Source: Chthoniobacterales bacterium | GTDB lineage: Bacteria > Verrucomicrobiota > Verrucomicrobiia > Chthoniobacterales > JAATET01 | NCBI GenBank assembly: GCA_036569045.1 | Contig: DATCRI010000028.1 | Coordinates: forward strand, 1 to 64,000 | Direction: 5' to 3' | Length of the DNA stretch: 64,000 nt | Shown here: piece after piece, positions 1 to 64,000 of the stretch | How positions within the stretch are numbered: the stretch's first letter is position 1 | How the letters are laid out: every line of letters begins with the position of its first letter | Notes under the pieces: generated by a model | The model's database searches: none | Told to the model about the DNA's origin: nothing | Seen by the model: only the letters and a program-made list of their open reading frames with translations | Position numbers and translations under genes: made by a program

Positions 1-1150
1 ACTCGGTGTTGTTCTTGCAGCCCTTCAGGTGCTTCGGGATGTGCACGAGCCCGCGATACGTCGCTCGGCCTTGGCCGACGGAGATCGACTTCGAAACCAC
101 GTTCGACGTCGTCTCGTCGGCGGCGTGGATCATCTTCGCGCCGGTGTCCTGATGCTGTCCGTCGTTGGCGAGCGCGATGGAGATCACTTCGCCGCGGGCG
201 CGTTTGCCCTTCATGATGACGCCGGGGTATTTCATCGTGAGGCGACTGCCGATGTTGCAGTCGATCCACTTGATCTCGGCGTCCTCGTGGGCGAGGCCGC
301 GCTTCGTGACGAGATTGAAGACGTTCGCGGACCAGTTCTGGACCGTGACGTATTGGATCTTTGCGCCCTTGAGCGCGACGAGCTCGACGACGGCGCTGTG
401 CAGCGTGGAGGTCTCGAACTTCGGCGCGGTGCAGCCTTCCATATACATCACCTCGCTGCCCTCGTCGGCGATGATGAGCGTGCGCTCGAACTGGCCGAAA
501 TTCTGGGCGTTGATGCGGAAGTAGGCCTGGAGCGGATGCTTCACCTTCACGCCGGGCGGCACATAGATGAACGAGCCGCCGGAAAACACGGCACTGTTGA
601 GCGCGCTGAACTTGTTGTCGGAGGTCGGGATGACCTTGCCGAACCACTTGCGAAAGATCTCCGGGTGCTTGTGCAGGCCTTCGGTCGAGCCGACGAAAAT
701 GACGCCCTGCTCGCCGACGGCGGCCTTGATGTTCGAATACGCGGCCTCGGAATCGAACTGCGCCTCGACGCCGGCGAGGAACTTGCGCTCCTGCTCGGGA
801 ATGCCGAGCCGCTCGAACGTCTGCTTCATCTCCTCGGGGACGTCGTCCCAGCTGCGGCTCGGGGTCACGCCCTGCGAGAGGTAGTAGCGGATGTTTTCGA
901 AGACGATGTTGTCGAGGTCCTTGCTCGCCCAGTGGGTCGGCATGGGCTTCTCGAGAAACTTGCGGTAGCCGTCCTTGCGGAACTCGCGGACCCAGTCCGG
1001 GTCGTTCTTGACGTCGCAAATGTAGTCGATCGTCTGCTCGGTGAGACCCACGCCCGCGTCGTAGGCGTAGTCCATCGGGTAGCTGAAATCGCCGGCGCTC
1101 CGGTCGATGTCGATATTCGGCTTTTCGGTCTCTTCGATGGTGGCGGGCAT
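1..1150 (-). CDS. sufB: Fe-S cluster assembly scaffold SufB (3' end outside window)
   Basis: Core subunit of the cytosolic SufBCD scaffold that builds Fe-S clusters with the SufC ATPase. The frame is open from the ATG at 1148-1150 to the window edge, so the C-terminus is missing. The N-terminus reads [20 protein letters not shown]. Later come SufB-typical stretches such as [23 protein letters not shown], here split as SWDDVPEEM and [10 protein letters not shown], then [32 protein letters not shown] and [15 protein letters not shown]. An AAGGAG ribosome-binding site lies 6-7 nt before the start. The gene follows sufC by 16 nt and is surely in the same operon. A sufD or sufS gene may lie beyond the left edge. 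Confidence 0.96.
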
Positions 1151-1166
1151 GGCGTTCTCCTTTCGG

Positions 1167-1925
1167 TTAGGCGGTGGCGAGTTCTCCTTCGGTGACCCAG
1201 TCGTAGCCCTTCGCCTCGAGCTCGAGGGCGAGGCTCTTGTCGCCGCTCATGACGATGCGACCGTCGACCATCACGTGGACCTTGTCCGGCACGATGTAGT
1301 TAAGCAGGCGCTGGTAGTGGGTGATGACGAGGAAGCCGCGGTCGGGCGAACGCAGGGCGTTCACGCCCTCGGAGACAATCTTCAGAGCGTCGATGTCGAG
1401 GCCGGAGTCGGTTTCGTCGAGCACGGCGTATTTCGGCTCGAGCATGGCCATCTGGAGGATCTCACAGCGCTTCTTTTCGCCACCGGAGAAGCCTTCGTTC
1501 ACCGAACGCGACGTGAAGGAACGGTTGATCTTCAGCGCGTCCATCTTCGCGTAGAGGTTCGCGTAATAGTCGGTCGCCTCGAGTTCCTCGCCCTCGGGCA
1601 GGCGGGCCTGCACGGCGGCGCGGATGAAATTCGCAATGGTCACGCCAGGAATTTCCATCGGGTATTGGAATGCGAGGAAGAGGCCGGCGCGGGCGCGTTC
1701 ATCGGGCTCCTCCATCTCGAAAAGGCTCTGGCCGTCCATGAAAACGTCGCCGCCGGTGACCGTGTAGTCCGGATGGCCGGCCATGATCTTGGCCAGCGTG
1801 CTCTTGCCGGAGCCGTTCTTGCCCATGATGGCGTGCACTTCGCCCTTGGGGACTTCGAGGTTGAGGCCCTTGAGAATGGGCTGATCGCCGATGTTGGCAG
1901 TGAGATTTTGGATGCTGAGACTCAT
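1167..1925 (-). CDS. sufC: Fe-S cluster assembly ATPase SufC
   Basis: ABC-type ATPase of 252 aa that powers the SufBCD scaffold in the cytosol. Visible motifs are Walker [10 protein letters not shown] (about residues 35-43), the signature FSGGEKKR, and Walker B followed by the D-loop in [12 protein letters not shown]. Length matches the family (about 250 aa). The ATG start touches the stop codon of the upstream fur-like gene with no gap, which indicates translational coupling. sufB follows 16 nt later. The gene is probably controlled by the regulator encoded just upstream. Confidence 0.97.
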
Positions 1926-2381
1926 CTAGTTTTTTTGGACGGAATTGACGGAATTTTGGGAATTTTCGGCGCAATCGGCACAAACGCCGCGGAGGGAAAC
2001 TTCGTGATGGGTGACGGTGAAGCCGGCGGGCAGGTTCCACTGCTCGCTGCGCTCGGCGGCGAGGTCGATGTCGAACACCTTCGCGCAGGCGTCGCAGACG
2101 AAATGCCCGTGCTCGTCGAGATTCGGGCAGAAGCGCGTCGGCTCGCGATCCACATGCACCTGCTTGACGAGGCCGCAGGCGACCAGCGTCTCCAGACTAT
2201 TGTAAACCGTTGCCAGAGAGATGCTCGGCATACCCTTCTTGGCACGCATGAAGACCTCGGTCGCAGTGGGGTGGTCGCGTTTGTTGACGAGCAGATCGTA
2301 GACGTGGCGACGCTGCGGCGTATCGCGCAACGCGCCGCCGCGAATCGTCTCGTCGTAATGATCGTGCCGATGGGCTTTCAC
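1926..2381 (-). CDS. Fur/PerR-family metal-dependent repressor
   Basis: A 151-aa Fur-superfamily regulator. The N-terminal winged helix includes TPQRRHVYDLLV and the recognition-helix region SLATVYNSLETL. The C-terminal half has the regulatory-site HGH, and two Cys pairs (CDAC and CADC) that should hold the structural zinc. The position matching PerR Asp85 appears to be Cys (RFCPNLDEHGH), so metal or peroxide specificity cannot be assigned by motif. It is first in an operon with sufC and sufB, so control of Fe-S assembly by iron or oxidative stress is likely (inference). A palindromic operator candidate lies about 35-45 nt upstream. Confidence 0.93.
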   Translation of the reverse strand: MKAHRHDHYDETIRGGALRDTPQRRHVYDLLVNKRDHPTATEVFMRAKKGMPSISLATVYNSLETLVACGLVKQVHVDREPTRFCPNLDEHGHFVCDACAKVFDIDLAAERSEQWNLPAGFTVTHHEVSLRGVCADCAENSQNSVNSVQKN

Positions 2382-2414
2382 ACCGGCAAGGTGCCACAGC
2401 GTCGAACGCGATCA

Positions 2415-2450
2415 AGAATTATTCTAAATCGAGAACCATTATCAGTGAGA
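2415..2450 (-). promoter_or_regulatory. Candidate Fur/PerR operator upstream of fur-sufCB
   Basis: An AT-rich island in otherwise GC-rich sequence. It holds a perfect 5-1-5 palindrome, AGAAT-T-ATTCT, at 2415-2425, and next to it GATAAT-type half sites (minus strand GATAATGGTTCTC, 2431-2443). This resembles Fur/PerR boxes built from GATAAT or TTATAAT half sites. On the minus strand TAGAAT (2421-2426) could be a -10 element, so a bound repressor would block the promoter. The region lies between the divergent fur-like gene and the membrane protein gene at 2522. Confidence 0.55.
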
Positions 2451-2521
2451 GTCGAACGGGGCCTCTCTCGCCGGAGTTTTTTTTCTTCACCGGCGCCCAA
2501 GCGCTTATCACCTTGTCGGCC

Positions 2522-5023
2522 GTGAATCCCCCGAGCGCTCGCCTGCCCCGCCTGGTCTGGATCGTGGCCCTGCTCCTTCTTCTGGCCTACCTGATCGCCG
2601 ACAGCGCCGCGCGATGGACGGATGTCGACCGCACCACGCGCTCCCGGGCCGCGGAAGCTCCCGTCCCCGCGCTCGATCCCTCGTCGCCCACCGGCTACGC
2701 CCACGGCCAGCACCGGCTCATCCTGGCCTCGTATTCCGCCGACGGTTACCAATGGCTCATGCAGGCGACGCAAGTCGTGAACGGGCAAACGCTGCGGATT
2801 CGCTCCGTCGACTGGGACAACGCGCCGTTCGGCCGCGAGGCCCACTGGTGCAGCGGCCTCGTCTGGTGGGTGGCAGGTCTTGCGTGGCTGGATCACGTTC
2901 TCACCGGGCGATCCCTGCCGCTGGCGCTCGAGCACATTGCTCCCGTTTCTCTCGCGCTCCTCCTGGCCCTCGTTCTGATCGTTGTCACTCCCGTCCTCGC
3001 CCGACGCTTCGGCGGACTGGTCGCCATTATTTTCGCGGCCGGTCTCGTCTTTTTCCTGCCGCTCTACTCGACATTCTCCGTCGGCTATCTGGATCACCAC
3101 GGCCCGGTCGCCGTGTGCGCCCTGCTGAGCGTGCTGTTCCTGGCGGGCGGCGGCGCCGGCTGGCTGCGTAATCCCACCAGCCGCGAAGCCCCGCTCGAAT
3201 CAGGCGCGTCCGCGATGGCGAACTGGCTGCCGGAGCGGCGCCAGGCGGCGCGGTGGTTTGTCGCTTCGGGCTTTCTCGGCGCCGCCGGCCTGTGGATCAG
3301 CACCGCCTCCCAGGTTCCGGTTCTGGTGGGCATCGGACTGGGAGTTCTCGGCGGAAACTTTCTCTGGGGAAGACGCATAGGCTCCGACCGCCCCTGGAAA
3401 TCCGATCCCACCCTGTGGCGGATCTGGGGAATCGCGGGAGCCATCGGCAGCATGGCCTTTTACCTGCTGGAATATTTTCCCAGCCATTGGTCGTGGCGGC
3501 TGGAGGTCAATCACCCCCTCTACGCTCTCGCCTGGCTCGGTGCCGGGGACATGCTCTGCCGCCTGCACACGATTCCGATCGACCGGGCCGGTCGCCGCCG
3601 GGCCTTGGTATCGGCGCTTCCCGCGGCCGCAGCCGTCGCCGCCCTTCCCCTTGTCGTGATTCTCGCCAAAAATCGCGTCTTCATCCTGTCCGACCCCTTC
3701 CTCTGGGCACTCCACGTCGACTACATCGGCGAGTTCCAGCCAATCATCGCCCGGCTGACGCAGCACTCCTGGCAATCACTTCTCGTGTTCATCAGCCACC
3801 CGCTGGCCGGCCTGCTCGCCACCGGGCTGCTCCTGCGATCATCGCGGGTTGCCGCGCCCGCCAAGGCCCTGCTCGCTCTCGCCGCCGGACCGGCCGCAAT
3901 TACCACCCTGATGGCCTTCAAGCAGGAACGCTGGCTCGGCCTCGCCTGCGCGCTGGCCATCCCGGCCCTGGCCCTCGCGGCATTCGTCGTCCAGCAAGGC
4001 CCTGCCCGTGGTTGGAGCCGGGTCCGCATCCTCCTCGCCGGCGGCGCCCTCGCTCTCGTGATGGTCATCCATCCGCTCTACTGGCCGCCGACCTTCCTCC
4101 AGCCCCGCATCGGCGCCCCGCCCGGGAACGACATCTTTCTCACCGTCCGCAGCCTCTCGGATCGTCTGCGGCAACGAGTGGGAGCCGACCCCGTCGTGAT
4201 CGCCGGCGGTTTCTCGATCACCTCGCAGATGATCTATTTCGGCGGATTTCGAGGTATTGGCACCGGTTATTGGGAAAATCGCGACGGACTGCACGCGACG
4301 GTCGAAATTCTCGGCGCGGACACCGACGCCGAGGCTCTCGCGCTCATCCGAAAACGCGGCGTTACGCATATCGCGGACGTGTCGTGGGACTACTACTCCA
4401 CCCCCGCCTACCGCCTTCTCCACGGCCTGCGTCGCGACGATCCCGACATTCGGACCGGCTTCCTGGGTCGCCTCGAAAATGGCGATCTGCCGTCGTGGGT
4501 GCGCCCGGTCATCGCCGAGATCGGGCAGTTGAACGCCATGATTTACGAAATCGATCTCGACCAGTCTCCGCAAGCCGCGCTCGTGCACGCGGCCCGCTTC
4601 TTCAGCGAATACGGTGCCCTCCTTCGTGCCGAGTCCTGCGTCAGAAAAGCCCTGCGGCTCGACGCAACCAATGTTCCCGCTCTCATCACGCAGGCCAATC
4701 TCCAGGCAGCGCGCAAGCAAAACGCCGCCCTCGAGGAAACGATGCGCCATCTGGAAACCCTCCTGCCAGCCAGTCCGCCTCTCGATTCCGAGGACGAACT
4801 GGAACTTGCCCGCGCCTGGCTCGCGATCGGCCGGGAACCGGAGGCCCGAGCGGCCCTTGCCAAAGCCGCCCGTTCGCTGGACACCCGCAGGCTGCGTCGC
4901 CTCAGCCCAAGCCAGCTCCTCTTCCTCGTCGAACGCTCGCGGGCATGGGACCTCCCTTCGTCGCCCGGAGTGCCTGCCGGTTTTGCCCGCAGTCTTCTTC
5001 CGAAAGTGATGCGCCCGAATTAG
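2522..5023 (+). CDS. STT3-like multi-spanning membrane protein with C-terminal TPR region
   Basis: Protein of about 833 aa with an N-terminal membrane anchor, then a soluble loop (DWDNAPFGREAHW), then many hydrophobic segments. A GYLDHHGP motif sits in a loop after the third or fourth segment, like the D-containing loop of oligosaccharyltransferase STT3/AglB/PglB. A soluble domain follows (ending near SWDYYSTPAY), then a helical stretch that looks like TPR repeats (about residues 680-830). It may be a GT-C lipid-linked glycan transferase, but the canonical WWDYG motif is not clear. GTG at 2522 is preferred over the in-frame TTG at 2513; neither has a clear Shine-Dalgarno. It is transcribed away from fur-suf. 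Confidence 0.7.
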   Translation: MNPPSARLPRLVWIVALLLLLAYLIADSAARWTDVDRTTRSRAAEAPVPALDPSSPTGYAHGQHRLILASYSADGYQWLMQATQVVNGQTLRIRSVDWDNAPFGREAHWCSGLVWWVAGLAWLDHVLTGRSLPLALEHIAPVSLALLLALVLIVVTPVLARRFGGLVAIIFAAGLVFFLPLYSTFSVGYLDHHGPVAVCALLSVLFLAGGGAGWLRNPTSREAPLESGASAMANWLPERRQAARWFVASGFLGAAGLWISTASQVPVLVGIGLGVLGGNFLWGRRIGSDRPWKSDPTLWRIWGIAGAIGSMAFYLLEYFPSHWSWRLEVNHPLYALAWLGAGDMLCRLHTIPIDRAGRRRALVSALPAAAAVAALPLVVILAKNRVFILSDPFLWALHVDYIGEFQPIIARLTQHSWQSLLVFISHPLAGLLATGLLLRSSRVAAPAKALLALAAGPAAITTLMAFKQERWLGLACALAIPALALAAFVVQQGPARGWSRVRILLAGGALALVMVIHPLYWPPTFLQPRIGAPPGNDIFLTVRSLSDRLRQRVGADPVVIAGGFSITSQMIYFGGFRGIGTGYWENRDGLHATVEILGADTDAEALALIRKRGVTHIADVSWDYYSTPAYRLLHGLRRDDPDIRTGFLGRLENGDLPSWVRPVIAEIGQLNAMIYEIDLDQSPQAALVHAARFFSEYGALLRAESCVRKALRLDATNVPALITQANLQAARKQNAALEETMRHLETLLPASPPLDSEDELELARAWLAIGREPEARAALAKAARSLDTRRLRRLSPSQLLFLVERSRAWDLPSSPGVPAGFARSLLPKVMRPN

Positions 5024-5032
5024 GCCCTCGCG

Positions 5033-5698
5033 TCAGGTCTGCGGCTTCCCGTCGAGGTGGCGGATGACCGTCGTGAGATATACCGGCTCGGGGTGAACCT
5101 TCCGGTATTTGGTGATTTCGCGGCGCTCCACGACCTGAAAGCCGTAGCGCTCGAAAAGTTTGGCTCCGCGGCGGCTCTCGAAGGTCACCATCTGCCCGAA
5201 AACGGCCTTCTCTCCGGCCGCATTCAAATAATCGAGATACTTGTTTAACAGAACCCGCGTTCCCGCGACGCTCTGGGCCTCCGGCAGGAGATTCACGTGA
5301 AAATGTGCCGTCCGCCGGGGCGCCGCAGGCACTTCGCGCCAGGAATTGCGCAGAATCCAGGTGATGAATTCGCGCGTGGCCGGCGAATACCGGCGATAGC
5401 GAACCGCCGCACGGCCAAAGAGGCTGAAGTTCAGGAAGAAGTCGTAGAATTGCTGCCGCAGCGGCCGACGGGAACCCAGGAGGTAACCTTTCACCACCCC
5501 ATCATGCTCGATCACGAAGGACGATTCCGGCTCCCAGTCCGTGTAATAGGACGTGAGGTAATCGGCGAACAATTCGCGGTCCTCGAAAACGGGATCGATG
5601 GCCTGTCCGAGATAGCCGGTTTCGCAGCACAGGCGACGCACGTCATCGCGATCGCGGGGCTCGTAACTGCGAACGGAAATACGATCAGAGAGGGACAC
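5033..5698 (-). CDS. GNAT-family N-acetyltransferase
   Basis: 221 aa. The N-terminus (ISVRSYEPRDRDDVRRLCCETGYLG, here split: ISVRSYEPRDRDDVRRLC) is typical of a GNAT domain. FVIEHDGVVKGYLLGS forms the central strand pair, and a late SRRGAKLFERYGFQVVERRE segment fits the last helix and strand of the fold. The acetyl acceptor is unknown. It starts 4 nt after the stop of the GT4 glycosyltransferase and is the last gene of a minus-strand chain of five. A role in modifying the same glycan or metabolite is possible but not shown. Confidence 0.85.
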   Translation of the reverse strand: MSLSDRISVRSYEPRDRDDVRRLCCETGYLGQAIDPVFEDRELFADYLTSYYTDWEPESSFVIEHDGVVKGYLLGSRRPLRQQFYDFFLNFSLFGRAAVRYRRYSPATREFITWILRNSWREVPAAPRRTAHFHVNLLPEAQSVAGTRVLLNKYLDYLNAAGEKAVFGQMVTFESRRGAKLFERYGFQVVERREITKYRKVHPEPVYLTTVIRHLDGKPQT

Positions 5699-5702
5699 TA
5701 CT

Positions 5703-6875
5703 CTATGGGTTGTATTCCGCGATCACGGTCCGGTAAATCGAAAACAGGCGCTCAAAAATCGTCGTCCATGCGTAACGGTCGCGCACCGTGCGACTTGCGG
5801 ACGCCCCGGCCGCGCGGAGGTCCGTGCGCGTCGCGGCATCGATCGCCGCCGCCAGGGCCTCCGGCGTATTTTCCGCCGCCCAGTGCGACTGGTTCGTGAA
5901 GATGATGCGGTCCATGTAACTGCCGCGAATGCCCACCACGGGCAGGCCGCACGCCTGGGCCTCGAGCGTGACGAGCCCGAACGTCTCGAGGATGCCCGGA
6001 TGCACGAAAATGTCTGCCGACCGGTAGATCCGGGCCAGCTCGCGCGCCTCGCCACAATACGGCATCCAGCTCACGGCGCCGGTGTAGGCGCGGGCGTGCT
6101 CGAGCTCGGACCGCCGCGTGCCGTCGCCCACCGCCAGCAGGTGGAAGCGCCCCGGCTGCCGGGCATTCAGCACCTCGAACCCCTTGAAAAGCGTCTGCAC
6201 GTTCTTCTCGGGCGCGAGCCGACCGACGTAGAGCAGCAGCGTGCGGTCGGCGGGGATGTCGAGTTCGCGCCGCAATGCGCCGGGATCGGACTCTTCCGGC
6301 GTGAAGACGTCGATGTCCACGCCGAGATCGGTATTCGCGATGTTTTCGACGCCCCAGTCCGTGAGCAATGCCGCCAGCGCGGGACTGGGCACGAGCGTGC
6401 GCTCGAACTTGTTGTAGAGGGCGCGAATGTAGCGTCGCGAAATTTCCTGCGCGATCTCGGTGGGGATGCGGCCGAGGAATTTCGAGACGGAGCGGATCGA
6501 CGCCTCGGGAAAGTGCGAGTGGTAGAAGCCGACGGTCGGGATGCCGAGCGCGCGGCCGGAGGCGACCGCCTTCCATGCGACCTGATACGGATCGCCGGAC
6601 TCGATGAGGTGCGGCTTCTCGCGCTCGAGGATCTCCTCGACGAGATGCAGCTTCAGCAGCGCGCGGTAACGCGAGGTCTTCGAGACGAGCGGCGACTCGA
6701 TCGTATAAACGCGGGCCTTCGCGTCGCCGAGACGCTCGGTCTTCGCGCCCGGCACGATGAGAATGTGCTCATCGTCCGGGCAATGCGCCCGCACATACGC
6801 GACCTTCTGCTCGAGGTAGCGCCGCACCCCGCCGCTGACCGGCGAATAGAACTGGGTGAGGTCGCAGTATTTCAA
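5703..6875 (-). CDS. GT4-type glycosyltransferase (mannosyltransferase-like)
   Basis: A retaining GT-B glycosyltransferase of about 390 aa that transfers a sugar from an NDP-sugar, probably at the inner membrane face or in the cytosol. Evidence is the N-terminal FYSPVSGGVRRYLEQKVAYV, the linker-side YVGRLAPEKNVQTLFKGFE, and the C-terminal EX7E motif in HPGILETFGLVTLEAQACGL. The TTG at 6873-6875 is preferred: AGGAG lies 4 nt before it and it directly follows the trxB stop. A longer in-frame start at 7001 would lie deep inside trxB. Similarity in layout to MgtA-like mannosyltransferases is an inference. Confidence 0.9.
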   Translation of the reverse strand: MKYCDLTQFYSPVSGGVRRYLEQKVAYVRAHCPDDEHILIVPGAKTERLGDAKARVYTIESPLVSKTSRYRALLKLHLVEEILEREKPHLIESGDPYQVAWKAVASGRALGIPTVGFYHSHFPEASIRSVSKFLGRIPTEIAQEISRRYIRALYNKFERTLVPSPALAALLTDWGVENIANTDLGVDIDVFTPEESDPGALRRELDIPADRTLLLYVGRLAPEKNVQTLFKGFEVLNARQPGRFHLLAVGDGTRRSELEHARAYTGAVSWMPYCGEARELARIYRSADIFVHPGILETFGLVTLEAQACGLPVVGIRGSYMDRIIFTNQSHWAAENTPEALAAAIDAATRTDLRAAGASASRTVRDRYAWTTIFERLFSIYRTVIAEYNP

Positions 6876-6876
6876 A

Positions 6877-7797
6877 CTACTCCTGCGCGGCGAGCCAGCG
6901 TTCGGCGTCGATCGCAGCGGCACAGCCCTGGCCGGCGGCGGTGATCGCCTGTCGATAGACGTGATCGGCGACGTCGCCGGCGGCAAAAACGCCTGGCACA
7001 TTCGTGAACGTCCCGCCGGATTGCTTCAAATAACCGGCTTCGTCCGTGTCGATCTTGCCGCGGAACGGCGCGGTATTCGGCTCGTGACCGATCGCAACGA
7101 ACACGCACTTGAGCGCGAGTTCAGACTCCTCGCCGGTGACGAGATTCTTGAGCGTAACGGCGCGGACTTCGCCCTCGTCGTCGGTGAGGTATTCGGTCAC
7201 GGCACTGTTCCAGATCGGCGCGATCTTCGGGTTATCCAGCGCGCGGTCGGCCATGATCTTCGAGGCGCGCAAGCTGTCGCGGCGATGGATGAGATAGACC
7301 TTGCTCGCAAAGCGCGTGAGGAAGGTCGCCTCCTCGCAGGCGGAATCACCGCCACCGATCACCGCCACCGGCACGTTGCGATAGAACGCACCGTCGCAGG
7401 TCGCGCAGGACGTGAGGCCGTGACCAATGAGTTCCTTCTCGCGATCGATGCCGAGATAACGCGGCGAAGCGCCGCTCGCCACGATGAGCGAACGCGTCTC
7501 GAGCCATGCGCCGTCGACCTTGATGCGATTCACGCCATCCGCGTGCTCGAAGTCCTCGACCGTGCCGTAGCGAAAGCGCGCGCCAAACTTCTCGGCCTGT
7601 GCGTGCATGCGCATGATGAGTTCCGGTCCGTCCACGCCATCGGGAAATCCGGGAAAATTTTCGACCGCGGTCGTGGTGGTGAGCTGACCGCCGGGCTGGC
7701 GTCCCTCGAGCACAAGGGGCAAAAGATTCGCGCGTGCCGTATAGATGGCCGCGGTGAGGCCGGCGCATCCCGTGCCGACAATGATCACGTTTTCCAT
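6877..7797 (-). CDS. trxB: Thioredoxin-disulfide reductase
   Basis: FAD- and NADPH-dependent cytosolic enzyme (306 aa) that reduces thioredoxin. It shows the FAD-binding GTGCAGLTAAIYTAR at the N-terminus, the redox-active CATC at residues 131-134, the NADPH-binding VIGGGDSACEEATFL just after, and a C-terminal FAAGDVADHVYRQAITAAGQG flavin motif. Length matches low-molecular-weight TrxR. It lies between two glycosyltransferase genes on the same strand and is directly coupled to the GT4 gene downstream. Confidence 0.97.
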   Translation of the reverse strand: MENVIIVGTGCAGLTAAIYTARANLLPLVLEGRQPGGQLTTTTAVENFPGFPDGVDGPELIMRMHAQAEKFGARFRYGTVEDFEHADGVNRIKVDGAWLETRSLIVASGASPRYLGIDREKELIGHGLTSCATCDGAFYRNVPVAVIGGGDSACEEATFLTRFASKVYLIHRRDSLRASKIMADRALDNPKIAPIWNSAVTEYLTDDEGEVRAVTLKNLVTGEESELALKCVFVAIGHEPNTAPFRGKIDTDEAGYLKQSGGTFTNVPGVFAAGDVADHVYRQAITAAGQGCAAAIDAERWLAAQE

Positions 7798-7849
7798 AGA
7801 GCCGGTGAGTTAAGCACGAAGCCCGCGCGCCGGACAAAGAAAACTCCTG

Positions 7850-9532
7850 TCATTCCCCTCGCAACAGAACGACCTGCGTGCCACAGACGACCGCCGGCGC
7901 GGGCAGCGGCCCCAGGACCCGCTCCCACCGCGGCATCTCGGAGCGTTCGACCACGAAGGCCATCGGGCGGCCAGACGCCCACAGAGCCGACAATCCGGAT
8001 TCGCCGAGATACCGCTCCCGCCCGAGGCCGAATTTGCGGGTGAAGAAATCCTCCGCCGGATCCTGCCCGAGCAGCACCACCGGTTGCTCCGTATAAAACA
8101 GCAGACTGCTCGCGGTATCGATGCCGCCCTCGAAGACAACGGGGGCCTCCGCCGGCAGCCGCGTGCGCAGGACGCGGGACGCCCCCGCCAGCGAGAAATA
8201 CGGAGCCACCACCGCATAGCCGAGCACCGCCGCGAGGCAGAAAATGCCCGCCGCGGTGCCGATCGCCGCGAACGTCTGCCGCGGCCGGAACCACCCCCAG
8301 CCCAGCGCCGCCAGCGCGAGGCCGAAACAGATCATCCCCAGCCGCGCCAGCCCTCGCCACACCTCGGGGCCGAATCCCGCCACCGTCGTCCACGCCGTCG
8401 CCCGGGCGGCCACGCTCGCGGACTCCCCGTCCATCGGCAGCGGCGAAAGCGCCAGCCACGTGCAGGCCAGCAAGCCCAGTCCGCACAGGCCCCCGAAGAC
8501 CGCCAGCGGAGGCCGAAGCGAACTCCGCTCCAGCACGGCGGCGGCAAACAGCGCGAAGGCCGGCCACATTGTCATGGCGTAATAATCCTGCCGCTCGCCC
8601 ACGAAAAGCAGCGGGAGAAAAACCACCCCTGCCCAGGCCGCCACGATCGCCGCTTCGTCGCGGCTCATTTCCACCCTGCGGCGCACCGCCAGCGCACCAA
8701 TCACCACCAGCGACCACGGGAAGAACCACGCCCCGTGTAGCAGGATGAATTGCCAGCGCGGCACGTTTTCATAGCGTGTGGCAGGCGCGGCGCTTCCCGC
8801 GAGGTGGCCGGCCTGCTCGGCGGAAATCCAGTTTGCGATCCATCCCGGGAAACGCGATTCGATGTAGAAATACCAGGGGAGGTTGATCGCGAGAAAAGCG
8901 AGGATTCCCGGCACGCTCGACAACCGCCACAGCCGGCGCCGCCATTCGGGAACGATCCCGCCCGCGACGAGCAGCGTCGCCAGCGGATACGCGAGCCCGT
9001 GCGCCCCTTTGACGAAGCATGCCAGCGCCGCACAAATCCAGAAAGCCGCGGCCCACCGGCGCCCACGATCCGCCGCGAACATCCGCACGCCGCAATAGAT
9101 CGCCCATGCGATGAACGCGCCGAAGACCGGCTCCGGCATCACGATGCGGCCGAGGGTCGCCGTTCCCAGGCAGGTCAGCAGGATCACGCCGGCAAGAAAT
9201 CCCCGACGCGGGCCGCCGAAGAACGCGCCGAGCGCATAGACCGCCATCACGCCGGCCGTGATCCCCAGCGCACCGGGCAGCCGCGCGGAAAACTCGTTCA
9301 CGCCAAACGCGTGAAACGACGTCGCCATCATCCAGTAAAGCAACGGCGGCTTCACGAGGCGCGGCACGCCATTGTTCTCGGGGATCAGCCAGCTGCCGCC
9401 CTGCACCATGCGCTTCGCCGCGCCCGCGTATTGGCCGTCGGTTTCATTGTAGAGCGAGCCCACGCCCGCCGGAAGGATCTGCAGCAACCCGCACAGGGCG
9501 AGCAACAGCAGCACGGCGCGCGGGGTCGTCAC
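7850..9532 (-). CDS. GT39/ArnT-like membrane glycosyltransferase
   Basis: About 560 aa with about ten hydrophobic segments. The first periplasmic loop has [18 protein letters not shown] and then [13 protein letters not shown], the acidic-motif layout of ArnT/PMT-type GT-C transferases that use polyprenyl-phosphate sugars. It probably acts in the inner membrane on lipid A or other envelope glycans (family inference). The GTG at 9530-9532 overlaps the upstream thioesterase stop by 4 nt (GTGA) and is preferred; a longer frame to 9688 would sit inside the thioesterase gene. Confidence 0.88.
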
Positions 9533-9939
9533 GCGAGGGCGAAACTCTCCGGAAAGCCGGCGGGCAGACGGATCGGGCGGCCCTGCGGCATCTGGACCAA
9601 TGCCAGCGCCTGCCGGCAGGTTACGAGCAGAGCGCCGTCCCGAGGCCGCACGACCTCGAATTCGCACCAGAAGCGCGCCGCCGACCATTCTTTGACCCGG
9701 CCATCGACACGCACCGTATCCCCGAGCACCGCGGGGCGTTTGTAGTCGATCTCGGTGCGGGTCACGACCGGGTGAATCTGCGTGCGCGCAATCTCCTCGA
9801 AACTCATGCCGAGCTGGATCGCAAGCAATGTGCGCGCCGTTTCAATGAACCGAAGATAGACGATGTTATGCACCACGCCCGCGGCGTCGGTGTCGAAATA
9901 CATGACGGAAATCTCGGTGGAAACTTCGGTGCGGGGCAT
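9529..9939 (-). CDS. YbgC-like acyl-CoA thioesterase (4HBT hotdog fold)
   Basis: 136 aa, the usual size for a single hotdog-fold thioesterase. The catalytic loop reads [19 protein letters not shown]; its Asp and the following G-V-x-H/N positions match YbgC/4-hydroxybenzoyl-CoA thioesterase. Later strands ([24 protein letters not shown]) fit the family. ATG at 9937-9939 is chosen because the frame upstream runs through an inverted-repeat element. The gene heads the minus-strand chain toward GT39, trxB, GT4 and GNAT. The substrate is unknown. Confidence 0.9.
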
Positions 9940-9947
9940 GGAAGGCG

Positions 9948-10034
9948 ATTTACCACAGAGACCGCGGAGAGCACGGAGAAACACAATTTTTCGCATTTCC
10001 TCCGTGCCCTCCGCGAAGTCCGTGGTCTTAAATC
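9948..10034. repeat. Inverted-repeat element of purine-rich 9-mers
   Basis: The left arm is a run of 9-base units of the form NNCNCNGAG (ACCACAGAG, ACCGCGGAG, AGCACGGAG). The right arm (about 9998-10034) is the imperfect reverse complement, giving a hairpin of roughly 35 bp per arm. It fills the gap between the divergent thioesterase and manA genes. A second member of the family lies at 39498-39676. Such purine-rich 9-mer repeats are, as far as I recall, frequent in Verrucomicrobiota and Planctomycetota genomes. Confidence 0.75.
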
Positions 10035-10039
10035 CCCGC

Positions 10040-11011
10040 ATGTCGAACAAGGCCCCACTCCTCTTTGAACCCCTGCCGATGGAACGCGTCTGGGGCGGGC
10101 GCCGCCTCGAGAGCGTGCTCGGAAAAAGCCTGCCAACCGGCGTCCCGATCGGGGAATCGTGGGAAGTCGTCGATCGAGAGGATGCCCAGAGCGTCGTGCA
10201 CGGCGGAGAGTTCAAGGGGGCCACGCTCCACGAGTTGTGGACCAACCATCGCGTCGAGATTTTCGGAGAAGCCTACCGCGACCACCCCGCACCGCGCTTT
10301 CCCATTCTCATCAAGCTGCTGGACGCACGCGAACGCCTTTCGGTGCAGGTTCACCCTCCCGCCAGAATCGCGCCGGCGTTGCAGGGCGAGCCGAAGACGG
10401 AGATGTGGTATTTCCTCGATTGCCTTCCCGGTGCCTCGATCTACGCCGGCCTCAAACATGGCGTGACGCGGAGTTCCTTCGAGACCGCCATGGAACGCGG
10501 CGAAGTCGAACAGACGCTGCATCAGGTGCCCGTGCAATCCGGCGAAAGCATCTTCATTCCCAGCGGCCGCGTGCACGCGATCGGCGACGGTTGTCTCATC
10601 GTGGAGGTCCAGCAGAACAGCGACACGACCTACCGCGTCTTCGACTGGAATCGCACCGGCCTGGACGGCGTCCCGCGCGCACTGCACATCCCTGAATCGA
10701 TGAACTCCATCGATTTCGAGGATTTCGAACCAGCGGTCGATCCCGCGCGGCCCACGGGAGACAGCATTGTCGCCGGCTGCGAACACTTTCTGGTCGAACG
10801 CTGGAACCTCACCGAGCCTCGCCTCGCCTCCACCAATGAAACATTTGCCATCTTCGCCGTGATTTCTGGCCGGGTGAGCTTCGCGGGCGGGATCTTCGAA
10901 ACGGGAACGTTCTTCCTGACTCCCGCATCCGCGCATGGAGAGCGCCTGCATCCCGTTGGCACGGAAGCCGCTGTCCTCCGGTCAACCCTCCCGATTCCTC
11001 ACCCCGCCTGA
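10040..11011 (+). CDS. manA: Mannose-6-phosphate isomerase, class I
   Basis: Zinc-dependent cytosolic isomerase interconverting mannose-6-P and fructose-6-P, about 323 aa, the short Bacillus-like form. Evidence is the N-terminal ERVWGGRRL, the zinc-site segments SVQVHPP and PKTEMWYFLDC, then IPSGRVHAIGDGCLIVEVQQ and the following SDTTYRVFDWNR. The ATG at 10040 starts just after the inverted-repeat element; longer in-frame extension runs through that element and is rejected. It would feed GDP-mannose synthesis, which fits the mannosyltransferase-like gene nearby (inference). Confidence 0.95.
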   Translation: MSNKAPLLFEPLPMERVWGGRRLESVLGKSLPTGVPIGESWEVVDREDAQSVVHGGEFKGATLHELWTNHRVEIFGEAYRDHPAPRFPILIKLLDARERLSVQVHPPARIAPALQGEPKTEMWYFLDCLPGASIYAGLKHGVTRSSFETAMERGEVEQTLHQVPVQSGESIFIPSGRVHAIGDGCLIVEVQQNSDTTYRVFDWNRTGLDGVPRALHIPESMNSIDFEDFEPAVDPARPTGDSIVAGCEHFLVERWNLTEPRLASTNETFAIFAVISGRVSFAGGIFETGTFFLTPASAHGERLHPVGTEAAVLRSTLPIPHPA

Positions 11012-11057
11012 ACCCGAAAAGATTCACGCCGGAAGTTCTTGACCTGCTACCGGCAAA

Positions 11058-11771
11058 ATGAAATTCCAACCCCAGCTTGTTATGAAACTCCCAGTTCTCT
11101 GCACCTTCGCCCTCCTCGCCGCTGCGGCCGCCTCCCATGCCGGATCTTTCGGCGGCCCGCCCCCCTTCACCGACATGTCCCCGCTCCAGAGCGGCATCGA
11201 CGGCAGCTATCAGGCCACCGCCCGCGGCGAAAACCTCACCGGCGTCATCCGCTTCGCCTACCAGAACGGCGTGCAGAGCCCGAATTCCACGGCAAACGTC
11301 TACTCCTTCTTTGTCGACGGCAATGTCGTCACCGGCGGCGTGACCGCATCCATCACGGGCAAGGACCTCGCCGGCGTTCTCGGCGGTCAGGACTTCACCG
11401 TTCCGCAGAGCGATCGAGGCACTACGGAGCTGCCACTGGTCTTTATCGTCCGCGGCAACCGCGCCAATGGCCAGTTCTCCGGTCAGATGGATCTCGAAGA
11501 TAAGATGTCGGCGTTCCGCGGCAAGGGCAACATTACTCCGGCCCCTGCCGAAACCAACACGGTCGTCCTGATTCAAACCAACAGTAACGACAACAGCCTT
11601 GTCATTGTTGATAACGGTTCCTCTTTGAACACGGAAGATGTGACCGTAACGCCTTTTATCATTCCCGGCAGCGCCATCACGCCGACGGACTTCACCTTCG
11701 AAGGCGTGCGCACCAGTGTTTTCGCACAAGGTTCCGGCACCGCTTCCAGCGCCATCTCGACGAACAACTAA
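11058..11771 (+). CDS. Secreted protein of unknown function
   Basis: About 237 aa from the ATG at 11058, or about 229 aa from ATG 11082, which gives a cleaner signal peptide (MKLPVLCTFALLAAAAASHA). The mature part is rich in Gly, Thr, Asn and Val with alternating hydrophobic residues (YQATARGENLTGVIRF, VFIVRGNRANGQFSGQM), suggesting beta structure. The C-terminus ends in small polar residues. No family recognised. It precedes a pseudopilin gene on the same strand by about 30 nt. Confidence 0.75.
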   Translation: MKFQPQLVMKLPVLCTFALLAAAAASHAGSFGGPPPFTDMSPLQSGIDGSYQATARGENLTGVIRFAYQNGVQSPNSTANVYSFFVDGNVVTGGVTASITGKDLAGVLGGQDFTVPQSDRGTTELPLVFIVRGNRANGQFSGQMDLEDKMSAFRGKGNITPAPAETNTVVLIQTNSNDNSLVIVDNGSSLNTEDVTVTPFIIPGSAITPTDFTFEGVRTSVFAQGSGTASSAISTNN

Positions 11772-11804
11772 GTTTCGTCCCCGGGTGTTGTAACCATCGA
11801 GCGA

Positions 11805-12362
11805 TTGCGTTTCGACTCTCCATTGTTGATCCAGGCTTGGAACCCCGTCCGTCTCAAACGGACGGGGTTTACGCTTCTCGAGCTGGTCGCGGTCGTCGCG
11901 ATCGTGCTCATTCTCATCACCCTGCTCAGCGCGGTCATTTCCCGTCTGCCGGGAGTGGGTGACCGCGTGCGCTGCACCGCAAACCTCCGCGGACTCGCCG
12001 TCGCCTTCAATAATTACATCGAGGACAACGGCTACTGGCCCAGGCAGCCAAACTTCAGCCACACCCAGCAAAAGGAATACGAGGACTGGTGGCTGAAGGA
12101 GATGAAGCCCTACGACGTTTCCGAGAAGACCTGGCAATGCCCGGCCATTGTCCGTCTCGGCAAGATCCAGGCCAACGGCACCTCACCGCGGGTTCAGTAT
12201 TCCCCGACCATGTTCGATTCGAAACCAGGAACCGCCCGCAAGTGGCCGAACATGCCCTGGCTCATCGAGATCGCCAATGTCCATGGGCACGGACCGCTCA
12301 TGATTCTTCCGGACGGCTCCGTCCACGACTACGATCTCTACGTCGCGAAATACCTGAAGTAA
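11805..12362 (+). CDS. Type II secretion/type IV pilin-like pseudopilin
   Basis: About 185 aa. The prepilin peptidase site is G-FTLLELVAVVAIVLILITLL, with Glu at +5 and the hydrophobic helix typical of type IV pilins and type II pseudopilins. It is preceded by a basic leader of about 21 residues (NPVRLKRTG). The globular part has CTANLRGLAVAFNNYIEDNGYWP, common in verrucomicrobial pseudopilins. No ATG is available; TTG at 11805 is the furthest start, with TTG codons at 11823 and 11826 as alternatives. A strong hairpin lies inside the leader codons. Confidence 0.82.
   Translation: MRFDSPLLIQAWNPVRLKRTGFTLLELVAVVAIVLILITLLSAVISRLPGVGDRVRCTANLRGLAVAFNNYIEDNGYWPRQPNFSHTQQKEYEDWWLKEMKPYDVSEKTWQCPAIVRLGKIQANGTSPRVQYSPTMFDSKPGTARKWPNMPWLIEIANVHGHGPLMILPDGSVHDYDLYVAKYLK
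11841..11869. promoter_or_regulatory. Perfect 12-bp hairpin inside the pseudopilin leader
   Basis: AACCCCGTCCGT and its exact reverse complement ACGGACGGGGTT enclose a 5-nt loop (CTCAA). Only three T residues follow, so it is a poor intrinsic terminator. It lies within the codons for NPVRLKRTG, just before the prepilin cleavage site. It could attenuate translation or transcription of the pseudopilin gene, or stop read-through from the gene upstream. Confidence 0.6.
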
Positions 12363-12374
12363 CCCGAGCTGGCG

Positions 12375-14894
12375 TTACCGCCACTCGTGCTTCGGGTATC
12401 GCCGGGAGAGCTCCTGCCTGAGCTTCGGATAGGCTTCGACCCAGAAATTTGCGAGATCCGTGGTCACCTGCACGGGACGCATGTTTGGAGCCAGGATTTG
12501 GATGGTGAGCGGCACCCGGCCGCCGGCAATTTTCAGCGAGGATTGCAGGCCGTAAAGATCCTGAATGCGGGCCGCAATGAAGGGGTCTGCCTCCGCCGCA
12601 TAGAGAACCTTCGCCCGCCGCCCGCCCGGCAGGTCGATCCTCTCCGGCGCAAATTTCTCCACCTGCTGCTGCTGCGCGGGGGTCAGCCATGCCCGCACGG
12701 TCTCGCGAACGGGCCGATCCTTGATGTCGCGGTAACTCGTCGCGTTTCCGCAGACCTCGTGAATGAGCAGTTCTCGCTCGGTTTCTCCGATTGGCGGCAG
12801 AGCAAGGTCCGGCATCCAGGCTGCGAGCCGATTCACCCGGCAGATCCATTGCTCGACGGCGTCGTCCCATTGCCGGAGGACGAGATTGCCCTCGATGACT
12901 TCCCTCGCGAGACAGGCGCCGGACTCCTCCGACGGCTCGGCATCGCGATCCCGCGACTCCAGCACAAGGTCGCGAAAGACCTTCTCGATCCGAACCACCA
13001 CGCGATTCTGCGTCGAGTCGAAACACACCTCGCGACGCTCGGTGAAATCGCGCGGAAACATCTCCCGAAGCCACGCTTCGTCGATCTCCGTGGCAAGACT
13101 CAGCATCACCTGCGCCTCGCCGCCACGCTTTTCGATGTCATTGATCTCGGCAGCGACGAGTAATCGGCTGCCCTGCGCCACGCTTTCCCGAGCGAGCAAG
13201 CCACGCCGCCCATGCACGATATCGCAGAGCAGCGTGCCCATGCTCCGGCGGCGCGCGACCTGATCGGCAAACCCCGCCAGCACGCAGCGGGCGATCGTCG
13301 CGTCCTCGGCCGGACGCTCGCTCACATCGAGCCGTTCCCCTTTCGCAATCCCGAGAAATTGCTCGAACAGTTTCCCGACCTGGCGCGCCGCATCCGCGTG
13401 AACGGCAAGTCGGCGACAGGCATCGACCCGATAACCCTGCCGCTCCGCCCACGCCCACGCGCGCATGAAAATCTGAAAATCGGACACCCCTTCGCCAAAG
13501 GTCTCCTCACGCTGCTCTTCGATGCGCTTGTCCGCGCGCAGCAATATGCCGCGCGACTGCGTGATCGCGGCGATCAGCGCCGCGGCCCGCACGCACCCGA
13601 GTTCCTGCGCCGCAAGAAACATCCGGGCGTAACGCGGATGCACCGGGAACGAGAGCATCCGGCGCCCAATCTCGGTAATCCCGGCCTCCTCGACGGCCCC
13701 AAGATCTCGCAACAACGACTCCGCCCGCTCGAGCCCGCGGGCGTCGGGCGCTTCCAGCCACCGAAACGTGCGAAGATCCGCCACCCCGGCGGCCTTGAGC
13801 GTGAGCACGGTCTCCGTGAGGTCGAGACGCCTGATCTCCGGCAACTCGGCAGCCGGGCGCTGCTCGTGATCGCGCCGCGTCCACAGGCGCAGGCAACGGC
13901 CGGGAGCCGTGCGCCCGGCGCGGCCAGCGCGTTGATCCGCCGAGGCGTGGCTGATCTTCTCGATGTAGAGCGTGTTGATTCCGCGGTGCGGATCGAACCG
14001 CGCGACGCGGGCAACGCCGGCATCGATCACAAGCGTCACGTCCTGAATCGTGAGCGACGTCTCTGCGACATTCGTTGAGACGATGATGCGCCGCGTCCCG
14101 CCCGCGGCGACGGCCGCATCCTGCGCGTCGGGCGGAAGTTCCCCATGCAGCGGCAGCACCGGCACGCCGGCACCCAGCCGAAACTGGATCGCCTGGATGG
14201 TGCGCTGGATCTCGTAGGCGCCCGGCATGAAGACGAGCGCATTGCCCGGGGTGGACGGAAAGGCCCGCGCGACCGCCTCGGCGGCCCGCTCCCAGATGGG
14301 CTCCTCGCGCGGCTCACGGTCGAGAAACTCGATCTCCACGGGGAACGTGCGGCCCTCGGATTCCAGCAGCTCGCACGGCGCGAGATATTCCGAGAGAGCG
14401 CCGCCCTGCAACGTCGCCGACATCACGAGGAGCCTGAGATCGGGCCGGCTCGCATCCTGCAAATCGAGAGCCCGCGCCAGCGAGAGATCGCCGAAGAGAT
14501 GGCGCTCGTGAAACTCGTCGAACACGATCGCCGCAACGCCGCGCAATGCCGGATCTGCCAGCATCCGCCGAAGCAGGATCCCCTCGGTCACGTAAAGAAT
14601 GCGGGTCTGCCCGCTGGAAACGTTATCGAGGCGAATCTGGTAGCCCACCTCTCCGCCCAGCCGGGCGGCGCGCTCGCTGGCGACGCGCGCCGCGAGCATG
14701 CGGGCGGCAAGTCGGCGGGGCTGCAGGACGATGATGAGCCCGTCACCGGCCAGCCCGGAATCGAGCAGCATCTGCGGAACCTGCGTGGATTTTCCGGAGC
14801 CCGTCGGCGCCCGGAGCAGGAGCCGATTTCCCCTCCCGAGGGACGCGACAAGCCCGTCCCGGATTTCATAGATGGGCAGCGACATCGTGTTCAT
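12375..14894 (-). CDS. hrpB: ATP-dependent helicase HrpB
   Basis: DEAH-box (DExH) RNA-helicase-like protein of about 839 aa, typical for HrpB. Motif I is APTGSGKSTQ, motif II is DEFHERH, motif III is SATL, and helicase-C motifs include STNVAETSLTI and QRAGRAGRTAPG. The C-terminal HrpB-specific region ends with FWVEAYPKLRQELSRRYPKH. ATG at 14892-14894 is chosen (alternative 14885); an in-frame start at 14969 adds a non-conserved stretch. The cellular role of HrpB is poorly known. It converges with the pseudopilin gene. Confidence 0.95.
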   Translation of the reverse strand: MNTMSLPIYEIRDGLVASLGRGNRLLLRAPTGSGKSTQVPQMLLDSGLAGDGLIIVLQPRRLAARMLAARVASERAARLGGEVGYQIRLDNVSSGQTRILYVTEGILLRRMLADPALRGVAAIVFDEFHERHLFGDLSLARALDLQDASRPDLRLLVMSATLQGGALSEYLAPCELLESEGRTFPVEIEFLDREPREEPIWERAAEAVARAFPSTPGNALVFMPGAYEIQRTIQAIQFRLGAGVPVLPLHGELPPDAQDAAVAAGGTRRIIVSTNVAETSLTIQDVTLVIDAGVARVARFDPHRGINTLYIEKISHASADQRAGRAGRTAPGRCLRLWTRRDHEQRPAAELPEIRRLDLTETVLTLKAAGVADLRTFRWLEAPDARGLERAESLLRDLGAVEEAGITEIGRRMLSFPVHPRYARMFLAAQELGCVRAAALIAAITQSRGILLRADKRIEEQREETFGEGVSDFQIFMRAWAWAERQGYRVDACRRLAVHADAARQVGKLFEQFLGIAKGERLDVSERPAEDATIARCVLAGFADQVARRRSMGTLLCDIVHGRRGLLARESVAQGSRLLVAAEINDIEKRGGEAQVMLSLATEIDEAWLREMFPRDFTERREVCFDSTQNRVVVRIEKVFRDLVLESRDRDAEPSEESGACLAREVIEGNLVLRQWDDAVEQWICRVNRLAAWMPDLALPPIGETERELLIHEVCGNATSYRDIKDRPVRETVRAWLTPAQQQQVEKFAPERIDLPGGRRAKVLYAAEADPFIAARIQDLYGLQSSLKIAGGRVPLTIQILAPNMRPVQVTTDLANFWVEAYPKLRQELSRRYPKHEWR

Positions 14895-15013
14895 GCGAAC
14901 CGCCCACTTTACAGAAGCCCGGCCGGAGCACAAAGAAAGAGGCAGACCGCCAAATTCCACCCTCCGCACGCTTCGCGCTGGCGTGGCGGGACGCTTTATG
15001 TAGTGTGGCGGAA

Positions 15014-15829
15014 ATGGGATCCGGTTTGCGATTTGTCTGGGCGGCCGCCGCGCTATGGAGCGTCGGCTCGCTGGCTTTGGCGGAGGAAACGCCTCTCACT
15101 CCGGCGGAAATCAAGTCCGCTGTCGTGCTCGACGAGGTGTCACTGCCCACGCCGGGAGAATTTTTCGCCGCGATCAACAAGCTCGATCGTCCGAACTGGT
15201 CGCAGCTCGCCGCGCGCAAACCCGGCCCGCTCGGCACCTCGAACCGCGCGCAGACGGCCCTGAACCTCGGCACGCGCGTCGCGGACGGCTTCATCGCCGT
15301 GGAAGCGCAGGACGGCCAGCAGGTCAAGAACGTCGGCAAGGACATCATCGACCTCGCCAAGGGGCTCGGTGTTTCGCAGAGCATTCTCGCCCGCGGCAAC
15401 AGCATTGGCGATTTCGCGGAGAACAACGACTGGAGCGCCCTCAAGGAAGAACTCGACGCCACCGAGAATGAAGTGAAGCACCAGATGGCCGCGCAAAAGG
15501 ACGACGAACTCGTCGTTCTCGTCACCACCGGCGCCTGGCTCCGCGGCATTCAGGCCACGAGTTCGGTGGTCGCCGGAAATTACCATCCCGAGTCCGCCCG
15601 CCTGCTTCGCCAGCCCGCCATCGTCGAATACCTGATCGGTCGCATCGACACGCTGCCCGAACGCCTGAAGGGCGACGCTCTTGTCGGGCAGGTGCGCAAT
15701 GGCCTGATCGAAATCAAGGCCGCCGTGGCTCCGTCCACGCCCCCCAGCGCGGACACCGTCAAAACCATCGAGCAAACGACCACCCAGCTCGTCGACGCCA
15801 TCAGCGGCCCCGCCGCGCCGGCCCCATGA
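15014..15829 (+). CDS. Secreted protein of unknown function
   Basis: About 271 aa beginning with a signal peptide (GLRFVWAAAALWSVGSLALA). The mature part is mainly helical, with segments such as LARGNSIGDFAENNDWSALKEELDATEN, here split as RGNSIGDFAENNDW and LKEELDATENEVKHQM, and GNYHPESARLLRQPAIVEYL. The pattern DWSALKEELD recalls uncharacterised verrucomicrobial periplasmic proteins, but no function is assigned. GTG at 15005 is an alternative start. The stop overlaps the next gene by 4 nt (ATGA), so the two are co-translated. Confidence 0.78.
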   Translation: MGSGLRFVWAAAALWSVGSLALAEETPLTPAEIKSAVVLDEVSLPTPGEFFAAINKLDRPNWSQLAARKPGPLGTSNRAQTALNLGTRVADGFIAVEAQDGQQVKNVGKDIIDLAKGLGVSQSILARGNSIGDFAENNDWSALKEELDATENEVKHQMAAQKDDELVVLVTTGAWLRGIQATSSVVAGNYHPESARLLRQPAIVEYLIGRIDTLPERLKGDALVGQVRNGLIEIKAAVAPSTPPSADTVKTIEQTTTQLVDAISGPAAPAP

Positions 15830-16287
15830 AACGCCTCTCTCTTCCGATTTTCGCCCTTGTCGCGCTCGCCGCGACTGTGACCCTGCGAGCTCAGGACGCC
15901 ACGCCCACCCCGGCAGCCGATGATCCCTCGGAGGCGGCAACTCGCGCCGCCACTCTCGAACTCGCGGGAGCCTTCTCCAATGACGGCTACAAGATCCGCG
16001 ACGGCTACTACTTCGGCACGCTCGATCCCGGCAAAAGCACGATCATCGAAGTAAACCTCTTTGCCGGCGACGAATACTGGTTCTGTGCCGCCGCCATCGC
16101 CCCGGCCCGGAAGCTCTCCGTGCAGGTCTACGACGAAGAAGGCAAACCCGTCGAGCAGCAGAGCTACGGCGACGGGGTCACCGCCGCGGCCGGCGTCGTC
16201 GCCCCGTGGAGCGGGAAATTCCTCGTCAAGACCACGCTCGTCGAGGGTGAGAAGGCACCCTTCACCTTTCTCTACTGCTACAAGTAA
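15826..16287 (+). CDS. Small secreted protein of unknown function
   Basis: 153 aa with a signal peptide (MKRLSLPIFALVALAATVTL, cleavage near LRA-QDA), an Ala/Pro/Thr-rich linker, and a compact beta-rich domain. That domain (YYFGTLDPGKSTIIEVNLFAG through YCYK) looks like the pre-peptidase C-terminal type of extracellular beta sandwich. It starts by ATGA overlap with the previous secreted protein and is probably its partner. The ACT-domain gene follows 15 nt later. Confidence 0.78.
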   Translation: MKRLSLPIFALVALAATVTLRAQDATPTPAADDPSEAATRAATLELAGAFSNDGYKIRDGYYFGTLDPGKSTIIEVNLFAGDEYWFCAAAIAPARKLSVQVYDEEGKPVEQQSYGDGVTAAAGVVAPWSGKFLVKTTLVEGEKAPFTFLYCYK

Positions 16288-16302
16288 GCGTCACTTTTCC
16301 CG

Positions 16303-16767
16303 ATGCCCGAAGCTCTCACGACCGAAAAAACCGACGGGCTGGGGGTCCGTCACTTCTCCGTCTTCCTCGACAACAAAGTCGGCGCCCTCCTCGAGGTTGT
16401 CCGCATGCTCGGTGATCACAACATCGTGGTCCTCGCCCTCAGCATTCAGGACTCCGCCGAAAGTTCCATCTGCCGGTTCATCGTCAGCGACCCCGACCAG
16501 GTGGAGAACCTCTTCGAAGAAAACGCCATCCCGCACAGCGTTTCCGAGATTCTCGTCACCGAACTCAAGGACGGCGCGACCGACCTTCCGAATGTCCTCG
16601 CTGCGCTCCTGAAGGCCGAGGTGAACGTCCTCTTCAGCTATCCCCTGCTCATTCGTCCCCGCGGCCGGGCGGTGCTCGCCCTGCACGTGGACGACAACGA
16701 GTGCGCGTCCGCCGTGCTTCGCGGTGACGGCTTCCCGGTGCTGAACCAGGCGGACCTTTCCCGCTGA
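16303..16767 (+). CDS. Tandem ACT-domain protein
   Basis: 154 aa. Two ACT-like halves are visible: one begins RHFSVFLDNKVGALLEVVRML with the GAL turn, and the second runs from about LPNVLAALLKAEVNVLFSYP. ACT pairs bind small ligands, often amino acids, and regulate enzymes or stand alone as sensors. No catalytic domain is attached. It sits between secreted-protein genes with short gaps and the ligand cannot be predicted. Confidence 0.83.
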   Translation: MPEALTTEKTDGLGVRHFSVFLDNKVGALLEVVRMLGDHNIVVLALSIQDSAESSICRFIVSDPDQVENLFEENAIPHSVSEILVTELKDGATDLPNVLAALLKAEVNVLFSYPLLIRPRGRAVLALHVDDNECASAVLRGDGFPVLNQADLSR

Positions 16768-16771
16768 CTCC

Positions 16772-17431
16772 ATGCGCCTCGCGCTTTCCGTCTTTTCGTC
16801 CCTCCTTGTCGTTGCGCAGCTGGCTTCGGCCGGACTTGTGATCGTTCAGGAGGCCGATCACCTCGGACCCGACGCCGGTCGCACCCGCATGACGTTGAAC
16901 ATTTCCGGCGAACGTGCGCGGATCGACGTCGGCGACCAGCTTTCGAGCATCGTCGATCTCAAATCCGGCACCGTGACCTCCCTCATGCATCCGCAGAAGA
17001 TCGCGATGCAGTTGCCGAAGGCGGCGCTGGCCGCGATCCGGGAAAAGGCCGCTGAAAAAACCGAGAAGCCGGACCTCGAGCCAACCGGGAAGAAGGAAAC
17101 GATCAACGGCTATGCCTGCACCGAATACGCCGGCACTCTCCAGGGACTGGCGGTGACCTATTGGGTGACCAATGACGTCCCGGATCAGAAAGCGATTCTC
17201 GACCAGATGGCGAAGCTTGCGAGCAGTAGCGACATCTTCAAGGGCGCCCTCGCGAGCGGCGCGGATTTTCCGGGGTTCCCCATTCGCACCACCGTCACCT
17301 CTCCCCAGCTCGGCACCTCGACGATGACGGTCATCTCGATCAGGAAGGCCGACCTGCCCGACAGCGAGTTCGAAATTCCCGCCGGCTATCAGACATTGAA
17401 ATCGCCGCTCCCCGGCGCCGGCGGAAACTAG
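16772..17431 (+). CDS. Secreted DUF4412-like protein
   Basis: 219 aa with a signal peptide (MRLALSVFSSLLVVAQLASA). The mature part resembles DUF4412-type periplasmic proteins: TRMTLNISGERARIDVGD, a HPQKIAMQLPK segment, then INGYACTEYAGTLQGLAVTYW and IPAGYQTLK near the end. The function of the family is unknown. It starts 4 nt after the ACT gene, and its 3' end overlaps the convergent ferredoxin-like gene by 4 nt. Confidence 0.8.
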   Translation: MRLALSVFSSLLVVAQLASAGLVIVQEADHLGPDAGRTRMTLNISGERARIDVGDQLSSIVDLKSGTVTSLMHPQKIAMQLPKAALAAIREKAAEKTEKPDLEPTGKKETINGYACTEYAGTLQGLAVTYWVTNDVPDQKAILDQMAKLASSSDIFKGALASGADFPGFPIRTTVTSPQLGTSTMTVISIRKADLPDSEFEIPAGYQTLKSPLPGAGGN

Positions 17432-17784
17432 GCGCTCTCGCCGCCGCAGCCCGTTCGCGCGACCACCCATTCCCTCACCGGTCGGCCTTCCCCGACGTGC
17501 TCGCGAAGCACGCGGTCGAGTCGTCCGGGCGTCATCGCGCCATACCAGACACCTTCGGGATAGACGACCAGCCACGGCCCTCCGGTGCAGATGCGCAGGC
17601 AGGCGGCCTTGCTTCGCAGGGCGCGCAGCCCCAGCGTTTTCACCGCACCCTTGAGGTGCTGCCACAGGGCCTCCCCCTCCCCGGGGTCACAGCAATCGGG
17701 CCCGATGCACAGAAAAAGATGCCGTTCCGCCGCGGTGATCTCCCGAAAAGAGATCTTCGATTGGACCGGAAAGACGTCACTCAT
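17428..17784 (-). CDS. Thioredoxin-like (2Fe-2S) ferredoxin domain protein
   Basis: 118 aa. Cysteines at 26, 31, 32, 62 and 66 (LFLCIGPDCC and CLRIC) and the closing GPWLVVYPEGVWYG match the thioredoxin-like 2Fe-2S ferredoxin family, related to the NuoE fold. It probably acts as a small electron carrier or Fe-S binding protein; the partner is unknown. ATG at 17782-17784 is chosen because the open frame upstream overlaps the divergent gene. The next gene, on the plus strand, starts 93 nt away. Confidence 0.87.
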   Translation of the reverse strand: MSDVFPVQSKISFREITAAERHLFLCIGPDCCDPGEGEALWQHLKGAVKTLGLRALRSKAACLRICTGGPWLVVYPEGVWYGAMTPGRLDRVLREHVGEGRPVREWVVARTGCGGESA

Positions 17785-17877
17785 CACCGGTATCCTGAAT
17801 CCTTTCGCCCCTCCCCGGCAACTTCGCTTCCCAGCGATAACTTGCGTAGGGCGCGAATTGCGTCGTAACGTCCCGCC

Positions 17878-18486
17878 GTGAGACGCGTCCTCCCCATCTT
17901 TGCTGCCCTGCTCTGCGCCCTCGGCGCAGCGCGCGCCCAGGAGCAGGAGCAGGGGATGCTCGATCGCATCGACGCAAACTGGAAACAGGGCATTCAGGCA
18001 ATGAATGCCGACGCGACGGGCAAGAAAAAGGGTAAGGACAAGACGGCAGGCGCCCTCGTCAGTCCGCTCACGAGTAAGAAATTCGAGTCCAGCGAGATGG
18101 CGACGAAGAGCTTCTCCGCCAGCTCGTTCAGCGGCGTGAAAGGCGCGCCGATCAAATCTTACGAGACGCGCTCGTTCTTCGGCCTCAGGAATCCGTGGTT
18201 CGGCCGCAAGGTCTTCGACACCACGGCGGACACGATGGCAGGCCGATCCGCGCGGGAATCCCGCGAGCAGTTCAAGACCGATGCCTTTGCCGTGAAGGAA
18301 TTCGAGAAAGCCAGTAAAGGAGACGCCCAGGATGCCTCCGCCACGCTCGCCACCGCCGATCAGCCCCGGCCCTACCTCGTGCCCGGCAAGACCCAGCAGG
18401 GCCTCGACAAATTTACGCAAAATCTGAAGAAGGACCTCACGATCGACGACGTTCGCGACCTTCTGAACAAAGGCACGGACAAGTAA
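17878..18486 (+). CDS. Secreted lysine-rich protein of unknown function
   Basis: 202 aa from GTG at 17878, with a signal peptide (MRRVLPIFAALLCALGAARA-QEQ). The mature part is polar, with short aromatic motifs (KSYETRSFFGLRNPWFGRKVF) and a C-terminal amphipathic stretch (DLTIDDVRDLLNKGTDK). No family recognised. It ends 19 nt before tyrS, so read-through into tyrS is likely. Confidence 0.75.
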   Translation: MRRVLPIFAALLCALGAARAQEQEQGMLDRIDANWKQGIQAMNADATGKKKGKDKTAGALVSPLTSKKFESSEMATKSFSASSFSGVKGAPIKSYETRSFFGLRNPWFGRKVFDTTADTMAGRSARESREQFKTDAFAVKEFEKASKGDAQDASATLATADQPRPYLVPGKTQQGLDKFTQNLKKDLTIDDVRDLLNKGTDK

Positions 18487-18505
18487 GTCCGCTCCCCCCG
18501 TTTTC

Positions 18506-19663
18506 ATGGACATCCTCAACGACCTCATCCGCAACTGCGCCCAGGTGCTCAGCCCGGAGGACCTTCGCAAGAAACTCGCCGAAAATCGCCCATTGCGCGT
18601 CAAACTCGGCGTCGACCCCACCGCCCCGGACATTCACCTCGGGCACACCGTGGGCCTCACGAAGCTTCGCCAGTTCCAGGAGCTCGGCCACCAGGCCATC
18701 CTCATCATCGGCGATTTTACCGCGATGATCGGAGACCCGAGCGGCCGCTCGGCAACCCGGCCGCAGCTCACGCACGACGAGGTCATGGCCAACGCGAAGA
18801 CCTACCAGCAGCAGGCCTTCAAGATTCTCGATCCCGCCCGCACCCGCGTCGTGTTCAACGGCGAATGGTTCGAGATGATGACCTTCGAGGAGGTGATCCG
18901 CCTGAACAGCCGCGTGACGCTCCAGCAGATGCTCCAGCGCGAAGACTTCCGCGAGCGCATGAATGCGGGCCACCCCGTGCGCGCCCACGAGGTCCAATAC
19001 CCGATCATGCAGGGATGGGATTCCGTGATGATCGAGGCCGACGTCGAACTCGGCGGCACCGACCAGCTTTTCAACATCATGGTCGGCCGCGATCTCCAGC
19101 GCGAGGAGGGCCAGCCGCAGCAGGTCGCCATGATGCTGCCGATCCTCGAGGGGCTCGACGGCGTCCAGAAGATGAGCAAGAGCCTCGGCAACTCCATTGG
19201 AGTGAGCGAGCCTCCCGTCCAGATGTTCGGCAAGCTCATGAGCATCCCGGACGCGCTCATGCCGAAGTATTACGAACTTCTGCTCGCGGAGACGCTTCCC
19301 GCCGACACGCATCCCATGGTCGCCAAGAAGGAGCTCGGTCGCCGCATCGTCGCCCGTTTCCACAGCGAGGCCGACGCGCAGCATGCGCTCGACGACTTCA
19401 ACACCCGCTTCAGCCAGAAGGATCTCGGCAGCGCCGATCTCCCGGCCTTCCAGCTCCCGCCGGAGAGCGACATCATTTCGATCGTCGTCACCGCTTTCAC
19501 TTCGCTCGGCGCCCAGCGTTCCCGCAGCGATGCTCGTCGCCTCGTCGAGCAGGGCAGTGTGCAATGGAACGGGGAAAAGATCACCGATCCGAAGGCCACC
19601 CTTCCCGCGGACTCCACGGGCATTCTCCGGCTCGACAAGACGCGCGCCGTGCGGGTCGGCTGA
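18506..19663 (+). CDS. tyrS: Tyrosyl-tRNA synthetase
   Basis: Class I aminoacyl-tRNA synthetase charging tRNA-Tyr, 385 aa. The HIGH-type motif is HLGHTVGL, the KMSKS motif is KMSKSLGNSI, and the Tyr-pocket region contains GGTDQLFNIMVGRDLQ. The C-terminal S4 RNA-binding domain (SRSDARRLVEQGSVQWNGEK) is present. The layout fits the TyrZ-like subgroup with a short N-terminus. Cytosolic, essential. Confidence 0.97.
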   Translation: MDILNDLIRNCAQVLSPEDLRKKLAENRPLRVKLGVDPTAPDIHLGHTVGLTKLRQFQELGHQAILIIGDFTAMIGDPSGRSATRPQLTHDEVMANAKTYQQQAFKILDPARTRVVFNGEWFEMMTFEEVIRLNSRVTLQQMLQREDFRERMNAGHPVRAHEVQYPIMQGWDSVMIEADVELGGTDQLFNIMVGRDLQREEGQPQQVAMMLPILEGLDGVQKMSKSLGNSIGVSEPPVQMFGKLMSIPDALMPKYYELLLAETLPADTHPMVAKKELGRRIVARFHSEADAQHALDDFNTRFSQKDLGSADLPAFQLPPESDIISIVVTAFTSLGAQRSRSDARRLVEQGSVQWNGEKITDPKATLPADSTGILRLDKTRAVRVG

Positions 19664-19674
19664 CTCCCCCCGAC

Positions 19675-21477
19675 TCAGCGAACCAGGGAAGCGCGAACGG
19701 GTTTCTCCGCCGCGATGTCCCGCCCGGTAAGGGCGCCTTCGGCCTTTTCGTGCCGATTCTGGAGCACCTGGGCCGGCGTTCTGGAGCGCCCGAGTTTCGA
19801 GGGGACGGAAAGCACCCCGTCGTTGCGAGCGATCAATCGGTAGCAGGCGCGTAGCGGCACGTAAGCTTCGCCCGCCGATCCCGGCACCGTCGCCAGGAGG
19901 TTCCGATTCGGCCGACTCTCCCGCACCGCCCCGGCCTCCATCCGCACGATCTCCGTATCGCCAAACACCTCGGGAAGGAAATCGAGTCGGTTCGACCCGA
20001 AAACGAGCATCTCGCCCGCGCATGGCGTCCACCGCACGCACATCCGGTCGCCATCGGCTCCCTCCATCGAGACGATGCGCGGCGTTGGAGGCTTCGCGAC
20101 GGCAAAGGCCTCCGGCTCGCTCCAGTCACTCCACACGCCCGCACGTCGAACCTTCGCCCGCACGTAATGCGGGCCGGCCGAGAGGAAGGTTTCGTCAATG
20201 GGGGTGAGCTGAAACGTTGGCGAAAATTCCGCAGTGCGATCCAGATTCGGCGCCACGAGCGAGAAGTTCTTCTCGCCGGAGATCTGCCACCACACGCGAT
20301 CGGGTTTCGCCTCGTGGTCGCGGATTCGCAGCGTCACGGGATCGATCCCGGGGGCCGGCGTGGGTCGAAAATCGCCGCCCTCGTAGTCCAGAGTGAGGCG
20401 GAGTTTTCCTCCGGACTTCGACTCGATCACGTTGTCGCCGGCCTGCGGCAGCGGGAATTGCGCCCGCGCGGCCTGGCAGAGGATCGCCGACTTTCCGGCT
20501 TTCGCTTCGTAAACCGGTTCGCCGTTTTTCCCGGTCAGCACGGGATAAGGCAGGCTCAATGTCTCGCCGTCCGCCCGGCGCGGAACGAAGTCGACCACGC
20601 AGGTCGCCGCACGCAGGGCCGCATTCGCCCGCAGCGCGTCACTCGCGGCCAGCGCGCGCTCGGGAACGCGATCGAGATCGATGATGACCTTTTCGCCGGG
20701 CAACAAAGTCCAGTCGCGCGACGGCAGCGTCTTCTTCAGGCGAAAAACCTTGGGGGCGCGGGCCTCCTCGACGAACTCGAATCGGGACGTATTCTGCCAC
20801 GCCGCGTCAGCCTGCCAGCGCGACTGGCGGCCGAAGACCTGCGTGCGGAGGGCCAGCAGCGGATCGGCGAGAATCTCCTCCTCGCCGACCGGCGTCCGAT
20901 TGTCCCAGCCGAGATACAGGAGGTTCTGATCGCCATCGAGGAGCATCCACGGGGAATCGCCGAGGCGATGCTCGGCCACGGAGTGCCCGTTGAGCCGCGC
21001 GAAGCGGGCCTCGCCGCCGCGGGTGACCGTGATCGCGGCGAGCGCGCGGGCGTCGTCTCCACAGTAGGCCGCGCCGAAGGCCGTGAGCAGCATCGCGGGG
21101 TCGCGCCCGGCCTCGAGGTCGCTCGTCGCATGAATAACGCGATCCCGCCACGCGGCGAAAAGCTCCGGCAGGCCGCGAATCCCCTCGAGACCGAGCTGCG
21201 CGACGGAATCCTTCACCGGCAGCAACGGCCGGCCATTCACGCGAATGTCGGGATTCCGCACCGGCGCGGAGCCGGTATTTTCGACCGTGATCCGGCGCAC
21301 GACGCGCGGCGAGGCGGCATCCGGCGCGAAGTAGCCGGGAGGCTCCGCGAGATGGGCATCGTCGACGGCCACCGGAAGGTTCAGATGGGCCTTGCCGCCT
21401 TCGGACAAATCGACCTGGACCGTCGCGGCGCAGGCGGCCACCCATGGCAGCGCGAAAAGCCAGGCAACCCTCCGCAT
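19675..21477 (-). CDS. Secreted transglutaminase-like-fold protein
   Basis: About 600 aa with a signal peptide ending near VAACAA. After an N-terminal domain comes a segment that looks like a transglutaminase core: FGAAYCGDDARALAAI (Cys), LNGHSVAEHRL (His) and WMLLDGDQNLLYL (Asp). The C-terminal third has beta-sandwich character (FVPRRADGETLSLPYPVL, PTPRIVSMEGADGDRMCVRW), possibly fibronectin type III. A role in the envelope or exopolysaccharide is inferred. ATG at 21475-21477 is chosen; a TTG at 21483 is possible. It is the last gene of the chain from the ceramide genes. Confidence 0.68.
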   Translation of the reverse strand: MRRVAWLFALPWVAACAATVQVDLSEGGKAHLNLPVAVDDAHLAEPPGYFAPDAASPRVVRRITVENTGSAPVRNPDIRVNGRPLLPVKDSVAQLGLEGIRGLPELFAAWRDRVIHATSDLEAGRDPAMLLTAFGAAYCGDDARALAAITVTRGGEARFARLNGHSVAEHRLGDSPWMLLDGDQNLLYLGWDNRTPVGEEEILADPLLALRTQVFGRQSRWQADAAWQNTSRFEFVEEARAPKVFRLKKTLPSRDWTLLPGEKVIIDLDRVPERALAASDALRANAALRAATCVVDFVPRRADGETLSLPYPVLTGKNGEPVYEAKAGKSAILCQAARAQFPLPQAGDNVIESKSGGKLRLTLDYEGGDFRPTPAPGIDPVTLRIRDHEAKPDRVWWQISGEKNFSLVAPNLDRTAEFSPTFQLTPIDETFLSAGPHYVRAKVRRAGVWSDWSEPEAFAVAKPPTPRIVSMEGADGDRMCVRWTPCAGEMLVFGSNRLDFLPEVFGDTEIVRMEAGAVRESRPNRNLLATVPGSAGEAYVPLRACYRLIARNDGVLSVPSKLGRSRTPAQVLQNRHEKAEGALTGRDIAAEKPVRASLVR

Positions 21478-21483
21478 GGGCAA

Positions 21484-22587
21484 TCAGCGGGCGCGCTGGT
21501 CGTAGAAACTGATCGCCGTCACCAGATCGACGGCGCGCTGAAGAACGGTGTCCCACAGCGCATCGCGGCCGTTGGAGCGCACCACCGCGGGATCGATCTC
21601 GGGATTGGTGTTCGCAACGAGCGCGGCTTCGTTGAGGTGCGGGCGCTCCATCTCGAAGACAAACGAGCTCACGCCCTTCTCCTTGCTGAGCGCGAAGATT
21701 TTTCCCTGCGTCGCGGGCGAAAGCGCGGCCGCGATATCGGGTTTCACGCCGTCGGGAAAAATCGGCCCGGAATCCGGCAAAACGATCTGCGCGACCGCCA
21801 CGCGAAGGATTTTTCCCTCGCCGAGCGACACATCCGAGAACTCCACGGCCTCGCCGCGGGTGGTCGTGCCGACGATCATGGCATTTGCATTCTTCCGCAG
21901 CGTAGCGGCGAGCGCCTCGGCGGCGCCGGCGTTGTCCTTGTCGGTAAGCACGACAAGGATCCCGCTGAAGTCGGGATCGCGGTCGGAGGTGAGGATTCGC
22001 TCCTGCTTGGCGCTCGGCTTCTGGATGGAAAAGAGCAGTTTGCCCTTTGCGCAGAAGCGCTTCGCGACATCGGCGGCCACCTCGTAATCGCTGGAGGCCG
22101 GAGCGCCGCGCAAGTCGAGCACGACGGCATCGAGTCCCTTGGCCTTGAAGTTGGCGAGCGCGGCATCCATCTGGGCGAGGGCCTCGCGACCCAGCGAACC
22201 CAGCCGCAGGTAGCCGATGCGATCGTCGAGAATCTCGGCGAGAAAGGCCGGGGCGGCGCCGGGCTTGACCGCGGTTTCCGTCGTGATGGAAAGGCCCGGC
22301 GACAGCCGATCGATCAGTCCCTCGAGCGTGGCGCGGCGCAGTTCGCGATCGGTGGTGCGACCCGCGTCGAGAAAGTTCGTGCGAAGACTCTGAATCGCCT
22401 GATCGAGCTGCGAGTCGCTGAGCGCGTTGATGATCTCGCCGGTGGAAAGCGGCTCCGGAGTCGGCTCGGGAACGGGGGTGGCCGTCGGGCTCGCCGATGG
22501 AGCGGGCGGGGCGGAAGGGGACGGCGTTTGCGCAATGGCCAGCGCGGGCAGCAGAAGAGCGGCGAGAGCGGGAAGGAGCGGCTTCAC
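21484..22587 (-). CDS. Secreted S41-peptidase-like protein, catalytic residues not conserved
   Basis: 367 aa: a signal peptide (MKPLLPALAALLLPALAIA), a Pro/Ser/Thr-rich linker, then a ClpP/crotonase-like tail-specific protease fold. Fold markers are IGYLRLGSLGREALAQM, AVVLDLRGAP, then VLTDKDNAGAAEALAATL and IVGTTTRGEAVEF. In active CtpA/Tsp enzymes the matching sites read GSASASE (Ser) and TxGKG (Lys); here they are NAGAAEA and TRGEA, so the Ser-Lys dyad seems absent. It overlaps purD by 4 nt. A binding or scaffold role is inferred. Confidence 0.72.
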   Translation of the reverse strand: MKPLLPALAALLLPALAIAQTPSPSAPPAPSASPTATPVPEPTPEPLSTGEIINALSDSQLDQAIQSLRTNFLDAGRTTDRELRRATLEGLIDRLSPGLSITTETAVKPGAAPAFLAEILDDRIGYLRLGSLGREALAQMDAALANFKAKGLDAVVLDLRGAPASSDYEVAADVAKRFCAKGKLLFSIQKPSAKQERILTSDRDPDFSGILVVLTDKDNAGAAEALAATLRKNANAMIVGTTTRGEAVEFSDVSLGEGKILRVAVAQIVLPDSGPIFPDGVKPDIAAALSPATQGKIFALSKEKGVSSFVFEMERPHLNEAALVANTNPEIDPAVVRSNGRDALWDTVLQRAVDLVTAISFYDQRAR

Positions 22588-23846
22588 AGGACGGCGCCAA
22601 TGTCGTTGCGCCGATGCAGATTCGCAAAATGAATCTCATCCGCGGCGGCGTAGGCGGCGGTGCGGGCGGCGGCGAGCGATTCGCCGAGAGCCGTGACTCC
22701 GAGAACGCGCCCGCCATTGGTCACAAGTCCGTCGGGCGACTCCGTGGTGCCCGCGTGGAAGACGGCGACGTCGGGCCGGGCCTCGGCGCGATCGATTCCG
22801 GTAATGATTTCGCCCTTTCGGTAGGCGCCGGGATAGCCGCCGGAAGCAAGAACGACACACACGGCCGCCCGCGGGTCCCACGCGATCTCCTGCTCGGCGA
22901 GGGTGCGATCGATGCAGGCCTCCAGAAGATCGACGAGATCGCTCTGGAGACGCCGGACGAGGACCTGCGTCTCGGGATCACCCCAGCGGCAATTGAACTC
23001 GAGAACCTTCGGGCCCCCGGCCGTGAGCATGAGCCCCGGGAAAAGCATGCCGCGGAAATCGAGGCCGTCGGCCTGCGCACCCGCCACGAAGCGATCGAGA
23101 ATCTCCGCCCGGATGCAGGCCTCGAGCTCGGCGTCGATGGAACCCGTCGGCGAGATCGTGCCCATGCCGCCAGTATTTGGGCCTTCGCCGCCGTCGTAGG
23201 CCTGCTTGTGGTCGCGGCAATCGGGAAAGAGCGCGTAGCTCCCGCCGTCGATGAGCGCGTGCAGCGAGCATTCGATGCCTTCGAGAAATTCCTCGATCAC
23301 CACGCGGCGGCCGGCGTCGCCGAAGGCGCCCTCGTCCATCGAATGGTGGATGGCTTCGTCGGCCTCGTCGAACGAGCGGGCGATCACGACGCCCTTGCCC
23401 AGCGCGAGACCGTCGGCCTTGACGACGAGCGGGTATCTGGCGGCACGGCAATATTCGCGGGCGGCGGCACTGTCGTCGAATTCCTCGTAGGCGGCCGTCG
23501 GAATGCCATGCCGGCGCATGAAATCCTTCGCAAAGGCCTTCGAGGATTCCAGCCGCGCCGCGGAGGCGGTGGGGCCAAAGGCCCGCAGGCCGGCGGCTTG
23601 AAAGGCATCGACAATGCCTCCCGCCAGCGAGTCATCCGGGCCGATGATCGCGAGGTCGATGTGATGCCGGAGAGCGTAGATGACGAGTCCCTCGTTGTCG
23701 GTGACGGAGATCGGCACGTTCACCGCAAAGCGCGCGGTGCCGGCATTCCCCGGGGCGCAATGGACTCCCCTGACCCGCGGCGACTGGGCGAGCTTCCAGG
23801 CCAGCGCGTGCTCACGACCTCCGGAGCCGACGACGAGGATATTCAT
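22584..23846 (-). CDS. purD: Phosphoribosylamine-glycine ligase
   Basis: GARS, the second step of purine biosynthesis: ATP-dependent joining of glycine to phosphoribosylamine in the cytosol. 420 aa, normal length. Motifs are MNILVVGSGGREHALAWKL, the ATP-grasp KADGLALGKGVVIA, LFPDCRDHKQAYDGGEGPNTGGMG (here split: CRDHKQAYDGG and GPNTGGMG) and VLEFNCRWGDPETQ. Its ATG overlaps the upstream lipoprotein stop (TGATG), and its stop overlaps the S41-like gene start. A housekeeping gene embedded in an envelope gene chain is unusual. Confidence 0.97.
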   Translation of the reverse strand: MNILVVGSGGREHALAWKLAQSPRVRGVHCAPGNAGTARFAVNVPISVTDNEGLVIYALRHHIDLAIIGPDDSLAGGIVDAFQAAGLRAFGPTASAARLESSKAFAKDFMRRHGIPTAAYEEFDDSAAAREYCRAARYPLVVKADGLALGKGVVIARSFDEADEAIHHSMDEGAFGDAGRRVVIEEFLEGIECSLHALIDGGSYALFPDCRDHKQAYDGGEGPNTGGMGTISPTGSIDAELEACIRAEILDRFVAGAQADGLDFRGMLFPGLMLTAGGPKVLEFNCRWGDPETQVLVRRLQSDLVDLLEACIDRTLAEQEIAWDPRAAVCVVLASGGYPGAYRKGEIITGIDRAEARPDVAVFHAGTTESPDGLVTNGGRVLGVTALGESLAAARTAAYAAADEIHFANLHRRNDIGAVL

Positions 23847-24574
23847 CAGGGTGCGCGGAAAAGGAGAACGGTCGGAACGGCAGGCAGGGCGTCGCGCGAG
23901 AGCAGCGCGGCGGAGCCGTTGAGGCGATAAACGGAGGTATATCCGCCGGCGAAACGATTCATTGCCGAGACGGTGCCCATCGGAACGATCACCTGCGGAC
24001 GAAGCGCCTCGATGATCTGCTGGCGCTGCGGACCGGTGAGGTCCGTGCCGCTCACGGGCAGGAAAAGCACATCCACCCGGCCGATGCGCGAGAGATCGGC
24101 CGGCGGCGGAACGGTCTCCAACTGGCCGAGGAAGCAGAATTTCAGGCCGTCCATCGTCCAGCGGTAGGTGACGTTCATGCCGCTGACGTCCTGAACGTCG
24201 GGGTTCTTGAAGACGGGCACGCCAAGGATCCGGATGCCGCCCACGGTGTTCGTCCCGGCGCCGACGCTGCCGCGCAGGATGTGCGGGGTATTGTCGACGA
24301 GATCGACATTGTTCGCCTCGGGATTCTCGCTCGAGATCAGCACGATCTCCGGGGTGAGGTTTTTCGGCTCGGGGAAGTCGGTGCTGCCAGGCGTGAAGGG
24401 ATTCGTGAGCATGGCGACCCCGAGAGCGCTGCGAACCCGGAAGCACTGATCGCCATACCAATCCACGCGCACGATGCGCTGCGGTTGTCCGGTGGGTTTC
24501 TGAATGGATCCGCCACCGCAACCGGCGAGGAGCAGAGCCAGAACGGCGACAAGGGAGAGGCGGGCAGTCATCAA
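23846..24574 (-). CDS. Lipoprotein with degenerate metallo-beta-lactamase fold
   Basis: 242 aa with a lipobox (ALLLAGC) directing it to the envelope. The rest looks like a UlaG-type metallo-beta-lactamase fold: VDWYGDQCFRVRSALGVAMLTNPF, split here as VDWYGDQCFRV and GVAMLTNPF, then IVLISSENPEAN where metal-binding homologues have THxHxDH, then FCFLGQLE and VDVLFLPVSG. The His/Asp metal ligands are missing, so it is probably not a hydrolase. It lies between the ceramide genes and purD with a 34-nt gap and a 1-nt overlap. Confidence 0.72.
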   Translation of the reverse strand: MMTARLSLVAVLALLLAGCGGGSIQKPTGQPQRIVRVDWYGDQCFRVRSALGVAMLTNPFTPGSTDFPEPKNLTPEIVLISSENPEANNVDLVDNTPHILRGSVGAGTNTVGGIRILGVPVFKNPDVQDVSGMNVTYRWTMDGLKFCFLGQLETVPPPADLSRIGRVDVLFLPVSGTDLTGPQRQQIIEALRPQVIVPMGTVSAMNRFAGGYTSVYRLNGSAALLSRDALPAVPTVLLFRAP

Positions 24575-24608
24575 GGTCGTTCCGTGTTACGTGATGCCGC
24601 CCGGCAAT

Positions 24609-25592
24609 TCAAGCGGCGGGAAGCAATCCGGCCCGCACATTCCACGCGAGCGTCTCCGCCAGCGTCCCGGCAAGCGAGGCAAACGGCTCCGGCGCGTAGC
24701 GCGCGCGAAACTCGGAGCTGTCGAGCACCCAGCGGTCGGGAAAAATCTCGCGCACGCGATCGCGAGTCAGGCTGGGAGCGGCATCGCGAAGCGCCGGCAC
24801 AGCATCGACCACCGCGGAAACCCCGCGCAGCAGCGCATGGGGCAGCGGCAGAATGCGCCCGGGCCGCCCGAGCACATCGGCCGCGGTCTGGATGAGCTCC
24901 CGATCGGTGATCGATTCCGACGCACAGGCCGCCAGCGGCGTGGTCGGGGCGGGCGCGGCATCCTCGAGCGCCCGCAGAATGGCCCGCACGAGGTCGCCGA
25001 CAGCAATCCAGCTGTAGGTCTTCGGCCGCAGCCCAGGCTTGATGCGCACGGCACCGGCGGCCATGCGGAAAAGCGGCAGCGTGGCGCGATCCCGCGGACC
25101 GAGAATCATCGGAGGCCGCCAGACCAGGGTTCCCGGCCGCTCCACGAGGAGACGACGCTCCATCGCGAGCTTGGATGCGCCATACCACGTGAGCGGAGCA
25201 TCCGCGTCGGCCGCCGTTCGCACGATCTGGCCCGCAGGGGTCGGCCCGCCGGCACTTTGCGACGAAAGGACAACCGTGCGCGTGCCAGCGGGCAGGCGCG
25301 TGAGCAGGGCGAGGGATTCGTCGACGTTCACGCGGAAGCATTCCTCGCGACTTCGCGAAAAGAGGACGCCCGCGCAGTGCACGGCGTGGTCCACTGCCGG
25401 CGGCGGCTCGCCCCAGGGCATCACCCGCAGATTTCGGGGCAGTTCGGCAAACCCCTCGAAGGCGAGCTGCCGGGCGAGCTTCCCGGGATCGCGCACGCTG
25501 GCGACGATTTCCTCGTAACGGCCGTCCCGCAGGACCTCGAGCAGAAGGTTGAGTCCGACGAATCCCGTGGCGCCGGTCAGAAACAGGCGCAT
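24609..25592 (-). CDS. NAD(P)-dependent epimerase/dehydratase family protein, candidate ceramide reductase CerR
   Basis: 327-aa extended short-chain dehydrogenase. N-terminal Rossmann motif LFLTGATGFVGLNLLLEVL, catalytic Tyr-Lys in WYGASKLAMERRLL, and the substrate-side VWRPPMILGPRDRA. In Caulobacter an epimerase-like protein (CerR) reduces 3-oxo-ceramide and is encoded near serine palmitoyltransferase and a GNAT-type ceramide synthase. The same three families occur here in order, 5 nt apart, so I infer that role. Any other reductase or epimerase activity cannot be excluded on sequence alone. Confidence 0.8.
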   Translation of the reverse strand: MRLFLTGATGFVGLNLLLEVLRDGRYEEIVASVRDPGKLARQLAFEGFAELPRNLRVMPWGEPPPAVDHAVHCAGVLFSRSREECFRVNVDESLALLTRLPAGTRTVVLSSQSAGGPTPAGQIVRTAADADAPLTWYGASKLAMERRLLVERPGTLVWRPPMILGPRDRATLPLFRMAAGAVRIKPGLRPKTYSWIAVGDLVRAILRALEDAAPAPTTPLAACASESITDRELIQTAADVLGRPGRILPLPHALLRGVSAVVDAVPALRDAAPSLTRDRVREIFPDRWVLDSSEFRARYAPEPFASLAGTLAETLAWNVRAGLLPAA

Positions 25593-25597
25593 GGACG

Positions 25598-26731
25598 TCA
25601 GGCGGCCGCGAAGGGAATCGGGCGCTCGTAGATGCGGAACGTGCGATTGACGAAGCCGCCGAGCAGCTCGCCGTTTGCGATGATTTCCACGTTGTTCTCC
25701 TCCATCCAGCCGAGTTCTGCGGAGGGATAGCGGTCCCGCGCGCGGGCAAATTGCTCTCGCAGCAGCCAGGCGTGCAGACCGCGGTCGCGGAACTGCGGCA
25801 GGATGCCGTAGACCGTCTGGCGGCAGGACGTGATTTTCCGCGTCTTCATGCGCCAGAGAATCACCGGCAGGCGCAGCAGATGCGGCACACGCTGGAGGCC
25901 GTGCAGGATTTGATTGAAATCCGGCAGCGTGAGCGCCACGCCTGCCGGTTCGCCGTCCTTCTCCGCAATGAGGATGATCTTCGCGTCGGCGAAAGCGCGC
26001 ATGTCGTCCGCCGCGCCGAGCAGATCCTCCATGGCGATCGGCACGAAGCCCCAGTTTCGCTCCAGCGTGTCGTTGTAAACCGCGTGCACGATTTCCAGCT
26101 CCTTCTCGAGCTTCGGGAGACTGATCGGACGCACCGTCATCTTCGAGCGCGCGGCGACCCGATTTGCCATCCGCTCGAGCCGTTCGGGTGTCGGCACCCC
26201 GGCCATCGGCAGGTGCATGCCGACGAGGTTTCGCACGCCGACGAAGCCCGCCTGCAGCAGGAGCGGCTCGTAATACGCAGGATTCCACGTGAAGCCGATG
26301 CACGGCGGCTTGTCGTGCGAATCGACGAGCAGGCCGCATTCGTCGTTGATGCTGGGATTGTAGGGCCCGCGCATGGCGGTGAGGCCGTGCTCGCGGAGGA
26401 CGGAGGCGGCGCGATCGAACAAGGCGCGCGCGATCTCGGCATTGTCCTCGCAATCGAAGAAACCGAAGAAGCCCACCGTGTCGCCGTAACGGGCATTGTG
26501 CGAGCGATTGACGACCGCCGCAATGCGTCCGACGACCTTTCCTCCGCGACGCGCGAGGAACGGAAAAATCGTGCCGTGAACCCGCTGAAACGGCGAGTCT
26601 GGCTTCAGGTATTTTGCGACGCTACCGGGAAACGGCGGGATGAAACCCGGTTCCGTTCCGTGCAACGTCTCCGGCACCCTCTCGAAGCGGGTCCGATCCC
26701 TCGGCGTAAGACAGGCTGAAATCGAAAACAT
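25598..26731 (-). CDS. GNAT-superfamily protein, candidate bacterial ceramide synthase (bCerS)
   Basis: About 377 aa. It has the N-terminal pattern of the large GNAT-like family linked to sphingolipid loci (FERVPETLHGTEPGFIPPF), then FLARRGGKVVGRIAAVVNRSHN, then RGPYNPSINDECGLLVD, and a C-terminal GNAT core (ILIAEKDGEPAGVALTLPDF). In Caulobacter a protein of this type acylates the sphingoid base. Its ATG at 26729-26731 lies inside the 3' end of the upstream palmitoyltransferase-like gene (110-bp overlap). The N-terminus aligns with the family pattern, so this start is kept. Function by homology and context only. Confidence 0.78.
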   Translation of the reverse strand: MFSISACLTPRDRTRFERVPETLHGTEPGFIPPFPGSVAKYLKPDSPFQRVHGTIFPFLARRGGKVVGRIAAVVNRSHNARYGDTVGFFGFFDCEDNAEIARALFDRAASVLREHGLTAMRGPYNPSINDECGLLVDSHDKPPCIGFTWNPAYYEPLLLQAGFVGVRNLVGMHLPMAGVPTPERLERMANRVAARSKMTVRPISLPKLEKELEIVHAVYNDTLERNWGFVPIAMEDLLGAADDMRAFADAKIILIAEKDGEPAGVALTLPDFNQILHGLQRVPHLLRLPVILWRMKTRKITSCRQTVYGILPQFRDRGLHAWLLREQFARARDRYPSAELGWMEENNVEIIANGELLGGFVNRTFRIYERPIPFAAA

Positions 26732-28016
26732 TTTTGCGGCGGCCGGGTTCTGAATATGCGGGGTCGTCGAAGGTGCCAAGCTCCCTCGCCAGCCGGGCAA
26801 AGATATCCAGCACGCGGTCGAGATCTTCGTCCGTATGCGTGGCCATGAAACTTGTGCGAACGATCGCCTCGCCGTAGCGGACGGCCGGGTAGATCGCCGG
26901 CGTGGCAAACACGCCCTCCTCGTAAAGACGCTGGGTGAACTGGAACGCCCGCGCCTCGCTGCCGATGAGAATCGGGACGATCGGCGTCTGCGTGGTGCCG
27001 ATCTTGAAGCCGAGCGACTTGAAGCCCTCGTGCATCTTGCGGGTATTGCGCCACAGCGCGTCGATCCGCTCGGGCTCGCTCTGCATGAGCTCGAGCGCCT
27101 TCAGCACGCCCCCCGCCACCGCGGGCGCCAGCGAAGCCGTGAAAATGAAGCAGCGCGCCTTGTGCCGGAGAAATTCGATGACTTCCTTCGAGCCGGCGAT
27201 GAAGCCGCCCATCGAGCCAAGCGACTTCGAGAACGTGCCCATCACGAGGTCGACATCGTCGTTCACGCCAAAATGGTGCACCGTGCCGCGACCGAGCGGC
27301 CCGAGCACGCCCAGGGCGTGAGCCTCGTCGACGTAGGTGAGCGCGCCGTATTCCTTCGCGGCCTCGATGATTGGCGGAAGGTCCGCAATGTCGCCCGACA
27401 TGCTGAAGACGCCGTCGAGGACCACCAGCTTGCCGGTCGCCTCGGGCAGACGCTTCATCCGGTTCCGCAGCGAGACGGCGGAATTGTGGCGAAAGGGGAC
27501 GAGCTTGGCCGGAGCGAACTGGCAGCCATCGATGATGCTCGCGTGGTTCTCGCGGTCGCAGAGAATCGCATCGTCGTCCTCGGTGAGAGTGGCCAGGGCG
27601 CCCTGGTTTGCAAAAAAGCCGGTCGAGAAGAGGAGCACCGCCTCGCGCTGGAGGAATGTCGCCAGGGCTTCCTCGAGCTGCTCGTGCAGGCGGATGTTGC
27701 CGTTGAGCAAGCGGGAGCCCGTGCAACCGGAACCAAACCGCCGCACCGCATCACAGGCCGCCTCGACCACGCGCTCGTCCTGAGCGAGGCCGAGGTAGTT
27801 GTTCGACCCGATCATGATCTTCTCGGCCCCGTCGCAAACGACGTGATTGCCTGCCGTGTCGTCGATGCGGCGAAAATATGGATAAAAGCCCTGGGCTCGT
27901 GCGTCGGCGGAATCCCGATAATCCCGGCACTTTTGTGTTAAATCTTTCGCCACCTTGGAAATAATAGACCGTTCTTTCGCACGAATTTGTGCCGTCTCAA
28001 TCCATTTCGTCTCCAA
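26622..28016 (-). CDS. PLP-dependent alpha-oxoamine synthase, serine palmitoyltransferase-like
   Basis: 464 aa from TTG at 28016, which has GGAGG 4 nt upstream; GTG at 27953 is an alternative. The family joins an amino acid to an acyl thioester. Seen: GSNNYLGLAQDERV, GSGCTGSRLLNGN, DEAHALGVLGP (Asp/His of the PLP site), catalytic Lys about residue 264 in GTFSKSLGSMGGF, and CFIFTASLAPAV. The last segment resembles Sphingomonas SPT (YIFTASLPPSV). Followed by GNAT and SDR genes, it is best read as SPT starting ceramide synthesis. AONS (BioF) or KBL are less likely given the neighbours. Confidence 0.85.
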   Translation of the reverse strand: METKWIETAQIRAKERSIISKVAKDLTQKCRDYRDSADARAQGFYPYFRRIDDTAGNHVVCDGAEKIMIGSNNYLGLAQDERVVEAACDAVRRFGSGCTGSRLLNGNIRLHEQLEEALATFLQREAVLLFSTGFFANQGALATLTEDDDAILCDRENHASIIDGCQFAPAKLVPFRHNSAVSLRNRMKRLPEATGKLVVLDGVFSMSGDIADLPPIIEAAKEYGALTYVDEAHALGVLGPLGRGTVHHFGVNDDVDLVMGTFSKSLGSMGGFIAGSKEVIEFLRHKARCFIFTASLAPAVAGGVLKALELMQSEPERIDALWRNTRKMHEGFKSLGFKIGTTQTPIVPILIGSEARAFQFTQRLYEEGVFATPAIYPAVRYGEAIVRTSFMATHTDEDLDRVLDIFARLARELGTFDDPAYSEPGRRKNVFDFSLSYAEGSDPLREGAGDVARNGTGFHPAVSR

Positions 28017-28149
28017 AAGCCCTCCGTATCAATCAAAAAGGAGAGCCTCGCATGATCGGAGAGCACGAACCGAGGCAAGGGAAGCGAATCCCGTGCCAGT
28101 GATTACGCCGCTTGCCAGCACCGGTTTTCTCGGTCACTGTCTGGCCCCT

Positions 28150-28223
28150 CGGGGCGTAGCTTAGCTTGGTAGAGCGCCTGGTTTGGGACCAGGAGGTCGC
28201 AGGTTCGAATCCTGTCGCCCCGA
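28150..28223 (+). tRNA. tRNA-Pro (anticodon UGG)
   Basis: 74-nt cloverleaf: acceptor stem CGGGGCG/CGCCCCG with discriminator A, D arm around TAGCTTAGCTTGGTAGAGC, anticodon stem CCTGG/CCAGG with loop TTTGGGA (anticodon TGG), and T arm with GGTTCGAATCC. CCA is not encoded. It is followed by TTTTCTT and an inverted repeat of its own 3' strand, probably a terminator. Confidence 0.97.
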
Positions 28224-28339
28224 TTTTCTTCGACAGGATGAGAACAATCGTTCGACCGCCCGCGCGCGAGCGCCTCCTTTCGCGAAGTCCCGCTCGCGGA
28301 GCCCGGCATTTGCCGGGATAATCCTGTCGCCCCGATTTT
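28208..28339. repeat. Duplicated tRNA-Pro 3' end flanking a 92-bp insert
   Basis: A 20-nt sequence covering the tRNA-Pro 3' end and following T run (AATCCTGTCGCCCCGATTTT) occurs at 28208-28227 and again at 28320-28339. A 9-bp inverted copy of ATCCTGTCG lies between them at 28231-28239. The insert also holds a CCCGGCA/TGCCGGG hairpin at 28302-28317. This is the geometry of an att-like duplication left by a mobile element, or of a repeat using the tRNA end. Confidence 0.8.
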
Positions 28340-28359
28340 TTCGTTTCGCATTTCCCGGA

Positions 28360-28659
28360 ATGTCGCCTCGCCCGCCCGGTTTTCTGACGATGCTGCGCAC
28401 GCTGTTGCGGGATTCGGCGCGGGAAGGCGCCGCCGCCCTCCGGGGCGATCCGGAAATGCCGGCCGAGGAAATCGTCCGCCGGCACGCCATTTGTCGCTCG
28501 AACGCCTGCGGCCAATACCTCGACCTTCACGATCAATGCGCCGAATGCGGCTGCCGCGTGGCGGTGAAGGTCGCCTGGCGCACGGCGGCCTGTCCGCTCG
28601 GGCATTGGCAGGCCCTCACTCCGATCGTCGTGCCGCCGCAGGACCCGCCCGCGACTTGA
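28360..28659 (+). CDS. Small zinc-ribbon-like cysteine-rich protein
   Basis: 99 aa from ATG at 28360. A helical N-terminus (GFLTMLRTLLRDSAREGAAA) is followed by a Cys/His cluster in CRSNACGQYLDLHDQCAECG and CPLGHWQ, which could bind one zinc or Fe-S ion. It resembles small verrucomicrobial and phage-associated zinc-ribbon proteins, but no function is known. It lies just downstream of the tRNA end duplication and may have come with it. Confidence 0.7.
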   Translation: MSPRPPGFLTMLRTLLRDSAREGAAALRGDPEMPAEEIVRRHAICRSNACGQYLDLHDQCAECGCRVAVKVAWRTAACPLGHWQALTPIVVPPQDPPAT

Positions 28660-28695
28660 TTCCCCCGGCGTGACGTGCGACACCGACGCCCTGCC

Positions 28696-29058
28696 ATGCG
28701 CCTCGCCCTGAAAATTCTGGCCGTCCTTTTCGTCATCCTCGCCGGAGCGGCGATCTACGAGGGCGTCCTCAAGGTCCATGCCTACCGCGAGACGCAGTTC
28801 GCCGGGCGCGAGCTCACCCAGGTCCAGTTTCTCTCGCTGGCACGGAACCTCGGTTTCACGTGGCTCTTCGCGGCGATGTATGCGGCCATCGGCGCCGGCC
28901 TCTGGCAGCAGCGGAAGTTCACGTTCATCCTGGTGCTCCTGTTCGCGACGCTCGTCGGCCAGTGGATGAACGTCGGTTACCGCAACGGCTTCGTGCTCTC
29001 GTTCGTCGCCCTCGCGGTGCTCGCCGCGCCGAAGGTGCGGGCGTCATTTCGCAACTGA
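28696..29058 (+). CDS. Small integral membrane protein
   Basis: About 120 aa from ATG at 28696 (an in-frame GTG at 28675 is less likely). Four hydrophobic segments are visible, including LKILAVLFVILAGAAIYEGV, WLFAAMYAAIGAGLW, FILVLLFATLVGQW and FVLSFVALAVLAA. Length and layout fit DUF-type four-helix inner-membrane proteins. No function assigned. It precedes the cyclase-NTPase gene by about 50 nt on the same strand. Confidence 0.75.
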   Translation: MRLALKILAVLFVILAGAAIYEGVLKVHAYRETQFAGRELTQVQFLSLARNLGFTWLFAAMYAAIGAGLWQQRKFTFILVLLFATLVGQWMNVGYRNGFVLSFVALAVLAAPKVRASFRN

Positions 29059-29109
29059 CACGCATTCCGTTTTGAGTTCTGACGCGGCGCGGGTAGGCTG
29101 CCCGGAACG

Positions 29110-31791
29110 ATGAATCCGCCGGTTGGCACCATCACTTTCCTCTTCAGCGACATCGAGGGCAGCACCCGCCTCTGGGAGCAGCATTCGGAGGCGATGCGCC
29201 TGTCCCTGCGCCGACACGACGAGATCCTGCGCAATGCGATGGAGTCGCACCACGGCTTCGTCTTCAAGACGATCGGCGACGCCTTCTGCGTAGCCTTCGA
29301 TCGCGCCGGCGACGCCTTTGCCGCCGCCGCCCAGGTGCAGCACGAATTGCACGAAGAGGAATGGGGCCCAACCGGGCCGCTGAAGGTGCGCATGGCCCTG
29401 CACGTCGGCGCGGCCGAATTCCGCGACGGCGACTACTACGGCAACAGCCTCAATCGCGTCGCCCGCATTCTCGCCGCCGCGCATGGCGGTCAGGTGCTGC
29501 TTTCGCTGCCGGTCGAGGAACTCGTCCGCGACCACATCGCGCCCGGCCTCATGCTGCGCGACCTGGGCGAGCGCCGCCTGCGCGACCTCATTCGCCCGGA
29601 GCATCTCTTCCAGCTCGTTCTTGCCGGCCTGCCGGCGGACTTCCCGCCGCTGCGCTCGCTGGAAGTCACGCCGAACAATCTTCCGACGCTGTTGAATACC
29701 TTCGTCGGCCGCGGCCAGGAGCGCGACACCGTGAAGCAGTTGCTCGCGACCACTCGCCTGCTCACGCTCACCGGCACCGGCGGCACGGGCAAGACGCGCC
29801 TCTCCATTCAGGTCGCCGAGGAATCCCTCGCCGAATATCCCGACGGCGTCTGGCTCGTGGAACTCGCGACCATTTCCGATCCCGACCGCATCGTCGAACT
29901 CATGGCCGAGACCGTGGGCCAGCGCGAGGAACCCGGCGAATCCCGCCGCGCCGCGCTCATCCGCTACCTCTGCGGCCGGCGCATGCTTCTCATCATCGAC
30001 AACTGCGAGCACCTGCTCGAGGCCTGCGCCGATCTCGTCGCCGAAATGCTCCGCAGCTGCAGCACCATCCGCATTCTCGCGACCAGCCGCGCCTCGCTCG
30101 GCATCGCGGGCGAACGCACCTGGGCCGTGCCGCCGCTCAGCGTGCTGAATCCCGCCCGGGACCTCTTTCAGATTTCCGACATCGTCGGCGTGGTGTCCCA
30201 ATACGAGGCCGTTCGCCTTTTCATCGACCGCGCCGCCGCCGTGAAGCCCGGCTTCGAAGTCACCCGGCAGAACGCCGCCGCCATCGCCCAGATCTGCTGG
30301 CGACTCGACGGCATCCCGCTCGCGATCGAGCTCGCCGCCGCCCGCGCCCGCGTCCTCACGCCGGAACAGATCGCCCAGCGCCTCGACGACCGCTTTCGCC
30401 TGCTCACCGGCGGCGGCCGCTCCGTCCTGCCGCACCAGCAGACGCTGCGCACGCTCATCGACTGGAGCTACGACCTGCTCTCCGAGAGCGAGCGCGTGCT
30501 CTTTCGCCGACTCGGCGTCTTCGGCGGCGGCCGCACGATCGAGGCCATCGAGGCCGTCTGCACCGGCGACGGCGTCGACACCTACGACGCGCTCGACCTG
30601 CTCCAGCTCCTCGTCGACAAGTCGCTCCTCAGCGTCGAATCGGACGCCACCGACGCGACCCGTTACACGATGATCGAGTCCGTCTGGCAATACGCCCGCG
30701 AGCGCCTCGAAGCCTCCGGCGAATTCCCGGCGCTGCGCGACCGCCACCTCGATTACTTCCTCGTCCTCGCCGAAGAGGCCCGCCCCCAGCTCGAGAGCCT
30801 CAGCACCGCAAGGTGGCTCGACCGCGTCGGCTCCGACATCTTCAACTTCCGCCTCGCCTTCGACTGGGCCGCCGCCAGCACTCCGGAAAACACGCAGAAG
30901 GGACTGCGCATCGTCGCCGCCCTCACCCGTTACATCGAGATCCGTGGCAACTTCGAGGAAGGCAAGGCCGTCATCGAAGATCTGCTCGGGGCTCCCGGCG
31001 CCGAAGCCCCCACGCTCGCCCGCGCCGAGTCGCTCGTCGGCGCCGGCCGCATCGCCTGGTGCCGCGACAATTCCGAGGCGGCCGTCGGCTACTACCGCGA
31101 GGGCGTCGCCCTGTTCGAAAAGCTCGGCCGCACACGCGACGCCATCTTTCACAACGCCTTGCTCGGCTTCGTGGAAACCAACATCGGCATCACCGACGGC
31201 GTCGAAGAGCGCTTCCGGCGCGCGCTGGAGGCTGGCCGCGAACTTCAGGATGTCAGCCTCACCGCGATCGGCCTCAGCGGCATGGGAAGTTTTGCGGCGC
31301 GGCGCGGCGACAATACCGAGGCCCGGCGCCTGCGCGAGGAGAGCCTCGCGATCTACCGCTCGACCGGCGATCAATGGATCTCCGGCTACCTGCTCTGGGG
31401 CATTGCGAAGGCCTGCGCCATCGACGGCGATGCTCCCGCCGCCCGCGCGGCGCTCGAGGAATGGACGGCCATCGCCCGGAAGTTCGGCAACCGCTGGGTC
31501 ACTCCCTACCTCCTCCAGATTTTTGCCGAAGTCCTCCTCATCGAGAAAGACGCCCCCGCTGCCGCCCGGGTTCTCGGCGCCTCCGAGGCCGGCCGCGAAG
31601 CCCTCGGCATCACGCTCGACGTCATCGATCGCGCCGACTGGGAGCGAACGGTGAGCACGCTCGGCCGCGAGCTGGATGCCCCGGCCCGGCTGCGCGAATG
31701 GAATACCGGCCGCCAGCTCGGCCTCTGGGAGGCCATCGACTTCGCCATTCACAACCGCAAGAGATCCGCCGCCGCAGCCGTCGCGGCCTGA
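29110..31791 (+). CDS. Class III nucleotidyl cyclase fused to NB-ARC-like ATPase and TPR region
   Basis: 893 aa. Residues 1-175 form a class III cyclase: metal Asp13 in FLFSDIEGST, Lys53 in FKTIGD, second metal Asp57, and the transition-state Asn115/Arg119 in GNSLNRVARI, so it appears catalytically intact. Residues about 200-480 carry a STAND-type NTPase: Walker A TGTGGTGKT (221-229), Walker B LLIIDNCEHL (about 293-302), and SRASLGIAGER. The C-terminal 400 aa are helical, TPR-like. No DNA-binding domain is seen. It could be a signal-gated cyclase; ligand and output are unknown. Confidence 0.9.
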   Translation: MNPPVGTITFLFSDIEGSTRLWEQHSEAMRLSLRRHDEILRNAMESHHGFVFKTIGDAFCVAFDRAGDAFAAAAQVQHELHEEEWGPTGPLKVRMALHVGAAEFRDGDYYGNSLNRVARILAAAHGGQVLLSLPVEELVRDHIAPGLMLRDLGERRLRDLIRPEHLFQLVLAGLPADFPPLRSLEVTPNNLPTLLNTFVGRGQERDTVKQLLATTRLLTLTGTGGTGKTRLSIQVAEESLAEYPDGVWLVELATISDPDRIVELMAETVGQREEPGESRRAALIRYLCGRRMLLIIDNCEHLLEACADLVAEMLRSCSTIRILATSRASLGIAGERTWAVPPLSVLNPARDLFQISDIVGVVSQYEAVRLFIDRAAAVKPGFEVTRQNAAAIAQICWRLDGIPLAIELAAARARVLTPEQIAQRLDDRFRLLTGGGRSVLPHQQTLRTLIDWSYDLLSESERVLFRRLGVFGGGRTIEAIEAVCTGDGVDTYDALDLLQLLVDKSLLSVESDATDATRYTMIESVWQYARERLEASGEFPALRDRHLDYFLVLAEEARPQLESLSTARWLDRVGSDIFNFRLAFDWAAASTPENTQKGLRIVAALTRYIEIRGNFEEGKAVIEDLLGAPGAEAPTLARAESLVGAGRIAWCRDNSEAAVGYYREGVALFEKLGRTRDAIFHNALLGFVETNIGITDGVEERFRRALEAGRELQDVSLTAIGLSGMGSFAARRGDNTEARRLREESLAIYRSTGDQWISGYLLWGIAKACAIDGDAPAARAALEEWTAIARKFGNRWVTPYLLQIFAEVLLIEKDAPAAARVLGASEAGREALGITLDVIDRADWERTVSTLGRELDAPARLREWNTGRQLGLWEAIDFAIHNRKRSAAAAVAA

Positions 31792-31796
31792 GGTCC

Positions 31797-32594
31797 GTGA
31801 GCACGTTCACCACGCCGGATCCCCGCTTCGCCAGCCTCGGCCGCCTGCTCGGCGCCGGGGCCGTTGCCCGGCTCGCCCGCTCCCATGTCGTCGTGGTCGG
31901 CGTCGGCGGAGTCGGCTCGTGGACCGTCGAAGCCCTCGCGCGCTCCGGCGTCGGCGCGCTGACGCTCGTCGACATGGACGACATCTGCATCACGAACGTC
32001 AACCGCCAGCTCCCCGCCCTCACCTCCACCGTTGGCCAGGCGAAGGTCGCCGTCCTCGCCGAGCGCATCGCCCACATTCATCCCGGCTGCGCCGTCACTC
32101 CCGTCTGCGAATTCCTCACCGAATCGAATGCCGCCCGCCTGCTCGACGGCCCGTTCGACTTCGTCGTGGACGCCACCGATCGCATGTCCGTGAAGGCCGC
32201 CATCCTCGGCACCGCCCGGGCGCGCGGCATTCCCGCCCTCACCGTCGGCGGGGCGGGTGGCCGGGCGGACGCGACCCGCATTCGTTGCGTCGATCTCGCC
32301 GAGGCCGGCGGCGATGAGCTTCTCCGCCAGGTCCGCCGCAAACTCCGGCAGCACTACGGCTGGCCGGGCGGCAACGGCAATTTCTACGACGTCCCCGCCG
32401 TGCTCTCGAGCGAGCCTCCGGCCTACCCGTGGAGCGACGGCCGCGTCTGCGCCACGCCCGAGCCGGATTCGTCGCTCAAGATGGACTGCGCCACCGGCTT
32501 CGGCGCGGCGTGCTTCGTCACCGGGGCCTTCGGGTTCGTCGCTGCCGGCGAGGTCGTCCGCCGATTGGTTCAGGAGCCAAAAAGCCTCGCATAA
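31797..32594 (+). CDS. tcdA: tRNA threonylcarbamoyladenosine dehydratase
   Basis: E1-like (ThiF/MoeB superfamily) cytosolic enzyme of about 265 aa that cyclises t6A37 to ct6A in tRNAs. Motifs: ATP-binding VVVVGVGGVGSWTVEALARSG, DMDDICITNVNRQLPA, then DFVVDATDRMSVKAAI, and the late MDCATGFGAACFVTGAFGF. GTG at 31797 starts 5 nt after the cyclase stop. It converges with tatD and overlaps it by 25 nt. Confidence 0.94.
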   Translation: MSTFTTPDPRFASLGRLLGAGAVARLARSHVVVVGVGGVGSWTVEALARSGVGALTLVDMDDICITNVNRQLPALTSTVGQAKVAVLAERIAHIHPGCAVTPVCEFLTESNAARLLDGPFDFVVDATDRMSVKAAILGTARARGIPALTVGGAGGRADATRIRCVDLAEAGGDELLRQVRRKLRQHYGWPGGNGNFYDVPAVLSSEPPAYPWSDGRVCATPEPDSSLKMDCATGFGAACFVTGAFGFVAAGEVVRRLVQEPKSLA

Positions 32595-33346
32595 TTCCCG
32601 GCCACCGGCCCCGCGAGCTCCGCGACCGGCATCCCGCGCAACTCCGCCAGCCCCGCGTAGACCGCGCCGAGATTGCCGGGATGGTTCACCCGCTCGCCCG
32701 TCGCGGATCGCGCCGCGAACTGGTCGAGTTCCTCCGGCAGCGGCATGTCCGGCGCATCCGTCTCCACCAGCAGCCGATCGAGCGGCACCGCGAGGAACGC
32801 CTCCCGCTTCCGCTCCCGATTCGCCGCGAGGAACGATCCGGAGAACGAGAAATACCCGCCGCGCTCGACAAAGCCGCGCACCATTTCGACCGGCCCGCCA
32901 TACGCATGCAGGAGGAACGGGGGCGCCGTTGCTTCGTGCAGCACCTCGTTCAACGCGCCCCACGCCCGCAGGCAATGGATCGTCACCGGCAATCCGCGCC
33001 GCGCCGCCTCCCCCAACTGCCACCGGAAAATCTCCAGCTGCCGGTCGAAATTCCGATCGGTCTTCCACCGATCGAGCCCGATCTCCCCCACGACGCCTCC
33101 GCCATCCAGCCGCGCGCTCAGTCGCTCCCGCCATTCCGCCGAGACCTCGTCGACCCGCCAGGGATGCACGCCATAGCTCGCGCGAATCCCCGCGTGCGCC
33201 GCCGCCAGCTCCGCCACCGCGGCCCAGTCCGCCTCGCTCGTGCCGTTCACGACCATTCCCGCCACCGCACCGCTCGCGAGAAAGGCGTCGCGCCACGGCG
33301 TGAGCTCCGCCGCCTGCAGGTGGTTGTGGGCGTCGAAGATCTTCAT
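32570..33346 (-). CDS. TatD-family metal-dependent hydrolase
   Basis: 258 aa, the TatD DNase size. It has the N-terminal FDAHNHLQ metal motif, YGVHPWRV, a GEIGLDRWKTDRN loop, IHCLRAWGALNEVL, LLHAYGGPVEM and LLVETDAPDMPLP. TatD enzymes are 3'-5' deoxyribonucleases with two metals; the Asp in VETDAPD fits. The start overlaps the sufE stop (ATGA), so the pair forms a small operon. The sequence deviates from E. coli TatD, so the exact substrate is uncertain. Confidence 0.9.
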   Translation of the reverse strand: MKIFDAHNHLQAAELTPWRDAFLASGAVAGMVVNGTSEADWAAVAELAAAHAGIRASYGVHPWRVDEVSAEWRERLSARLDGGGVVGEIGLDRWKTDRNFDRQLEIFRWQLGEAARRGLPVTIHCLRAWGALNEVLHEATAPPFLLHAYGGPVEMVRGFVERGGYFSFSGSFLAANRERKREAFLAVPLDRLLVETDAPDMPLPEELDQFAARSATGERVNHPGNLGAVYAGLAELRGMPVAELAGPVAGNYARLFGS

Positions 33347-33747
33347 GTCGCCGAGAGCGCGCGGATCCGCTCGCAGACCTTCCCGAGGCCGTGCAGTCGC
33401 GTCGGCGAAAGCACCCGCGCAATGCCGAGGTCCTCGAGCAGCGTCGGCTGGAAATGCGCGGCCTCGGCCGCCTCCGCCCCGTCGTAGAACTCCGCAAGAA
33501 ACGCCGCGAGCCCGCGCACGATTCCCGCCTCCGCATCCAGCCGCAATCGCAATGCTCCGCCGGCCACCTCGCCAGCCAGCCACACGCGCGAGACGCAGCC
33601 GGGCACAAGGTTCGCGTCGATCCGCTCCGCGTCGGTCAGCGGCTCCAGCCGCGACTTCCGCCCCACGATCGCGGCCAGCCGCTCCTGGGGATCGGGCACG
33701 AGCCGGTATTTTTCGGTCCACGCCGTTTGTTTTTCCGCAAGCGTCAC
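33343..33747 (-). CDS. sufE: SufE-family sulfur acceptor
   Basis: About 134 aa. SufE accepts sulfur from a SufS-type cysteine desulfurase and passes it to SufBCD. The sulfur-accepting Cys lies in the canonical LVPGCVSRVWLAGE; other family segments are YRLVPDPQERLAAIVGR and GFVR-like GIVRGLAAFLAEFYDG. GTG at 33745-33747 is chosen; longer in-frame extension is out of character. It is the first gene of a sufE-tatD pair. SufE is here separate from sufBC, with no sufS seen in this window next to it. Confidence 0.9.
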   Translation of the reverse strand: MTLAEKQTAWTEKYRLVPDPQERLAAIVGRKSRLEPLTDAERIDANLVPGCVSRVWLAGEVAGGALRLRLDAEAGIVRGLAAFLAEFYDGAEAAEAAHFQPTLLEDLGIARVLSPTRLHGLGKVCERIRALSAT

Positions 33748-33853
33748 CCCCGCACGATAGCGCGTCGCCCCGCTCCCGACAGGCAGGAAATCCGTCCCGG
33801 GCTTGCAGCGGCTGCGAATCTCGGGTTGGCTAGCGCGCAGACTGCTCCGCAGC

Positions 33854-35410
33854 ATGATGCGATTCGCCGCCCCCCTGCTCCTCGCCAGCGCGCTCCTGCT
33901 TCTGGTCGCTCCGATCGGCGTTCGCGCCCAGGTCCCTGCCGGCGCGCCTCCCGCGGCCGCGAACGGCCCCACCGTCCGCAATCTCGTCTTTCTCATCCGC
34001 GGCCCCGACGGCGTCGTCAGCGCGATTCGCACCACCTCGTTCCAGCAGCAGGGCGCCGTGCTTCTGCTCGTGAATACGAAGGGCGGCCGCGCCATGGTGC
34101 AGGCCCGCACCGTCGCCGGCCAGCTGGCCTGGCTGACCGACGAGCAGCTCGCCGTCGCGAACACCATCGACATCGGCGTTCTCGCCACCCAATACGAGCT
34201 CGCCGCACGCAACATGCCCTCGGTGAAGAAGATGCTCGGCGAAGAAGCCGCCCGCCTGCGCGCCGAGCAGAAACGCCGGGCCGACGCCCTCGCCGCCGAG
34301 AAAAGTGCGGCCGAGGCGCGCATCCAGGCCGCCACCTCCTCCGTTTACGATCCCGGCGCCGGTTACACCGCCGAGGCCCTCGACGGCCTGCTTGCCGCCG
34401 CGGAGGCCGTGCGCGCCGAGAATCCCGCCGCCGCCCCGCGCATCGATGCCTGGGGAAAGCCCTTCCGCGCGCATCTCGAGCGATTGAAAGCCGGCGAAGT
34501 CTACGAGAACGGCGCGTGGATCACGAAGGAGCAGGTCGCCGAACGCGCCCGCGCCGAGCGCGAAGCCGCCTTCCAGCGCAGCCTCGCGGACCTCACGATC
34601 AGCGCCGTCGCCCTGCCCGCGGACGCCATTCAGGGCCTCGCCCGGAATGCCGCGATCTCCGCCGGCGTCGCGATGCTCGTCGGCATCGGCCTCATCGTCT
34701 TCGCGCGGCGCCGCATCGCCATGCGGGCCGTCGGCGTCGCCCTGCTCGTCGGCGGCCCGGGCTATCCCGCCGCCCTCTTCTTCCTTGCCACGCGCACACC
34801 CTCCGGGCTTCCGACGGAATCCACCCCGGCGGACCTGCAACCCGTGCTCCTCGCCCTCGAGGCCGCGGCCGACTCCGCCACGCCCGCGGACAGCCAGACG
34901 CTCTCCGAGGCCGCGGTGAACACCTTCCTCGCGCGGTTTCTCCGGATCGAACGCGCCGCGAACCCCACCGGCTGGGCCGCCACCCGCGAGGCCATCGCCG
35001 TCCGCCTTCTGCCCGATCGCCTGTTCCTGTTCGAGCTCCTCCGCAGCACGGATCGCGAATGGATCATCCGCTACACCCTCGACTTCCGCCCCCCCGGCGT
35101 GACGCCGCCGCTCGTTGTTTCCAGCGTCACCCTCGGCGCCCTCGACCTGCCCACCGGCGTCGCGCAGGCCCTCTGGAGAAATCTCGAGCCGCAGCTCGCC
35201 GGCCTCCTCTCCCGCGTCCATGTCACCGGCGGCCTGAAGATCCAGAATCCCACCGACGGAGCCATCAAACTGGCGCCGCAGACCCTGAAGCCCGACGCCA
35301 GCGCTCCGCTCGTCATCCCTCCTCCGTCTTTTAACGAGAATTCACCCGGCCAATCCCCCACCCCCGAGCGAAAAGAGGAGTCCACCGCATCACCGACTCC
35401 CATGCCATGA
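33854..35410 (+). CDS. Membrane-anchored protein of unknown function
   Basis: About 518 aa from ATG at 33854. A signal peptide or anchor (RFAAPLLLASALLLLVAPIG) precedes a polar, Ala/Glu-rich helical region (LGEEAARLRAEQKRRADALAAEKSAA, split here: EEAARLRAEQKRRADAL and AAEKSAAEAR), likely coiled coil. Two central hydrophobic segments (NAAISAGVAMLVGIGLIVFA and VGVALLVGGPGYPAALFFLA) follow, then a beta-rich C-terminal domain and a Pro/Ser-rich tail. No family recognised. It is coupled by ATGA overlap to the transglutaminase gene. Confidence 0.78.
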   Translation: MMRFAAPLLLASALLLLVAPIGVRAQVPAGAPPAAANGPTVRNLVFLIRGPDGVVSAIRTTSFQQQGAVLLLVNTKGGRAMVQARTVAGQLAWLTDEQLAVANTIDIGVLATQYELAARNMPSVKKMLGEEAARLRAEQKRRADALAAEKSAAEARIQAATSSVYDPGAGYTAEALDGLLAAAEAVRAENPAAAPRIDAWGKPFRAHLERLKAGEVYENGAWITKEQVAERARAEREAAFQRSLADLTISAVALPADAIQGLARNAAISAGVAMLVGIGLIVFARRRIAMRAVGVALLVGGPGYPAALFFLATRTPSGLPTESTPADLQPVLLALEAAADSATPADSQTLSEAAVNTFLARFLRIERAANPTGWAATREAIAVRLLPDRLFLFELLRSTDREWIIRYTLDFRPPGVTPPLVVSSVTLGALDLPTGVAQALWRNLEPQLAGLLSRVHVTGGLKIQNPTDGAIKLAPQTLKPDASAPLVIPPPSFNENSPGQSPTPERKEESTASPTPMP

Positions 35411-36192
35411 TCCTCGACGCTCACTGCCGACTCTCGCTCGAAGCCACCTCGCCCGTTCCCGTGATCTTCATGCTCCGCCCGCGCAGCGGCTGGGGGCAGT
35501 GGGTGATGCGCGAGGAATACGTGATCGAGCCGCACGTCCCCATGTCCGAATACACGGACGACTTCGGCAACCTCTGCCAGCGCGTCGTCCTGCCGACCGG
35601 CCCGTTCTCGCTCGAGGCCAGCTGCACCGTCGACACCTCCGACACGATCGACGTCGATCCCGAGGCCACGTTCGTCCCCGTCGAGCTGCTGCCCGACCCC
35701 ATCCTCAAGTTTCTCCTGCCCAGCCGCTACTGCGAGTCCGACCAGCTCGGCCAGCTCGCCCACTCCATCATCGGGAACCTCCCGCCCGGCTACCAGCAGG
35801 TCGAAGCCATCACCCGCTGGATTCACCAGAACGTCACCTACCAATACGGCACGAGCGACGCCTCGACCTCCGCGCGCGTGACGGCGGAATCTCACACCGG
35901 CGTCTGCCGCGACATGGCCCACCTCGGCATCGCCCTCTGCCGCGCCATCAACATCCCCTCGCGCTTCGTCTGCGGCTTCCTCCACGAGCTCGATCCCATG
36001 GACCTCCACGCGTGGTTCGAGGCCTACGTCGGCACGCGCTGGTATACGTTCGACGCCACCCAGTCCGAACCGAAAGGCAACCGCATCGCCATCGCCTACG
36101 GCCGCGATGCCGCGGACGTCGCCCTGCTCACGCAGTTCGGCCAGCTCCAGCTGAGCGACATCAAGGTGGATATCGGCCCGCACAAGGGCTGA
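35407..36192 (+). CDS. Transglutaminase-like cysteine protease-fold protein
   Basis: 261 aa without a signal peptide. The catalytic triad is visible: Cys in GVCRDMAHLGIALCR, His in DLHAWFEAYVGTRWY, Asp in FDATQSEP. An N-terminal beta domain (LSLEATSPVPVIFMLRPRS) precedes the core. Such bacterial proteins may act as proteases or amidases. It starts by ATGA overlap with the membrane-anchored protein and probably works with it. Monooxygenase gene follows 64 nt later. Confidence 0.9.
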   Translation: MILDAHCRLSLEATSPVPVIFMLRPRSGWGQWVMREEYVIEPHVPMSEYTDDFGNLCQRVVLPTGPFSLEASCTVDTSDTIDVDPEATFVPVELLPDPILKFLLPSRYCESDQLGQLAHSIIGNLPPGYQQVEAITRWIHQNVTYQYGTSDASTSARVTAESHTGVCRDMAHLGIALCRAINIPSRFVCGFLHELDPMDLHAWFEAYVGTRWYTFDATQSEPKGNRIAIAYGRDAADVALLTQFGQLQLSDIKVDIGPHKG

Positions 36193-36256
36193 TCCCCGCT
36201 TGCCATCGCCGCCGCCACGCGCGAACCTCCCCCGGCATGGGCCCGCAGGATTTCCA

Positions 36257-37867
36257 ATGAGGACCACGGACCCCGAGGTCGCGATCATCGGCGCCGGCCC
36301 CTGCGGATTGCTCACCGCGCTCGTCCTCGCCCGCCGCGGCATTCGCTGCGCGGTCTTCGAGCGCCGCGCGGAGCCGCTCGACCACCCCCGCGCCATGGCG
36401 ATCAGCCGGCGCACGTCGGAAATCTTCCAGCAGCTCGGGATTCGCGACGCCATGGAGGTCTCCCATCTCCGACCCGGCGACTACGACCTCGCGATCTGGG
36501 AAACCTCGCTTGCCGGCGAGATCCACGGCCACGTGCCGTGGCGGCCGGACGATCCCTCGGTCGTGCCCTATCCCGGGCTCCACTGCCCGCAGACCGTCAC
36601 CGAGCGCGTGCTTCGCGAAGCGCTGGCGGCCGAGGCGACGGCCGGCGTCTTCTTCGATCACGACGTGCTCTCCCACGAGGAGACCGCCGACGGCGTCCGG
36701 CTCCAGATCCGGCGCAGCCCGTCCGACGCGACGTTTCCCGTCGCGGCCCGCTACGTCGTCGCGGCCGACGGCGCCGGCAGCCCGATGCGGCGGTCCCTCG
36801 GCATCGAGGCCATCGGGCCGGGCGACCTCGGCCACTTCCTGAATACCTGCTTCCGCGCGCCCTACGGCGCGTCTCTGCGCGAGCGCCGGGCCGTGCTGCA
36901 CCACCTGCTTCGCAAGGATCTCTTCGAGGTCTTCGTGGCCATCAATGGCGACGACCTCTGGCTCATGCACCACTTCCTCCAGCCGGGCGAAGATCCCGCG
37001 GACTACCCGCCCGAGCGGCTCGCCGACATCGTGCGCGAGGCCTCCGGCCTGCCCGAGGTGCCGGTGGAAGTGCTCGGCGTCACCCAATGGGTGATGAGCC
37101 CGAAAATCGCGAACGCCTTCCGCAAGGGCCGCGTGTTCCTCACGGGCGACGCCGCGGCCCGCCTCTCGCCCGCCGGCGGCCTCGGCATGAACACCGGCCT
37201 GCAGTCCGCGCACAATCTCGCCTGGAAACTTGCCGCCGTCCTGCGCGGCGCGCCCGCCAGTCTGCTCGACAGCTACGATACCGAACGCCGCGGCCATGTG
37301 ATGGAGACCTTCTCGACATCGAACGATTTCGGCAAAGAGGTATGGACGATCCTCGAAGCCGGCCTTGCCGGCGATTACGCCCGCGTGCGGGAGCTCGTCG
37401 CCGGCAGTCGCCGCGGCGGCGGCGGCCTGGGGCTCGACCTCGGCTTTGCCTATCGGCAGGGCGCCCTCGTGCCCTCCGCGCAGGCCGCGCCGCAGTGCGG
37501 CATCGACGCCTACACGCCCTCGGCGCTTCCGGGCCGGCGCGCGCCGCATTGCCGGCTCGGCGACGGCGAACAGACGTTCTCCTGCCTCGATCTTTTCGGC
37601 CACGACTTCGTGCTCCTCGTCGCGGGCGATCCCGCGCCCTGGCGCGCCGACACCCCGCTTCCCGGCGGCTACGGGCTCGAGATCCACGGCATTGGTGCCG
37701 CGGGGCTCCGCGACGTCGACGGCGCGTTTGCCAGCATCTACGGGCTGGCTCCCGGCGAGGCCGTGCTCGTGCGGCCCGATGGCGTGGTCGGCGCGCGACT
37801 CACGTCCAGCGACGCCCTGCCGTCGGCGCTCGCCACGATCCTCGGCGGCGGCCCCGCCGTCGCGTAG
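36257..37867 (+). CDS. FAD-dependent aromatic-ring monooxygenase-like protein
   Basis: About 536 aa, PheA/TfdB-type FAD-binding monooxygenase. N-terminal GxGxxG in VAIIGAGPCGLLTALVLARR, the second FAD motif in VLHHLLRKDL-side region and GDAAARLSPAGGLGMNTGLQ with SAHNLAWKLAAVL. The C-terminal domain (DLFGHDFVLLVAGD) matches the thioredoxin-like tail of phenol hydroxylase relatives. Substrate unknown; class A flavoproteins of this kind hydroxylate phenols or antibiotics. ATG at 36257 is preferred over an in-frame TTG at 36200. Confidence 0.9.
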   Translation: MRTTDPEVAIIGAGPCGLLTALVLARRGIRCAVFERRAEPLDHPRAMAISRRTSEIFQQLGIRDAMEVSHLRPGDYDLAIWETSLAGEIHGHVPWRPDDPSVVPYPGLHCPQTVTERVLREALAAEATAGVFFDHDVLSHEETADGVRLQIRRSPSDATFPVAARYVVAADGAGSPMRRSLGIEAIGPGDLGHFLNTCFRAPYGASLRERRAVLHHLLRKDLFEVFVAINGDDLWLMHHFLQPGEDPADYPPERLADIVREASGLPEVPVEVLGVTQWVMSPKIANAFRKGRVFLTGDAAARLSPAGGLGMNTGLQSAHNLAWKLAAVLRGAPASLLDSYDTERRGHVMETFSTSNDFGKEVWTILEAGLAGDYARVRELVAGSRRGGGGLGLDLGFAYRQGALVPSAQAAPQCGIDAYTPSALPGRRAPHCRLGDGEQTFSCLDLFGHDFVLLVAGDPAPWRADTPLPGGYGLEIHGIGAAGLRDVDGAFASIYGLAPGEAVLVRPDGVVGARLTSSDALPSALATILGGGPAVA

Positions 37868-37872
37868 CCCCG

Positions 37873-39489
37873 TCAGTCCGCGGCGTCCTTCGCCTCGGCC
37901 GGCTTCGCCGCCTTCTCCGCAGATGGCCCCTCGGCCGCCCGCGCCAGCACCTTCGAGAGGCGATGCAGCATCCACGCGCCCAGCTCGAAGGCATCGGCCA
38001 GCGCCGCGACCTCCGGCGCGGCGGATTGCGCCTTCGCCCGGTCCACCTGCGCCTTCACGTAGTCGCCGCGCCGCTTCGTCAGCGCCCGCAATTTCTCCAC
38101 CGCCTCCGGACTGCGCTCCTCCGCCGCCCGCCGCGCCGCCCGGATGAGTTCGTGCAGCCCGTGCTTGAGCGTGTAAACCGCGTCCCGCAGGTCGTCCCGC
38201 TCCCGCACCTCGAAAAGCGCGTCGTTGAACTCCCGCACGGAGTCCTCGAAATACCGCACCAGCGACAGCTCGGCGCGCAGCAAGTGCAGCAAATACGCCT
38301 CCCGCTCGCTCAGCGAATTTCCCGCCGCCAGCCGCGCGCCGTATTGCTCGATCGTCGCGCTCAGCTGGCCAAACGCCGCGTCGCCGATCGGCTCGCCATC
38401 CTCGCCAATCTCCGCCTTCACCGGGTGCACGTGCACCGCCACCAGTAACCGCGACAGCTCCTTCGCCATCAGCTCCACGCCCGTCGTCGGGTCGTCCAGC
38501 GCACCGTCGGAGAGAAACTTCGGCGCCGCCAGCTCGGCGGAGGACTCGCCCGGCAGCCACGCCTCCAGCCGCCGCATCACCGGCCCGATCGCCAGCGCCA
38601 TCACGCTCGCCGGCAGCAGATTCGAGAGCAGGAACACCAGCGCCAGCTCCAGCTTCGGCCCCACGCCAGCGTGCTCCACCGCCGCCAGCACCAGCGGCAC
38701 GCCCGCCTTCTCGACGAGGAACAGCCCCGCCATCAGCAGCCCGCTCCACGCGCAGAAGACATCCTCGAACCGCACCAGCCGCTTCGACGGCCGGTCCAGA
38801 TTCCACGCGAGGAACACCCGCAGCGCGATCGCCCCGAGGTTCGTCCCGTAGATCAGCATCGCCGCCTGCTCCGGCGAGAACGACCCCACCCCCGCCAGCG
38901 TGATGATCAGCATCGCCGCGCCCGTGTTCGACTGGAGGATCGCCGCCACCAGCACGCCGATCGCAAACGCCACCAGCGGCGCATCCACCGTCGCCGCCAG
39001 CATGTGTTGAAACCACGCCTCGTTCCGCAGCGGCGCCGCCCCGTCGCCCATGCTCTCGAGCCCGAAGAGCACCAGGCCCACGCCCAGCAGCACCCCCGCC
39101 GCCGCCCGCCACCGCGGCTGCCTCACCGTCCCCGAGAAAATGCCCGCCGCGCCCACGAGGTAGGCCACGTAAGGGTGGATATCCAGCGTCACGATGAACG
39201 CCAGCGCCGTCAGGCCCACGTTGCACCAAAGGATCACCGGCGCCGCGCCCCGCGCCGTCACGAACCCGCTGCGCACCATGCCCGCCACGATGAACGTGAC
39301 CGCCGTCGCGCTCTGCATCAGCGCGCCAAAGCCCATGCCCGTCAGCCCCGCCAGCACCGGCCGCTCGCTCACCCGGTGGATCGCCCGCCGGAAGCTCGGC
39401 CCCGAAAGCCGGCGCAGGTTTTCGCCCACGAGCTGGATCCCGAGGAAAAACAGCCCCAGCCCGAGAATCAGCGCACTCAGCCCGTGCAT
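37873..39489 (-). CDS. Na/Pi cotransporter-like membrane protein with PhoU-like C-terminal domain
   Basis: 538 aa. The N-terminal half has about eight or nine hydrophobic segments with two QS-type repeats: LMQSATAVTFIVAGMV and ILQSNTGAAMLIITL, the duplicated signature of NptA/PNaS phosphate transporters. The C-terminal half is soluble and helical (AKELSRLLVAVHVHPVKAEI, RRGDYVKAQVDRAKA), like PhoU. It probably imports phosphate with sodium. Ends 5 nt from the convergent monooxygenase gene. Confidence 0.9.
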   Translation of the reverse strand: MHGLSALILGLGLFFLGIQLVGENLRRLSGPSFRRAIHRVSERPVLAGLTGMGFGALMQSATAVTFIVAGMVRSGFVTARGAAPVILWCNVGLTALAFIVTLDIHPYVAYLVGAAGIFSGTVRQPRWRAAAGVLLGVGLVLFGLESMGDGAAPLRNEAWFQHMLAATVDAPLVAFAIGVLVAAILQSNTGAAMLIITLAGVGSFSPEQAAMLIYGTNLGAIALRVFLAWNLDRPSKRLVRFEDVFCAWSGLLMAGLFLVEKAGVPLVLAAVEHAGVGPKLELALVFLLSNLLPASVMALAIGPVMRRLEAWLPGESSAELAAPKFLSDGALDDPTTGVELMAKELSRLLVAVHVHPVKAEIGEDGEPIGDAAFGQLSATIEQYGARLAAGNSLSEREAYLLHLLRAELSLVRYFEDSVREFNDALFEVRERDDLRDAVYTLKHGLHELIRAARRAAEERSPEAVEKLRALTKRRGDYVKAQVDRAKAQSAAPEVAALADAFELGAWMLHRLSKVLARAAEGPSAEKAAKPAEAKDAAD

Positions 39490-39497
39490 AAGGAGAA

Positions 39498-39676
39498 TGA
39501 CTTAGCCGCAGAGACCGCCGAGGACACGAAGAAAGACGACCGCGCCGGGCTTCGCATCAGCAACTCCGCCACGCCGCCCCCCCGGGAAGACCGAAAGCGA
39601 GAGAACTCCTTCGCCCCATTCGTCAAAGGCATCCGCCTTCCTCCGCGCTCTCTGCGTCCTCTGCGGTGAAACCTCA
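39498..39676. repeat. Second purine-rich 9-mer inverted-repeat element
   Basis: The left arm (39498-39537) has GCCGCAGAG-ACCGCCGAG-GACACGAAG. The right arm (39636-39676) is its imperfect reverse complement, and about 98 bp separate them. It fills the gap between the transporter and HAD genes and is the same family as 9948-10034, though with a much longer spacer. Confidence 0.72.
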
Positions 39677-40351
39677 CTCCCTCACCAGGTGCGAGAAATC
39701 GTGCTCCGTGAGCTGGTCGATGCGGTCGATCGTGAGGTCCGCCGGCGGGTATTTCTCCTCGATCCCCGGCTCGTGCGCGTAATGGCCCTGGCGGACGAAC
39801 ACCGTCGTCAGCCGGTCGCCCCAGATCGCCTTCATCGCCGTCAGGATGCGCAACTTGTCATCCATCATCACGTAATGCTTCGCCGGGTGGATTCGCTCCA
39901 CGTGGTCCAGCTCCTCCTCCTTGTGGATGTAGATCATCACATTGCGCACCACCGCCTCGAACAGCCCCGAGCGCTCCGCCTTCCGCGGCTGGAACACCGC
40001 ATCGCCATCCGAGAGGATCGCCACCGTCCCCCACTTCTTGCAGTGCTGGATCGCATCCAGCGAGCCCGGGAACAACCGGTTCGCAAACGGGTAATCCACC
40101 AGCCACGAAGAGAGCCGCAGCAGCCGCGCATCCCGCATGTCGCTCACCCGGTAGCGCTGCAGCGCCCCGAGGTAATCCGCATAGCCCAGCTCCACCCGCA
40201 GCTCCTCGAAGATCTCCCAATACCGCTGGCTCACCGCCGTCCCAAAGTGCCGCGTGAGGTGGTGCCGCATATCCTCGGTCACCCGGTCGTTGTTGAGCAG
40301 CGTATTATCGATATCGAACAGAAAGACAACCGGCTCGGGAGGCTTGCTCAT
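39674..40351 (-). CDS. HAD-superfamily hydrolase
   Basis: About 225 aa from ATG at 40349-40351. Motif I is VFLFDIDNTLLNNDRV, where the nucleophile Asp and general acid Asp are the two of DIDNT. Motif II/III segments are WGTVAILSDGD and KHYVMMDDKLRIL, with Asp-Asp metal ligands. A four-helix cap (VTEDMRHHLTRHFG region) follows motif I. Likely a phosphatase of small substrates. The frame extends to 40492 but that adds a non-conserved region. Confidence 0.9.
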   Translation of the reverse strand: MSKPPEPVVFLFDIDNTLLNNDRVTEDMRHHLTRHFGTAVSQRYWEIFEELRVELGYADYLGALQRYRVSDMRDARLLRLSSWLVDYPFANRLFPGSLDAIQHCKKWGTVAILSDGDAVFQPRKAERSGLFEAVVRNVMIYIHKEEELDHVERIHPAKHYVMMDDKLRILTAMKAIWGDRLTTVFVRQGHYAHEPGIEEKYPPADLTIDRIDQLTEHDFSHLVRE

Positions 40352-40457
40352 GGCGCCGACCCTAGGCCCCCACCCGCACCGAGGCAAACCCGGAACACAG
40401 GCCGGACGGATAAGGCGAAATATACCCCACCCCTTTATCAGCCGAGGCAGGAGTAGC

Positions 40458-40486
40458 TTGATTGGCTCATATCGCCCTTCTATTGA
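40458..40486 (+). promoter_or_regulatory. Candidate sigma70-type promoter before the GloVer-repeat gene
   Basis: TTGATT (40458-40463) and TATTGA (40481-40486) are spaced by 17 bp. Transcription would begin only a few bases before the ATG at 40495, giving an almost leaderless mRNA. Plausible but unproven; no Shine-Dalgarno is visible there, which is consistent. Confidence 0.4.
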
Positions 40487-40494
40487 AGACAAGC

Positions 40495-41415
40495 ATGCGT
40501 TGGGTAGTTCTTTGTCTGGCTATTGGGTGCTCAACGTCTTTCGCGGCCAGCTACAAGAAGCTCGGGACAGTTCCATACACCGCCACGGCCGTTGCTCCGG
40601 TCTCTCGATCGGGTGACGCCGTCTACATCGCCGACGGGAGTGCCGGGAAATTCGACTGCGGCCAAATCCAGATCCTTGAGAACGGAAAGAAACGCACGAT
40701 CCATGTCTTCAACGGCTATGGAGGCAAACACCCAGCGGAGTTTGTCACGACTCGGAAGGCGGTGGTCGGAATCACGGACGCAGGCGGGCGATACGGCTCG
40801 GGAACCGTCTTCGAACTGCGTGGAAAGCGCTTCCGGATATTAGCCCACTTCCCGGAAGCCTTCGGAGCTCCGAGGACCCTCTTCGTGAGTGGGAAAACCA
40901 TTTACGGTGCTTGCGCCAACGGCGCCTACCGGTTGCGGGGCCGAACGTTGGAGCTCTTTCCCCTTCCAGTCATCGCTTCAGCGGTGATTCTTCGGGGCAA
41001 CCTGTATGCCGCGAAAAACTACCTTGGTTGGCTTTACCGCTTCGACGGGACGGCCTCGACCTTGATCACCGAGAACTGGTTCTCGTGGACTGTGCCCGGC
41101 CCACGCGCCCTACTCGGGATCACTGCCTATGGCGGGCGATACGGCTACGGCAGCATCACGGAGTTCAACCCATCGACCGGAGCGATGCGAACGATCGTGA
41201 ATTTCCAAAGCTACAACGGAGGCCGGCCCGGCGAGATTGTCGTCCTGCGCAATGGCAAAATCTTCGGCGCAAATCCGGACGGCATTTGGCAAATCTCGAA
41301 GCGTCCTCGGAAAGTGTTGGATATCGACTCCGTGCAAATGCTGGGAACCGACGGCCGACGACTCTTCGGCCTAGCCGGCTTCCTTTCGAAGACAGTCTTT
41401 CGCCTCAGCCCCTAA
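40495..41415 (+). CDS. Secreted GloVer-type repeat protein
   Basis: About 306 aa with a signal peptide (MRWVVLCLAIGCSTSFAA). The body has repeated VVGITDAGGRYGSGTVFEL and LLGITAYGGRYGYGSITEF, the GT-x-x-GG-x-x-x-G-GTVF pattern of GloVer/TIGR03803 tandem repeats, which form beta-propeller-like or adhesive outer proteins. No C-terminal anchor is seen. Base composition is visibly less GC-rich than in neighbours, suggesting transfer. An in-frame TTG at 40462 is an alternative start. Confidence 0.82.
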   Translation: MRWVVLCLAIGCSTSFAASYKKLGTVPYTATAVAPVSRSGDAVYIADGSAGKFDCGQIQILENGKKRTIHVFNGYGGKHPAEFVTTRKAVVGITDAGGRYGSGTVFELRGKRFRILAHFPEAFGAPRTLFVSGKTIYGACANGAYRLRGRTLELFPLPVIASAVILRGNLYAAKNYLGWLYRFDGTASTLITENWFSWTVPGPRALLGITAYGGRYGYGSITEFNPSTGAMRTIVNFQSYNGGRPGEIVVLRNGKIFGANPDGIWQISKRPRKVLDIDSVQMLGTDGRRLFGLAGFLSKTVFRLSP

Positions 41416-41496
41416 CTCTAAAAACAACGATTTCGAGGCGCGGAACACTTCTCGTGAGAACGTGGGTTCCTCTAAGGGCATAGGTCCCACAACTTG

Positions 41497-41629
41497 ACTC
41501 ATCGTCTAAGGACCGATCGTCCATGACGCGCCAGTCTTCGGCGCATGTCGAAGACTCCCCGCCCGCATACCGACCCGCCAAATTGTAGCCGATCGTCCAC
41601 AGACGGCGGCGCCGTTTTCACTCATCGTC
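41497..41629 (+). repeat. Two repeat pairs upstream of the cytosine methyltransferase
   Basis: ACTCATCGTC occurs at 41497-41506 and 41620-41629. CCGATCGTCCA occurs at 41513-41523 and 41589-41599. All share the core ATCGTC and are arranged A-B-B-A in the same direction. The last copy is 6 nt from the methyltransferase ATG at 41635. They may be operators for autoregulation by the methyltransferase or methylation targets. Confidence 0.6.
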
Positions 41630-41634
41630 CGTCG

Positions 41635-42516
41635 ATGACCGCTCCCGTCGCCAACAGCTACTTCTCCGGCGCGGGGTTGATGGACATCGGCCTGCGCCTC
41701 GGCGGCGTGGAAATTCAGCAGAGCTTCGAGATCGATTCCGTGTGCTGCGCCACGCAGCGACTCAACTTCTCACACGAAACGGTCGAGGGAGACATCCGCG
41801 CGAAGCTCGTCGCCGCCGAGAAGCCCTGCGACGTGATGATCGCCACCTATCCCTGCACGCGTTACTCGCCCATCGCCGACATCCACGGCACCCGCACCGG
41901 CGAAGACCTCTTTCTCCACTTCTTCCGCCACATCGCCATCCGCGAGCCCGAGGCCTACGTCATCGAGAACGTGCCCGGCATGCGGAAGTTTCCCGTCGTG
42001 ATGGAGGCGATGACCGCGCTGCCCCGCTATTTCATCAACGTCTTCTGCCCCGTCTCCACGCAAACGTGGCTCCCGCAACGCCGCGACCGCCTCATCATCC
42101 TCGGCACGCGGCGGCCCTTCACGTGGCGCCCACCCGAAGCAGGCCATCGCGTCACCCTCGCCGAAATCCTCGAAGACGAACCGGAAGTCGAAATCCCCAG
42201 CTACGTCGCAAAGCGCCTCGACGGTGCCTACCGCGACAAACCCATCATCAGCGATCCCTCGCGCGGCGACCTCGCCCCGACTTGCGTCGCGCATTACGCA
42301 AAGGACGTCTCCACGCGCCTCGTTGTCGACCGCCGCTTCCCGCGCGGCGTGCGCCCTTACAGCGTCCGCGAATACGCTCGGCTCCAAGGAGTGCCCGACA
42401 GCTTCCGCTTCACCGGCACCTCGCGCGACGCCTACCGCATGATCGGCAACGGCGTGAGCGTGCCCGTCGGCGAATGGATCGGGCGGGAGCTCGTGCGGTA
42501 TTTTCGCAGTTCGTAG
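41635..42516 (+). CDS. DNA (cytosine-5-)-methyltransferase
   Basis: About 293 aa. Motif I is YFSGAGLMDIGLRLGG, motif IV is ATYPCTRYSPIADIHG with catalytic Cys74, motif VI is VIENVPGM, motif VIII is QRRDRLII, and motifs IX-X are RPYSVREYARLQGVPDSF and YRMIGNGVSVPVGEWIG. Motif IV has PCT where most enzymes have PCQ. The target-recognition region is short (about DLAPTCVAHYAKDVS). ATG at 41635 is preferred; an upstream in-frame ATG at 41545 would cover the ATCGTC repeats. It converges on an HNH nuclease gene; together a probable type II R-M system. Confidence 0.92.
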   Translation: MTAPVANSYFSGAGLMDIGLRLGGVEIQQSFEIDSVCCATQRLNFSHETVEGDIRAKLVAAEKPCDVMIATYPCTRYSPIADIHGTRTGEDLFLHFFRHIAIREPEAYVIENVPGMRKFPVVMEAMTALPRYFINVFCPVSTQTWLPQRRDRLIILGTRRPFTWRPPEAGHRVTLAEILEDEPEVEIPSYVAKRLDGAYRDKPIISDPSRGDLAPTCVAHYAKDVSTRLVVDRRFPRGVRPYSVREYARLQGVPDSFRFTGTSRDAYRMIGNGVSVPVGEWIGRELVRYFRSS

Positions 42517-42522
42517 AGGAAG

Positions 42523-43323
42523 CTACGACTTCTTGAAGATCGTTGCGTAGTGCGTCGCGAGGAACTTTTCGTCCGGCAGGGCGGCGTCTTCGGGGAGCCG
42601 CAGCGGCTCGCCGACAAACGCGCCAAAGTTTTCCTGCACGCTTCGCTGGGCGAGTTCGCCCTTCAGACGCGGGGAAAGCAGGAGGCGCAAATCTTGGTCG
42701 AAGGCAATCAATCCGAGATCGAAGGCCGCGTCGTGCAACCTCGATAGGCAGAGGCCATTTCTCACGTTCAGCCGCTCGTTCTCGGCCACGCTCCACGGAA
42801 GGATGTGCGAGGCGACGAGCAGCTCGCGGATGGCGAGCTGCGTGACCCCGCAACGGCCACCGAAGTTGTTCAGCACGGCGTTGCGAAAATACTCCTGCCC
42901 ACGGCGTTGTTTCACCGTGACGGTGACGTCCGTAGGTCCTGCGGGCGGATTTCGCCGGACGCGGATGCCCGTCTTAGGCACGACTTCGAGAGTCGCGTTG
43001 GCCGGCGTGGCGAAGAGCTTCCGCAGCATCTCTTCGCTCGCGGGAACGGTCTCGCCCAAGTTGTCGTGAAACTCTTGCCACATCTGACGGTCGAGGTTGC
43101 TCGCGCCAGCGAGCCCGCGAATGCCGCGCATCTGCAAGGCCGGATCGAGGGATGCGAAGTTGCAGAGCTTCATCGCAACGCTGTCGGACGTGCGGCCCAA
43201 CTTTTCCGCGAGGGCGATGATAGCCGGCTGTCGCGCGTGAAACTGCCCGAACGTGAGCTTGTGGTAGAGATTCAGCGCGACAAGCAATTCGTCGCGAGTC
43301 CAACGGCGTCGGGGCGTGGCCAT
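42523..43323 (-). CDS. HNH endonuclease, probable restriction enzyme partner of the methyltransferase
   Basis: About 266 aa from ATG at 43321-43323. N-terminal helical domain (RRRWTRDELLVALNLYHKL) and then AEKLGRTSDSVAMKLCNFASL. The C-terminal HNH core reads VLNNFGGRCGVTQ, LLVASHILPW and NGLCLSRLHDAAFDLGLIAF, with the Asn and His positions of beta-beta-alpha metal nucleases. It ends 6 nt from the end of the convergent methyltransferase gene, the usual layout for R-M partners. The open frame extends to 43572 through the 42-bp repeats and is not trusted. Confidence 0.9.
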   Translation of the reverse strand: MATPRRRWTRDELLVALNLYHKLTFGQFHARQPAIIALAEKLGRTSDSVAMKLCNFASLDPALQMRGIRGLAGASNLDRQMWQEFHDNLGETVPASEEMLRKLFATPANATLEVVPKTGIRVRRNPPAGPTDVTVTVKQRRGQEYFRNAVLNNFGGRCGVTQLAIRELLVASHILPWSVAENERLNVRNGLCLSRLHDAAFDLGLIAFDQDLRLLLSPRLKGELAQRSVQENFGAFVGEPLRLPEDAALPDEKFLATHYATIFKKS

Positions 43324-43443
43324 CGGAGCGGAGATTGAAAGGCGGGGCGCTTTTTGTCGATGGGTGATTCGCATCTGGGCGCCTCGGGAGTGCGACCTTG
43401 CGGCGAAGCATTGGCAGCGGGTGGCGCGGCGGTTGCGGCGGGC

Positions 43444-43809
43444 CATTCTGACTTCTCGGAAGGGGCCGGCCGGCGGTTGACGGGGCATTCCGAGAACCCG
43501 GAACGCTCCATCTCTCGTGTGGGACGCCCTTCCGAGAACCTGGAATGCTCCATCTCTGGTGTGGGACGCCATTCCGAAAACTCGGAATGCTCCACCTCTC
43601 GTGTGAGAACCTGGAATGCTCCATCTCTGGTGTGGGACGCCATTCCGAAAACTCGGAATGCTCCGCCACTCGTGTGGGATGCCATTCCGAAAACTCGGAA
43701 TGCTCCACCTCTCGTGTGAGATGGCATTCTGAAAACTCGGAATGCCGTCTCAAGCGGGTAGGGAGGGCTTCTGAGAACCCGGAAGCCGTCCTCCGGCGGG
43801 CAAACAAAC
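43444..43809. repeat. Tandem array of 42-bp hairpin units
   Basis: Units begin at 43444, 43486, 43528, 43570, 43641, 43683, 43725 and about 43767, exactly 42 bp apart except where the unit at 43605 has lost 13 bp. The consensus is CATTCCGA-AAAC-TCGGAATG followed by CTCCACCTCTCGTGTGGGACGC (longest quoted pieces split by hyphens). Each unit carries a perfect 8-bp stem with a 4-nt loop. Outer units have more mismatches. It lies between the HNH gene and a frameshifted gene, within the 614-bp gene-free stretch 43324-43937. Because 42 is divisible by 3, many frames stay open across it. Confidence 0.9.
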
Positions 43810-43937
43810 GGGGCGGCGGGAGCGAACGCCCCGGAAGTCGCGAGCAAAGCGGGGGCGACTTCTGATCTTCCCCTGACATTCCCGTATCGTCCGCTCCCGT
43901 ATTTTGGTTGCCAGTCCTCTTTTCTGGCTATAGACGA

Positions 43938-44715
43938 ATGGGCATTCGTGAGGACTCCGGCGAGGCGGCCGCCGGCGAATTGCGAAGGTCGTATCCTCTA
44001 AAATTTGCCGCCTTTGGAGACCTCAAGCGTTACCTTTCGAACCCCTTCGACTCGAAGGAGATCAGCATCGACGAACTCGTGGCCTTCACGGCCGACCACC
44101 TCGGCAAGCTCACGGGGCAGAACCCGGGCGGGATGTTCAACGAGGCGATCGCGGCGACGGATGCGCTGTTCACGGCGCTGTCGGGCACGATCTCCGCGGA
44201 GGATACGGCAGGGGCGATCCGCCAGGCGCGCACGGCGGCGACGACGGCGAAGCGGGAGGCGATTTTCGAAAAGCTCAGCCAGCTGGAGGGCCTCATCCAT
44301 GCGCGATTCCCGCGCACTTCGGCGACGTTATGTGGAGCTGCTGCCGGGCGGGCTGAAGGAGTTCCGCGAGGCGACGCTGGATGCGTTGAACGGGAAGCTG
44401 GTGGCGCTGCTCGCGCGGCTGGCGCCGTATGCGGCGACGATCGGCACGGCGGATGTGGCGGGGCTGACGACGTTGCAGGGGGAATGGGCGACGCTGCGCG
44501 GCGAGCAGGTGGCGAAGAAGGGCGTGTCGACGGATGCCTCGGGGAATCGCCGGGAGGCGGCGGACGCGCTGCGCGAGCAGCTTTTCGACAATCTCCTCGC
44601 GATCGCCCGCCACGAGAAGGGCCAGCCGGAGAAGCTCGGCCTCTACATGCAGCAGAGCCTGCTGGAGGACGCGACGCAGTCCGCCGAGGAACCGGCGCCG
44701 GCGACCCCGGTGTAG
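43938..44715 (+). pseudogene. Frameshifted conserved protein of unknown function
   Basis: The N-terminal half is in one frame: LKFAAFGDLKRYLSNPFDSK, then ISIDELVAFTADHLGKLTGQ, then AREAIFEKLSQLEGLIHARF-like text up to about 44310. The C-terminal half is in the +1 frame: RYVELLPGGLKEFREATLDA, then LARLAPYAATIGTADVAGLT and KLGLYMQQSLLEDATQSAEE to the stop at 44715. Removing one base near 44305-44312 (a C run) would restore one frame of about 258 aa. Mutation, sequencing error or true decay cannot be told apart. Its last 131 bp are copied at 46508-46638. Confidence 0.75.
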
Positions 44716-44720
44716 GGGGG
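44590..44720 (+). repeat. 131-bp direct repeat, left copy
   Basis: Covers the 3' end of the frameshifted gene from AATCTCCTCGCGATCG through its stop codon. It is repeated at 46508-46638 with three mismatches and no gaps (offset exactly 1918). The two copies bracket the desulfurase-DUF6883-DUF4926 cassette. Confidence 0.95.
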
Positions 44721-44736
44721 GCGGGCAGGGCGAATC

Positions 44737-44982
44737 CTACGCCGCCGCAACCAGCCGGCGGACGCTGAGCACTTCGTTGGAAAGAAGCGGCTCCAGCCAG
44801 GATTCCGGCACGGAAGTCACGGCAATCGTGTCCCCAAGGGCGTTGAATACCTCGATGGAATAGCCGTCCTCGGTATCTCCCATCGGGTGATGATCCACGA
44901 TCTTCACCACATCGCCGGCACAGAGGCCATCCGTGGGAAGATCCCGGGCAAGCGCGGCGTCGGTATAGAGTTCGAACTTCAT
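44737..44982 (-). CDS. DUF4926-like small protein
   Basis: 81 aa: an N-terminal ELYTDAALARDLPTDGLCAGDVVKIVDHH, split here as DAALARDLPTDGL and GDVVKIVDHH, then YSIEVFNALGDTIAVTSVP. The ...L-P-x-x-GL-x-x-GD-V-x-x-V...EVE-F pattern is that of DUF4926 domains. Such proteins often sit next to DUF6883 proteins, which suggests a pair with a shared job, possibly toxin-antitoxin (inference). It starts by ATGA overlap with the DUF6883-like gene and ends the three-gene minus-strand operon. Confidence 0.75.
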   Translation of the reverse strand: MKFELYTDAALARDLPTDGLCAGDVVKIVDHHPMGDTEDGYSIEVFNALGDTIAVTSVPESWLEPLLSNEVLSVRRLVAAA

Positions 44983-45314
44983 GCGGTCGGTGCTTTGTCC
45001 GGGACCAAGGTAACAAACTTCGTCTGGCGCGACAAATGTTCCGTCATCCAGATCGTGCGAACTCGCAGCATCCGGCCAGTAGGTCCGGTGAGCGAGGTCC
45101 GGATTTGATAAAACTGCCCATGCTCGGTGCTCTCCAGCACTTCGGCATCGAGCGGCAGGATCTGCTCGCGAAGGTCTGCAATGAGCCGGTCGGCATGGTC
45201 GCTGTCGTAACCCGCCAGAGCAAGGAAACGGCTTTTGTCTCCGTTGGCACGTCGCACGAGCAGATAGTGAGTAATCTTGCGCGGGTCGATGATGGCGTCT
45301 TTCGGGAGCTTCAT
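44979..45314 (-). CDS. DUF6883-like protein
   Basis: 111 aa. KLPKDAIIDPRKITHYLL, then SRFLALAGYDSDHADRLIAD and the strand-rich RTSLTGPTGRMLRVRTIW match the DUF6883 pattern (K-x-x-YLL ... GF/GY ... L ... G). No catalytic motif is recognised. It starts inside the stop of the cysteine desulfurase gene (ATGA) and shares an operon with it and the DUF4926-like gene. Confidence 0.75.
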   Translation of the reverse strand: MKLPKDAIIDPRKITHYLLVRRANGDKSRFLALAGYDSDHADRLIADLREQILPLDAEVLESTEHGQFYQIRTSLTGPTGRMLRVRTIWMTEHLSRQTKFVTLVPDKAPTA

Positions 45315-46444
45315 CGCGCGGTTTCCAGGCTGCCGACAATGCGGCTGACAGCGCTGATCGTCTCTTGAACCTCCGCCATCGTATTCGTGACGCCGAGCGA
45401 GAAACGAATACTCTCGTGGGCGGCGGCTCCGGGCTTCATGGCGGCGATCACGTGCGAGGGATCGGGCGAATCCGCGAGGCAGGCGGAGCCGCTGCTCGCG
45501 CAGATGCCAGCTTGATCGAGCAGCAGGAGCAGGGCCTCGCTGTCGAGGCCGGGAAAGTGGAGGTTCGTCGTGTTGGCGAGACGGCGGTCGGCATGGCCAT
45601 TGCGCGTCGATCCCGGCACGGCGGCGAGGATGTCAGTTTCCAATGCATCGCGCAACGGGAGCACGGTGCGGGCGAAGGCATCGAGTTTCTTCCGCGCATG
45701 GGCGGCAGCGACGCCGAGGCCGGCGACGAAGGCGACATTCTCGGTGCCGCCGCGACGGCCGCGTTCCTGGTGTCCACCACTTACGAAAGACGTGAACGGC
45801 GCCTTGCGCCGCACGTAGAGCGCGCCAATGCCCTTCGGTGCGCCGATCTTGTGGCCGGAGAGCGCGAGGTAGTCGACGGACAGGCTTTTTACATTGAGCG
45901 GCATCTTGCCCACCGACTGCACGGCATCGCAGTGGAAGAGCACGCTGCGCTCGCGGCAAATCGCCGCAATTTCCTCGGTCGGGAAAAGGACGCCTGTCTC
46001 GTTGTTCACCGCCATCAGCGAGACGCCGACCGTGTCGGGCGTGATGGCTGCTTCCAGGTCGGTGAGCGATAACAGTCCGTCGCGATCGACAGGCAGATAC
46101 GTGATGCGGAATCCCATCTCTTCCAACCCGCGGCAAAAACTCAACACGGCCGAATGCTCGACGGCGGAGGTGATGAGGTGCCGCTTCGTCAAGTCGGCTC
46201 GCAGCATGGCGTGGAGGGCGGTGTTATCGCTCTCGGTGCCGCCGCTCGTGAAAATAATCTCCAACGGGTGCGCCCCAATGAAGTCGGCAACCTGCTCCCG
46301 GGCCGTTTCCAGAGCCTTCCTGAGCTTCGAGCCAAATCGATAGCTGCTCGAAGGATTACCCCATTCCTCGCGGAAGTAGGGCATCATGGCCTCGACCACC
46401 TCCGGGAGCACGGGCGTGGTCGCGTTGTGGTCGAGGTAGATCAT
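45311..46444 (-). CDS. Cysteine desulfurase (IscS/NifS/DndA-like)
   Basis: 377 aa, PLP-dependent enzyme that moves sulfur from cysteine to an acceptor. MIYLDHNATTPVLPEVVEAM start, SGGTESDNTALH, PLP Lys in LSGHKIGAPKGIGALYVRRK, and catalytic-loop Cys in SSGSACLADSPDPSHV. ATG at 46442-46444 is chosen. It leads an operon with DUF6883-like and DUF4926-like genes rather than with isc, suf or dndBCDE. The role could be sulfur modification of DNA or tRNA, or Fe-S supply; undecided. The cassette is flanked by 131-bp direct repeats. Confidence 0.93.
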   Translation of the reverse strand: MIYLDHNATTPVLPEVVEAMMPYFREEWGNPSSSYRFGSKLRKALETAREQVADFIGAHPLEIIFTSGGTESDNTALHAMLRADLTKRHLITSAVEHSAVLSFCRGLEEMGFRITYLPVDRDGLLSLTDLEAAITPDTVGVSLMAVNNETGVLFPTEEIAAICRERSVLFHCDAVQSVGKMPLNVKSLSVDYLALSGHKIGAPKGIGALYVRRKAPFTSFVSGGHQERGRRGGTENVAFVAGLGVAAAHARKKLDAFARTVLPLRDALETDILAAVPGSTRNGHADRRLANTTNLHFPGLDSEALLLLLDQAGICASSGSACLADSPDPSHVIAAMKPGAAAHESIRFSLGVTNTMAEVQETISAVSRIVGSLETAR

Positions 46445-46507
46445 TGAGGAATCGGAGATTCGCGGAACTTCCGAAACGGAACAAGGAAACTGCCTTACCG
46501 CCCCCAA

Positions 46508-46638
46508 AATCTCCTCGCGATCGCGCGCCACGAGAAGGGCCAGCCGGAGAAGCTCGGCCTCTACATGCAGCAAAGCCTGCTGGAGGACGCGACGCAGTCC
46601 GCCGAGGAACCGGCGCCGGCGACTCCGGTGTAGGGGGG
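46508..46638 (+). repeat. 131-bp direct repeat, right copy
   Basis: A copy of 44590-44720 differing at three bases. It contains only the last ~42 codons of the frameshifted gene and has no upstream part, so it is a remnant. Between 46445 and 46507 lies the likely promoter region of the desulfurase operon, with an imperfect TTCCGAAACGGAA palindrome. Confidence 0.95.
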
Positions 46639-46657
46639 CAACCGTTGGCGGCGGGCC

Positions 46658-46864
46658 CTAGTCGAGCACGAAGGGCTCGGGATTGGGCGGGCGATTTGCC
46701 GCCAGGCCAGACTCCAGCAGGAAGCGGGCGTGGGCCAGCATGAGCTCGTAGGACGGCGCGGGAGCCGGCAGCGGAGCTTCCTCTTCGCGCACGACGAGGA
46801 GGTCGAGGTCAAAGAGGTGGCTCGAAGTCGCGCTGGAGGCGTTCGCGGATGATGGGCGAGGCAT
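46658..46864 (-). CDS. Small protein adjoining the nucleotidyltransferase gene
   Basis: About 68 aa from ATG at 46862-46864. FDLDLLVVREEEAPLPAPAP precedes YELMLAHARFLLESGLAANR and PPNPEPFVLD. Its start overlaps the end of the nucleotidyltransferase gene by about 56 nt, so it would be the second gene of that pair. Possibly an antitoxin-type partner. The family is unrecognised and the start is uncertain. Confidence 0.55.
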   Translation of the reverse strand: MPRPSSANASSATSSHLFDLDLLVVREEEAPLPAPAPSYELMLAHARFLLESGLAANRPPNPEPFVLD

Positions 46865-47369
46865 ACCGATTCAGCATCTGTTCGAATTCCGGGCTGGAGA
46901 TGTCAATGTGTTTCAGGCGGATGAGCTGGGTGATGTCGAGGTAGTCGACGCCCGCCTCGACCCGGTGCGGGGATTGCAGGGCGTGGAGCTTGAGGGCGAT
47001 GAGATGCAGCGCACCGATCACGCGCACGCGACGATGGCCGATCTCGAGCCATTCGCTGCTGGCAATGAGCTTCGTGAGGGTGGCGTCGTCCACGAGCATG
47101 AGGTCGACTCGCAGTCCGGCCGGCCCACGCGGTTCGAATTGCGCGAAGGCCCGGATCGGGCGCTCCGGCGCAACGAGCCGGTAGCCGGCGCTTTCCAGCA
47201 CTTCACTCCAGGCCCGCAGGTCGCGGCTTGCGAGAAGGAAGTCGAAATCGGTCGTTGTGCGGATGAAGCCGTGCGCGTTCACGGCGTGGCCGCCGATGAC
47301 GAGGAAATCGAGCCCGGCCGCGGTAGCGGCATCCACGCAGGTCTGGAAGATGTCGCGCGGGTCTTCCAT
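46809..47369 (-). CDS. Nucleotidyltransferase-fold protein (AbiEii/MNT-like)
   Basis: About 186 aa. The nucleotidyltransferase core has LDFLVIGGHAVNAHGFIRTT then TDFDFLLAS (the G-G and D-x-D metal Asp residues) and LRVDLMLVDDATLT. Later LHLIALKLHALQSPHRVEAG and DYLDITQLIRLKHID match the AbiEii/AbiGii-type toxin family C-terminal helices. Such proteins are toxins of type IV toxin-antitoxin modules or abortive infection systems. The small gene at 46658 may be its partner. It lies directly after phosphoglucomutase on the same strand, 8 nt away. Confidence 0.82.
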   Translation of the reverse strand: MEDPRDIFQTCVDAATAAGLDFLVIGGHAVNAHGFIRTTTDFDFLLASRDLRAWSEVLESAGYRLVAPERPIRAFAQFEPRGPAGLRVDLMLVDDATLTKLIASSEWLEIGHRRVRVIGALHLIALKLHALQSPHRVEAGVDYLDITQLIRLKHIDISSPEFEQMLNRYASPIIRERLQRDFEPPL

Positions 47370-47377
47370 CGGCGGGG

Positions 47378-49018
<1,641 letters not shown>

Positions 49019-49124
49019 GGAATCAGCGAAGTTTCGCCGAGGGTAGGCCCCGGCGCGGGGCTTGGCGAGCGGGGATCGCCGCCCGCGGGCTGGACAATCG
49101 GGGAGCCGGGTTTACGCTTTTCGT

Positions 49125-49871
49125 GTGACCCCCCTGCTCGGCGAATTCGTCGGCACGATGCTGTTGATCATTCTCGGCGACGGCGTGGTGGCCAACGTGC
49201 TGCTTGCGAAGTCCAAGGGCCAGAATGGCGGCTGGATGGTGATCGCGACCGGCTGGGGGCTGGCGGTTTTCTTCGCCGTGGCGGTGGTGGCGCGGGTGAG
49301 CGGCGCGCACCTGAATCCCGCGGTGAGCGTGGGCCTCGCGACGGCGGGGCTGTTCCCATGGGCCGACGTGCCGGGCTACGTCGTCGCGCAGATGCTCGGC
49401 GCCTTCGCCGGGGCCGTGGTCGTGTGGCTCGCGTATCTGCCGCACTGGCGCGTGACCGACGATGCGGAGCTCAAGCGCGCCATTTTCTGCACCGCGCCGG
49501 CGATCCGCAGCGCGCCCGCGAATTTCCTCTGCGAGGTGATCGGGACGTTCGTGCTCGTGTTCGGCGCGCTCGCGATGAAGGGCGCCTTCGAGCCGGCGCC
49601 CCTGAGCGGCGCGGCGGTGCCGATGAACCTCGGCGCGCTGGGGGCCATCCCGATCGCGCTGCTCGTGCTGGCGATCGGCCTCTCTCTCGGCGGCCCGACC
49701 GGCTACGCGATCAATCCCGCCCGCGACCTCGGCCCCCGCCTCGCGCACGCGCTCCTGCCCATCCCCGGCAAGGCCGGCAGCGACTGGGGCTACGCCGCGA
49801 TCCCCGTCGTCGCCCCGCTCGTGGGTGGCGCGCTCGCCGCCCTCGCCTACGTTGCCCTCGGAAAGTTTTAA
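49125..49871 (+). CDS. glpF: Glycerol facilitator (MIP/aquaporin family)
   Basis: About 248 aa from GTG at 49125. Six hydrophobic segments with both half-helix motifs: [12 protein letters not shown] and [13 protein letters not shown]. The Asp after the second NPA (NPARD) is the glycerol-facilitator hallmark that separates GlpF from water-only channels. It sits in the inner membrane and heads glpK-glpD, 13 nt upstream of glpK. Confidence 0.93.
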
Positions 49872-49884
49872 CGCCCCGCCTCCC

Positions 49885-51378
49885 ATGAAATACCTCCTCG
49901 CCCTCGACCAGGGCACCACCAGTTCCCGCGCCATCGTTTACGACGCCACGTGCACGCCCGTCGCCTCTGCGCAGAAGGAATTCACGCAGCATTTTCCGCA
50001 GCCCGGCTGGGTGGAGCACGACGCGAGCGAGATCTGGCACGGCGTGGTCGAGACCGCGCGCGACGCGGTGTCGCAGGCCGGCATTGCGATCGAGGACATC
50101 GCCGCGCTCGGCATCACGAACCAGCGGGAAACCGTCGTCGTGTGGGATCGCGCCACGGCCCAGCCCATCGCGCCGGCCATCGTCTGGCAGGACCGCCGCA
50201 CCTCCGACTACATGACCGCGCTGCGCGAGGCCGGGAAGGAGCCGCTCATCCAGCAGAAGACCGGCCTCGTGCTCGACTCGTATTTCTCCGCGAGCAAGCT
50301 CCACTGGCTGCTCCGCGACCGGCCCGACGCCCGCGCCCGCGCCGCGGCGGGCGAACTCGCCGCCGGCACGATCGACTCGTGGCTCATCTACAAGCTCACC
50401 GGCGGCCGTGAGCACGTGACGGACGTGACCAACGCCTGCCGCACGATGCTGATGAACATCCACACCGGCGACTGGGACGACGAACTGCTCGCGCTCTTCG
50501 ACATCCCGCGCGCGGTGCTGCCGCGCATCGTCGCGAATGGCGTGCAGCTCGGCGAATCCATCCCCGGCTTCCTCTCGAAACCCGTCCCGGTCTTTGGCGG
50601 CGTCGGCGACCAGCAGTCCGCCCTCTTCGGCCAGCTCTGCGCAAAGCCCGGCCTCGTGAAATGCACCTACGGCACGGGCTGCTTCATGCTGGAATTCACC
50701 GGCGGCGAACCCGTCGCCAGCCGGAATCGCCTGCTCACCACCGTCGCATGGAAGCTCGGCGACGCGCCGATGCAATACGCGATGGAGGGCAGCGTCTTCG
50801 TCGGCGGGGCGGCCATCCAGTGGCTGCGCGACGGCCTCGGGATCATTCGCTCGGCGCCCGAGGTGAACGACCTTGCCGCCCGCGTGGCGGACTCCGGCGG
50901 CGTGACGCTCGTGCCGGCCTTCACCGGCATGGGCGCGCCGTATTGGGACGGCTCCGCCCGCGGCGCGCTGCTCGGCATCACCCGCGGCACCACCGCCGCC
51001 CACCTCGCCCGCGCGACGCTCGAGGGCATCGCGTTTCAGGTCACCGATCTGCTCGTGGCGATGGAGAAGGATTCCGGGCGGAAGATCTCCACGCTGCGCG
51101 TCGATGGCGGGGCCGCGGCGAGTGATCTCCTCATGCAAATCCAGACCGACCTGCTCGGCGTGCCCATCGAGCGACCGAAGAACGTCGAGACCACCGCGCT
51201 CGGCGCCGCGATGATGGCCGGCCTCGGCGCGGGCGTCTGGAGCAGCCTCGACGAGCTCTCGAAGGTGCGCGAGGTGGAGAAGAAATTCTCACCCGTCACC
51301 ACCGCGAAGCAGCGCCGCGAGCGCCTCAAAACCTGGCGCCGCGCCGTGAAGCGCGCACAGAACTGGATCGTGGAATAA
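49885..51378 (+). CDS. glpK: Glycerol kinase
   Basis: 497 aa, phosphorylates glycerol to glycerol-3-P. FGGY kinase motifs: [16 protein letters not shown] (phosphate 1), [46 protein letters not shown] and the ATP-side [19 protein letters not shown] at 49885 matches the family N-terminus [12 protein letters not shown]. glpD follows after 4 nt, glpF precedes. Together they form a glycerol utilisation operon. Confidence 0.97.
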
Positions 51379-51382
51379 TCTT

Positions 51383-52954
51383 ATGAACCGCAACGAAATG
51401 CTGGAGCGCATCCGCTCCGAGAAGGAATGGGACGTCGTGATCATTGGCGGAGGCGCCACCGGCCTCGGCGTCGCGGTCGACGCCGCCACGCGCGGCTATC
51501 GCACGCTGCTCGTCGAGGCGCACGATTTCGCGAAGGCCACGTCCAGCCGCAGCACGAAGCTCGTGCACGGCGGCGTCCGCTACCTCGAGCAGGGCGACAT
51601 CCCGCTCGTGCTCGAGGCGCTGCGCGAGCGCGGCCTGCTCCACCGCAACGCGCCCCACATCGTTCACCACCTCTCGTTCATCGTGCCGCGCTACAAATGG
51701 TGGGAGGGCCCGTTCTTCGGCATCGGCCTGAAGATGTATGACCTCCTCGCCGGCAAGCTGAACCTCGAGAAATCCCGCCTGCTCAGCCGCGAGGAAACCA
51801 TCGCGCGCATCCCGAACATCGAGACGGAGAACCTGCTCGGCGGCGTGGAGTATTTCGACGGGCAGTTCGACGACGCGCGCCTCGCGATCACCCTCGCGCA
51901 GACCGCCGCCGACCACGGCGCCACCCTGCTGAACTACGTGAGAGCCACCGGCCTCACGAAGACGGACAACCTCATCACCGGCCTCACCGCCGAGGACGTC
52001 GAGACGGGCGAGGCCTTCACCCTGCGCGCGAAGGTCGTCATCAACGCGACGGGAATCTTCGCGGACACGATCCGCCACATGGACGAGCCGCAGGGGCCCG
52101 CCGTCGTGCAGCCCAGCCAGGGCGTGCACCTCGTCTTCGACCGCAGTTTCCTGCAGGGCGACTCGGCCATCATGGTGCCGCACACCGACGACGGGCGCGT
52201 GCTCTTCGTCATCCCATGGCACGACCGCGTGCTCGTCGGCACGACCGATACACCGATGCCGCACGCCGACGTCGAGCCTCGCGCGCTCGACGAGGAGATC
52301 GGCTTCATCCTGCGCAACGCCTCGCGTTACCTCGCCCGCGATCCCCGGCGCAGCGACATCCAGAGCATCTTTGCCGGCCAGCGTCCGCTCGTGCGGCCGC
52401 CGCGCTCCGACGGCTCCAGCACGAAGCAAATCTCGCGCAATCACGAGGTCCTCATCTCCGACGCCGGCCTCGTCACGATCGTCGGCGGCAAATGGACGAC
52501 CTACCGCAAGATGGCCGAGGACGCGATGGACCACGCCACGCTCATCGGCGAGCTGCCCGAGCGCAAATGCGTGACCGAGACGCTCCAGCTCCACGCATGG
52601 ACCAGTCCACACGCGCCCGAGGTCGACGAAGCCCTCGACGTCTACGGCAGCGACGCCCAGCACATCGCGCGGTTGATCCAGGCCGACGCCACGCTCGCCG
52701 AGCCGATCGCCACCGGGCTCCCCTACCAGCGCGCCCACGTCCTCTGGGCCGCGCGGCACGAGCTCGCCCGCACGATCGAGGACGTCCTCGCCCGCCGGCT
52801 GCGCGTTCTCTTCCTCGATGCCCAGGCCGCCCTCGACGCCGCTCCGGTGGTGGCCGAGCTGCTCGCCTTCGAGCTCGGGCACGACGCCGATTGGATCGCC
52901 GCACAGCTTGCCGACTTCCGCAAACTTGCCGGCGGCTATCTCGCGCCGAAGTGA
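51383..52954 (+). CDS. glpD: Aerobic glycerol-3-phosphate dehydrogenase
   Basis: 523 aa FAD enzyme oxidising glycerol-3-P to dihydroxyacetone phosphate, passing electrons to the quinone pool at the membrane. N-terminal FAD motif VVIIGGGATGLGVAVDAATRG, KATSSRSTKLVHGGVRYLEQ, and substrate-side GRVLFVIPWHDRVLVGTTDT and TIVGGKWTTYRKMAEDAMD. C-terminal helical domain present. Directly after glpK. Confidence 0.96.
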   Translation: MNRNEMLERIRSEKEWDVVIIGGGATGLGVAVDAATRGYRTLLVEAHDFAKATSSRSTKLVHGGVRYLEQGDIPLVLEALRERGLLHRNAPHIVHHLSFIVPRYKWWEGPFFGIGLKMYDLLAGKLNLEKSRLLSREETIARIPNIETENLLGGVEYFDGQFDDARLAITLAQTAADHGATLLNYVRATGLTKTDNLITGLTAEDVETGEAFTLRAKVVINATGIFADTIRHMDEPQGPAVVQPSQGVHLVFDRSFLQGDSAIMVPHTDDGRVLFVIPWHDRVLVGTTDTPMPHADVEPRALDEEIGFILRNASRYLARDPRRSDIQSIFAGQRPLVRPPRSDGSSTKQISRNHEVLISDAGLVTIVGGKWTTYRKMAEDAMDHATLIGELPERKCVTETLQLHAWTSPHAPEVDEALDVYGSDAQHIARLIQADATLAEPIATGLPYQRAHVLWAARHELARTIEDVLARRLRVLFLDAQAALDAAPVVAELLAFELGHDADWIAAQLADFRKLAGGYLAPK

Positions 52955-52967
52955 TAGATTGTCCGCC

Positions 52968-54422
52968 ATGCTCCCGCTCAAAGATCCCACGCTCCTCAAG
53001 ACGCTCGCCTGCCTTTGCGGCGAATGGCGGGCTGCCCGTTCCGGCGCCACGATCGCGGTCACGAATCCGGCGACCGGCGAAGTGATCGCCACCGTGCCGG
53101 AGTTGAGCGGCGAGGAAGCCCACGAGGCCATTGCCTTCGCCGCCGAGCGCATGAAGGAGTGGCAGAAACGCACCGTGCTCGAGCGCTCGAGGATCCTGCG
53201 CCGCTGGTTCGAGCTGCTCGTGGAGAACACCGACGACCTCGCGCTGATCCTGACGAGCGAGCAGGGCAAGCCGCTGGCCGAGGCGAAGGGCGAGATCGCC
53301 TACGGCGCGGCCTACATCGAGTGGTTCGCCGAAGAGGCGAAGCGCATCGGCGGCGACCTCATCCCGCCGCCTTCGAACGACCGCCGCATCCTCGTTCTTC
53401 GCCAGCCCGTGGGCGTCTGCGCCGCGATCACGCCGTGGAATTTTCCGAACGCGATGCTCACCCGCAAGGCCGCGCCAGCGCTCGCCGCGGGTTGCGCAAT
53501 GGTCTGCAAGCCCGCCTCGCAGACCCCGCTTTCCGCGCTCGCCCTGGCCGAGCTCGGGGAACGCGCCGGCCTGCCACCGGGGCTTTTCAGCGTGCTCACC
53601 GGCCCCGCCTCCGCGATCGGCGAGGCCTTCACCTCCAGCCCGATCGTGCGCAAGCTCACCTTCACCGGCTCGACCGGCGTCGGCAAGAAGCTCATGGCCG
53701 CGTGCGCGGGCACCGTGAAGAAAGTGACGATGGAACTTGGGGGCAACGCGCCGTTCATCGTCTTCGACGACGCCGATCTCGACGCCGCCGTCGAGGGCGC
53801 GATGGCCTCGAAATACCGCAACACCGGCCAGACCTGCGTGTGCGTGAACCGCCTGCTCGTGCAGTCCGGCATCTACGACGCCTTCGCCGCGAAACTCGTC
53901 GCCGCGGTGCGAAATCTGAAGGTCGGCAACGGACTGGAACCCGGCGTCGAGCAGGGCCCGCTCATCGAGGAAATGGCCGTCGAGAAGGTCGAGGCGCTCG
54001 TCGCGGATGCCCTTGGCAAGGGCGCGCGGGTGCTCACCGGCGGCCGGCGGCACGCCCTCGGCGCGACCTACTACGAGCCCACCGTTCTCGCTGAGGCCAC
54101 GCCGGCGATGGATCTCGCGGAGGAGGAAATCTTCGGCCCGGTCGCACCGCTCTTCCGCTTCGAGACCGAGGAGGAAGCCGTCGCCCTCGCGAACGACACG
54201 AACGTCGGCCTCGCGAGCTACTTCTACACGCGCGACCTCGCCCGCATCTGGCGCGTCGCCGAGGCGCTGGAATACGGCATGGCCGGCGTGAACACGGGCC
54301 TCATCTCGAACGCGATGGCCCCCTTCGGCGGCGTGAAGGAAAGCGGCCTCGGCCGCGAAGGCTCGAAATACGGCATCGAGGACTACCTCGTCCTCAAATA
54401 CGTTTGCCTTGCCGGGCTGTGA
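52968..54422 (+). CDS. NAD(P)-dependent aldehyde dehydrogenase (GabD-like)
   Basis: 484 aa ALDH. Nucleotide-binding CAAITPWNFPNAMLTRKAAP, glycine loop FTGSTGVGKKLM, catalytic Glu in TMELGGNAPFIVFDDADLDA and catalytic Cys in NTGQTCVCVNRLLVQ. The N-terminal EWRAARSGATIAVTNPATGE fits succinate-semialdehyde dehydrogenase-like enzymes. Placed 13 nt after glpD, so it may oxidise glyceraldehyde or another aldehyde in glycerol metabolism (inference). ATG at 52968 chosen; longer frame overlaps glpD. Confidence 0.92.
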   Translation: MLPLKDPTLLKTLACLCGEWRAARSGATIAVTNPATGEVIATVPELSGEEAHEAIAFAAERMKEWQKRTVLERSRILRRWFELLVENTDDLALILTSEQGKPLAEAKGEIAYGAAYIEWFAEEAKRIGGDLIPPPSNDRRILVLRQPVGVCAAITPWNFPNAMLTRKAAPALAAGCAMVCKPASQTPLSALALAELGERAGLPPGLFSVLTGPASAIGEAFTSSPIVRKLTFTGSTGVGKKLMAACAGTVKKVTMELGGNAPFIVFDDADLDAAVEGAMASKYRNTGQTCVCVNRLLVQSGIYDAFAAKLVAAVRNLKVGNGLEPGVEQGPLIEEMAVEKVEALVADALGKGARVLTGGRRHALGATYYEPTVLAEATPAMDLAEEEIFGPVAPLFRFETEEEAVALANDTNVGLASYFYTRDLARIWRVAEALEYGMAGVNTGLISNAMAPFGGVKESGLGREGSKYGIEDYLVLKYVCLAGL

Positions 54423-54473
54423 GCGACGGGCTTCCCCCTTGACCATTCCGCACGACATCCGCTTACCTGCGGG

Positions 54474-55184
54474 ATGCTTTATTGCTGTAACGGGGCATTC
54501 AAAAGCGGTTCGACCTGGCTTTACATCATCGTTTGCAACCTTGTCGGTCGCGGCGAAGCCCTGCCCTCCCGGTTTGAAAACCCGAAACGACTCAATCGGG
54601 GCCTTCAACGGGAGCTTCTCCTGCCTTTTCTCGCGGAAGTCGACCTGACCGCCGCGCATTACGTCATCAAATCGCACTACGCGGACGCCGAGGCCCGCGA
54701 GGCCCTTACCGCGAATCCGAATGCCCGCGTCTGCGGCGTCTCCCGCGATCTCAAGGACGTCGTCGTCTCGGCCTACTTCCACTACAAGCGGCTCGGCGAA
54801 ACCGCGGCGCCCTTCGAGGAGTTCTTCTGGGAACGCGGGCTCCGCGTCGTCAAGCGCGTGCATGCCTACAACGAGCTCTGGAGCGCGCCGCATCCGCAGA
54901 TTTACATGACGCGCTACGAGGCCCTGCACGAGGACTTCGCCGCAGAAGTCGGCCGGCTTTGCGAATTTCTCGGCCTCTCGCCCGATCCCGCGCTCATCGA
55001 AGCCGCCCGCGCGAACAGCAGCTTCAAGCAGCAACAGGCCAAGGAGGTGCAGAAGAAGGGCGAATCCGAGCACAAGTTCTTCCGCTCGGGCAAGGCCAGG
55101 GACTGGGTGAACCACCTCACTCCCGAGATGGCCGCCGCCGTGGACGCCATCCAGTTCGGCCACGGAGCGCCCGCCAGTTCCTGA
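54474..55184 (+). CDS. Sulfotransferase domain protein
   Basis: 236 aa. 5'-phosphosulfate-binding loop GAFKSGSTWLYI, 3'-phosphate site SRDLKDVVVSAYFHYKRLG, and the late FFRSGKARDWVNHLT matching the RKGxxGDW element of PAPS-dependent sulfotransferases. It would transfer sulfate from PAPS to a glycan or small acceptor, unknown. It follows the aldehyde dehydrogenase by 51 nt and ends 12 nt from the convergent exonuclease-ligase gene. Confidence 0.9.
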   Translation: MLYCCNGAFKSGSTWLYIIVCNLVGRGEALPSRFENPKRLNRGLQRELLLPFLAEVDLTAAHYVIKSHYADAEAREALTANPNARVCGVSRDLKDVVVSAYFHYKRLGETAAPFEEFFWERGLRVVKRVHAYNELWSAPHPQIYMTRYEALHEDFAAEVGRLCEFLGLSPDPALIEAARANSSFKQQQAKEVQKKGESEHKFFRSGKARDWVNHLTPEMAAAVDAIQFGHGAPASS

Positions 55185-55196
55185 CTCGATTCCGCG

Positions 55197-57872
55197 TCAG
55201 TCGCCGCTCGCTTCGGGCGGCAGCAGCCGGCGCGCGCTGGCCACGGTATCGATCTCCGCGACCGTCTTGTCGGCGCGAATGCGGTGGATGCGAGGGAAGC
55301 GCAGCGCGAGTCCGCTCGCGTGCCGCGCACTCGGCTGGATCGAGTCGAAGGCGACCTCCAGCACGACCTCCGGGCGCACGTCGTAAACGCGACCCCGCTG
55401 GCGAACGATCATGCCGAGAAATCGCTCCGTGAACGCCGCGATTTCCGCATCGGTCAGGCCGCTGTAGGCCTTGCCGATGTTCAGCAATTCGCCCGTCACC
55501 TCGTCGCGCACGGCGAAGGTGTAGTCGCTCAGCACGCCCTTGCGCCTGCCGTGCCCGTATTCCACTGAGGTCACCACCACGTCGAGCGTCGCAAAGGCTT
55601 TCTTGAGCTTCACCCACGCGAGGCCGCGACGCCCCGGCGCATAGCGGCTGCCCGGATCCTTCACGATGAGTCCCTCGTTGTTTCGGCCTCGCGCGACGAC
55701 GAAGGCGATCTCGACCTCCTCCGCGGATTGCGCCCGGGTCAGCGGCAGCGTCCGCAACGGCGCCGCCAGCGGAAGTGCCTCCAGTATTTTTCGGCGTTCC
55801 GCCAGGGGCTCGCGGAAAACCGATCTCCCGTTCATCCACAACACGTCGAACGCGGTGAACGTCACCGGCACCTCCGTCTCCATGAACAGGTCGCGCTCGA
55901 CGCGGCCGAGCCGCTTCTGCAGCTCGAAGAAGCTCAGCGGCCTGCCGTCACGCCACGCGACAATCTCGCCATCGAGCACGAATTCCACGCCGGTCCGCAC
56001 GGCCGCCTCGGCAATCTCGGGAAACGTCTTCGTGATGGGCCGCAGGTCGCGAGAATAGATCGCCGCGTCGCCACCCGCGCAGTGCAGTTGCGCGCGGATG
56101 CCATCGAGCTTGTCCTCGACCCACACTTCGGTCGCGCCACCCGCGGTCATGCGATCCCACACGCTCTCCTCGTCCGGCTCGGGACTCGCGAGCATGCACT
56201 TCACGGGACGAAACGGCTGCAGCGCGATGCCGACGAGCGCGTCGCGTCGCGCCCGGAGAGCCGTTTCCCCGAGATCGCCGAGAAGCATGTGCGCCTCGCG
56301 GACGACTTCCGGCTCGCGGGAAAAAGCGGCCGCCACGGCATCCTCGACGAGGCCTTCCTTCAGGCCGATGCGCAGGTCGCCGGTCAGGATTTTCACGAGC
56401 GTCTTGGCATCCTGCGCGGAGAGCCGACGCAAGCGCTCCTCCAGCAACGCACCCTTCGCAAGCGGCCCCCGCGCCTGCTCGATCTGCGTGAAGAACGCGT
56501 GCACGGCGGCAAGCGGGAGGGCTTCCCCGCCGACGTTCGCGGCCAGCGCCTCCTCGGCCGTGAGGCCGGCGTCGTTATGGCGGCGCGAGATGGCCTGCAG
56601 GTCGGAAGGCGACAGACCCGAGGCCGCAAGTAACGCGCGCCGAATGATTGCGCCGCCGAGCTGCAGCGGCCGCGCCGCGGCCTGTGGAAAGGCACGCCCA
56701 GTCAGCCATGTCGCGGCCAGCGGGAGCTCCTCATCATCGAGCCGGGCGAGATAATCCGCGAGGAGCTGCACCTTCACGAGCTTGCCGGTAGCGGCGGCGA
56801 TCTTTTCGCAAACGGCGGAGAAGCCCGAGAACCCATGGTCGGCGGCGACCGGGCCGAGAACTTCGCGCGGCACGGCGACGGTCGTGGCCGGTGCTCCGAG
56901 CGCAAACTCGAGCTGATCCGCCGCGGTGAGCGCCCACGCCTCGATCCCCCGCGCGCGCAGGTCGCGAGCGAACTCCCGGGCGAAGCCATGCAGCGTGAGC
57001 ACGCGCCTCGGTCGCACCATTTCGACGTAACGCAGCAGGTCGGGATAGTCCGCGTGGTCGGAGAGCGGAAAGGCGGCGTCGGCCTGGTAGCGATGCGCGG
57101 CGCCTCCGTCCATCGCCCAGCCGGTCATCACCGCGACACGCCGGTTCCTGATCTTCCGCAGCATCGCGGAGCCGGCCACGCTCGGCGGACAAATGAGCAC
57201 ATGCTCGCCGGCGGCCCCGGCCACGTATTTCTCGTAGGGCGGAAATTTCACGCCCATCGATTCGTAGACCTGCGACATGCTCCAGACGGAGCCGTGCAGC
57301 CGGATCGGCAGGCCCGCCGCCGCCACGGCGAAGAGAATCTCCTGCGCCTTGCCGAGCGAGTAGCCGAGCAGCACCGGCGTCGCCCCGTCCTCGCGGGCCT
57401 CGAGGCAGAATTTCACGACATCCGCGACGACCTTCTCAGCCGGCGGAAATGCGTAGCGCGGCAAGCCGAACGTCGTCTCCATGATGAGCGTGTCCGCGGG
57501 CGCGGCCTCCGCAGGCTCGGCGCTGAGACCGGGGCGGAGCTTGAAGTCGCCCGTATAGAGCAGCGTTCCGGCGTCCGTCGTGACGAGGCATTGCGCGGAG
57601 CCGAGGACGTGCCCGGCCGGCAGCAGCTCGATGTCGAAACTGCGGATCCGCCGCCGCTCGCGATACGCCAGAACGTGCTCGCGGCCCGCCGGATCGCCCA
57701 TTCGGGCCTGCATCAGCCGCGAGGTTGCCTCCGTGAGAATCGCCTCCCGGTGGCGACCGGTGTGATCGCTGTGGGCATGGGAAACGAAGGCCAGCTCGCG
57801 CGGACCGCGGGGGTCGAGCCAGAGGTGCTCCACAGGAAGCCGGACCCCCCATTCGTAACGCACATCGATCAT
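55197..57872 (-). CDS. Fusion of beta-CASP exonuclease and ATP-dependent DNA ligase
   Basis: 891 aa. Residues 1-335 are the 'ligase-associated DNA exonuclease' type of metallo-beta-lactamase/beta-CASP nuclease: metal ligands in SHAHSDH (H32, H34, D36, H37), VLGSAQCLV, YTGDFKLRPG and SDHADY (271-276). Residues about 345-885 are an ATP-dependent DNA ligase: N-terminal domain, catalytic Lys588 in EDKLDGIR, and GLIVKDPGSRYAPGRRG. These two are usually separate genes next to an Lhr-type helicase and a pde-like gene; here they are joined and no helicase is adjacent. Probable DNA end processing and repair. Confidence 0.93.
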   Translation of the reverse strand: MIDVRYEWGVRLPVEHLWLDPRGPRELAFVSHAHSDHTGRHREAILTEATSRLMQARMGDPAGREHVLAYRERRRIRSFDIELLPAGHVLGSAQCLVTTDAGTLLYTGDFKLRPGLSAEPAEAAPADTLIMETTFGLPRYAFPPAEKVVADVVKFCLEAREDGATPVLLGYSLGKAQEILFAVAAAGLPIRLHGSVWSMSQVYESMGVKFPPYEKYVAGAAGEHVLICPPSVAGSAMLRKIRNRRVAVMTGWAMDGGAAHRYQADAAFPLSDHADYPDLLRYVEMVRPRRVLTLHGFAREFARDLRARGIEAWALTAADQLEFALGAPATTVAVPREVLGPVAADHGFSGFSAVCEKIAAATGKLVKVQLLADYLARLDDEELPLAATWLTGRAFPQAAARPLQLGGAIIRRALLAASGLSPSDLQAISRRHNDAGLTAEEALAANVGGEALPLAAVHAFFTQIEQARGPLAKGALLEERLRRLSAQDAKTLVKILTGDLRIGLKEGLVEDAVAAAFSREPEVVREAHMLLGDLGETALRARRDALVGIALQPFRPVKCMLASPEPDEESVWDRMTAGGATEVWVEDKLDGIRAQLHCAGGDAAIYSRDLRPITKTFPEIAEAAVRTGVEFVLDGEIVAWRDGRPLSFFELQKRLGRVERDLFMETEVPVTFTAFDVLWMNGRSVFREPLAERRKILEALPLAAPLRTLPLTRAQSAEEVEIAFVVARGRNNEGLIVKDPGSRYAPGRRGLAWVKLKKAFATLDVVVTSVEYGHGRRKGVLSDYTFAVRDEVTGELLNIGKAYSGLTDAEIAAFTERFLGMIVRQRGRVYDVRPEVVLEVAFDSIQPSARHASGLALRFPRIHRIRADKTVAEIDTVASARRLLPPEASGD

Positions 57873-57933
57873 TCCTCAAAGAATACGCACGCCAGCGGTT
57901 GCGGCGATGGCGGGATTTCTGCGAAAGTCCCGG

Positions 57934-59844
57934 ATGCTTTCCATTTCCGGCGTGACCAAATCGTTCGCGGGTCGCGTGCTCTTCGAAAACGCGTCCGTGC
58001 AAGTGAACCGCGGCGACCGCATCGGCCTCGTCGGCCCGAACGGCGCCGGCAAGACCACGCTTTTCTCGCTCATTCTCAAGCTCGACGAGCCCGACGAGGG
58101 CTCCGTTTCCCTGCAACGCGGCACCTCGCTCGGCTTCCTTCCGCAGGAAAGCGCCCCCGCCGGCGACGAGACCGTGCTCGACCTCGCCACCGGTCGCAGC
58201 GCGACCCACGCCGAGATCGATCCCGAGGATCCCGACGCCGATTTCTCCGAGGACTACGAGGCCATGAGCCGCGAGCCGAAGGCCAAGCGCATCCTCGCCG
58301 GCCTCGGCTTCCGCGAGACCGACTACGACAAGCCCGCGCGCACGTTCAGCGGCGGCTGGGTGATGCGCGCCCATCTCGCGCGGCTGCTCGTGCTCGAGCC
58401 GGACCTCCTGATGCTCGACGAACCGACGAACCACCTCGACCTCGAGGCGCTGCGCTGGTTCCAGGAATACCTGCGCGCCTATCCGGGTGCATTCTTCGTG
58501 ATCTCGCACGACCGGGAATTCCTCAACACGCTCTGCAACACGATCATCGAGATCCGCCACAAGCGCCTCTGGCGCTACACCGGCAACTACGACAAATACC
58601 TCGAGCAGCGCGCCGCGCAGCAGGAACAGCACCGGCTTGCCTACGAGAACCAGCAGCGCGAGATCGCGCATCTCCAGGAGTTCATCGACCGCTTTCGCGC
58701 AAAGGCCTCGAAGGCCGCGCAGGCGCAGGAACGCATCAAGCAGCTTGCCCGCATGGTGCGCATCGAGCCGCCCGAGGCCGACGCGCCGGTCGTCCATTTC
58801 TCGTTCCCGCAGCCCGAGCGCTCCGGCCAGCACGTGATGCGGCTGCGCGGCATCCACCAGGCCTACGGCGAGGAGCCGAACCTGAAGTGGGTCTATCGCG
58901 GCCTCGATTTCGAGATCGAGCGCGACCAGCGCCTCGTGCTCGTCGGTCCGAACGGCGCCGGCAAATCGACGCTGCTCAAGATCCTCGCTGGCATCGTGCC
59001 CTTCCAGCAGGGCGAGCGCGTGCCCGGCCACAACGTCCGCGTCGGCTACTTCGCGCAGTATCGCACCGAGATGCTCGACGAGAAGCGCACCGTGCTCGCC
59101 GAGGCGCAGGCCCACGCGAAGAATGCGAACGAGGAATACGTCCGCACCGTGCTCGGCGCGTTTCTGTTCCGCGGCGACGCCGTGTTCAAGAACGTCGGCG
59201 TGCTCAGCGGCGGCGAGAAGAGCCGCCTCGCGCTCGTGAAGCTCCTGCTCGATCCGCCGAATCTCCTCCTGATGGACGAGCCCACGACGCACCTCGACAT
59301 CCCGAGCATCGACGCCCTCATCGGCGCGCTGCGCTCCTTCACCGGCACGCTCGTCTTCATCAGCCACGACGTCTATTTCATCCGCGCGCTCTCCGAGCAG
59401 GTGCTCCACGTCGAGGCCGGCCGCACGACGTTCTACCCCGGCAACTACCAGTATTTCCTCGATAAGACCTCGGCCACATCCGAGCGCGAAGCGCTGGTCT
59501 CCGGCGCGCGTGCCGAGGAAACCGTGAAGGCCGCCGCGCCCGAGCGGCAACGCATCTTCAAGACGAAGGAACAAAAGCGCGCCGAGGCCGAGGCCCGCAA
59601 TGCCCTCGCGAAGGCCCGTCGCGAAGCGGCTGCGAAGGTCGAGCGCCTCGAGACCGAAGTCGTCGCCCTCGAAAAGCGCCAGCAGGAACTCACCACCGCC
59701 CTCGAGGCGCCCGAAACCTACGCCGACCAGGGCAAGGCCTTCCGCATCAATCGCGAACTCGCCGAAGTCGCCGACAAGATCGAGCGCGCCACCGCCGAGT
59801 GGGAAGCCGCCGCCGCTTTGCTGCCCGCGCAAACGACCGAATAA
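57934..59844 (+). CDS. ABC-F family ATPase
   Basis: 636 aa with two ABC domains: first Walker A GPNGAGKTTLF, signature FSGGWVMRAHLARLL, Walker B LLMLDEPTNHLDLEALRW; second GPNGAGKSTLLK, LSGGEKSRLALVKLL and LLLMDEPTTHLD. A long Ala/Arg/Glu-rich C-terminal coiled coil follows. ABC-F proteins act on ribosomes (EttA/Uup-like). ATG at 57934 starts the conserved MLSISGVTKSF; an in-frame ATG at 57907 is a possible earlier start. The next ABC-F begins 1 nt after the stop. Confidence 0.94.
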   Translation: MLSISGVTKSFAGRVLFENASVQVNRGDRIGLVGPNGAGKTTLFSLILKLDEPDEGSVSLQRGTSLGFLPQESAPAGDETVLDLATGRSATHAEIDPEDPDADFSEDYEAMSREPKAKRILAGLGFRETDYDKPARTFSGGWVMRAHLARLLVLEPDLLMLDEPTNHLDLEALRWFQEYLRAYPGAFFVISHDREFLNTLCNTIIEIRHKRLWRYTGNYDKYLEQRAAQQEQHRLAYENQQREIAHLQEFIDRFRAKASKAAQAQERIKQLARMVRIEPPEADAPVVHFSFPQPERSGQHVMRLRGIHQAYGEEPNLKWVYRGLDFEIERDQRLVLVGPNGAGKSTLLKILAGIVPFQQGERVPGHNVRVGYFAQYRTEMLDEKRTVLAEAQAHAKNANEEYVRTVLGAFLFRGDAVFKNVGVLSGGEKSRLALVKLLLDPPNLLLMDEPTTHLDIPSIDALIGALRSFTGTLVFISHDVYFIRALSEQVLHVEAGRTTFYPGNYQYFLDKTSATSEREALVSGARAEETVKAAAPERQRIFKTKEQKRAEAEARNALAKARREAAAKVERLETEVVALEKRQQELTTALEAPETYADQGKAFRINRELAEVADKIERATAEWEAAAALLPAQTTE

Positions 59845-59845
59845 C

Positions 59846-61647
<1,802 letters not shown>

Positions 61648-61651
<4 letters not shown>

Positions 61652-62526
61652 CTCGCGGTGCGCTCGGCAGCGGTGACGGTGTTGGCCATGAGCATGGCGA
61701 TCGTCATCGGGCCGACGCCGCCGGGCACGGGCGTAATCGCGGCGCACTTCGGCGCGACGTTCTGGAAATCCACGTCGCCGACGAGGCGATAGCCTTTCGG
61801 TGCGATGAGGTCGTCCACGCGGTTGATGCCGACGTCGATGACCACGGCGCCGTCCTTCACCATGTCGGCGGTCACGTATTCCGGCCGGCCGATGGCGGCG
61901 ATGAGGATGTCGGCCTCGCGGGTGACCGACGCGATGTCCTTCGTGCGGGAATGCGCCACGGTGACGGTGGCGTCGCCGCCCGGGCCCTTGGCCATGAGGA
62001 GCAGCGCCATCGGCTTGCCGACAATCATGCTGCGGCCGAGAACGACCGCGCGCGCGCCGGAGGTCTTCACGCCGGCCTCGATGAGCAGGCGCTGGCAGCC
62101 AAGCGGCGTGCAGGGCACGAAGCCCGTGGGATCGTCGAGCGCGAGCCTGGCGACATTGATCGGATGGAAGCCGTCGACGTCCTTCGCGGGATCGATGGCG
62201 CGCACGATGGCGGCCTCGTCGATGTGCTTCGGCGGCGGCGATTGCACGAGGATGCCGTGGATGGCCGGGTTCGCGTTGAGCTCGGCCACGAGAGCGAGCA
62301 GATCGGCCTGCGAGGTCGAGGCGGGCAGCTCGTGCTTGAGCGAGAAAATACCGAGCTCGGCGGCGCGCTTGTCCTTCGCCCGCACGTAGGCCTGCGACGC
62401 AGGGTCCTCGCCGACGAGGACGACGGCGAGGCCGGGGGTGACGCCGCGGGCTTCGAGCGCCTCGATGCGCTGCTTCGTCTCGGCGTGGACTTTTTTGGCA
62501 ATCTCGGTGCCGTTGATCAGTTTCAT
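61648..62526 (-). CDS. folD: Methylenetetrahydrofolate dehydrogenase/cyclohydrolase
   Basis: 292 aa bifunctional one-carbon enzyme (cytosol). [15 protein letters not shown] carries the catalytic Tyr/Lys pair, [16 protein letters not shown] and [16 protein letters not shown] are substrate motifs, [27 protein letters not shown] for NADP binding, and [18 protein letters not shown] near the end. ATG at 62524-62526 overlaps the upstream acyltransferase stop (ATGA), so they are co-translated. Confidence 0.96.
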
Positions 62527-63158
62527 GGCGTGTAATTTTTCAGGAGAGTTTCGATGCGCGCGCGCTCGGCCTCGAAGGCCTCGGGAGTCGGCGTGGGCGG
62601 GATTTGTTCGTAGGCGCCGAGCGTAACATCGAGCCGGGAGAATGGCCACGGGATGCGGAAGCCATCCCAGCTTTTGATCTCGATGGCGCGAGAAAAGCGC
62701 ACGTGCAGCGGCAGGATGCGCGCGTTGGTCGCTTGCGCGAGAAGGATAAGGCCCGGGCCGAGAGAATAGCGAGGACCCTTGGGACCGTCGGGCGTGACGG
62801 CGAGGTCAGCGCCGGATTCCAGCCACGCGACACATTCCCGGAGGGCGCGGGAGCCCCGCCGCGAGCTCGAGCCACGAATCGCGCCCATCCGGAAGCGGGC
62901 CATGAGCTGGGCAAGGATCTCGCCGTCACGGCTGGGGCTGGTGAGCACGGCGACGCCCTTGCGCGTGCGGTGGTGGTAATAGCGCTGGTGCGCGGTGGTG
63001 ATCGCGAGGATGCGGTTGTGCCAGAACGTGATGATGAGCGGGAAATCCGGGGATTTCGCGAGGAAGCCGGCTTCATCCGTCACGCGAACCCGCAATGTCA
63101 GAAAGAGCAGGCGCGCAATCGCCGCACCGATGTGGGAAAGCAGAACTTCGCGGGTCAC
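62523..63158 (-). CDS. DUF374 lysophospholipid acyltransferase-like protein
   Basis: 211 aa from GTG at 63156-63158. It shows [12 protein letters not shown], the His of the acyltransferase motif, then [17 protein letters not shown] and [18 protein letters not shown] and [20 protein letters not shown]. This is the DUF374 family, related to PlsC/LpxL-type membrane acyltransferases. The acceptor is unknown. Coupled to folD by a 4-nt overlap and divergent from the LacI gene. Confidence 0.88.
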
Positions 63159-63268
63159 GTGACGGATTTAATCACGGCAGGGCCATCGAACGCGGAGAAG
63201 AAAATGAAATTACTTCCGCGCCGCACGCCAGCGGGTCGACAAATCCGCTCTCGCCTTTCGCCGCCAAA

Positions 63269-63281
63269 CTTGACAGTCAAG
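63269..63281. promoter_or_regulatory. Perfect palindrome just before the LacI-type gene
   Basis: CTTGAC-A-GTCAAG is a 6-1-6 palindrome ending 4 nt before the ATG at 63286. It could be an autoregulatory operator, or cover a -35-like TTGACA; the latter is too near the start to serve this gene. Confidence 0.45.
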
Positions 63282-63285
63282 CCTC

Positions 63286-64000
63286 ATGCAACGCGTCAGC
63301 ATGGCCACGATCGCCGCCAAGGCGGGGGTCTCGAAAAACGCGGTCTCACTCGCCCTGCGCGGAGATCCCCAGATTCCCGAGGCGACGCGCCTTCGAATCG
63401 AGAAGATCGCGGCTGCCCTCGGCTACACGAAAAATCCCGTGGTGGCTGAATTGATGAGCGAGTTGCACAAGGGCGGTCACCCCGGCTACCGGCGCACGCT
63501 TGCGCTCCTGAATGCCTACCCGACCGCGTCGGCCTTCCGCTCGCATCCCACGATTCCCGCCTACGTGGCGGGCGCGCAGGCCCGGGCGGCCTTTCACGGC
63601 TACACACTGGACGAATTCTGGTTGCACGATCCGGAGCTGGATGGCGCGCGGCTGAACCGCATCCTGCGAGCCCGGGGCATCCGCGGGGCGCTGGTGGTCG
63701 GCATGATGAATGAGAACCGGCTTCCGGAACGCTTCGCCCCGACCTGGGAAACTCTCTCCTGCGTGGTGACCGGCGTGCGCACCCACGAGCCGACGCTGCC
63801 ATTCTGCTGCGTGGACCACCACGCGCTCGTGCTGGAGGCCATGAAGCGCGTGATCGCTCTCGGCTATCGACGGCCCGCCCTCGTGATCGAAGCCCGCATC
63901 GACGCGCTCGTCGAGCGACGGTTCAGCGCCGGGATGTGGGTCGGCCAGCAGGCGCTGCCGGCACGTTCGCGACTGCCGGGGTTCTACGATGTCGACGCCG
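63286..64000 (+). CDS. LacI-family transcriptional regulator (3' end outside window)
   Basis: Starts MQRVSMATIAAKAGVSKNAV, the helix-turn-helix of LacI regulators, followed by SLALRGDPQIPEATRLRIEK and AAALGYTKNPVVAEL, the hinge. The periplasmic-binding-like domain follows (ALLNAYPTASAFRSHPTI, IRGALVVGMMNENRLPE, FCCVDHHALVLEAMKRVIAL). It is open to the window edge. It probably controls sugar utilisation, with targets unknown. The SKNAVSLALRG pattern is typical of Verrucomicrobiota LacI proteins. Confidence 0.9.
   Translation, partial: MQRVSMATIAAKAGVSKNAVSLALRGDPQIPEATRLRIEKIAAALGYTKNPVVAELMSELHKGGHPGYRRTLALLNAYPTASAFRSHPTIPAYVAGAQARAAFHGYTLDEFWLHDPELDGARLNRILRARGIRGALVVGMMNENRLPERFAPTWETLSCVVTGVRTHEPTLPFCCVDHHALVLEAMKRVIALGYRRPALVIEARIDALVERRFSAGMWVGQQALPARSRLPGFYDVDA

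Follow-up and report, generated by a model that had tools for sequence, protein, structure and literature searches.

Three adjacent genes in a genome of the Chthoniobacterales (Verrucomicrobiota) very likely form an operon for the synthesis of ceramide. They belong to the three enzyme families of the Caulobacter ceramide pathway, serine palmitoyltransferase (SPT), bacterial ceramide synthase (bCerS) and ceramide reductase (CerR), and the profile, tree, active-site and context tests agree on their presence, although the SPT is of a different type from that of Caulobacter. Judging from the matches of the three genes, this poorly known group very probably produces sphingolipids. The bacterial ceramide pathway is already known (PMC11087976, PMC9386255) and Verrucomicrobiota have already been predicted to have it; new here are the structure of the operon, the overlap of its first two genes and its distribution among the Chthoniobacterales.

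The three-gene locus

The window, the whole stretch of 64,000 nucleotides that was analysed, lies on contig 28 of a 3.43-Mb draft genome that is 98 % complete. The genes follow each other on the minus strand in the order SPT, bCerS (tandem GNAT) and CerR (extended SDR), with these features:

26622..28016, minus strand: SPT (alpha-oxoamine synthase, PLP), 464 aa, TTG start at 28016, stop ends at 26622
25598..26731, minus strand: bCerS/YghO family, predicted tandem GNAT fold, 377 aa, ATG at 26731, stop ends at 25598
24609..25592, minus strand: CerR candidate, extended SDR, 327 aa, ATG at 25592, stop ends at 24609
26622..26731, minus strand: overlap of the SPT 3' end and the bCerS 5' end, 110 bp, two frames
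28149-28224, plus strand (opposite to the operon): tRNA-Pro, just upstream of SPT
downstream of CerR: MBL-fold gene, then purD

The TTG start of SPT is preceded by GGAGG, and bCerS and CerR are separated by 5 nt. The sequence-only reading had proposed this gene order, a 110-bp overlap of the SPT and GNAT genes and a 5-nt gap before the SDR gene. Its open reading frames proved correct to the base, the overlap was recovered at 26731-26622, and the SDR ATG at 25592 lies 5 nt beyond the end of the GNAT stop at 25598. The three frames are more than chance open reading frames, because they recur, conserved and in unchanged order, in other Chthoniobacterales and in other phyla; in one Chthoniobacterales locus (L045), identity is about 87 % for SPT, 76 % for bCerS and 70 % for CerR. 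The MBL-fold, purD and S41 genes were considered as members of the pathway and rejected, since they lie 3' of the operon only in the closest relatives. Elsewhere in the window, positions 29110-31791 encode a STAND-type signalling protein of 893 aa, which combines an adenylate/guanylate cyclase domain with an AAA/NB-ARC-type ATPase domain and TPRs.

Probable serine palmitoyltransferase

The evidence on the first gene supports an SPT of the Bacteroidota-like type and not of the Caulobacter type. Its top NCBIfam model is SPT-CFB (NF047600, Bacteroidota-type SPT) with 480 bits, against 391/319 bits for the KBL (glycine C-acetyltransferase) models and 385 bits for BioF. The score does not reach the 640 bits required by NF047600, a cut-off set for naming close relatives and not a biochemical feature; SPT-like proteins from Rubrobacter and Acidobacteriota likewise stay under the curated NCBIfam SPT cut-offs. 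In the PDB, the best match is the SPT of Sphingobacterium multivorum (397 bits), followed by Sphingomonas-type SPTs (287-299 bits), E. coli KBL (267 bits), cysteate acyltransferases (224-238 bits) and E. coli BioF (<200 bits). The sequence-only reading, which had recognized an SPT-like protein by its PLP lysine in GTFSKSLGS, named best hits to BioF or KBL as grounds for giving up this identity; the hits found favour SPT over KBL, and the best characterised match is the Sphingobacterium enzyme.

The alignment with S. multivorum SPT extends over 384 residues without gaps at 46 % identity, and N72, H158, D230, H233, K264 (the PLP lysine), A294 and R387 match between the two proteins; the roles of the Lys, His, Asp, His, Asn and Arg residues of the SPT active site have been described (PMC9304779). 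SulA, a cysteate acyltransferase, carries a lysine (Lys281) where SPTs have alanine (PMC9304779), and the equivalent K+30 position of the window protein is alanine (A294), as in SPT. Residues 416-464 form a C-terminal extension, beyond the region that aligns with S. multivorum SPT.

A maximum-likelihood tree places the protein within the SPT clade. Its neighbours there are Rubrobacter and Zixibacteria, and the Bacteroidota/Acidobacteriota group, to which S. multivorum SPT belongs, lies close by; some branches are long, so that the exact position is uncertain. Outside this clade fall KBL and BioF of E. coli, BioF/KBL of Thermus and the BioF of the window genome itself; ALAS was left out of the tree and scores below SPT in the NCBIfam and PDB searches.

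The type of SPT also bears on the carrier genes. ACP has been argued to be the acyl carrier for the donor (PMC9304779), and acpR and aasR have been described with the proteobacterial SPT group, the SPTs of Bacteroidota and deltaproteobacteria forming another group (PMC9386255). No gene for an ACP or acyl-ACP synthetase adjoins the operon, as the earlier reading had pointed out. With the E. coli aasR product as query, no full-length homolog was found anywhere in the genome (partial matches <=40 bits), and PP-binding domains are encoded elsewhere in the genome, not at the operon. The absence itself thus stands, but it is not odd: it is expected because the window SPT belongs with the Bacteroidota/deltaproteobacterial kind, and the pair goes with the proteobacterial one.

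Probable ceramide synthase and candidate ceramide reductase

Searches of Pfam, NCBIfam and PDB sequences with the second gene gave no matches. Its nearest named relatives are from Terrimicrobiaceae bacterium STA_90 (75 % identity) and Chthoniobacterales bacterium bin_113 (72 %), both of them MAGs; two genomes assigned to the genus of the window organism give these same match figures, so that the organism is taken to be a member of the Chthoniobacterales. Among the full-length relatives found by tblastn are E. coli YghO (26.8 % identity, E = 2e-42, 94 % coverage) and an N-acetyltransferase in the spt locus of Sphingomonas parapaucimobilis. The genes yghO (ECD_02850) and CC_1154 are listed together as the N-acyltransferase gene 'aca', needed for dihydroceramide (PMC9386255). 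By way of homologs in E. coli and Sphingomonas, together with this published gene table, the second and third genes are tied to Caulobacter CC_1154 and CC_1164. An AlphaFold model built with 36 relatives as input (mean pLDDT 88.7, pTM 0.88) has its best PDB matches among tandem GNAT structures. Membership in the YghO/CC_1154 (bCerS) family is supported, N-acylation being the predicted activity, and the GNAT-like bCerS candidate of the sequence-only reading holds good. Some other Chthoniobacterales genomes (G230, G236, G261, G289) carry two to four bCerS-family matches each, arranged in tandem on contig 379 of G289.

The third gene matches Pfam Epimerase and contains TGATGFVG and YGASK, the TGxxGxxG and YxxxK motifs of extended SDRs; TGxxGFxG, SSxxA and SK are invariant between it and the E. 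coli and Sphingomonas homologs. The protein belongs to a very large superfamily and is no more than 23-31 % identical to the CerRs found outside the order. In the tree, the gene groups with operon-linked CerRs, including the 'epi' genes of E. coli and Sphingomonas, with a support of 95/97; the profile used to pick the rows contained operon members, which made the selection non-independent, but SDR paralogs of the window genome were free to intrude and all fell outside the clade. The interior of the CerR clade has long branches and is partly unresolved. The alternatives that the sequence-only reading had named for these two genes, a sugar epimerase for the third and an unrelated acetyltransferase for the second, were not what was found: the second protein is a member of the YghO/CC_1154 family and the third belongs to the operon-linked CerR clade, apart from the SDR paralogs of its own genome. 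The N-terminus of the third protein shows no signal sequence ahead of the Rossmann motif, and the enzyme may work in the cytoplasm, unlike Caulobacter CerR, which is periplasmic (PMC11087976).

The overlap of the first two genes

Within bCerS, the SPT stop lies at one and the same position in 17 genomes, 64 nt after the codon for F16. Because the overlap encodes the conserved bCerS residues F16 and P33, the start of bCerS has to lie upstream of this stop, which fits the ATG at 26731. Pairwise mismatch at bCerS third positions, which in the overlap are first positions of SPT, is 0.295 there versus 0.573 downstream. When bCerS is randomly re-coded with synonymous codons, the SPT frame stays open in 22-38 % of trials, and the same SPT stop is retained in 1-2 %. 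Given the shared stop, the low wobble mismatch and the re-coding trials, both frames look constrained. One lineage (L048, L123, L124, L128) has the SPT extension without the overlap.

The dual-coding junction probably couples the translation of SPT and bCerS. A fuller scenario is put forward only tentatively: the conserved SPT extension of the Chthoniobacterales (motif GTFDDPAY..PGRRKNVFDF) might have been overprinted on the start of bCerS, coupling their translation, with the enzymes perhaps made in a fixed ratio or held in a complex and CerR perhaps cytoplasmic.

Distribution of the three genes

The order SPT-bCerS-CerR was found in Chthoniobacterales, Acidobacteriota and Bacteroidota (Mucilaginibacter, Parapedobacter, Sphingobacteriaceae, Cyclobacteriaceae) and also on plasmids of Rubrobacter and Streptomyces (Actinomycetota); the flanking genes vary among lineages while the order holds. 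The compact three-gene operon is therefore common and not special to the window organism, which corrects the sequence-only reading. On the plasmid of Streptomyces sp. NBC_01001 (L043, 3733-8259), the three genes are followed by one for a condensation-domain protein, possibly a sign of a further modified ceramide, and on that of Rubrobacter radiotolerans (L040, 4746-10338) by an LTA-synthase-family gene that might, as a guess, add a phosphoglycerol headgroup.

Within the Chthoniobacterales, the genes occur almost all-or-none. Strong matches to SPT, bCerS and CerR were present in 63, 64 and 62 of 197 genomes, respectively, after exclusion of a bCerS-like match in a further family (f2) that was weaker (about 30 % identity). 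All three were found together in 59 genomes (59/65 of those with any), one or two in 6, and none in 132. Every pair co-occurs with a Fisher p < 1e-43 across the 197 genomes, a value that ignores shared ancestry. In 17 genomes, CerR is not adjacent to bCerS, yet is present.

Proposed pathway and alternatives

In the proposed pathway, SPT would form a 3-keto long-chain base by condensing L-serine with an acyl thioester, either acyl-CoA or a housekeeping acyl-ACP. The tandem-GNAT bCerS would N-acylate this base from a second acyl thioester, and the SDR CerR would then reduce the 3-keto group with NAD(P)H, yielding dihydroceramide. Even for Caulobacter, there is disagreement on which of the last two steps comes first. 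A variant with the same enzymes lets the reductase act before the acyltransferase, as in eukaryotes (3-ketosphinganine to sphinganine, which is then N-acylated); this order, which another group has put forward for Caulobacter (cited in PMC11087976), is a possible though doubtful one here, where a CerR lacking a signal sequence could be a cytoplasmic reductase acting on the free base. Against it, deletion of cerR in Caulobacter leads to the accumulation of oxidised ceramide, and CerR is periplasmic there (PMC11087976).

A larger departure would be a sphingolipid-like lipid built from another amino acid: cysteate, for a sulfonolipid, or alanine or glycine, for a 1-deoxyceramide. The alpha-oxoamine synthase family does include such enzymes, and in the same phylum bCerS-family genes adjoin divergent synthases (L014, L017, L019, L020, L022), but the alanine at K+30 in place of the lysine of SulA (PMC9304779), the lower scores of cysteate acyltransferases relative to SPT and the position of the protein within the SPT clade make such a product unlikely, and a sulfonolipid was rejected at the SulA Lys281 position itself. 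It is highly improbable that the first gene is a KBL/BioF paralog that happens to share an operon with an unrelated acetyltransferase and a sugar epimerase. All three genes do belong to large superfamilies, and the NCBIfam KBL and BioF models exceed 300 bits on the first; the genome, however, holds a separate BioF above the curated cut-off (L004), which together with the tree led to the rejection of a KBL/BioF identity, and a chance operon fits poorly with a gene order kept across four phyla and with nearly all-or-none co-occurrence. Ceramide synthesis from serine accordingly is the preferred reading.

In a genome of another Verrucomicrobiota member (G186, locus L022), an alpha-oxoamine synthase (181-1452) with lysine at the SulA Lys281 position lies beside a bCerS-family gene (1462-2408); its best PDB matches are SPT (281 bits) and SulA/cysteate acyltransferase (262 and 252 bits), and it might belong to a sulfonolipid operon outside the Bacteroidota. 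In family f8 of the same class (L014, L017, L019, L020), a divergent alpha-oxoamine synthase stands directly beside a bCerS-family gene. These enzymes have valine at the Lys281 position where it could be read, the BioF model is best in the two that were scanned, and they form a clade with a synthase from a plasmid of Acidisoma (L041); they may use a different amino acid and so give a different lipid.

Relation to known systems and significance

The same three families, SPT, YghO/bCerS and an extended SDR, are known from Caulobacter crescentus and from Alpha-, Beta- and Gammaproteobacteria (CC_1162, CC_1154, CC_1164 in Caulobacter; ECD_02854, yghO and ECD_02852 in E. coli BL21). In proteobacteria, the genes are dispersed in a larger locus that also contains acpR and aasR, and the SPT is of the proteobacterial type, whereas the window has a Bacteroidota-like SPT in a compact operon without these two genes. 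Closer in layout is the cassette of Sphingobacteriaceae and Cyclobacteriaceae (L062, L071, L072, L074, L082), which has the same genes in the same order and an SPT 42-46 % identical to that of the window, but a CerR only about 25 % identical and no 110-bp overlap. In the Black Sea, 22 Verrucomicrobiota MAGs with Spt-like proteins have been counted among the predicted sphingolipid producers (PMC11334938); that study inferred producers from metagenomes and gave counts per phylum, while the present analysis adds operon structure, overlap and distribution within the Chthoniobacterales. A literature search that covered few subscription papers found no report of measured sphingolipids in a Verrucomicrobiota isolate.

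The conserved dual-coding junction is an unusual and testable genetic detail, and the presence of the lipid, if the reading is true, could be tested directly in cultured species. If the proposed function of the operon holds, ceramide production would be a general trait of several Chthoniobacterales families, and sphingolipids in environmental samples could then less easily be ascribed to Bacteroidota or Proteobacteria alone.

Follow-up and report, generated by a model that had tools for sequence, protein, structure and literature searches.

The 3′ end of a protein-coding gene, here termed gene X, occurs twice in direct orientation around a three-gene cassette in a Chthoniobacterales genome, and gene X itself is strongly associated with an upstream tandem repeat array, an association that is apparently undescribed. 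With somewhat less than even confidence, we favor the reading that the cassette operon entered by homologous recombination at the gene X 3′ end. The features discussed below lie in a window of 64,000 nucleotides, positions 1 to 64,000 of contig DATCRI010000028.1.

39674..40492, minus strand: HAD-type hydrolase, conserved left border of a variable slot, 80–82% in congeners
41545..43338: C5 cytosine methylase (plus strand) and HNH endonuclease (minus strand), a type II restriction-modification-like pair in the variable slot
43450..43800, plus strand: array of 42-bp tandem units, one shortened to 29 bp, preceding gene X; palindromic core CATTCCGAAAACTCGGAATG
43938..44715, plus strand: gene X, of a ~230-aa family with no Pfam or NCBIfam match, frame broken near 44310–44330
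44590..44720, plus strand: left 131-bp copy, the gene X 3′ end with its stop codon
44737..44982, minus strand: DUF4926 gene, 81 aa (DUF4926 match, E 2e-10)
44979..45314, minus strand: DUF6883 gene, 111 aa (DUF6883 match, E 6e-19)
45311..46444, minus strand: cysteine desulfurase, NifS/IscS/DndA-like (Aminotran_5, E 1e-83; under the NCBIfam equivalog cut-offs)
46508..46638, plus strand: right 131-bp copy, an orphaned gene X 3′ end (family positions 192–233)
46658–46864, minus strand: small partner ORF of the AbiEii-like gene, within 46658..47372, with an end remnant beside pgm in congener G003
46809–47372, minus strand: AbiEii-like nucleotidyltransferase, below the Pfam cut-off
47378..49018, minus strand: phosphoglucomutase (pgm), conserved right border of the slot, 79–85% in congeners

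A repeated gene end brackets a foreign cassette

The two 131-bp copies, 1918 bp apart from start to start, match without gaps at 128 of 131 positions, far above chance, and a search of the whole genome recovers the repeat only as these two (E 2e-63 and 2e-59). The preliminary description had called the left copy the 3′ end of a frameshifted gene, the right copy an orphan and the DNA between them a single minus-strand operon, and all of this is borne out, as is the repeat itself. The left copy covers gene X codons 192–233 in family numbering (the last 41 codons), the stop codon and a few Gs, downstream of a frame break that is either real or a sequencing error, and the right copy stands without any 5′ part of gene X. 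Exactly three minus-strand ORFs lie in 44722–46507, overlapping by 4 bp each. For the desulfurase, the likeliest start codon is the ATG at 46444 (MIYLDHNATT), 63 bp from the right copy.

The cassette is convergent with gene X and carries 1.8 kb of cargo. Its genes are compositionally foreign, with GC3 of 0.64–0.73 as against 0.93 in pgm and the C-terminal half of gene X. None of the three ORFs is a mobility gene; tyrosine recombinase (PF00589) matches lie on other contigs of the genome, none on C28. DUF6883 adjoins DUF4926 in 25 of the 29 other loci of the class that contain DUF6883, and the desulfurase is linked to DUF6883 in none of the 29, so that the cargo amounts to a recurrent two-gene module plus a desulfurase. 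As an observation in its own right, the DUF6883 and DUF4926 genes (44737–45314, together with the 29 class loci) form a candidate two-gene, toxin-antitoxin-like module.

The three mismatches between the copies (44607, 44655 and 44706) are all synonymous third-codon positions. A random change would be synonymous with probability 0.24 and three of three with a probability of ~0.014, a small sample of only three substitutions. Since every difference is synonymous, both copies were probably coding while they diverged, which points to a second copy that was itself coding and not a drifting local copy. This bears on the idea that repair or a template switch placed the 131-bp end 1.9 kb downstream, beyond a cassette already there and causally unlinked to it. 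Such copying would take one step and no enzyme, and it would suit cassette genes that may predate the bracket (see below). However, an orphan made this way should drift at any codon position, and chance copying would not be expected to enclose a single convergent transcription unit both here and in G003 (below); we consider local copying unlikely.

The lack of any second cassette trace to the right of the orphan copy speaks against tandem duplication of the gene end together with the cassette, and that reading was rejected. Draft pieces of two strains might also have been joined at a common gene end, given that the genome is a draft of 91 contigs and that gene X is frameshifted. Against such an artefact, the copies differ at three sites, their longest shared identical run of 50 bp is short enough to make a long k-mer misjoin unlikely, and an older version of the layout is found in another assembly (G003, below). 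We regard an assembly artefact as highly improbable.

The cassette lies in a variable slot

The HAD-type hydrolase and pgm enclose a variable slot, in which each congener has different cargo. In the window it also holds the methylase and neighboring HNH endonuclease, a probable type II restriction-modification pair. The preliminary description had proposed looking for the same locus without the cassette in relatives. Congener G003 provides one, retaining ~180 bp of the AbiEii-like partner region, but it lacks gene X as well, and we found no relative with gene X but without the cassette at the slot. In congener G001, the sequence beyond pgm is unrelated.

The slot of congener G002 contains PIN, HerA, NurA and N4/N6 methylase genes, two DUF4926 genes and an AbrB-like/PIN pair assigned by eye, and has no gene X. 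Beside one DUF4926 gene stands a 34-bp stub of a desulfurase N terminus, with order and strand as in the window, and this DUF4926 gene, a candidate ortholog of the one in the window, is as near to that gene as to a second G002 copy (81% and 82%). Because order and strand are shared, cassette genes may have occupied the slot before the bracket arose. Two further observations concern G002. Its HerA, NurA, DNA methylase, PIN and AbrB-like genes (L043 2076–8255) constitute a candidate defense island, and an AbiEii-like gene (L046 4680–5240) lies between Cas3-like helicase and Cas4-like genes, as read by eye.

Gene X ends at other loci

A second bracket is found in G003, behind nrdA. There, a decayed gene X, in which family positions 105–135 are joined to 193–233, is followed by a convergent 481-aa gene with no Pfam match and then by a direct second end copy (83% over 81 bp, E 1e-19, variable tail included). 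The proposal in the preliminary description that other cassettes might be inserted at the same gene end thus finds an example with the same layout and different cargo. Other congeners possess nrdA with none of these elements behind it. Both bracketed cases (n = 2) fall within one genus. In contig C18 of genome G231, a gene X stop codon is immediately followed by a 33-bp piece of a different gene X 3′ end, identical to the end of a second copy in that genome. Among the other loci subjected to self-comparison, none revealed a second gene X end.

A separate, ~60-bp direct repeat of different sequence (L095 7590–7650 and 8870–8930) follows shortly after a gene X end of G231 and encloses a gene pair that appears toxin-antitoxin-like by eye.

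Degraded copies of gene X are strongly one-sided: eight keep the 3′ end and none keeps only the 5′ end. Detection bias is ruled out as the cause, N-terminal pieces being equally detectable. The retained stretch begins at family positions 189–193 in four degraded copies, and the array is kept together with the 3′ end in three (twice in G074, once in G231:C39). Orphan ends can therefore arise by deletion as well. Recent whole-gene duplicates also occur, as in a G266 pair with 97% protein identity; the other same-genome pairs compared show 25–71% protein likeness.

Origin of the bracket

Under the favored reading of a crossover at the gene X end, donor DNA would have carried the operon together with the gene X 3′ end of a slightly different allele. 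A single crossover within that end would give gene X one complete end and leave the displaced end beyond the operon, adding cargo while gene X stays uncut. General homologous recombination would suffice, with no need for a dedicated enzyme, and the G003 gene X copy apparently underwent a like event earlier. We count in favor of this reading that the direct repeat brackets exactly one transcription unit, along with the foreign composition of the cassette, the synonymous differences, the G003 slot that lacks both cassette and gene X, the second bracket behind nrdA in G003, the lack of a second cassette trace and the 33-bp end in G231:C18. Against it stand the restriction of the two cases to one genus, the cassette genes without gene X in G002, the 3′ ends kept with their arrays after apparent internal deletion in G074 and G231:C39, for which no insertion is needed, and the recent whole-gene duplicates in G266. 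Also against it, neither a donor molecule nor a recombinase was found, no relative carries gene X minus the cassette at this site, and three substitutions are few.

Several of these same observations would also fit a history in which two gene X copies, recently duplicated or kept alike by gene conversion, once flanked the operon, and deletion then removed the array and 5′ portion of the right-hand copy, leaving its 3′ end. The C-terminal-only remnants, four of them starting at positions 189–193, together with the G266 duplicates, lend this truncation of a pair real weight; the synonymous differences suit two coding copies, and the presence of cassette genes without gene X in G002 agrees with it. 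Nevertheless, the low likeness of the other same-genome pairs makes a recent duplication an extra step, and the G003 site would require the same two-step history again. Moreover, neither an array nor a gene X 5′ remnant was found between the desulfurase and the right copy. The stretch TTCCGAAACGGAA to the left of the right copy was considered as an array remnant and ruled out, since 110 of 493 random segments score equally high. We judge the truncated pair to be nearly as probable as the crossover, likewise at less than even odds.

The preliminary description had read the bracket as a recent insertion or a site-specific cassette. Foreign composition, the G003 slot without the cassette, the second layout and the purely synonymous differences speak for this; cassette genes without gene X in G002, the lack of a recombinase in the cassette or a tyrosine integrase on the contig, and the degraded gene X copies elsewhere that retain just a 3′ end speak against it. 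The reading stands, then, only in part. If exchange at the gene X end does make the bracket, cargo would be gained without a dedicated recombinase by a route that can be read from its scars.

Gene X and its upstream array

Gene X defines a verrucomicrobial protein family of ~230 aa. Homologs were detected in 14 of the 384 genomes sampled from the class and in 11 of the 213 from the order, and in a scan of genome contigs the sole named locus is that of Verrucomicrobia bacterium SZAS-18. Searches yielded no meaningful Pfam or NCBIfam match and no PADLOC match for gene X, no occurrence in plasmid and phage records, and no Rfam match for gene X and its array. An AlphaFold model of gene X, made with two sequences, is all-helical at low confidence (mean pLDDT 42).

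A tandem array with a 40–42-bp period precedes gene X, within 645 bp, at 25 of 32 loci, which were picked by gene X match and not by array presence and, as several come from the same genomes, are not fully independent; one further locus has the array downstream. Among control ORFs in the same stretches, 0 of 230 have an array. Examples upstream of gene X include L053 8249–8456, L056 8470–8686, L057 7810–8120, L097 7827–8177, L105 5733–5995 and L107 469–765. Two arrays of 42-bp units in similar style are also present in the window's own genome with no neighboring gene X (L059 3533–3704 and L060 4385–4572, on C52 and C21).

Unit sequences are mostly unrelated from locus to locus, with an average likeness of 0.447 as against 0.427 after shuffling; two pairs from within a genome do show relatedness (0.73 and 0.88). 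Read as circles, the units are self-complementary (mean z 2.7, Fisher 8e-17) with dyads ~21 bp apart, and they fold more stably than shuffled units (mean z −1.7). A constant spacing of 41–42 bp, roughly four turns of the helix, together with dyads in every unit would be consistent with an array of protein-bound DNA or of hairpin RNA, paired in either case with the gene X product. The strength of the association raises the question of whether that product binds its own array only, and whether it does so as DNA or as RNA. The open-access literature searched contains no description of 42-bp arrays in Verrucomicrobia. A broader proposal, which we hold to be rather doubtful, is that gene X and its dyad array might form an undescribed two-part module, locus-specific repeats with a matching protein, that favors exchange at its 3′ end, cargo being added behind it and displaced ends left as scars.

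Comparison with known systems

In type III toxin-antitoxin systems (ToxIN, CptIN, TenpIN), a single small protein gene is directly preceded by an array of short tandem repeats. The gene X array resembles theirs in position and in unit length, and by this analogy gene X would be a candidate toxin. The gene X protein, however, gives no match to known toxin models, with Pfam, NCBIfam and PADLOC showing no ToxN-fold endoribonuclease; its low-confidence predicted structure is all-helical, and the array units vary in sequence by locus. A further hallmark of type III systems is a Rho-independent terminator between array and gene (PMC5086642). Such a terminator was found in 0 of 21 gene X loci, where 0.7 would be expected by chance, and assignment to this class was rejected on that result.

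Palindromic REP/BIME repeats are known in Verrucomicrobia, from Opitutus terrae (PMC3733652). Together with their RAYT transposases, these provide a second point of comparison, since their units are likewise intergenic, palindromic and sometimes tandem. Gene X arrays differ in their fixed 41–42-bp period and locus-specific sequence, and their partner is gene X instead of an HUH transposase.

The bracket itself resembles composite transposons and IS-flanked cassettes in having two direct copies of one sequence around cargo. Here, in contrast, no transposase is found among the bracketed or bracketing genes, the right copy is merely a gene end, and no short target duplications are seen. In comparison with integron gene cassettes, which have attC recombination sites, the repeat here consists of 131 bp of protein-coding gene end, and no tyrosine recombinase match that could represent an integron integrase occurs on the contig.

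A further likeness is to tyrosine-recombinase islands at gene 3′ ends, of the tRNA and guaA type, which share the end-restoring direct repeat and the orphan end on the far side. As in those elements, the repeat reconstitutes the gene end, covering the last 41 codons, the stop codon and the few Gs. In contrast to them, there is no integrase among the three ORFs inside the bracket and no recombinase elsewhere on the contig, the host gene encodes an uncharacterized protein, and the 1.8-kb cargo has no mobility genes. Insertions that restore a gene end are already known, and one made without a recombinase, next to a gene linked to an array, would be a variation on them; compared with the bracket, the gene X/array module holds the greater novelty.

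Follow-up and report, generated by a model that had tools for sequence, protein, structure and literature searches.

An exonuclease–DNA ligase fusion of a Chthoniobacterales bacterium and the distribution of its ligase half among related genomes

When an end-trimming nuclease and a DNA ligase are found in one polypeptide, must the two steps be coupled? The question is raised by a gene in the window, i.e., the whole stretch of 64,000 nucleotides analysed here, which a preliminary description had read as a beta-CASP exonuclease joined to an ATP-dependent DNA ligase. The fusion is of a known kind and already in print. One report presents 13 exonuclease-ligase fusions from Dry Valley metagenomes and credits Ejaz and Shuman (2018) with an earlier one in Opitutus terrae; nick sealing with ATP was shown there for the purified ligase half of a Dry Valley protein, whose nuclease half proved insoluble, and attempts to make the entire fusion failed (PMC10140301). 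The same report describes the biological role and the target damage of the repair cluster as unknown (PMC10140301). Compared by these descriptions, the O. terrae (OTER_RS15935) and Dry Valley fusions have the same order of parts as the window protein (RMMBL nuclease, DNA_ligase_A_N, A_M, A_C). The Dry Valley fusions also lie away from the helicase cluster, as the window fusion does. The expressed Dry Valley protein has approximately 959 amino acids against 891 for the window protein; the O. terrae gene, in contrast, is described as being inside the cluster (PMC10140301). No further report of the fusion or of its loss was recognised in the literature searched, which consisted of titles and the starts of abstracts, subscription papers being mostly outside reach. 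What is new here is the distribution of fusions, exonuclease-only proteins and decayed intermediates across the class.

The gene occupies positions 55197–57872 on the minus strand, as do all parts given below, and is a single open reading frame of 891 codons with an ATG start and no internal stops, its terminal stop lying inside these coordinates. The metallo-beta-lactamase/beta-CASP/RMMBL exonuclease half (residues 1–325; 56898–57872) was matched by TIGR04122, the model for ligase-associated exonucleases, over residues 9–316 (1e-69) and by the Pfam model RMMBL over residues 269–313. It is followed by a linker (residues 326–345; 56838–56897) of 20 amino acids, the range across proteins with both the exonuclease and the ligase DNA-binding domain (DBD) being 16–71. 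The remainder is a ligase composed of an N-terminal DBD (residues 346–520; 56313–56837; DNA_ligase_A_N, PF04675, 348–514), a nucleotidyltransferase (NTase) domain (residues 555–762; 55587–56210; A_M, PF01068, 560–757) and an OB-fold domain (residues 772–884; 55221–55559; A_C, PF04679, 777–869). All four Pfam matches exceed their gathering scores, and several ATP-ligase models cover residues 351–884 approximately, the best at 1e-102. The profile search of both domains and the linker, which had been suggested earlier, bears out the reading of two enzymes in one protein, with the N-terminal MBL/RMMBL nuclease and the C-terminal three-domain ATP ligase in one frame as in the published fusions. A single-sequence structure prediction of the window protein gave a mean pLDDT of 35.6 and was discarded. 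The gene is adjoined by an open reading frame on the plus strand (54474–55184) with a sulfotransferase domain (PF00685, 107 bits).

Both motifs named in the preliminary description were found, as HAHSDH (residues 32–37; 57762–57779) and as the adenylation motif EDKLDG (residues 586–591; 56100–56117), which contains the catalytic Lys588. By alignment, the window protein has the nuclease residues H32, H34, D36, H37, H88, D109, E132, H273 and H295 and the ligase residues K588, D590, G591, R608, E636, E733, K755 and K757, and these are near-invariant across 55 aligned fusions. The four residues of HxHxDH were conserved in 53 of the 55, the remaining two being gapped at the site; K588 was present in 54 (one Gln), H88 in 53 (one Asn, one gap) and H273 in 54 (one Arg), and the motif C residue, His295 in the window protein, was His in all 55. 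By the usual roles of these residues, the sequence contains what is expected of an active nuclease (HxHxDH, His88, Asp109, Glu132, His273, His295) and of an active ligase (the adenylation lysine and the motif residues). On comparison with G003, the one other genome of the same genus found with the fusion (76% identity), dN/dS was 0.14 for the exonuclease, 0.21 for the DBD, 0.14 for the NTase domain and 0.13 for the OB domain. Both halves are under purifying selection and are maintained; the linker evolves quickly (0.55 over 18 codons). The frame is intact in G003, and the expectation that no stop or frameshift separates the domains in other strains held to this extent; a stop does occur in other genera, where the entire ligase half is gone, and the window gene is unaffected. 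The fusion is real, and it appears to work.

Its two halves belong to a sub-family of their own. The TIGR04122 score of 234.9 bits is below the equivalog cut-off of 325, as are those of three other fusions (220.8–231.2) and of one exonuclease-only protein (198.3), whereas two separate cluster exonucleases scored 447.5 and 484 bits, above the cut-off. The ligase half scored 288.9 bits against TIGR04120 (cisplatin damage response ligase; equivalog cut-off 400), compared with 275.3–321.4 for three other fusions and with 594.6 and 613.9 for two cluster ligases encoded separately; at 258.1 bits it does belong to the ATP-dependent DNA ligase superfamily of TIGR00574 (dnl1; cut-off 217.8). Because both halves score under the curated cut-offs of the classical exonuclease and ligase, they are regarded as a parallel sub-family, and small trees placed the cluster's separate enzymes, with full support, in a clade that excludes the fused proteins. 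That the fusion arose simply by joining the two genes of the classical cluster was rejected on these scores and this clade. The nearest solved kin of the exonuclease half are the archaeal aCPSF1/FttA and SNM1A, an enzyme of DNA cross-link repair, at similar E-values (1e-11 to 1e-12 approximately). For the ligase half, 3gde, which we take to be an archaeal ligase, came first (4e-85), the others being free-standing ATP ligases. When genome contigs were scanned for close relatives, one distant ligase came up and nothing else.

In the classical lig/exo/lhr-core/mpe (pdeM) cluster, the exonuclease and ligase are separate neighbours of an Lhr-Core helicase and a phosphoesterase, and canonical clusters of this kind were seen in other genomes, as had been stated beforehand. 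It had also been noted that neither partner lies near the fusion, and none was found on the window's contig (C28). Searches of the whole genome located both as an adjacent pair on contig C6: the helicase (TIGR04121, 1063.6 bits, cut-off 850) at C6:48500-50890 and, directly adjoining it, PdeM (TIGR04123, 185 bits, cut-off 150) at C6:50914-51519. The genome has by sequence the same four activities as the classical cluster, but they do not form a four-gene cluster; the exonuclease and ligase of the latter are separate and of other sub-families, with WKWDG as motif I, whereas the window protein has DKLDG and is encoded at a different place. In G003 the fusion and the helicase/PdeM pair are on one contig, 16 kb apart, and both blocks align with the window genome. 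The fusion was found directly beside the helicase and PdeM, in runs of three genes, in seven of the 38 helicase-bearing fusion genomes (G070, G078, G129, G139, G150, G177, G235) and within 4 kb of the helicase in G223; in the remaining ones it is farther away or on another contig. Scores of Lhr-Core helicases in the class fall into two tiers, of approximately 1000 bits or more and of approximately 330–700 bits, and both tiers occur beside the fusion in some genomes.

In the class, the helicase was present in 38 of 68 fusion genomes and six of 63 exonuclease-only genomes, weak kin (G053, G192, G219, G250; 225–250 bits) having been dropped beforehand; the corresponding counts were 36/68 and 6/63 for PdeM and 35/68 and 2/63 for Ku. 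When relatedness was controlled, eight independent pairs were left on supported branches and the co-occurrence was not significant (median p 0.5 to 0.625), and a link of the fusion to end joining by Ku is left open, since the raw counts are strong but do not survive this control. At the thresholds used, 29 of the 68 fusion genomes are without both helicase and PdeM, and 20 are without helicase, PdeM and Ku; the fusion can therefore be kept without all three. In the window genome itself, Ku and another ATP-ligase match lie approximately 1 kb apart (G000:C55:31657-33652), so that it probably also has an end-joining locus on contig C55.

The distribution of the fusion was studied in a class sample of 286 genomes, which was searched with the whole protein at 1e-30. 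Among the 152 matching genomes there were 68 with the fusion, 63 with the exonuclease only, four with truncated forms (two with exonuclease and DBD, two with exonuclease, DBD and a dead NTase domain), five with separate pairs and 12 that were unclassified, their match rows being partial or beyond those listed. Classification was done by hand from the match rows, with a check of the DNA for a subset, and the fusions include two cut by contig ends (G033, G124) and one whose start is cut (G026). In a phylum sample, 42 of 240 genomes matched at 1e-60; two of these belong to other classes, and their matches are confined to the ligase part. Within the genus of the window genome, a search of G002 found no fusion. 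In G001, which is without it, the blocks matching window positions 57886–61650 and 49083–54418 are only 47 bases apart, and the fusion and the adjoining sulfotransferase frame are therefore absent together. G001 is 84% complete, yet its empty site is direct evidence of absence.

Exonuclease-only genomes are scattered inside the fusion tree. In an exonuclease tree of 114 rows, which includes the window sequence twice, the fusion label must change 17 times, with supported branches forcing no fewer than 10 of these changes; in a bootstrap tree of 48 rows, picked after the larger tree had been seen, it must change 13 times, at least 10 of them forced, and a single clade of fusions is rejected (AU p 8e-120). 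Exonuclease-only G174 and G268 stand beside the fusions G124 and G245 in one genus, G200 and G267 stand beside the fusions G161 and G196 in the tree, and G035, of genus g16, sits among G055, G042 and G027. Comparison of G035 with G055 shows that the ligase half has dropped out in situ: nucleotide identity is 82% in the exonuclease and 90.5% downstream, and the distance between the two is approximately 1.7 kb in G055 and 0.1 kb in G035. Decayed intermediates were also found, namely G264 and G234 (758–760 amino acids), which are without the OB domain and have no catalytic lysine (EDRYDG, EELHDG), and G183 and G248, with the exonuclease and DBD only, the DBD passing the Pfam threshold in G248 and failing it in G183. 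The forms in which the exonuclease is fused to such a pseudo-ligase, kept as a domain with neither OB fold nor catalytic lysine, are encoded at loci L055 (4320–6599) and L056 (4577–6850). The forms with exonuclease and ligase DBD only, proteins of 619 and 604 amino acids, are encoded at loci L063 (4151–6007) and L064 (2337–4148), and both genomes have the helicase and PdeM.

Whether exonuclease-only genomes hold such a ligase elsewhere was examined in 54 of the 63 with the ligase half alone at 1e-8, the other nine having been searched with the whole protein only; there was no match in 52, and in the other two the match lies within approximately 1 kb of Ku. Since the exonuclease half stands alone in many relatives and no such ligase was found elsewhere in their genomes, the exonuclease need not be coupled to a ligase. 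In 59 fusions, the exonuclease and ligase trees are congruent (Spearman 0.74, the highest value under permutation being 0.25); they have 29 of 56 splits in common, with no conflict between supported branches. The tree evidence fits a single fusion event after which the ligase was lost repeatedly, parsimony alone being directionless. Of the exonuclease-only proteins, 42 of 45 end at most seven residues from the domain end, which is cleaner than expected of random deletions, so that some of these genes may be old or replaced rather than truncations. The exonuclease appears to be the part that is retained and the ligase a dispensable module, which weakens the case for an obligate hand-off.

It could be argued instead that an ancestral pair of neighbouring exonuclease and ligase genes was fused several times independently. 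The rejection of a single fusion clade, in the 48-row subset chosen post hoc, and the clean ends of the exonuclease-only proteins would suit this, as would the separate neighbours of the canonical clusters and those, in the opposite order, on two haloarchaeal plasmids. The ligase sub-family was, however, free-standing in none of the 140 classified genomes (152 matching, 286 searched), the trees of the two halves do not conflict on supported branches, half-decayed forms exist, and in G035 the ligase half is absent in place, with matching sequence downstream; several fusions are accordingly considered rather unlikely. It is hardly credible that two neighbouring genes were joined here by faulty assembly: the genome is a draft of 91 contigs, but the fusion recurs in independent assemblies, in 68 of the 286 class genomes including the single-contig G133, G223, G227 and G256, and selection on either half is purifying. 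An assembly chimera was rejected. On balance, we lean towards an ancestral two-headed enzyme that would have lost its ligase half on many occasions in this one class; what survives would be a solitary exonuclease, an exonuclease plus DBD, or a form with a dead ligase lacking the OB domain. The exonuclease would then be an autonomous repair enzyme, able to work without an ATP ligase dedicated to it, and the contribution of the ligase half would be a separable step or a DNA-gripping role.

The substrate of the nuclease half may also be questioned. It might act on RNA, or on the RNA of RNA:DNA hybrids such as R-loops and RNA-ended strands, after which the ligase would seal the remaining DNA nick, and the protein would serve to clear hybrids instead of trimming DNA ends. 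We take the His at motif C, invariant in the fusions, to be typical of RNA-acting beta-CASP enzymes, and aCPSF1/FttA stands as near as SNM1A among the solved kin. The Lhr of M. smegmatis is reported to prefer 3'-tailed RNA:DNA hybrids, according to a title in the references of PMC8301817. The same His is found, however, in the separate exonucleases of the DNA-repair cluster, the fused partner is a DNA ligase, and the NCBIfam name, by annotation and not by assay, is that of a DNA damage response exonuclease; action on RNA is thus given a low probability, and trimming of DNA ends is preferred.

Other systems offer partial parallels. In LigD of bacterial NHEJ, an end-processing module is likewise fused to an ATP-dependent ligase, as described in PMC10140301. 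The window protein differs in having no polymerase or LigD_N domain in the Pfam search, and the Ku of its genome lies near the other ligase match on contig C55. On plasmids of the haloarchaea Halocatena marina and Haladaptatus caseinilyticus, adjacent genes encode a ligase and an RMMBL nuclease of like kinds, but as separate genes, ligase first, and at 30–33% identity. In these loci (L143, 3995–6740; L144, 3971–6808), the ATP ligase is directly followed by the RMMBL-type nuclease, one of which is annotated as an mRNA 3'-end processing factor. Among plasmids, 613 of 72,556 records matched and 15 cover 80% of the query in one place; of the ten matches listed, seven name ligase and nuclease, one ligase alone and two no feature, so that a plasmid-borne fusion may exist. 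Among phages, 36 of 50,697 records matched, none covering 80% of the query; the best ten of the 36 match the ligase part only, and no fusion was seen among the matches listed.

The window protein is likely a bifunctional enzyme for cleaning and sealing DNA ends, partnered in trans with the helicase and PdeM, built on the exonuclease as its core, with the ligase as an appended, repeatedly lost module. Nucleotides that are damaged or unmatched would be stripped from an end or a flap by the metal-dependent beta-CASP nuclease at the N-terminus. The nick left behind would be closed by the C-terminal ligase, which would carry AMP on Lys588 and be held to the DNA by its DNA-binding domain. The tether would raise the local concentration of ligase where the nuclease has acted, and a direct hand-off from trimming to sealing, as proposed in the preliminary description, is plausible. 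The probable partners of the fusion, acting in trans, are the Lhr-Core helicase and the PdeM nuclease, whose genes are paired elsewhere in the genome. Relatives with and without the ligase half, together with those carrying dead or partial ligases, are natural controls for the coupling of trimming and sealing, and a comparison of their nucleases and damage sensitivities would tell whether trimming must be coupled to sealing.
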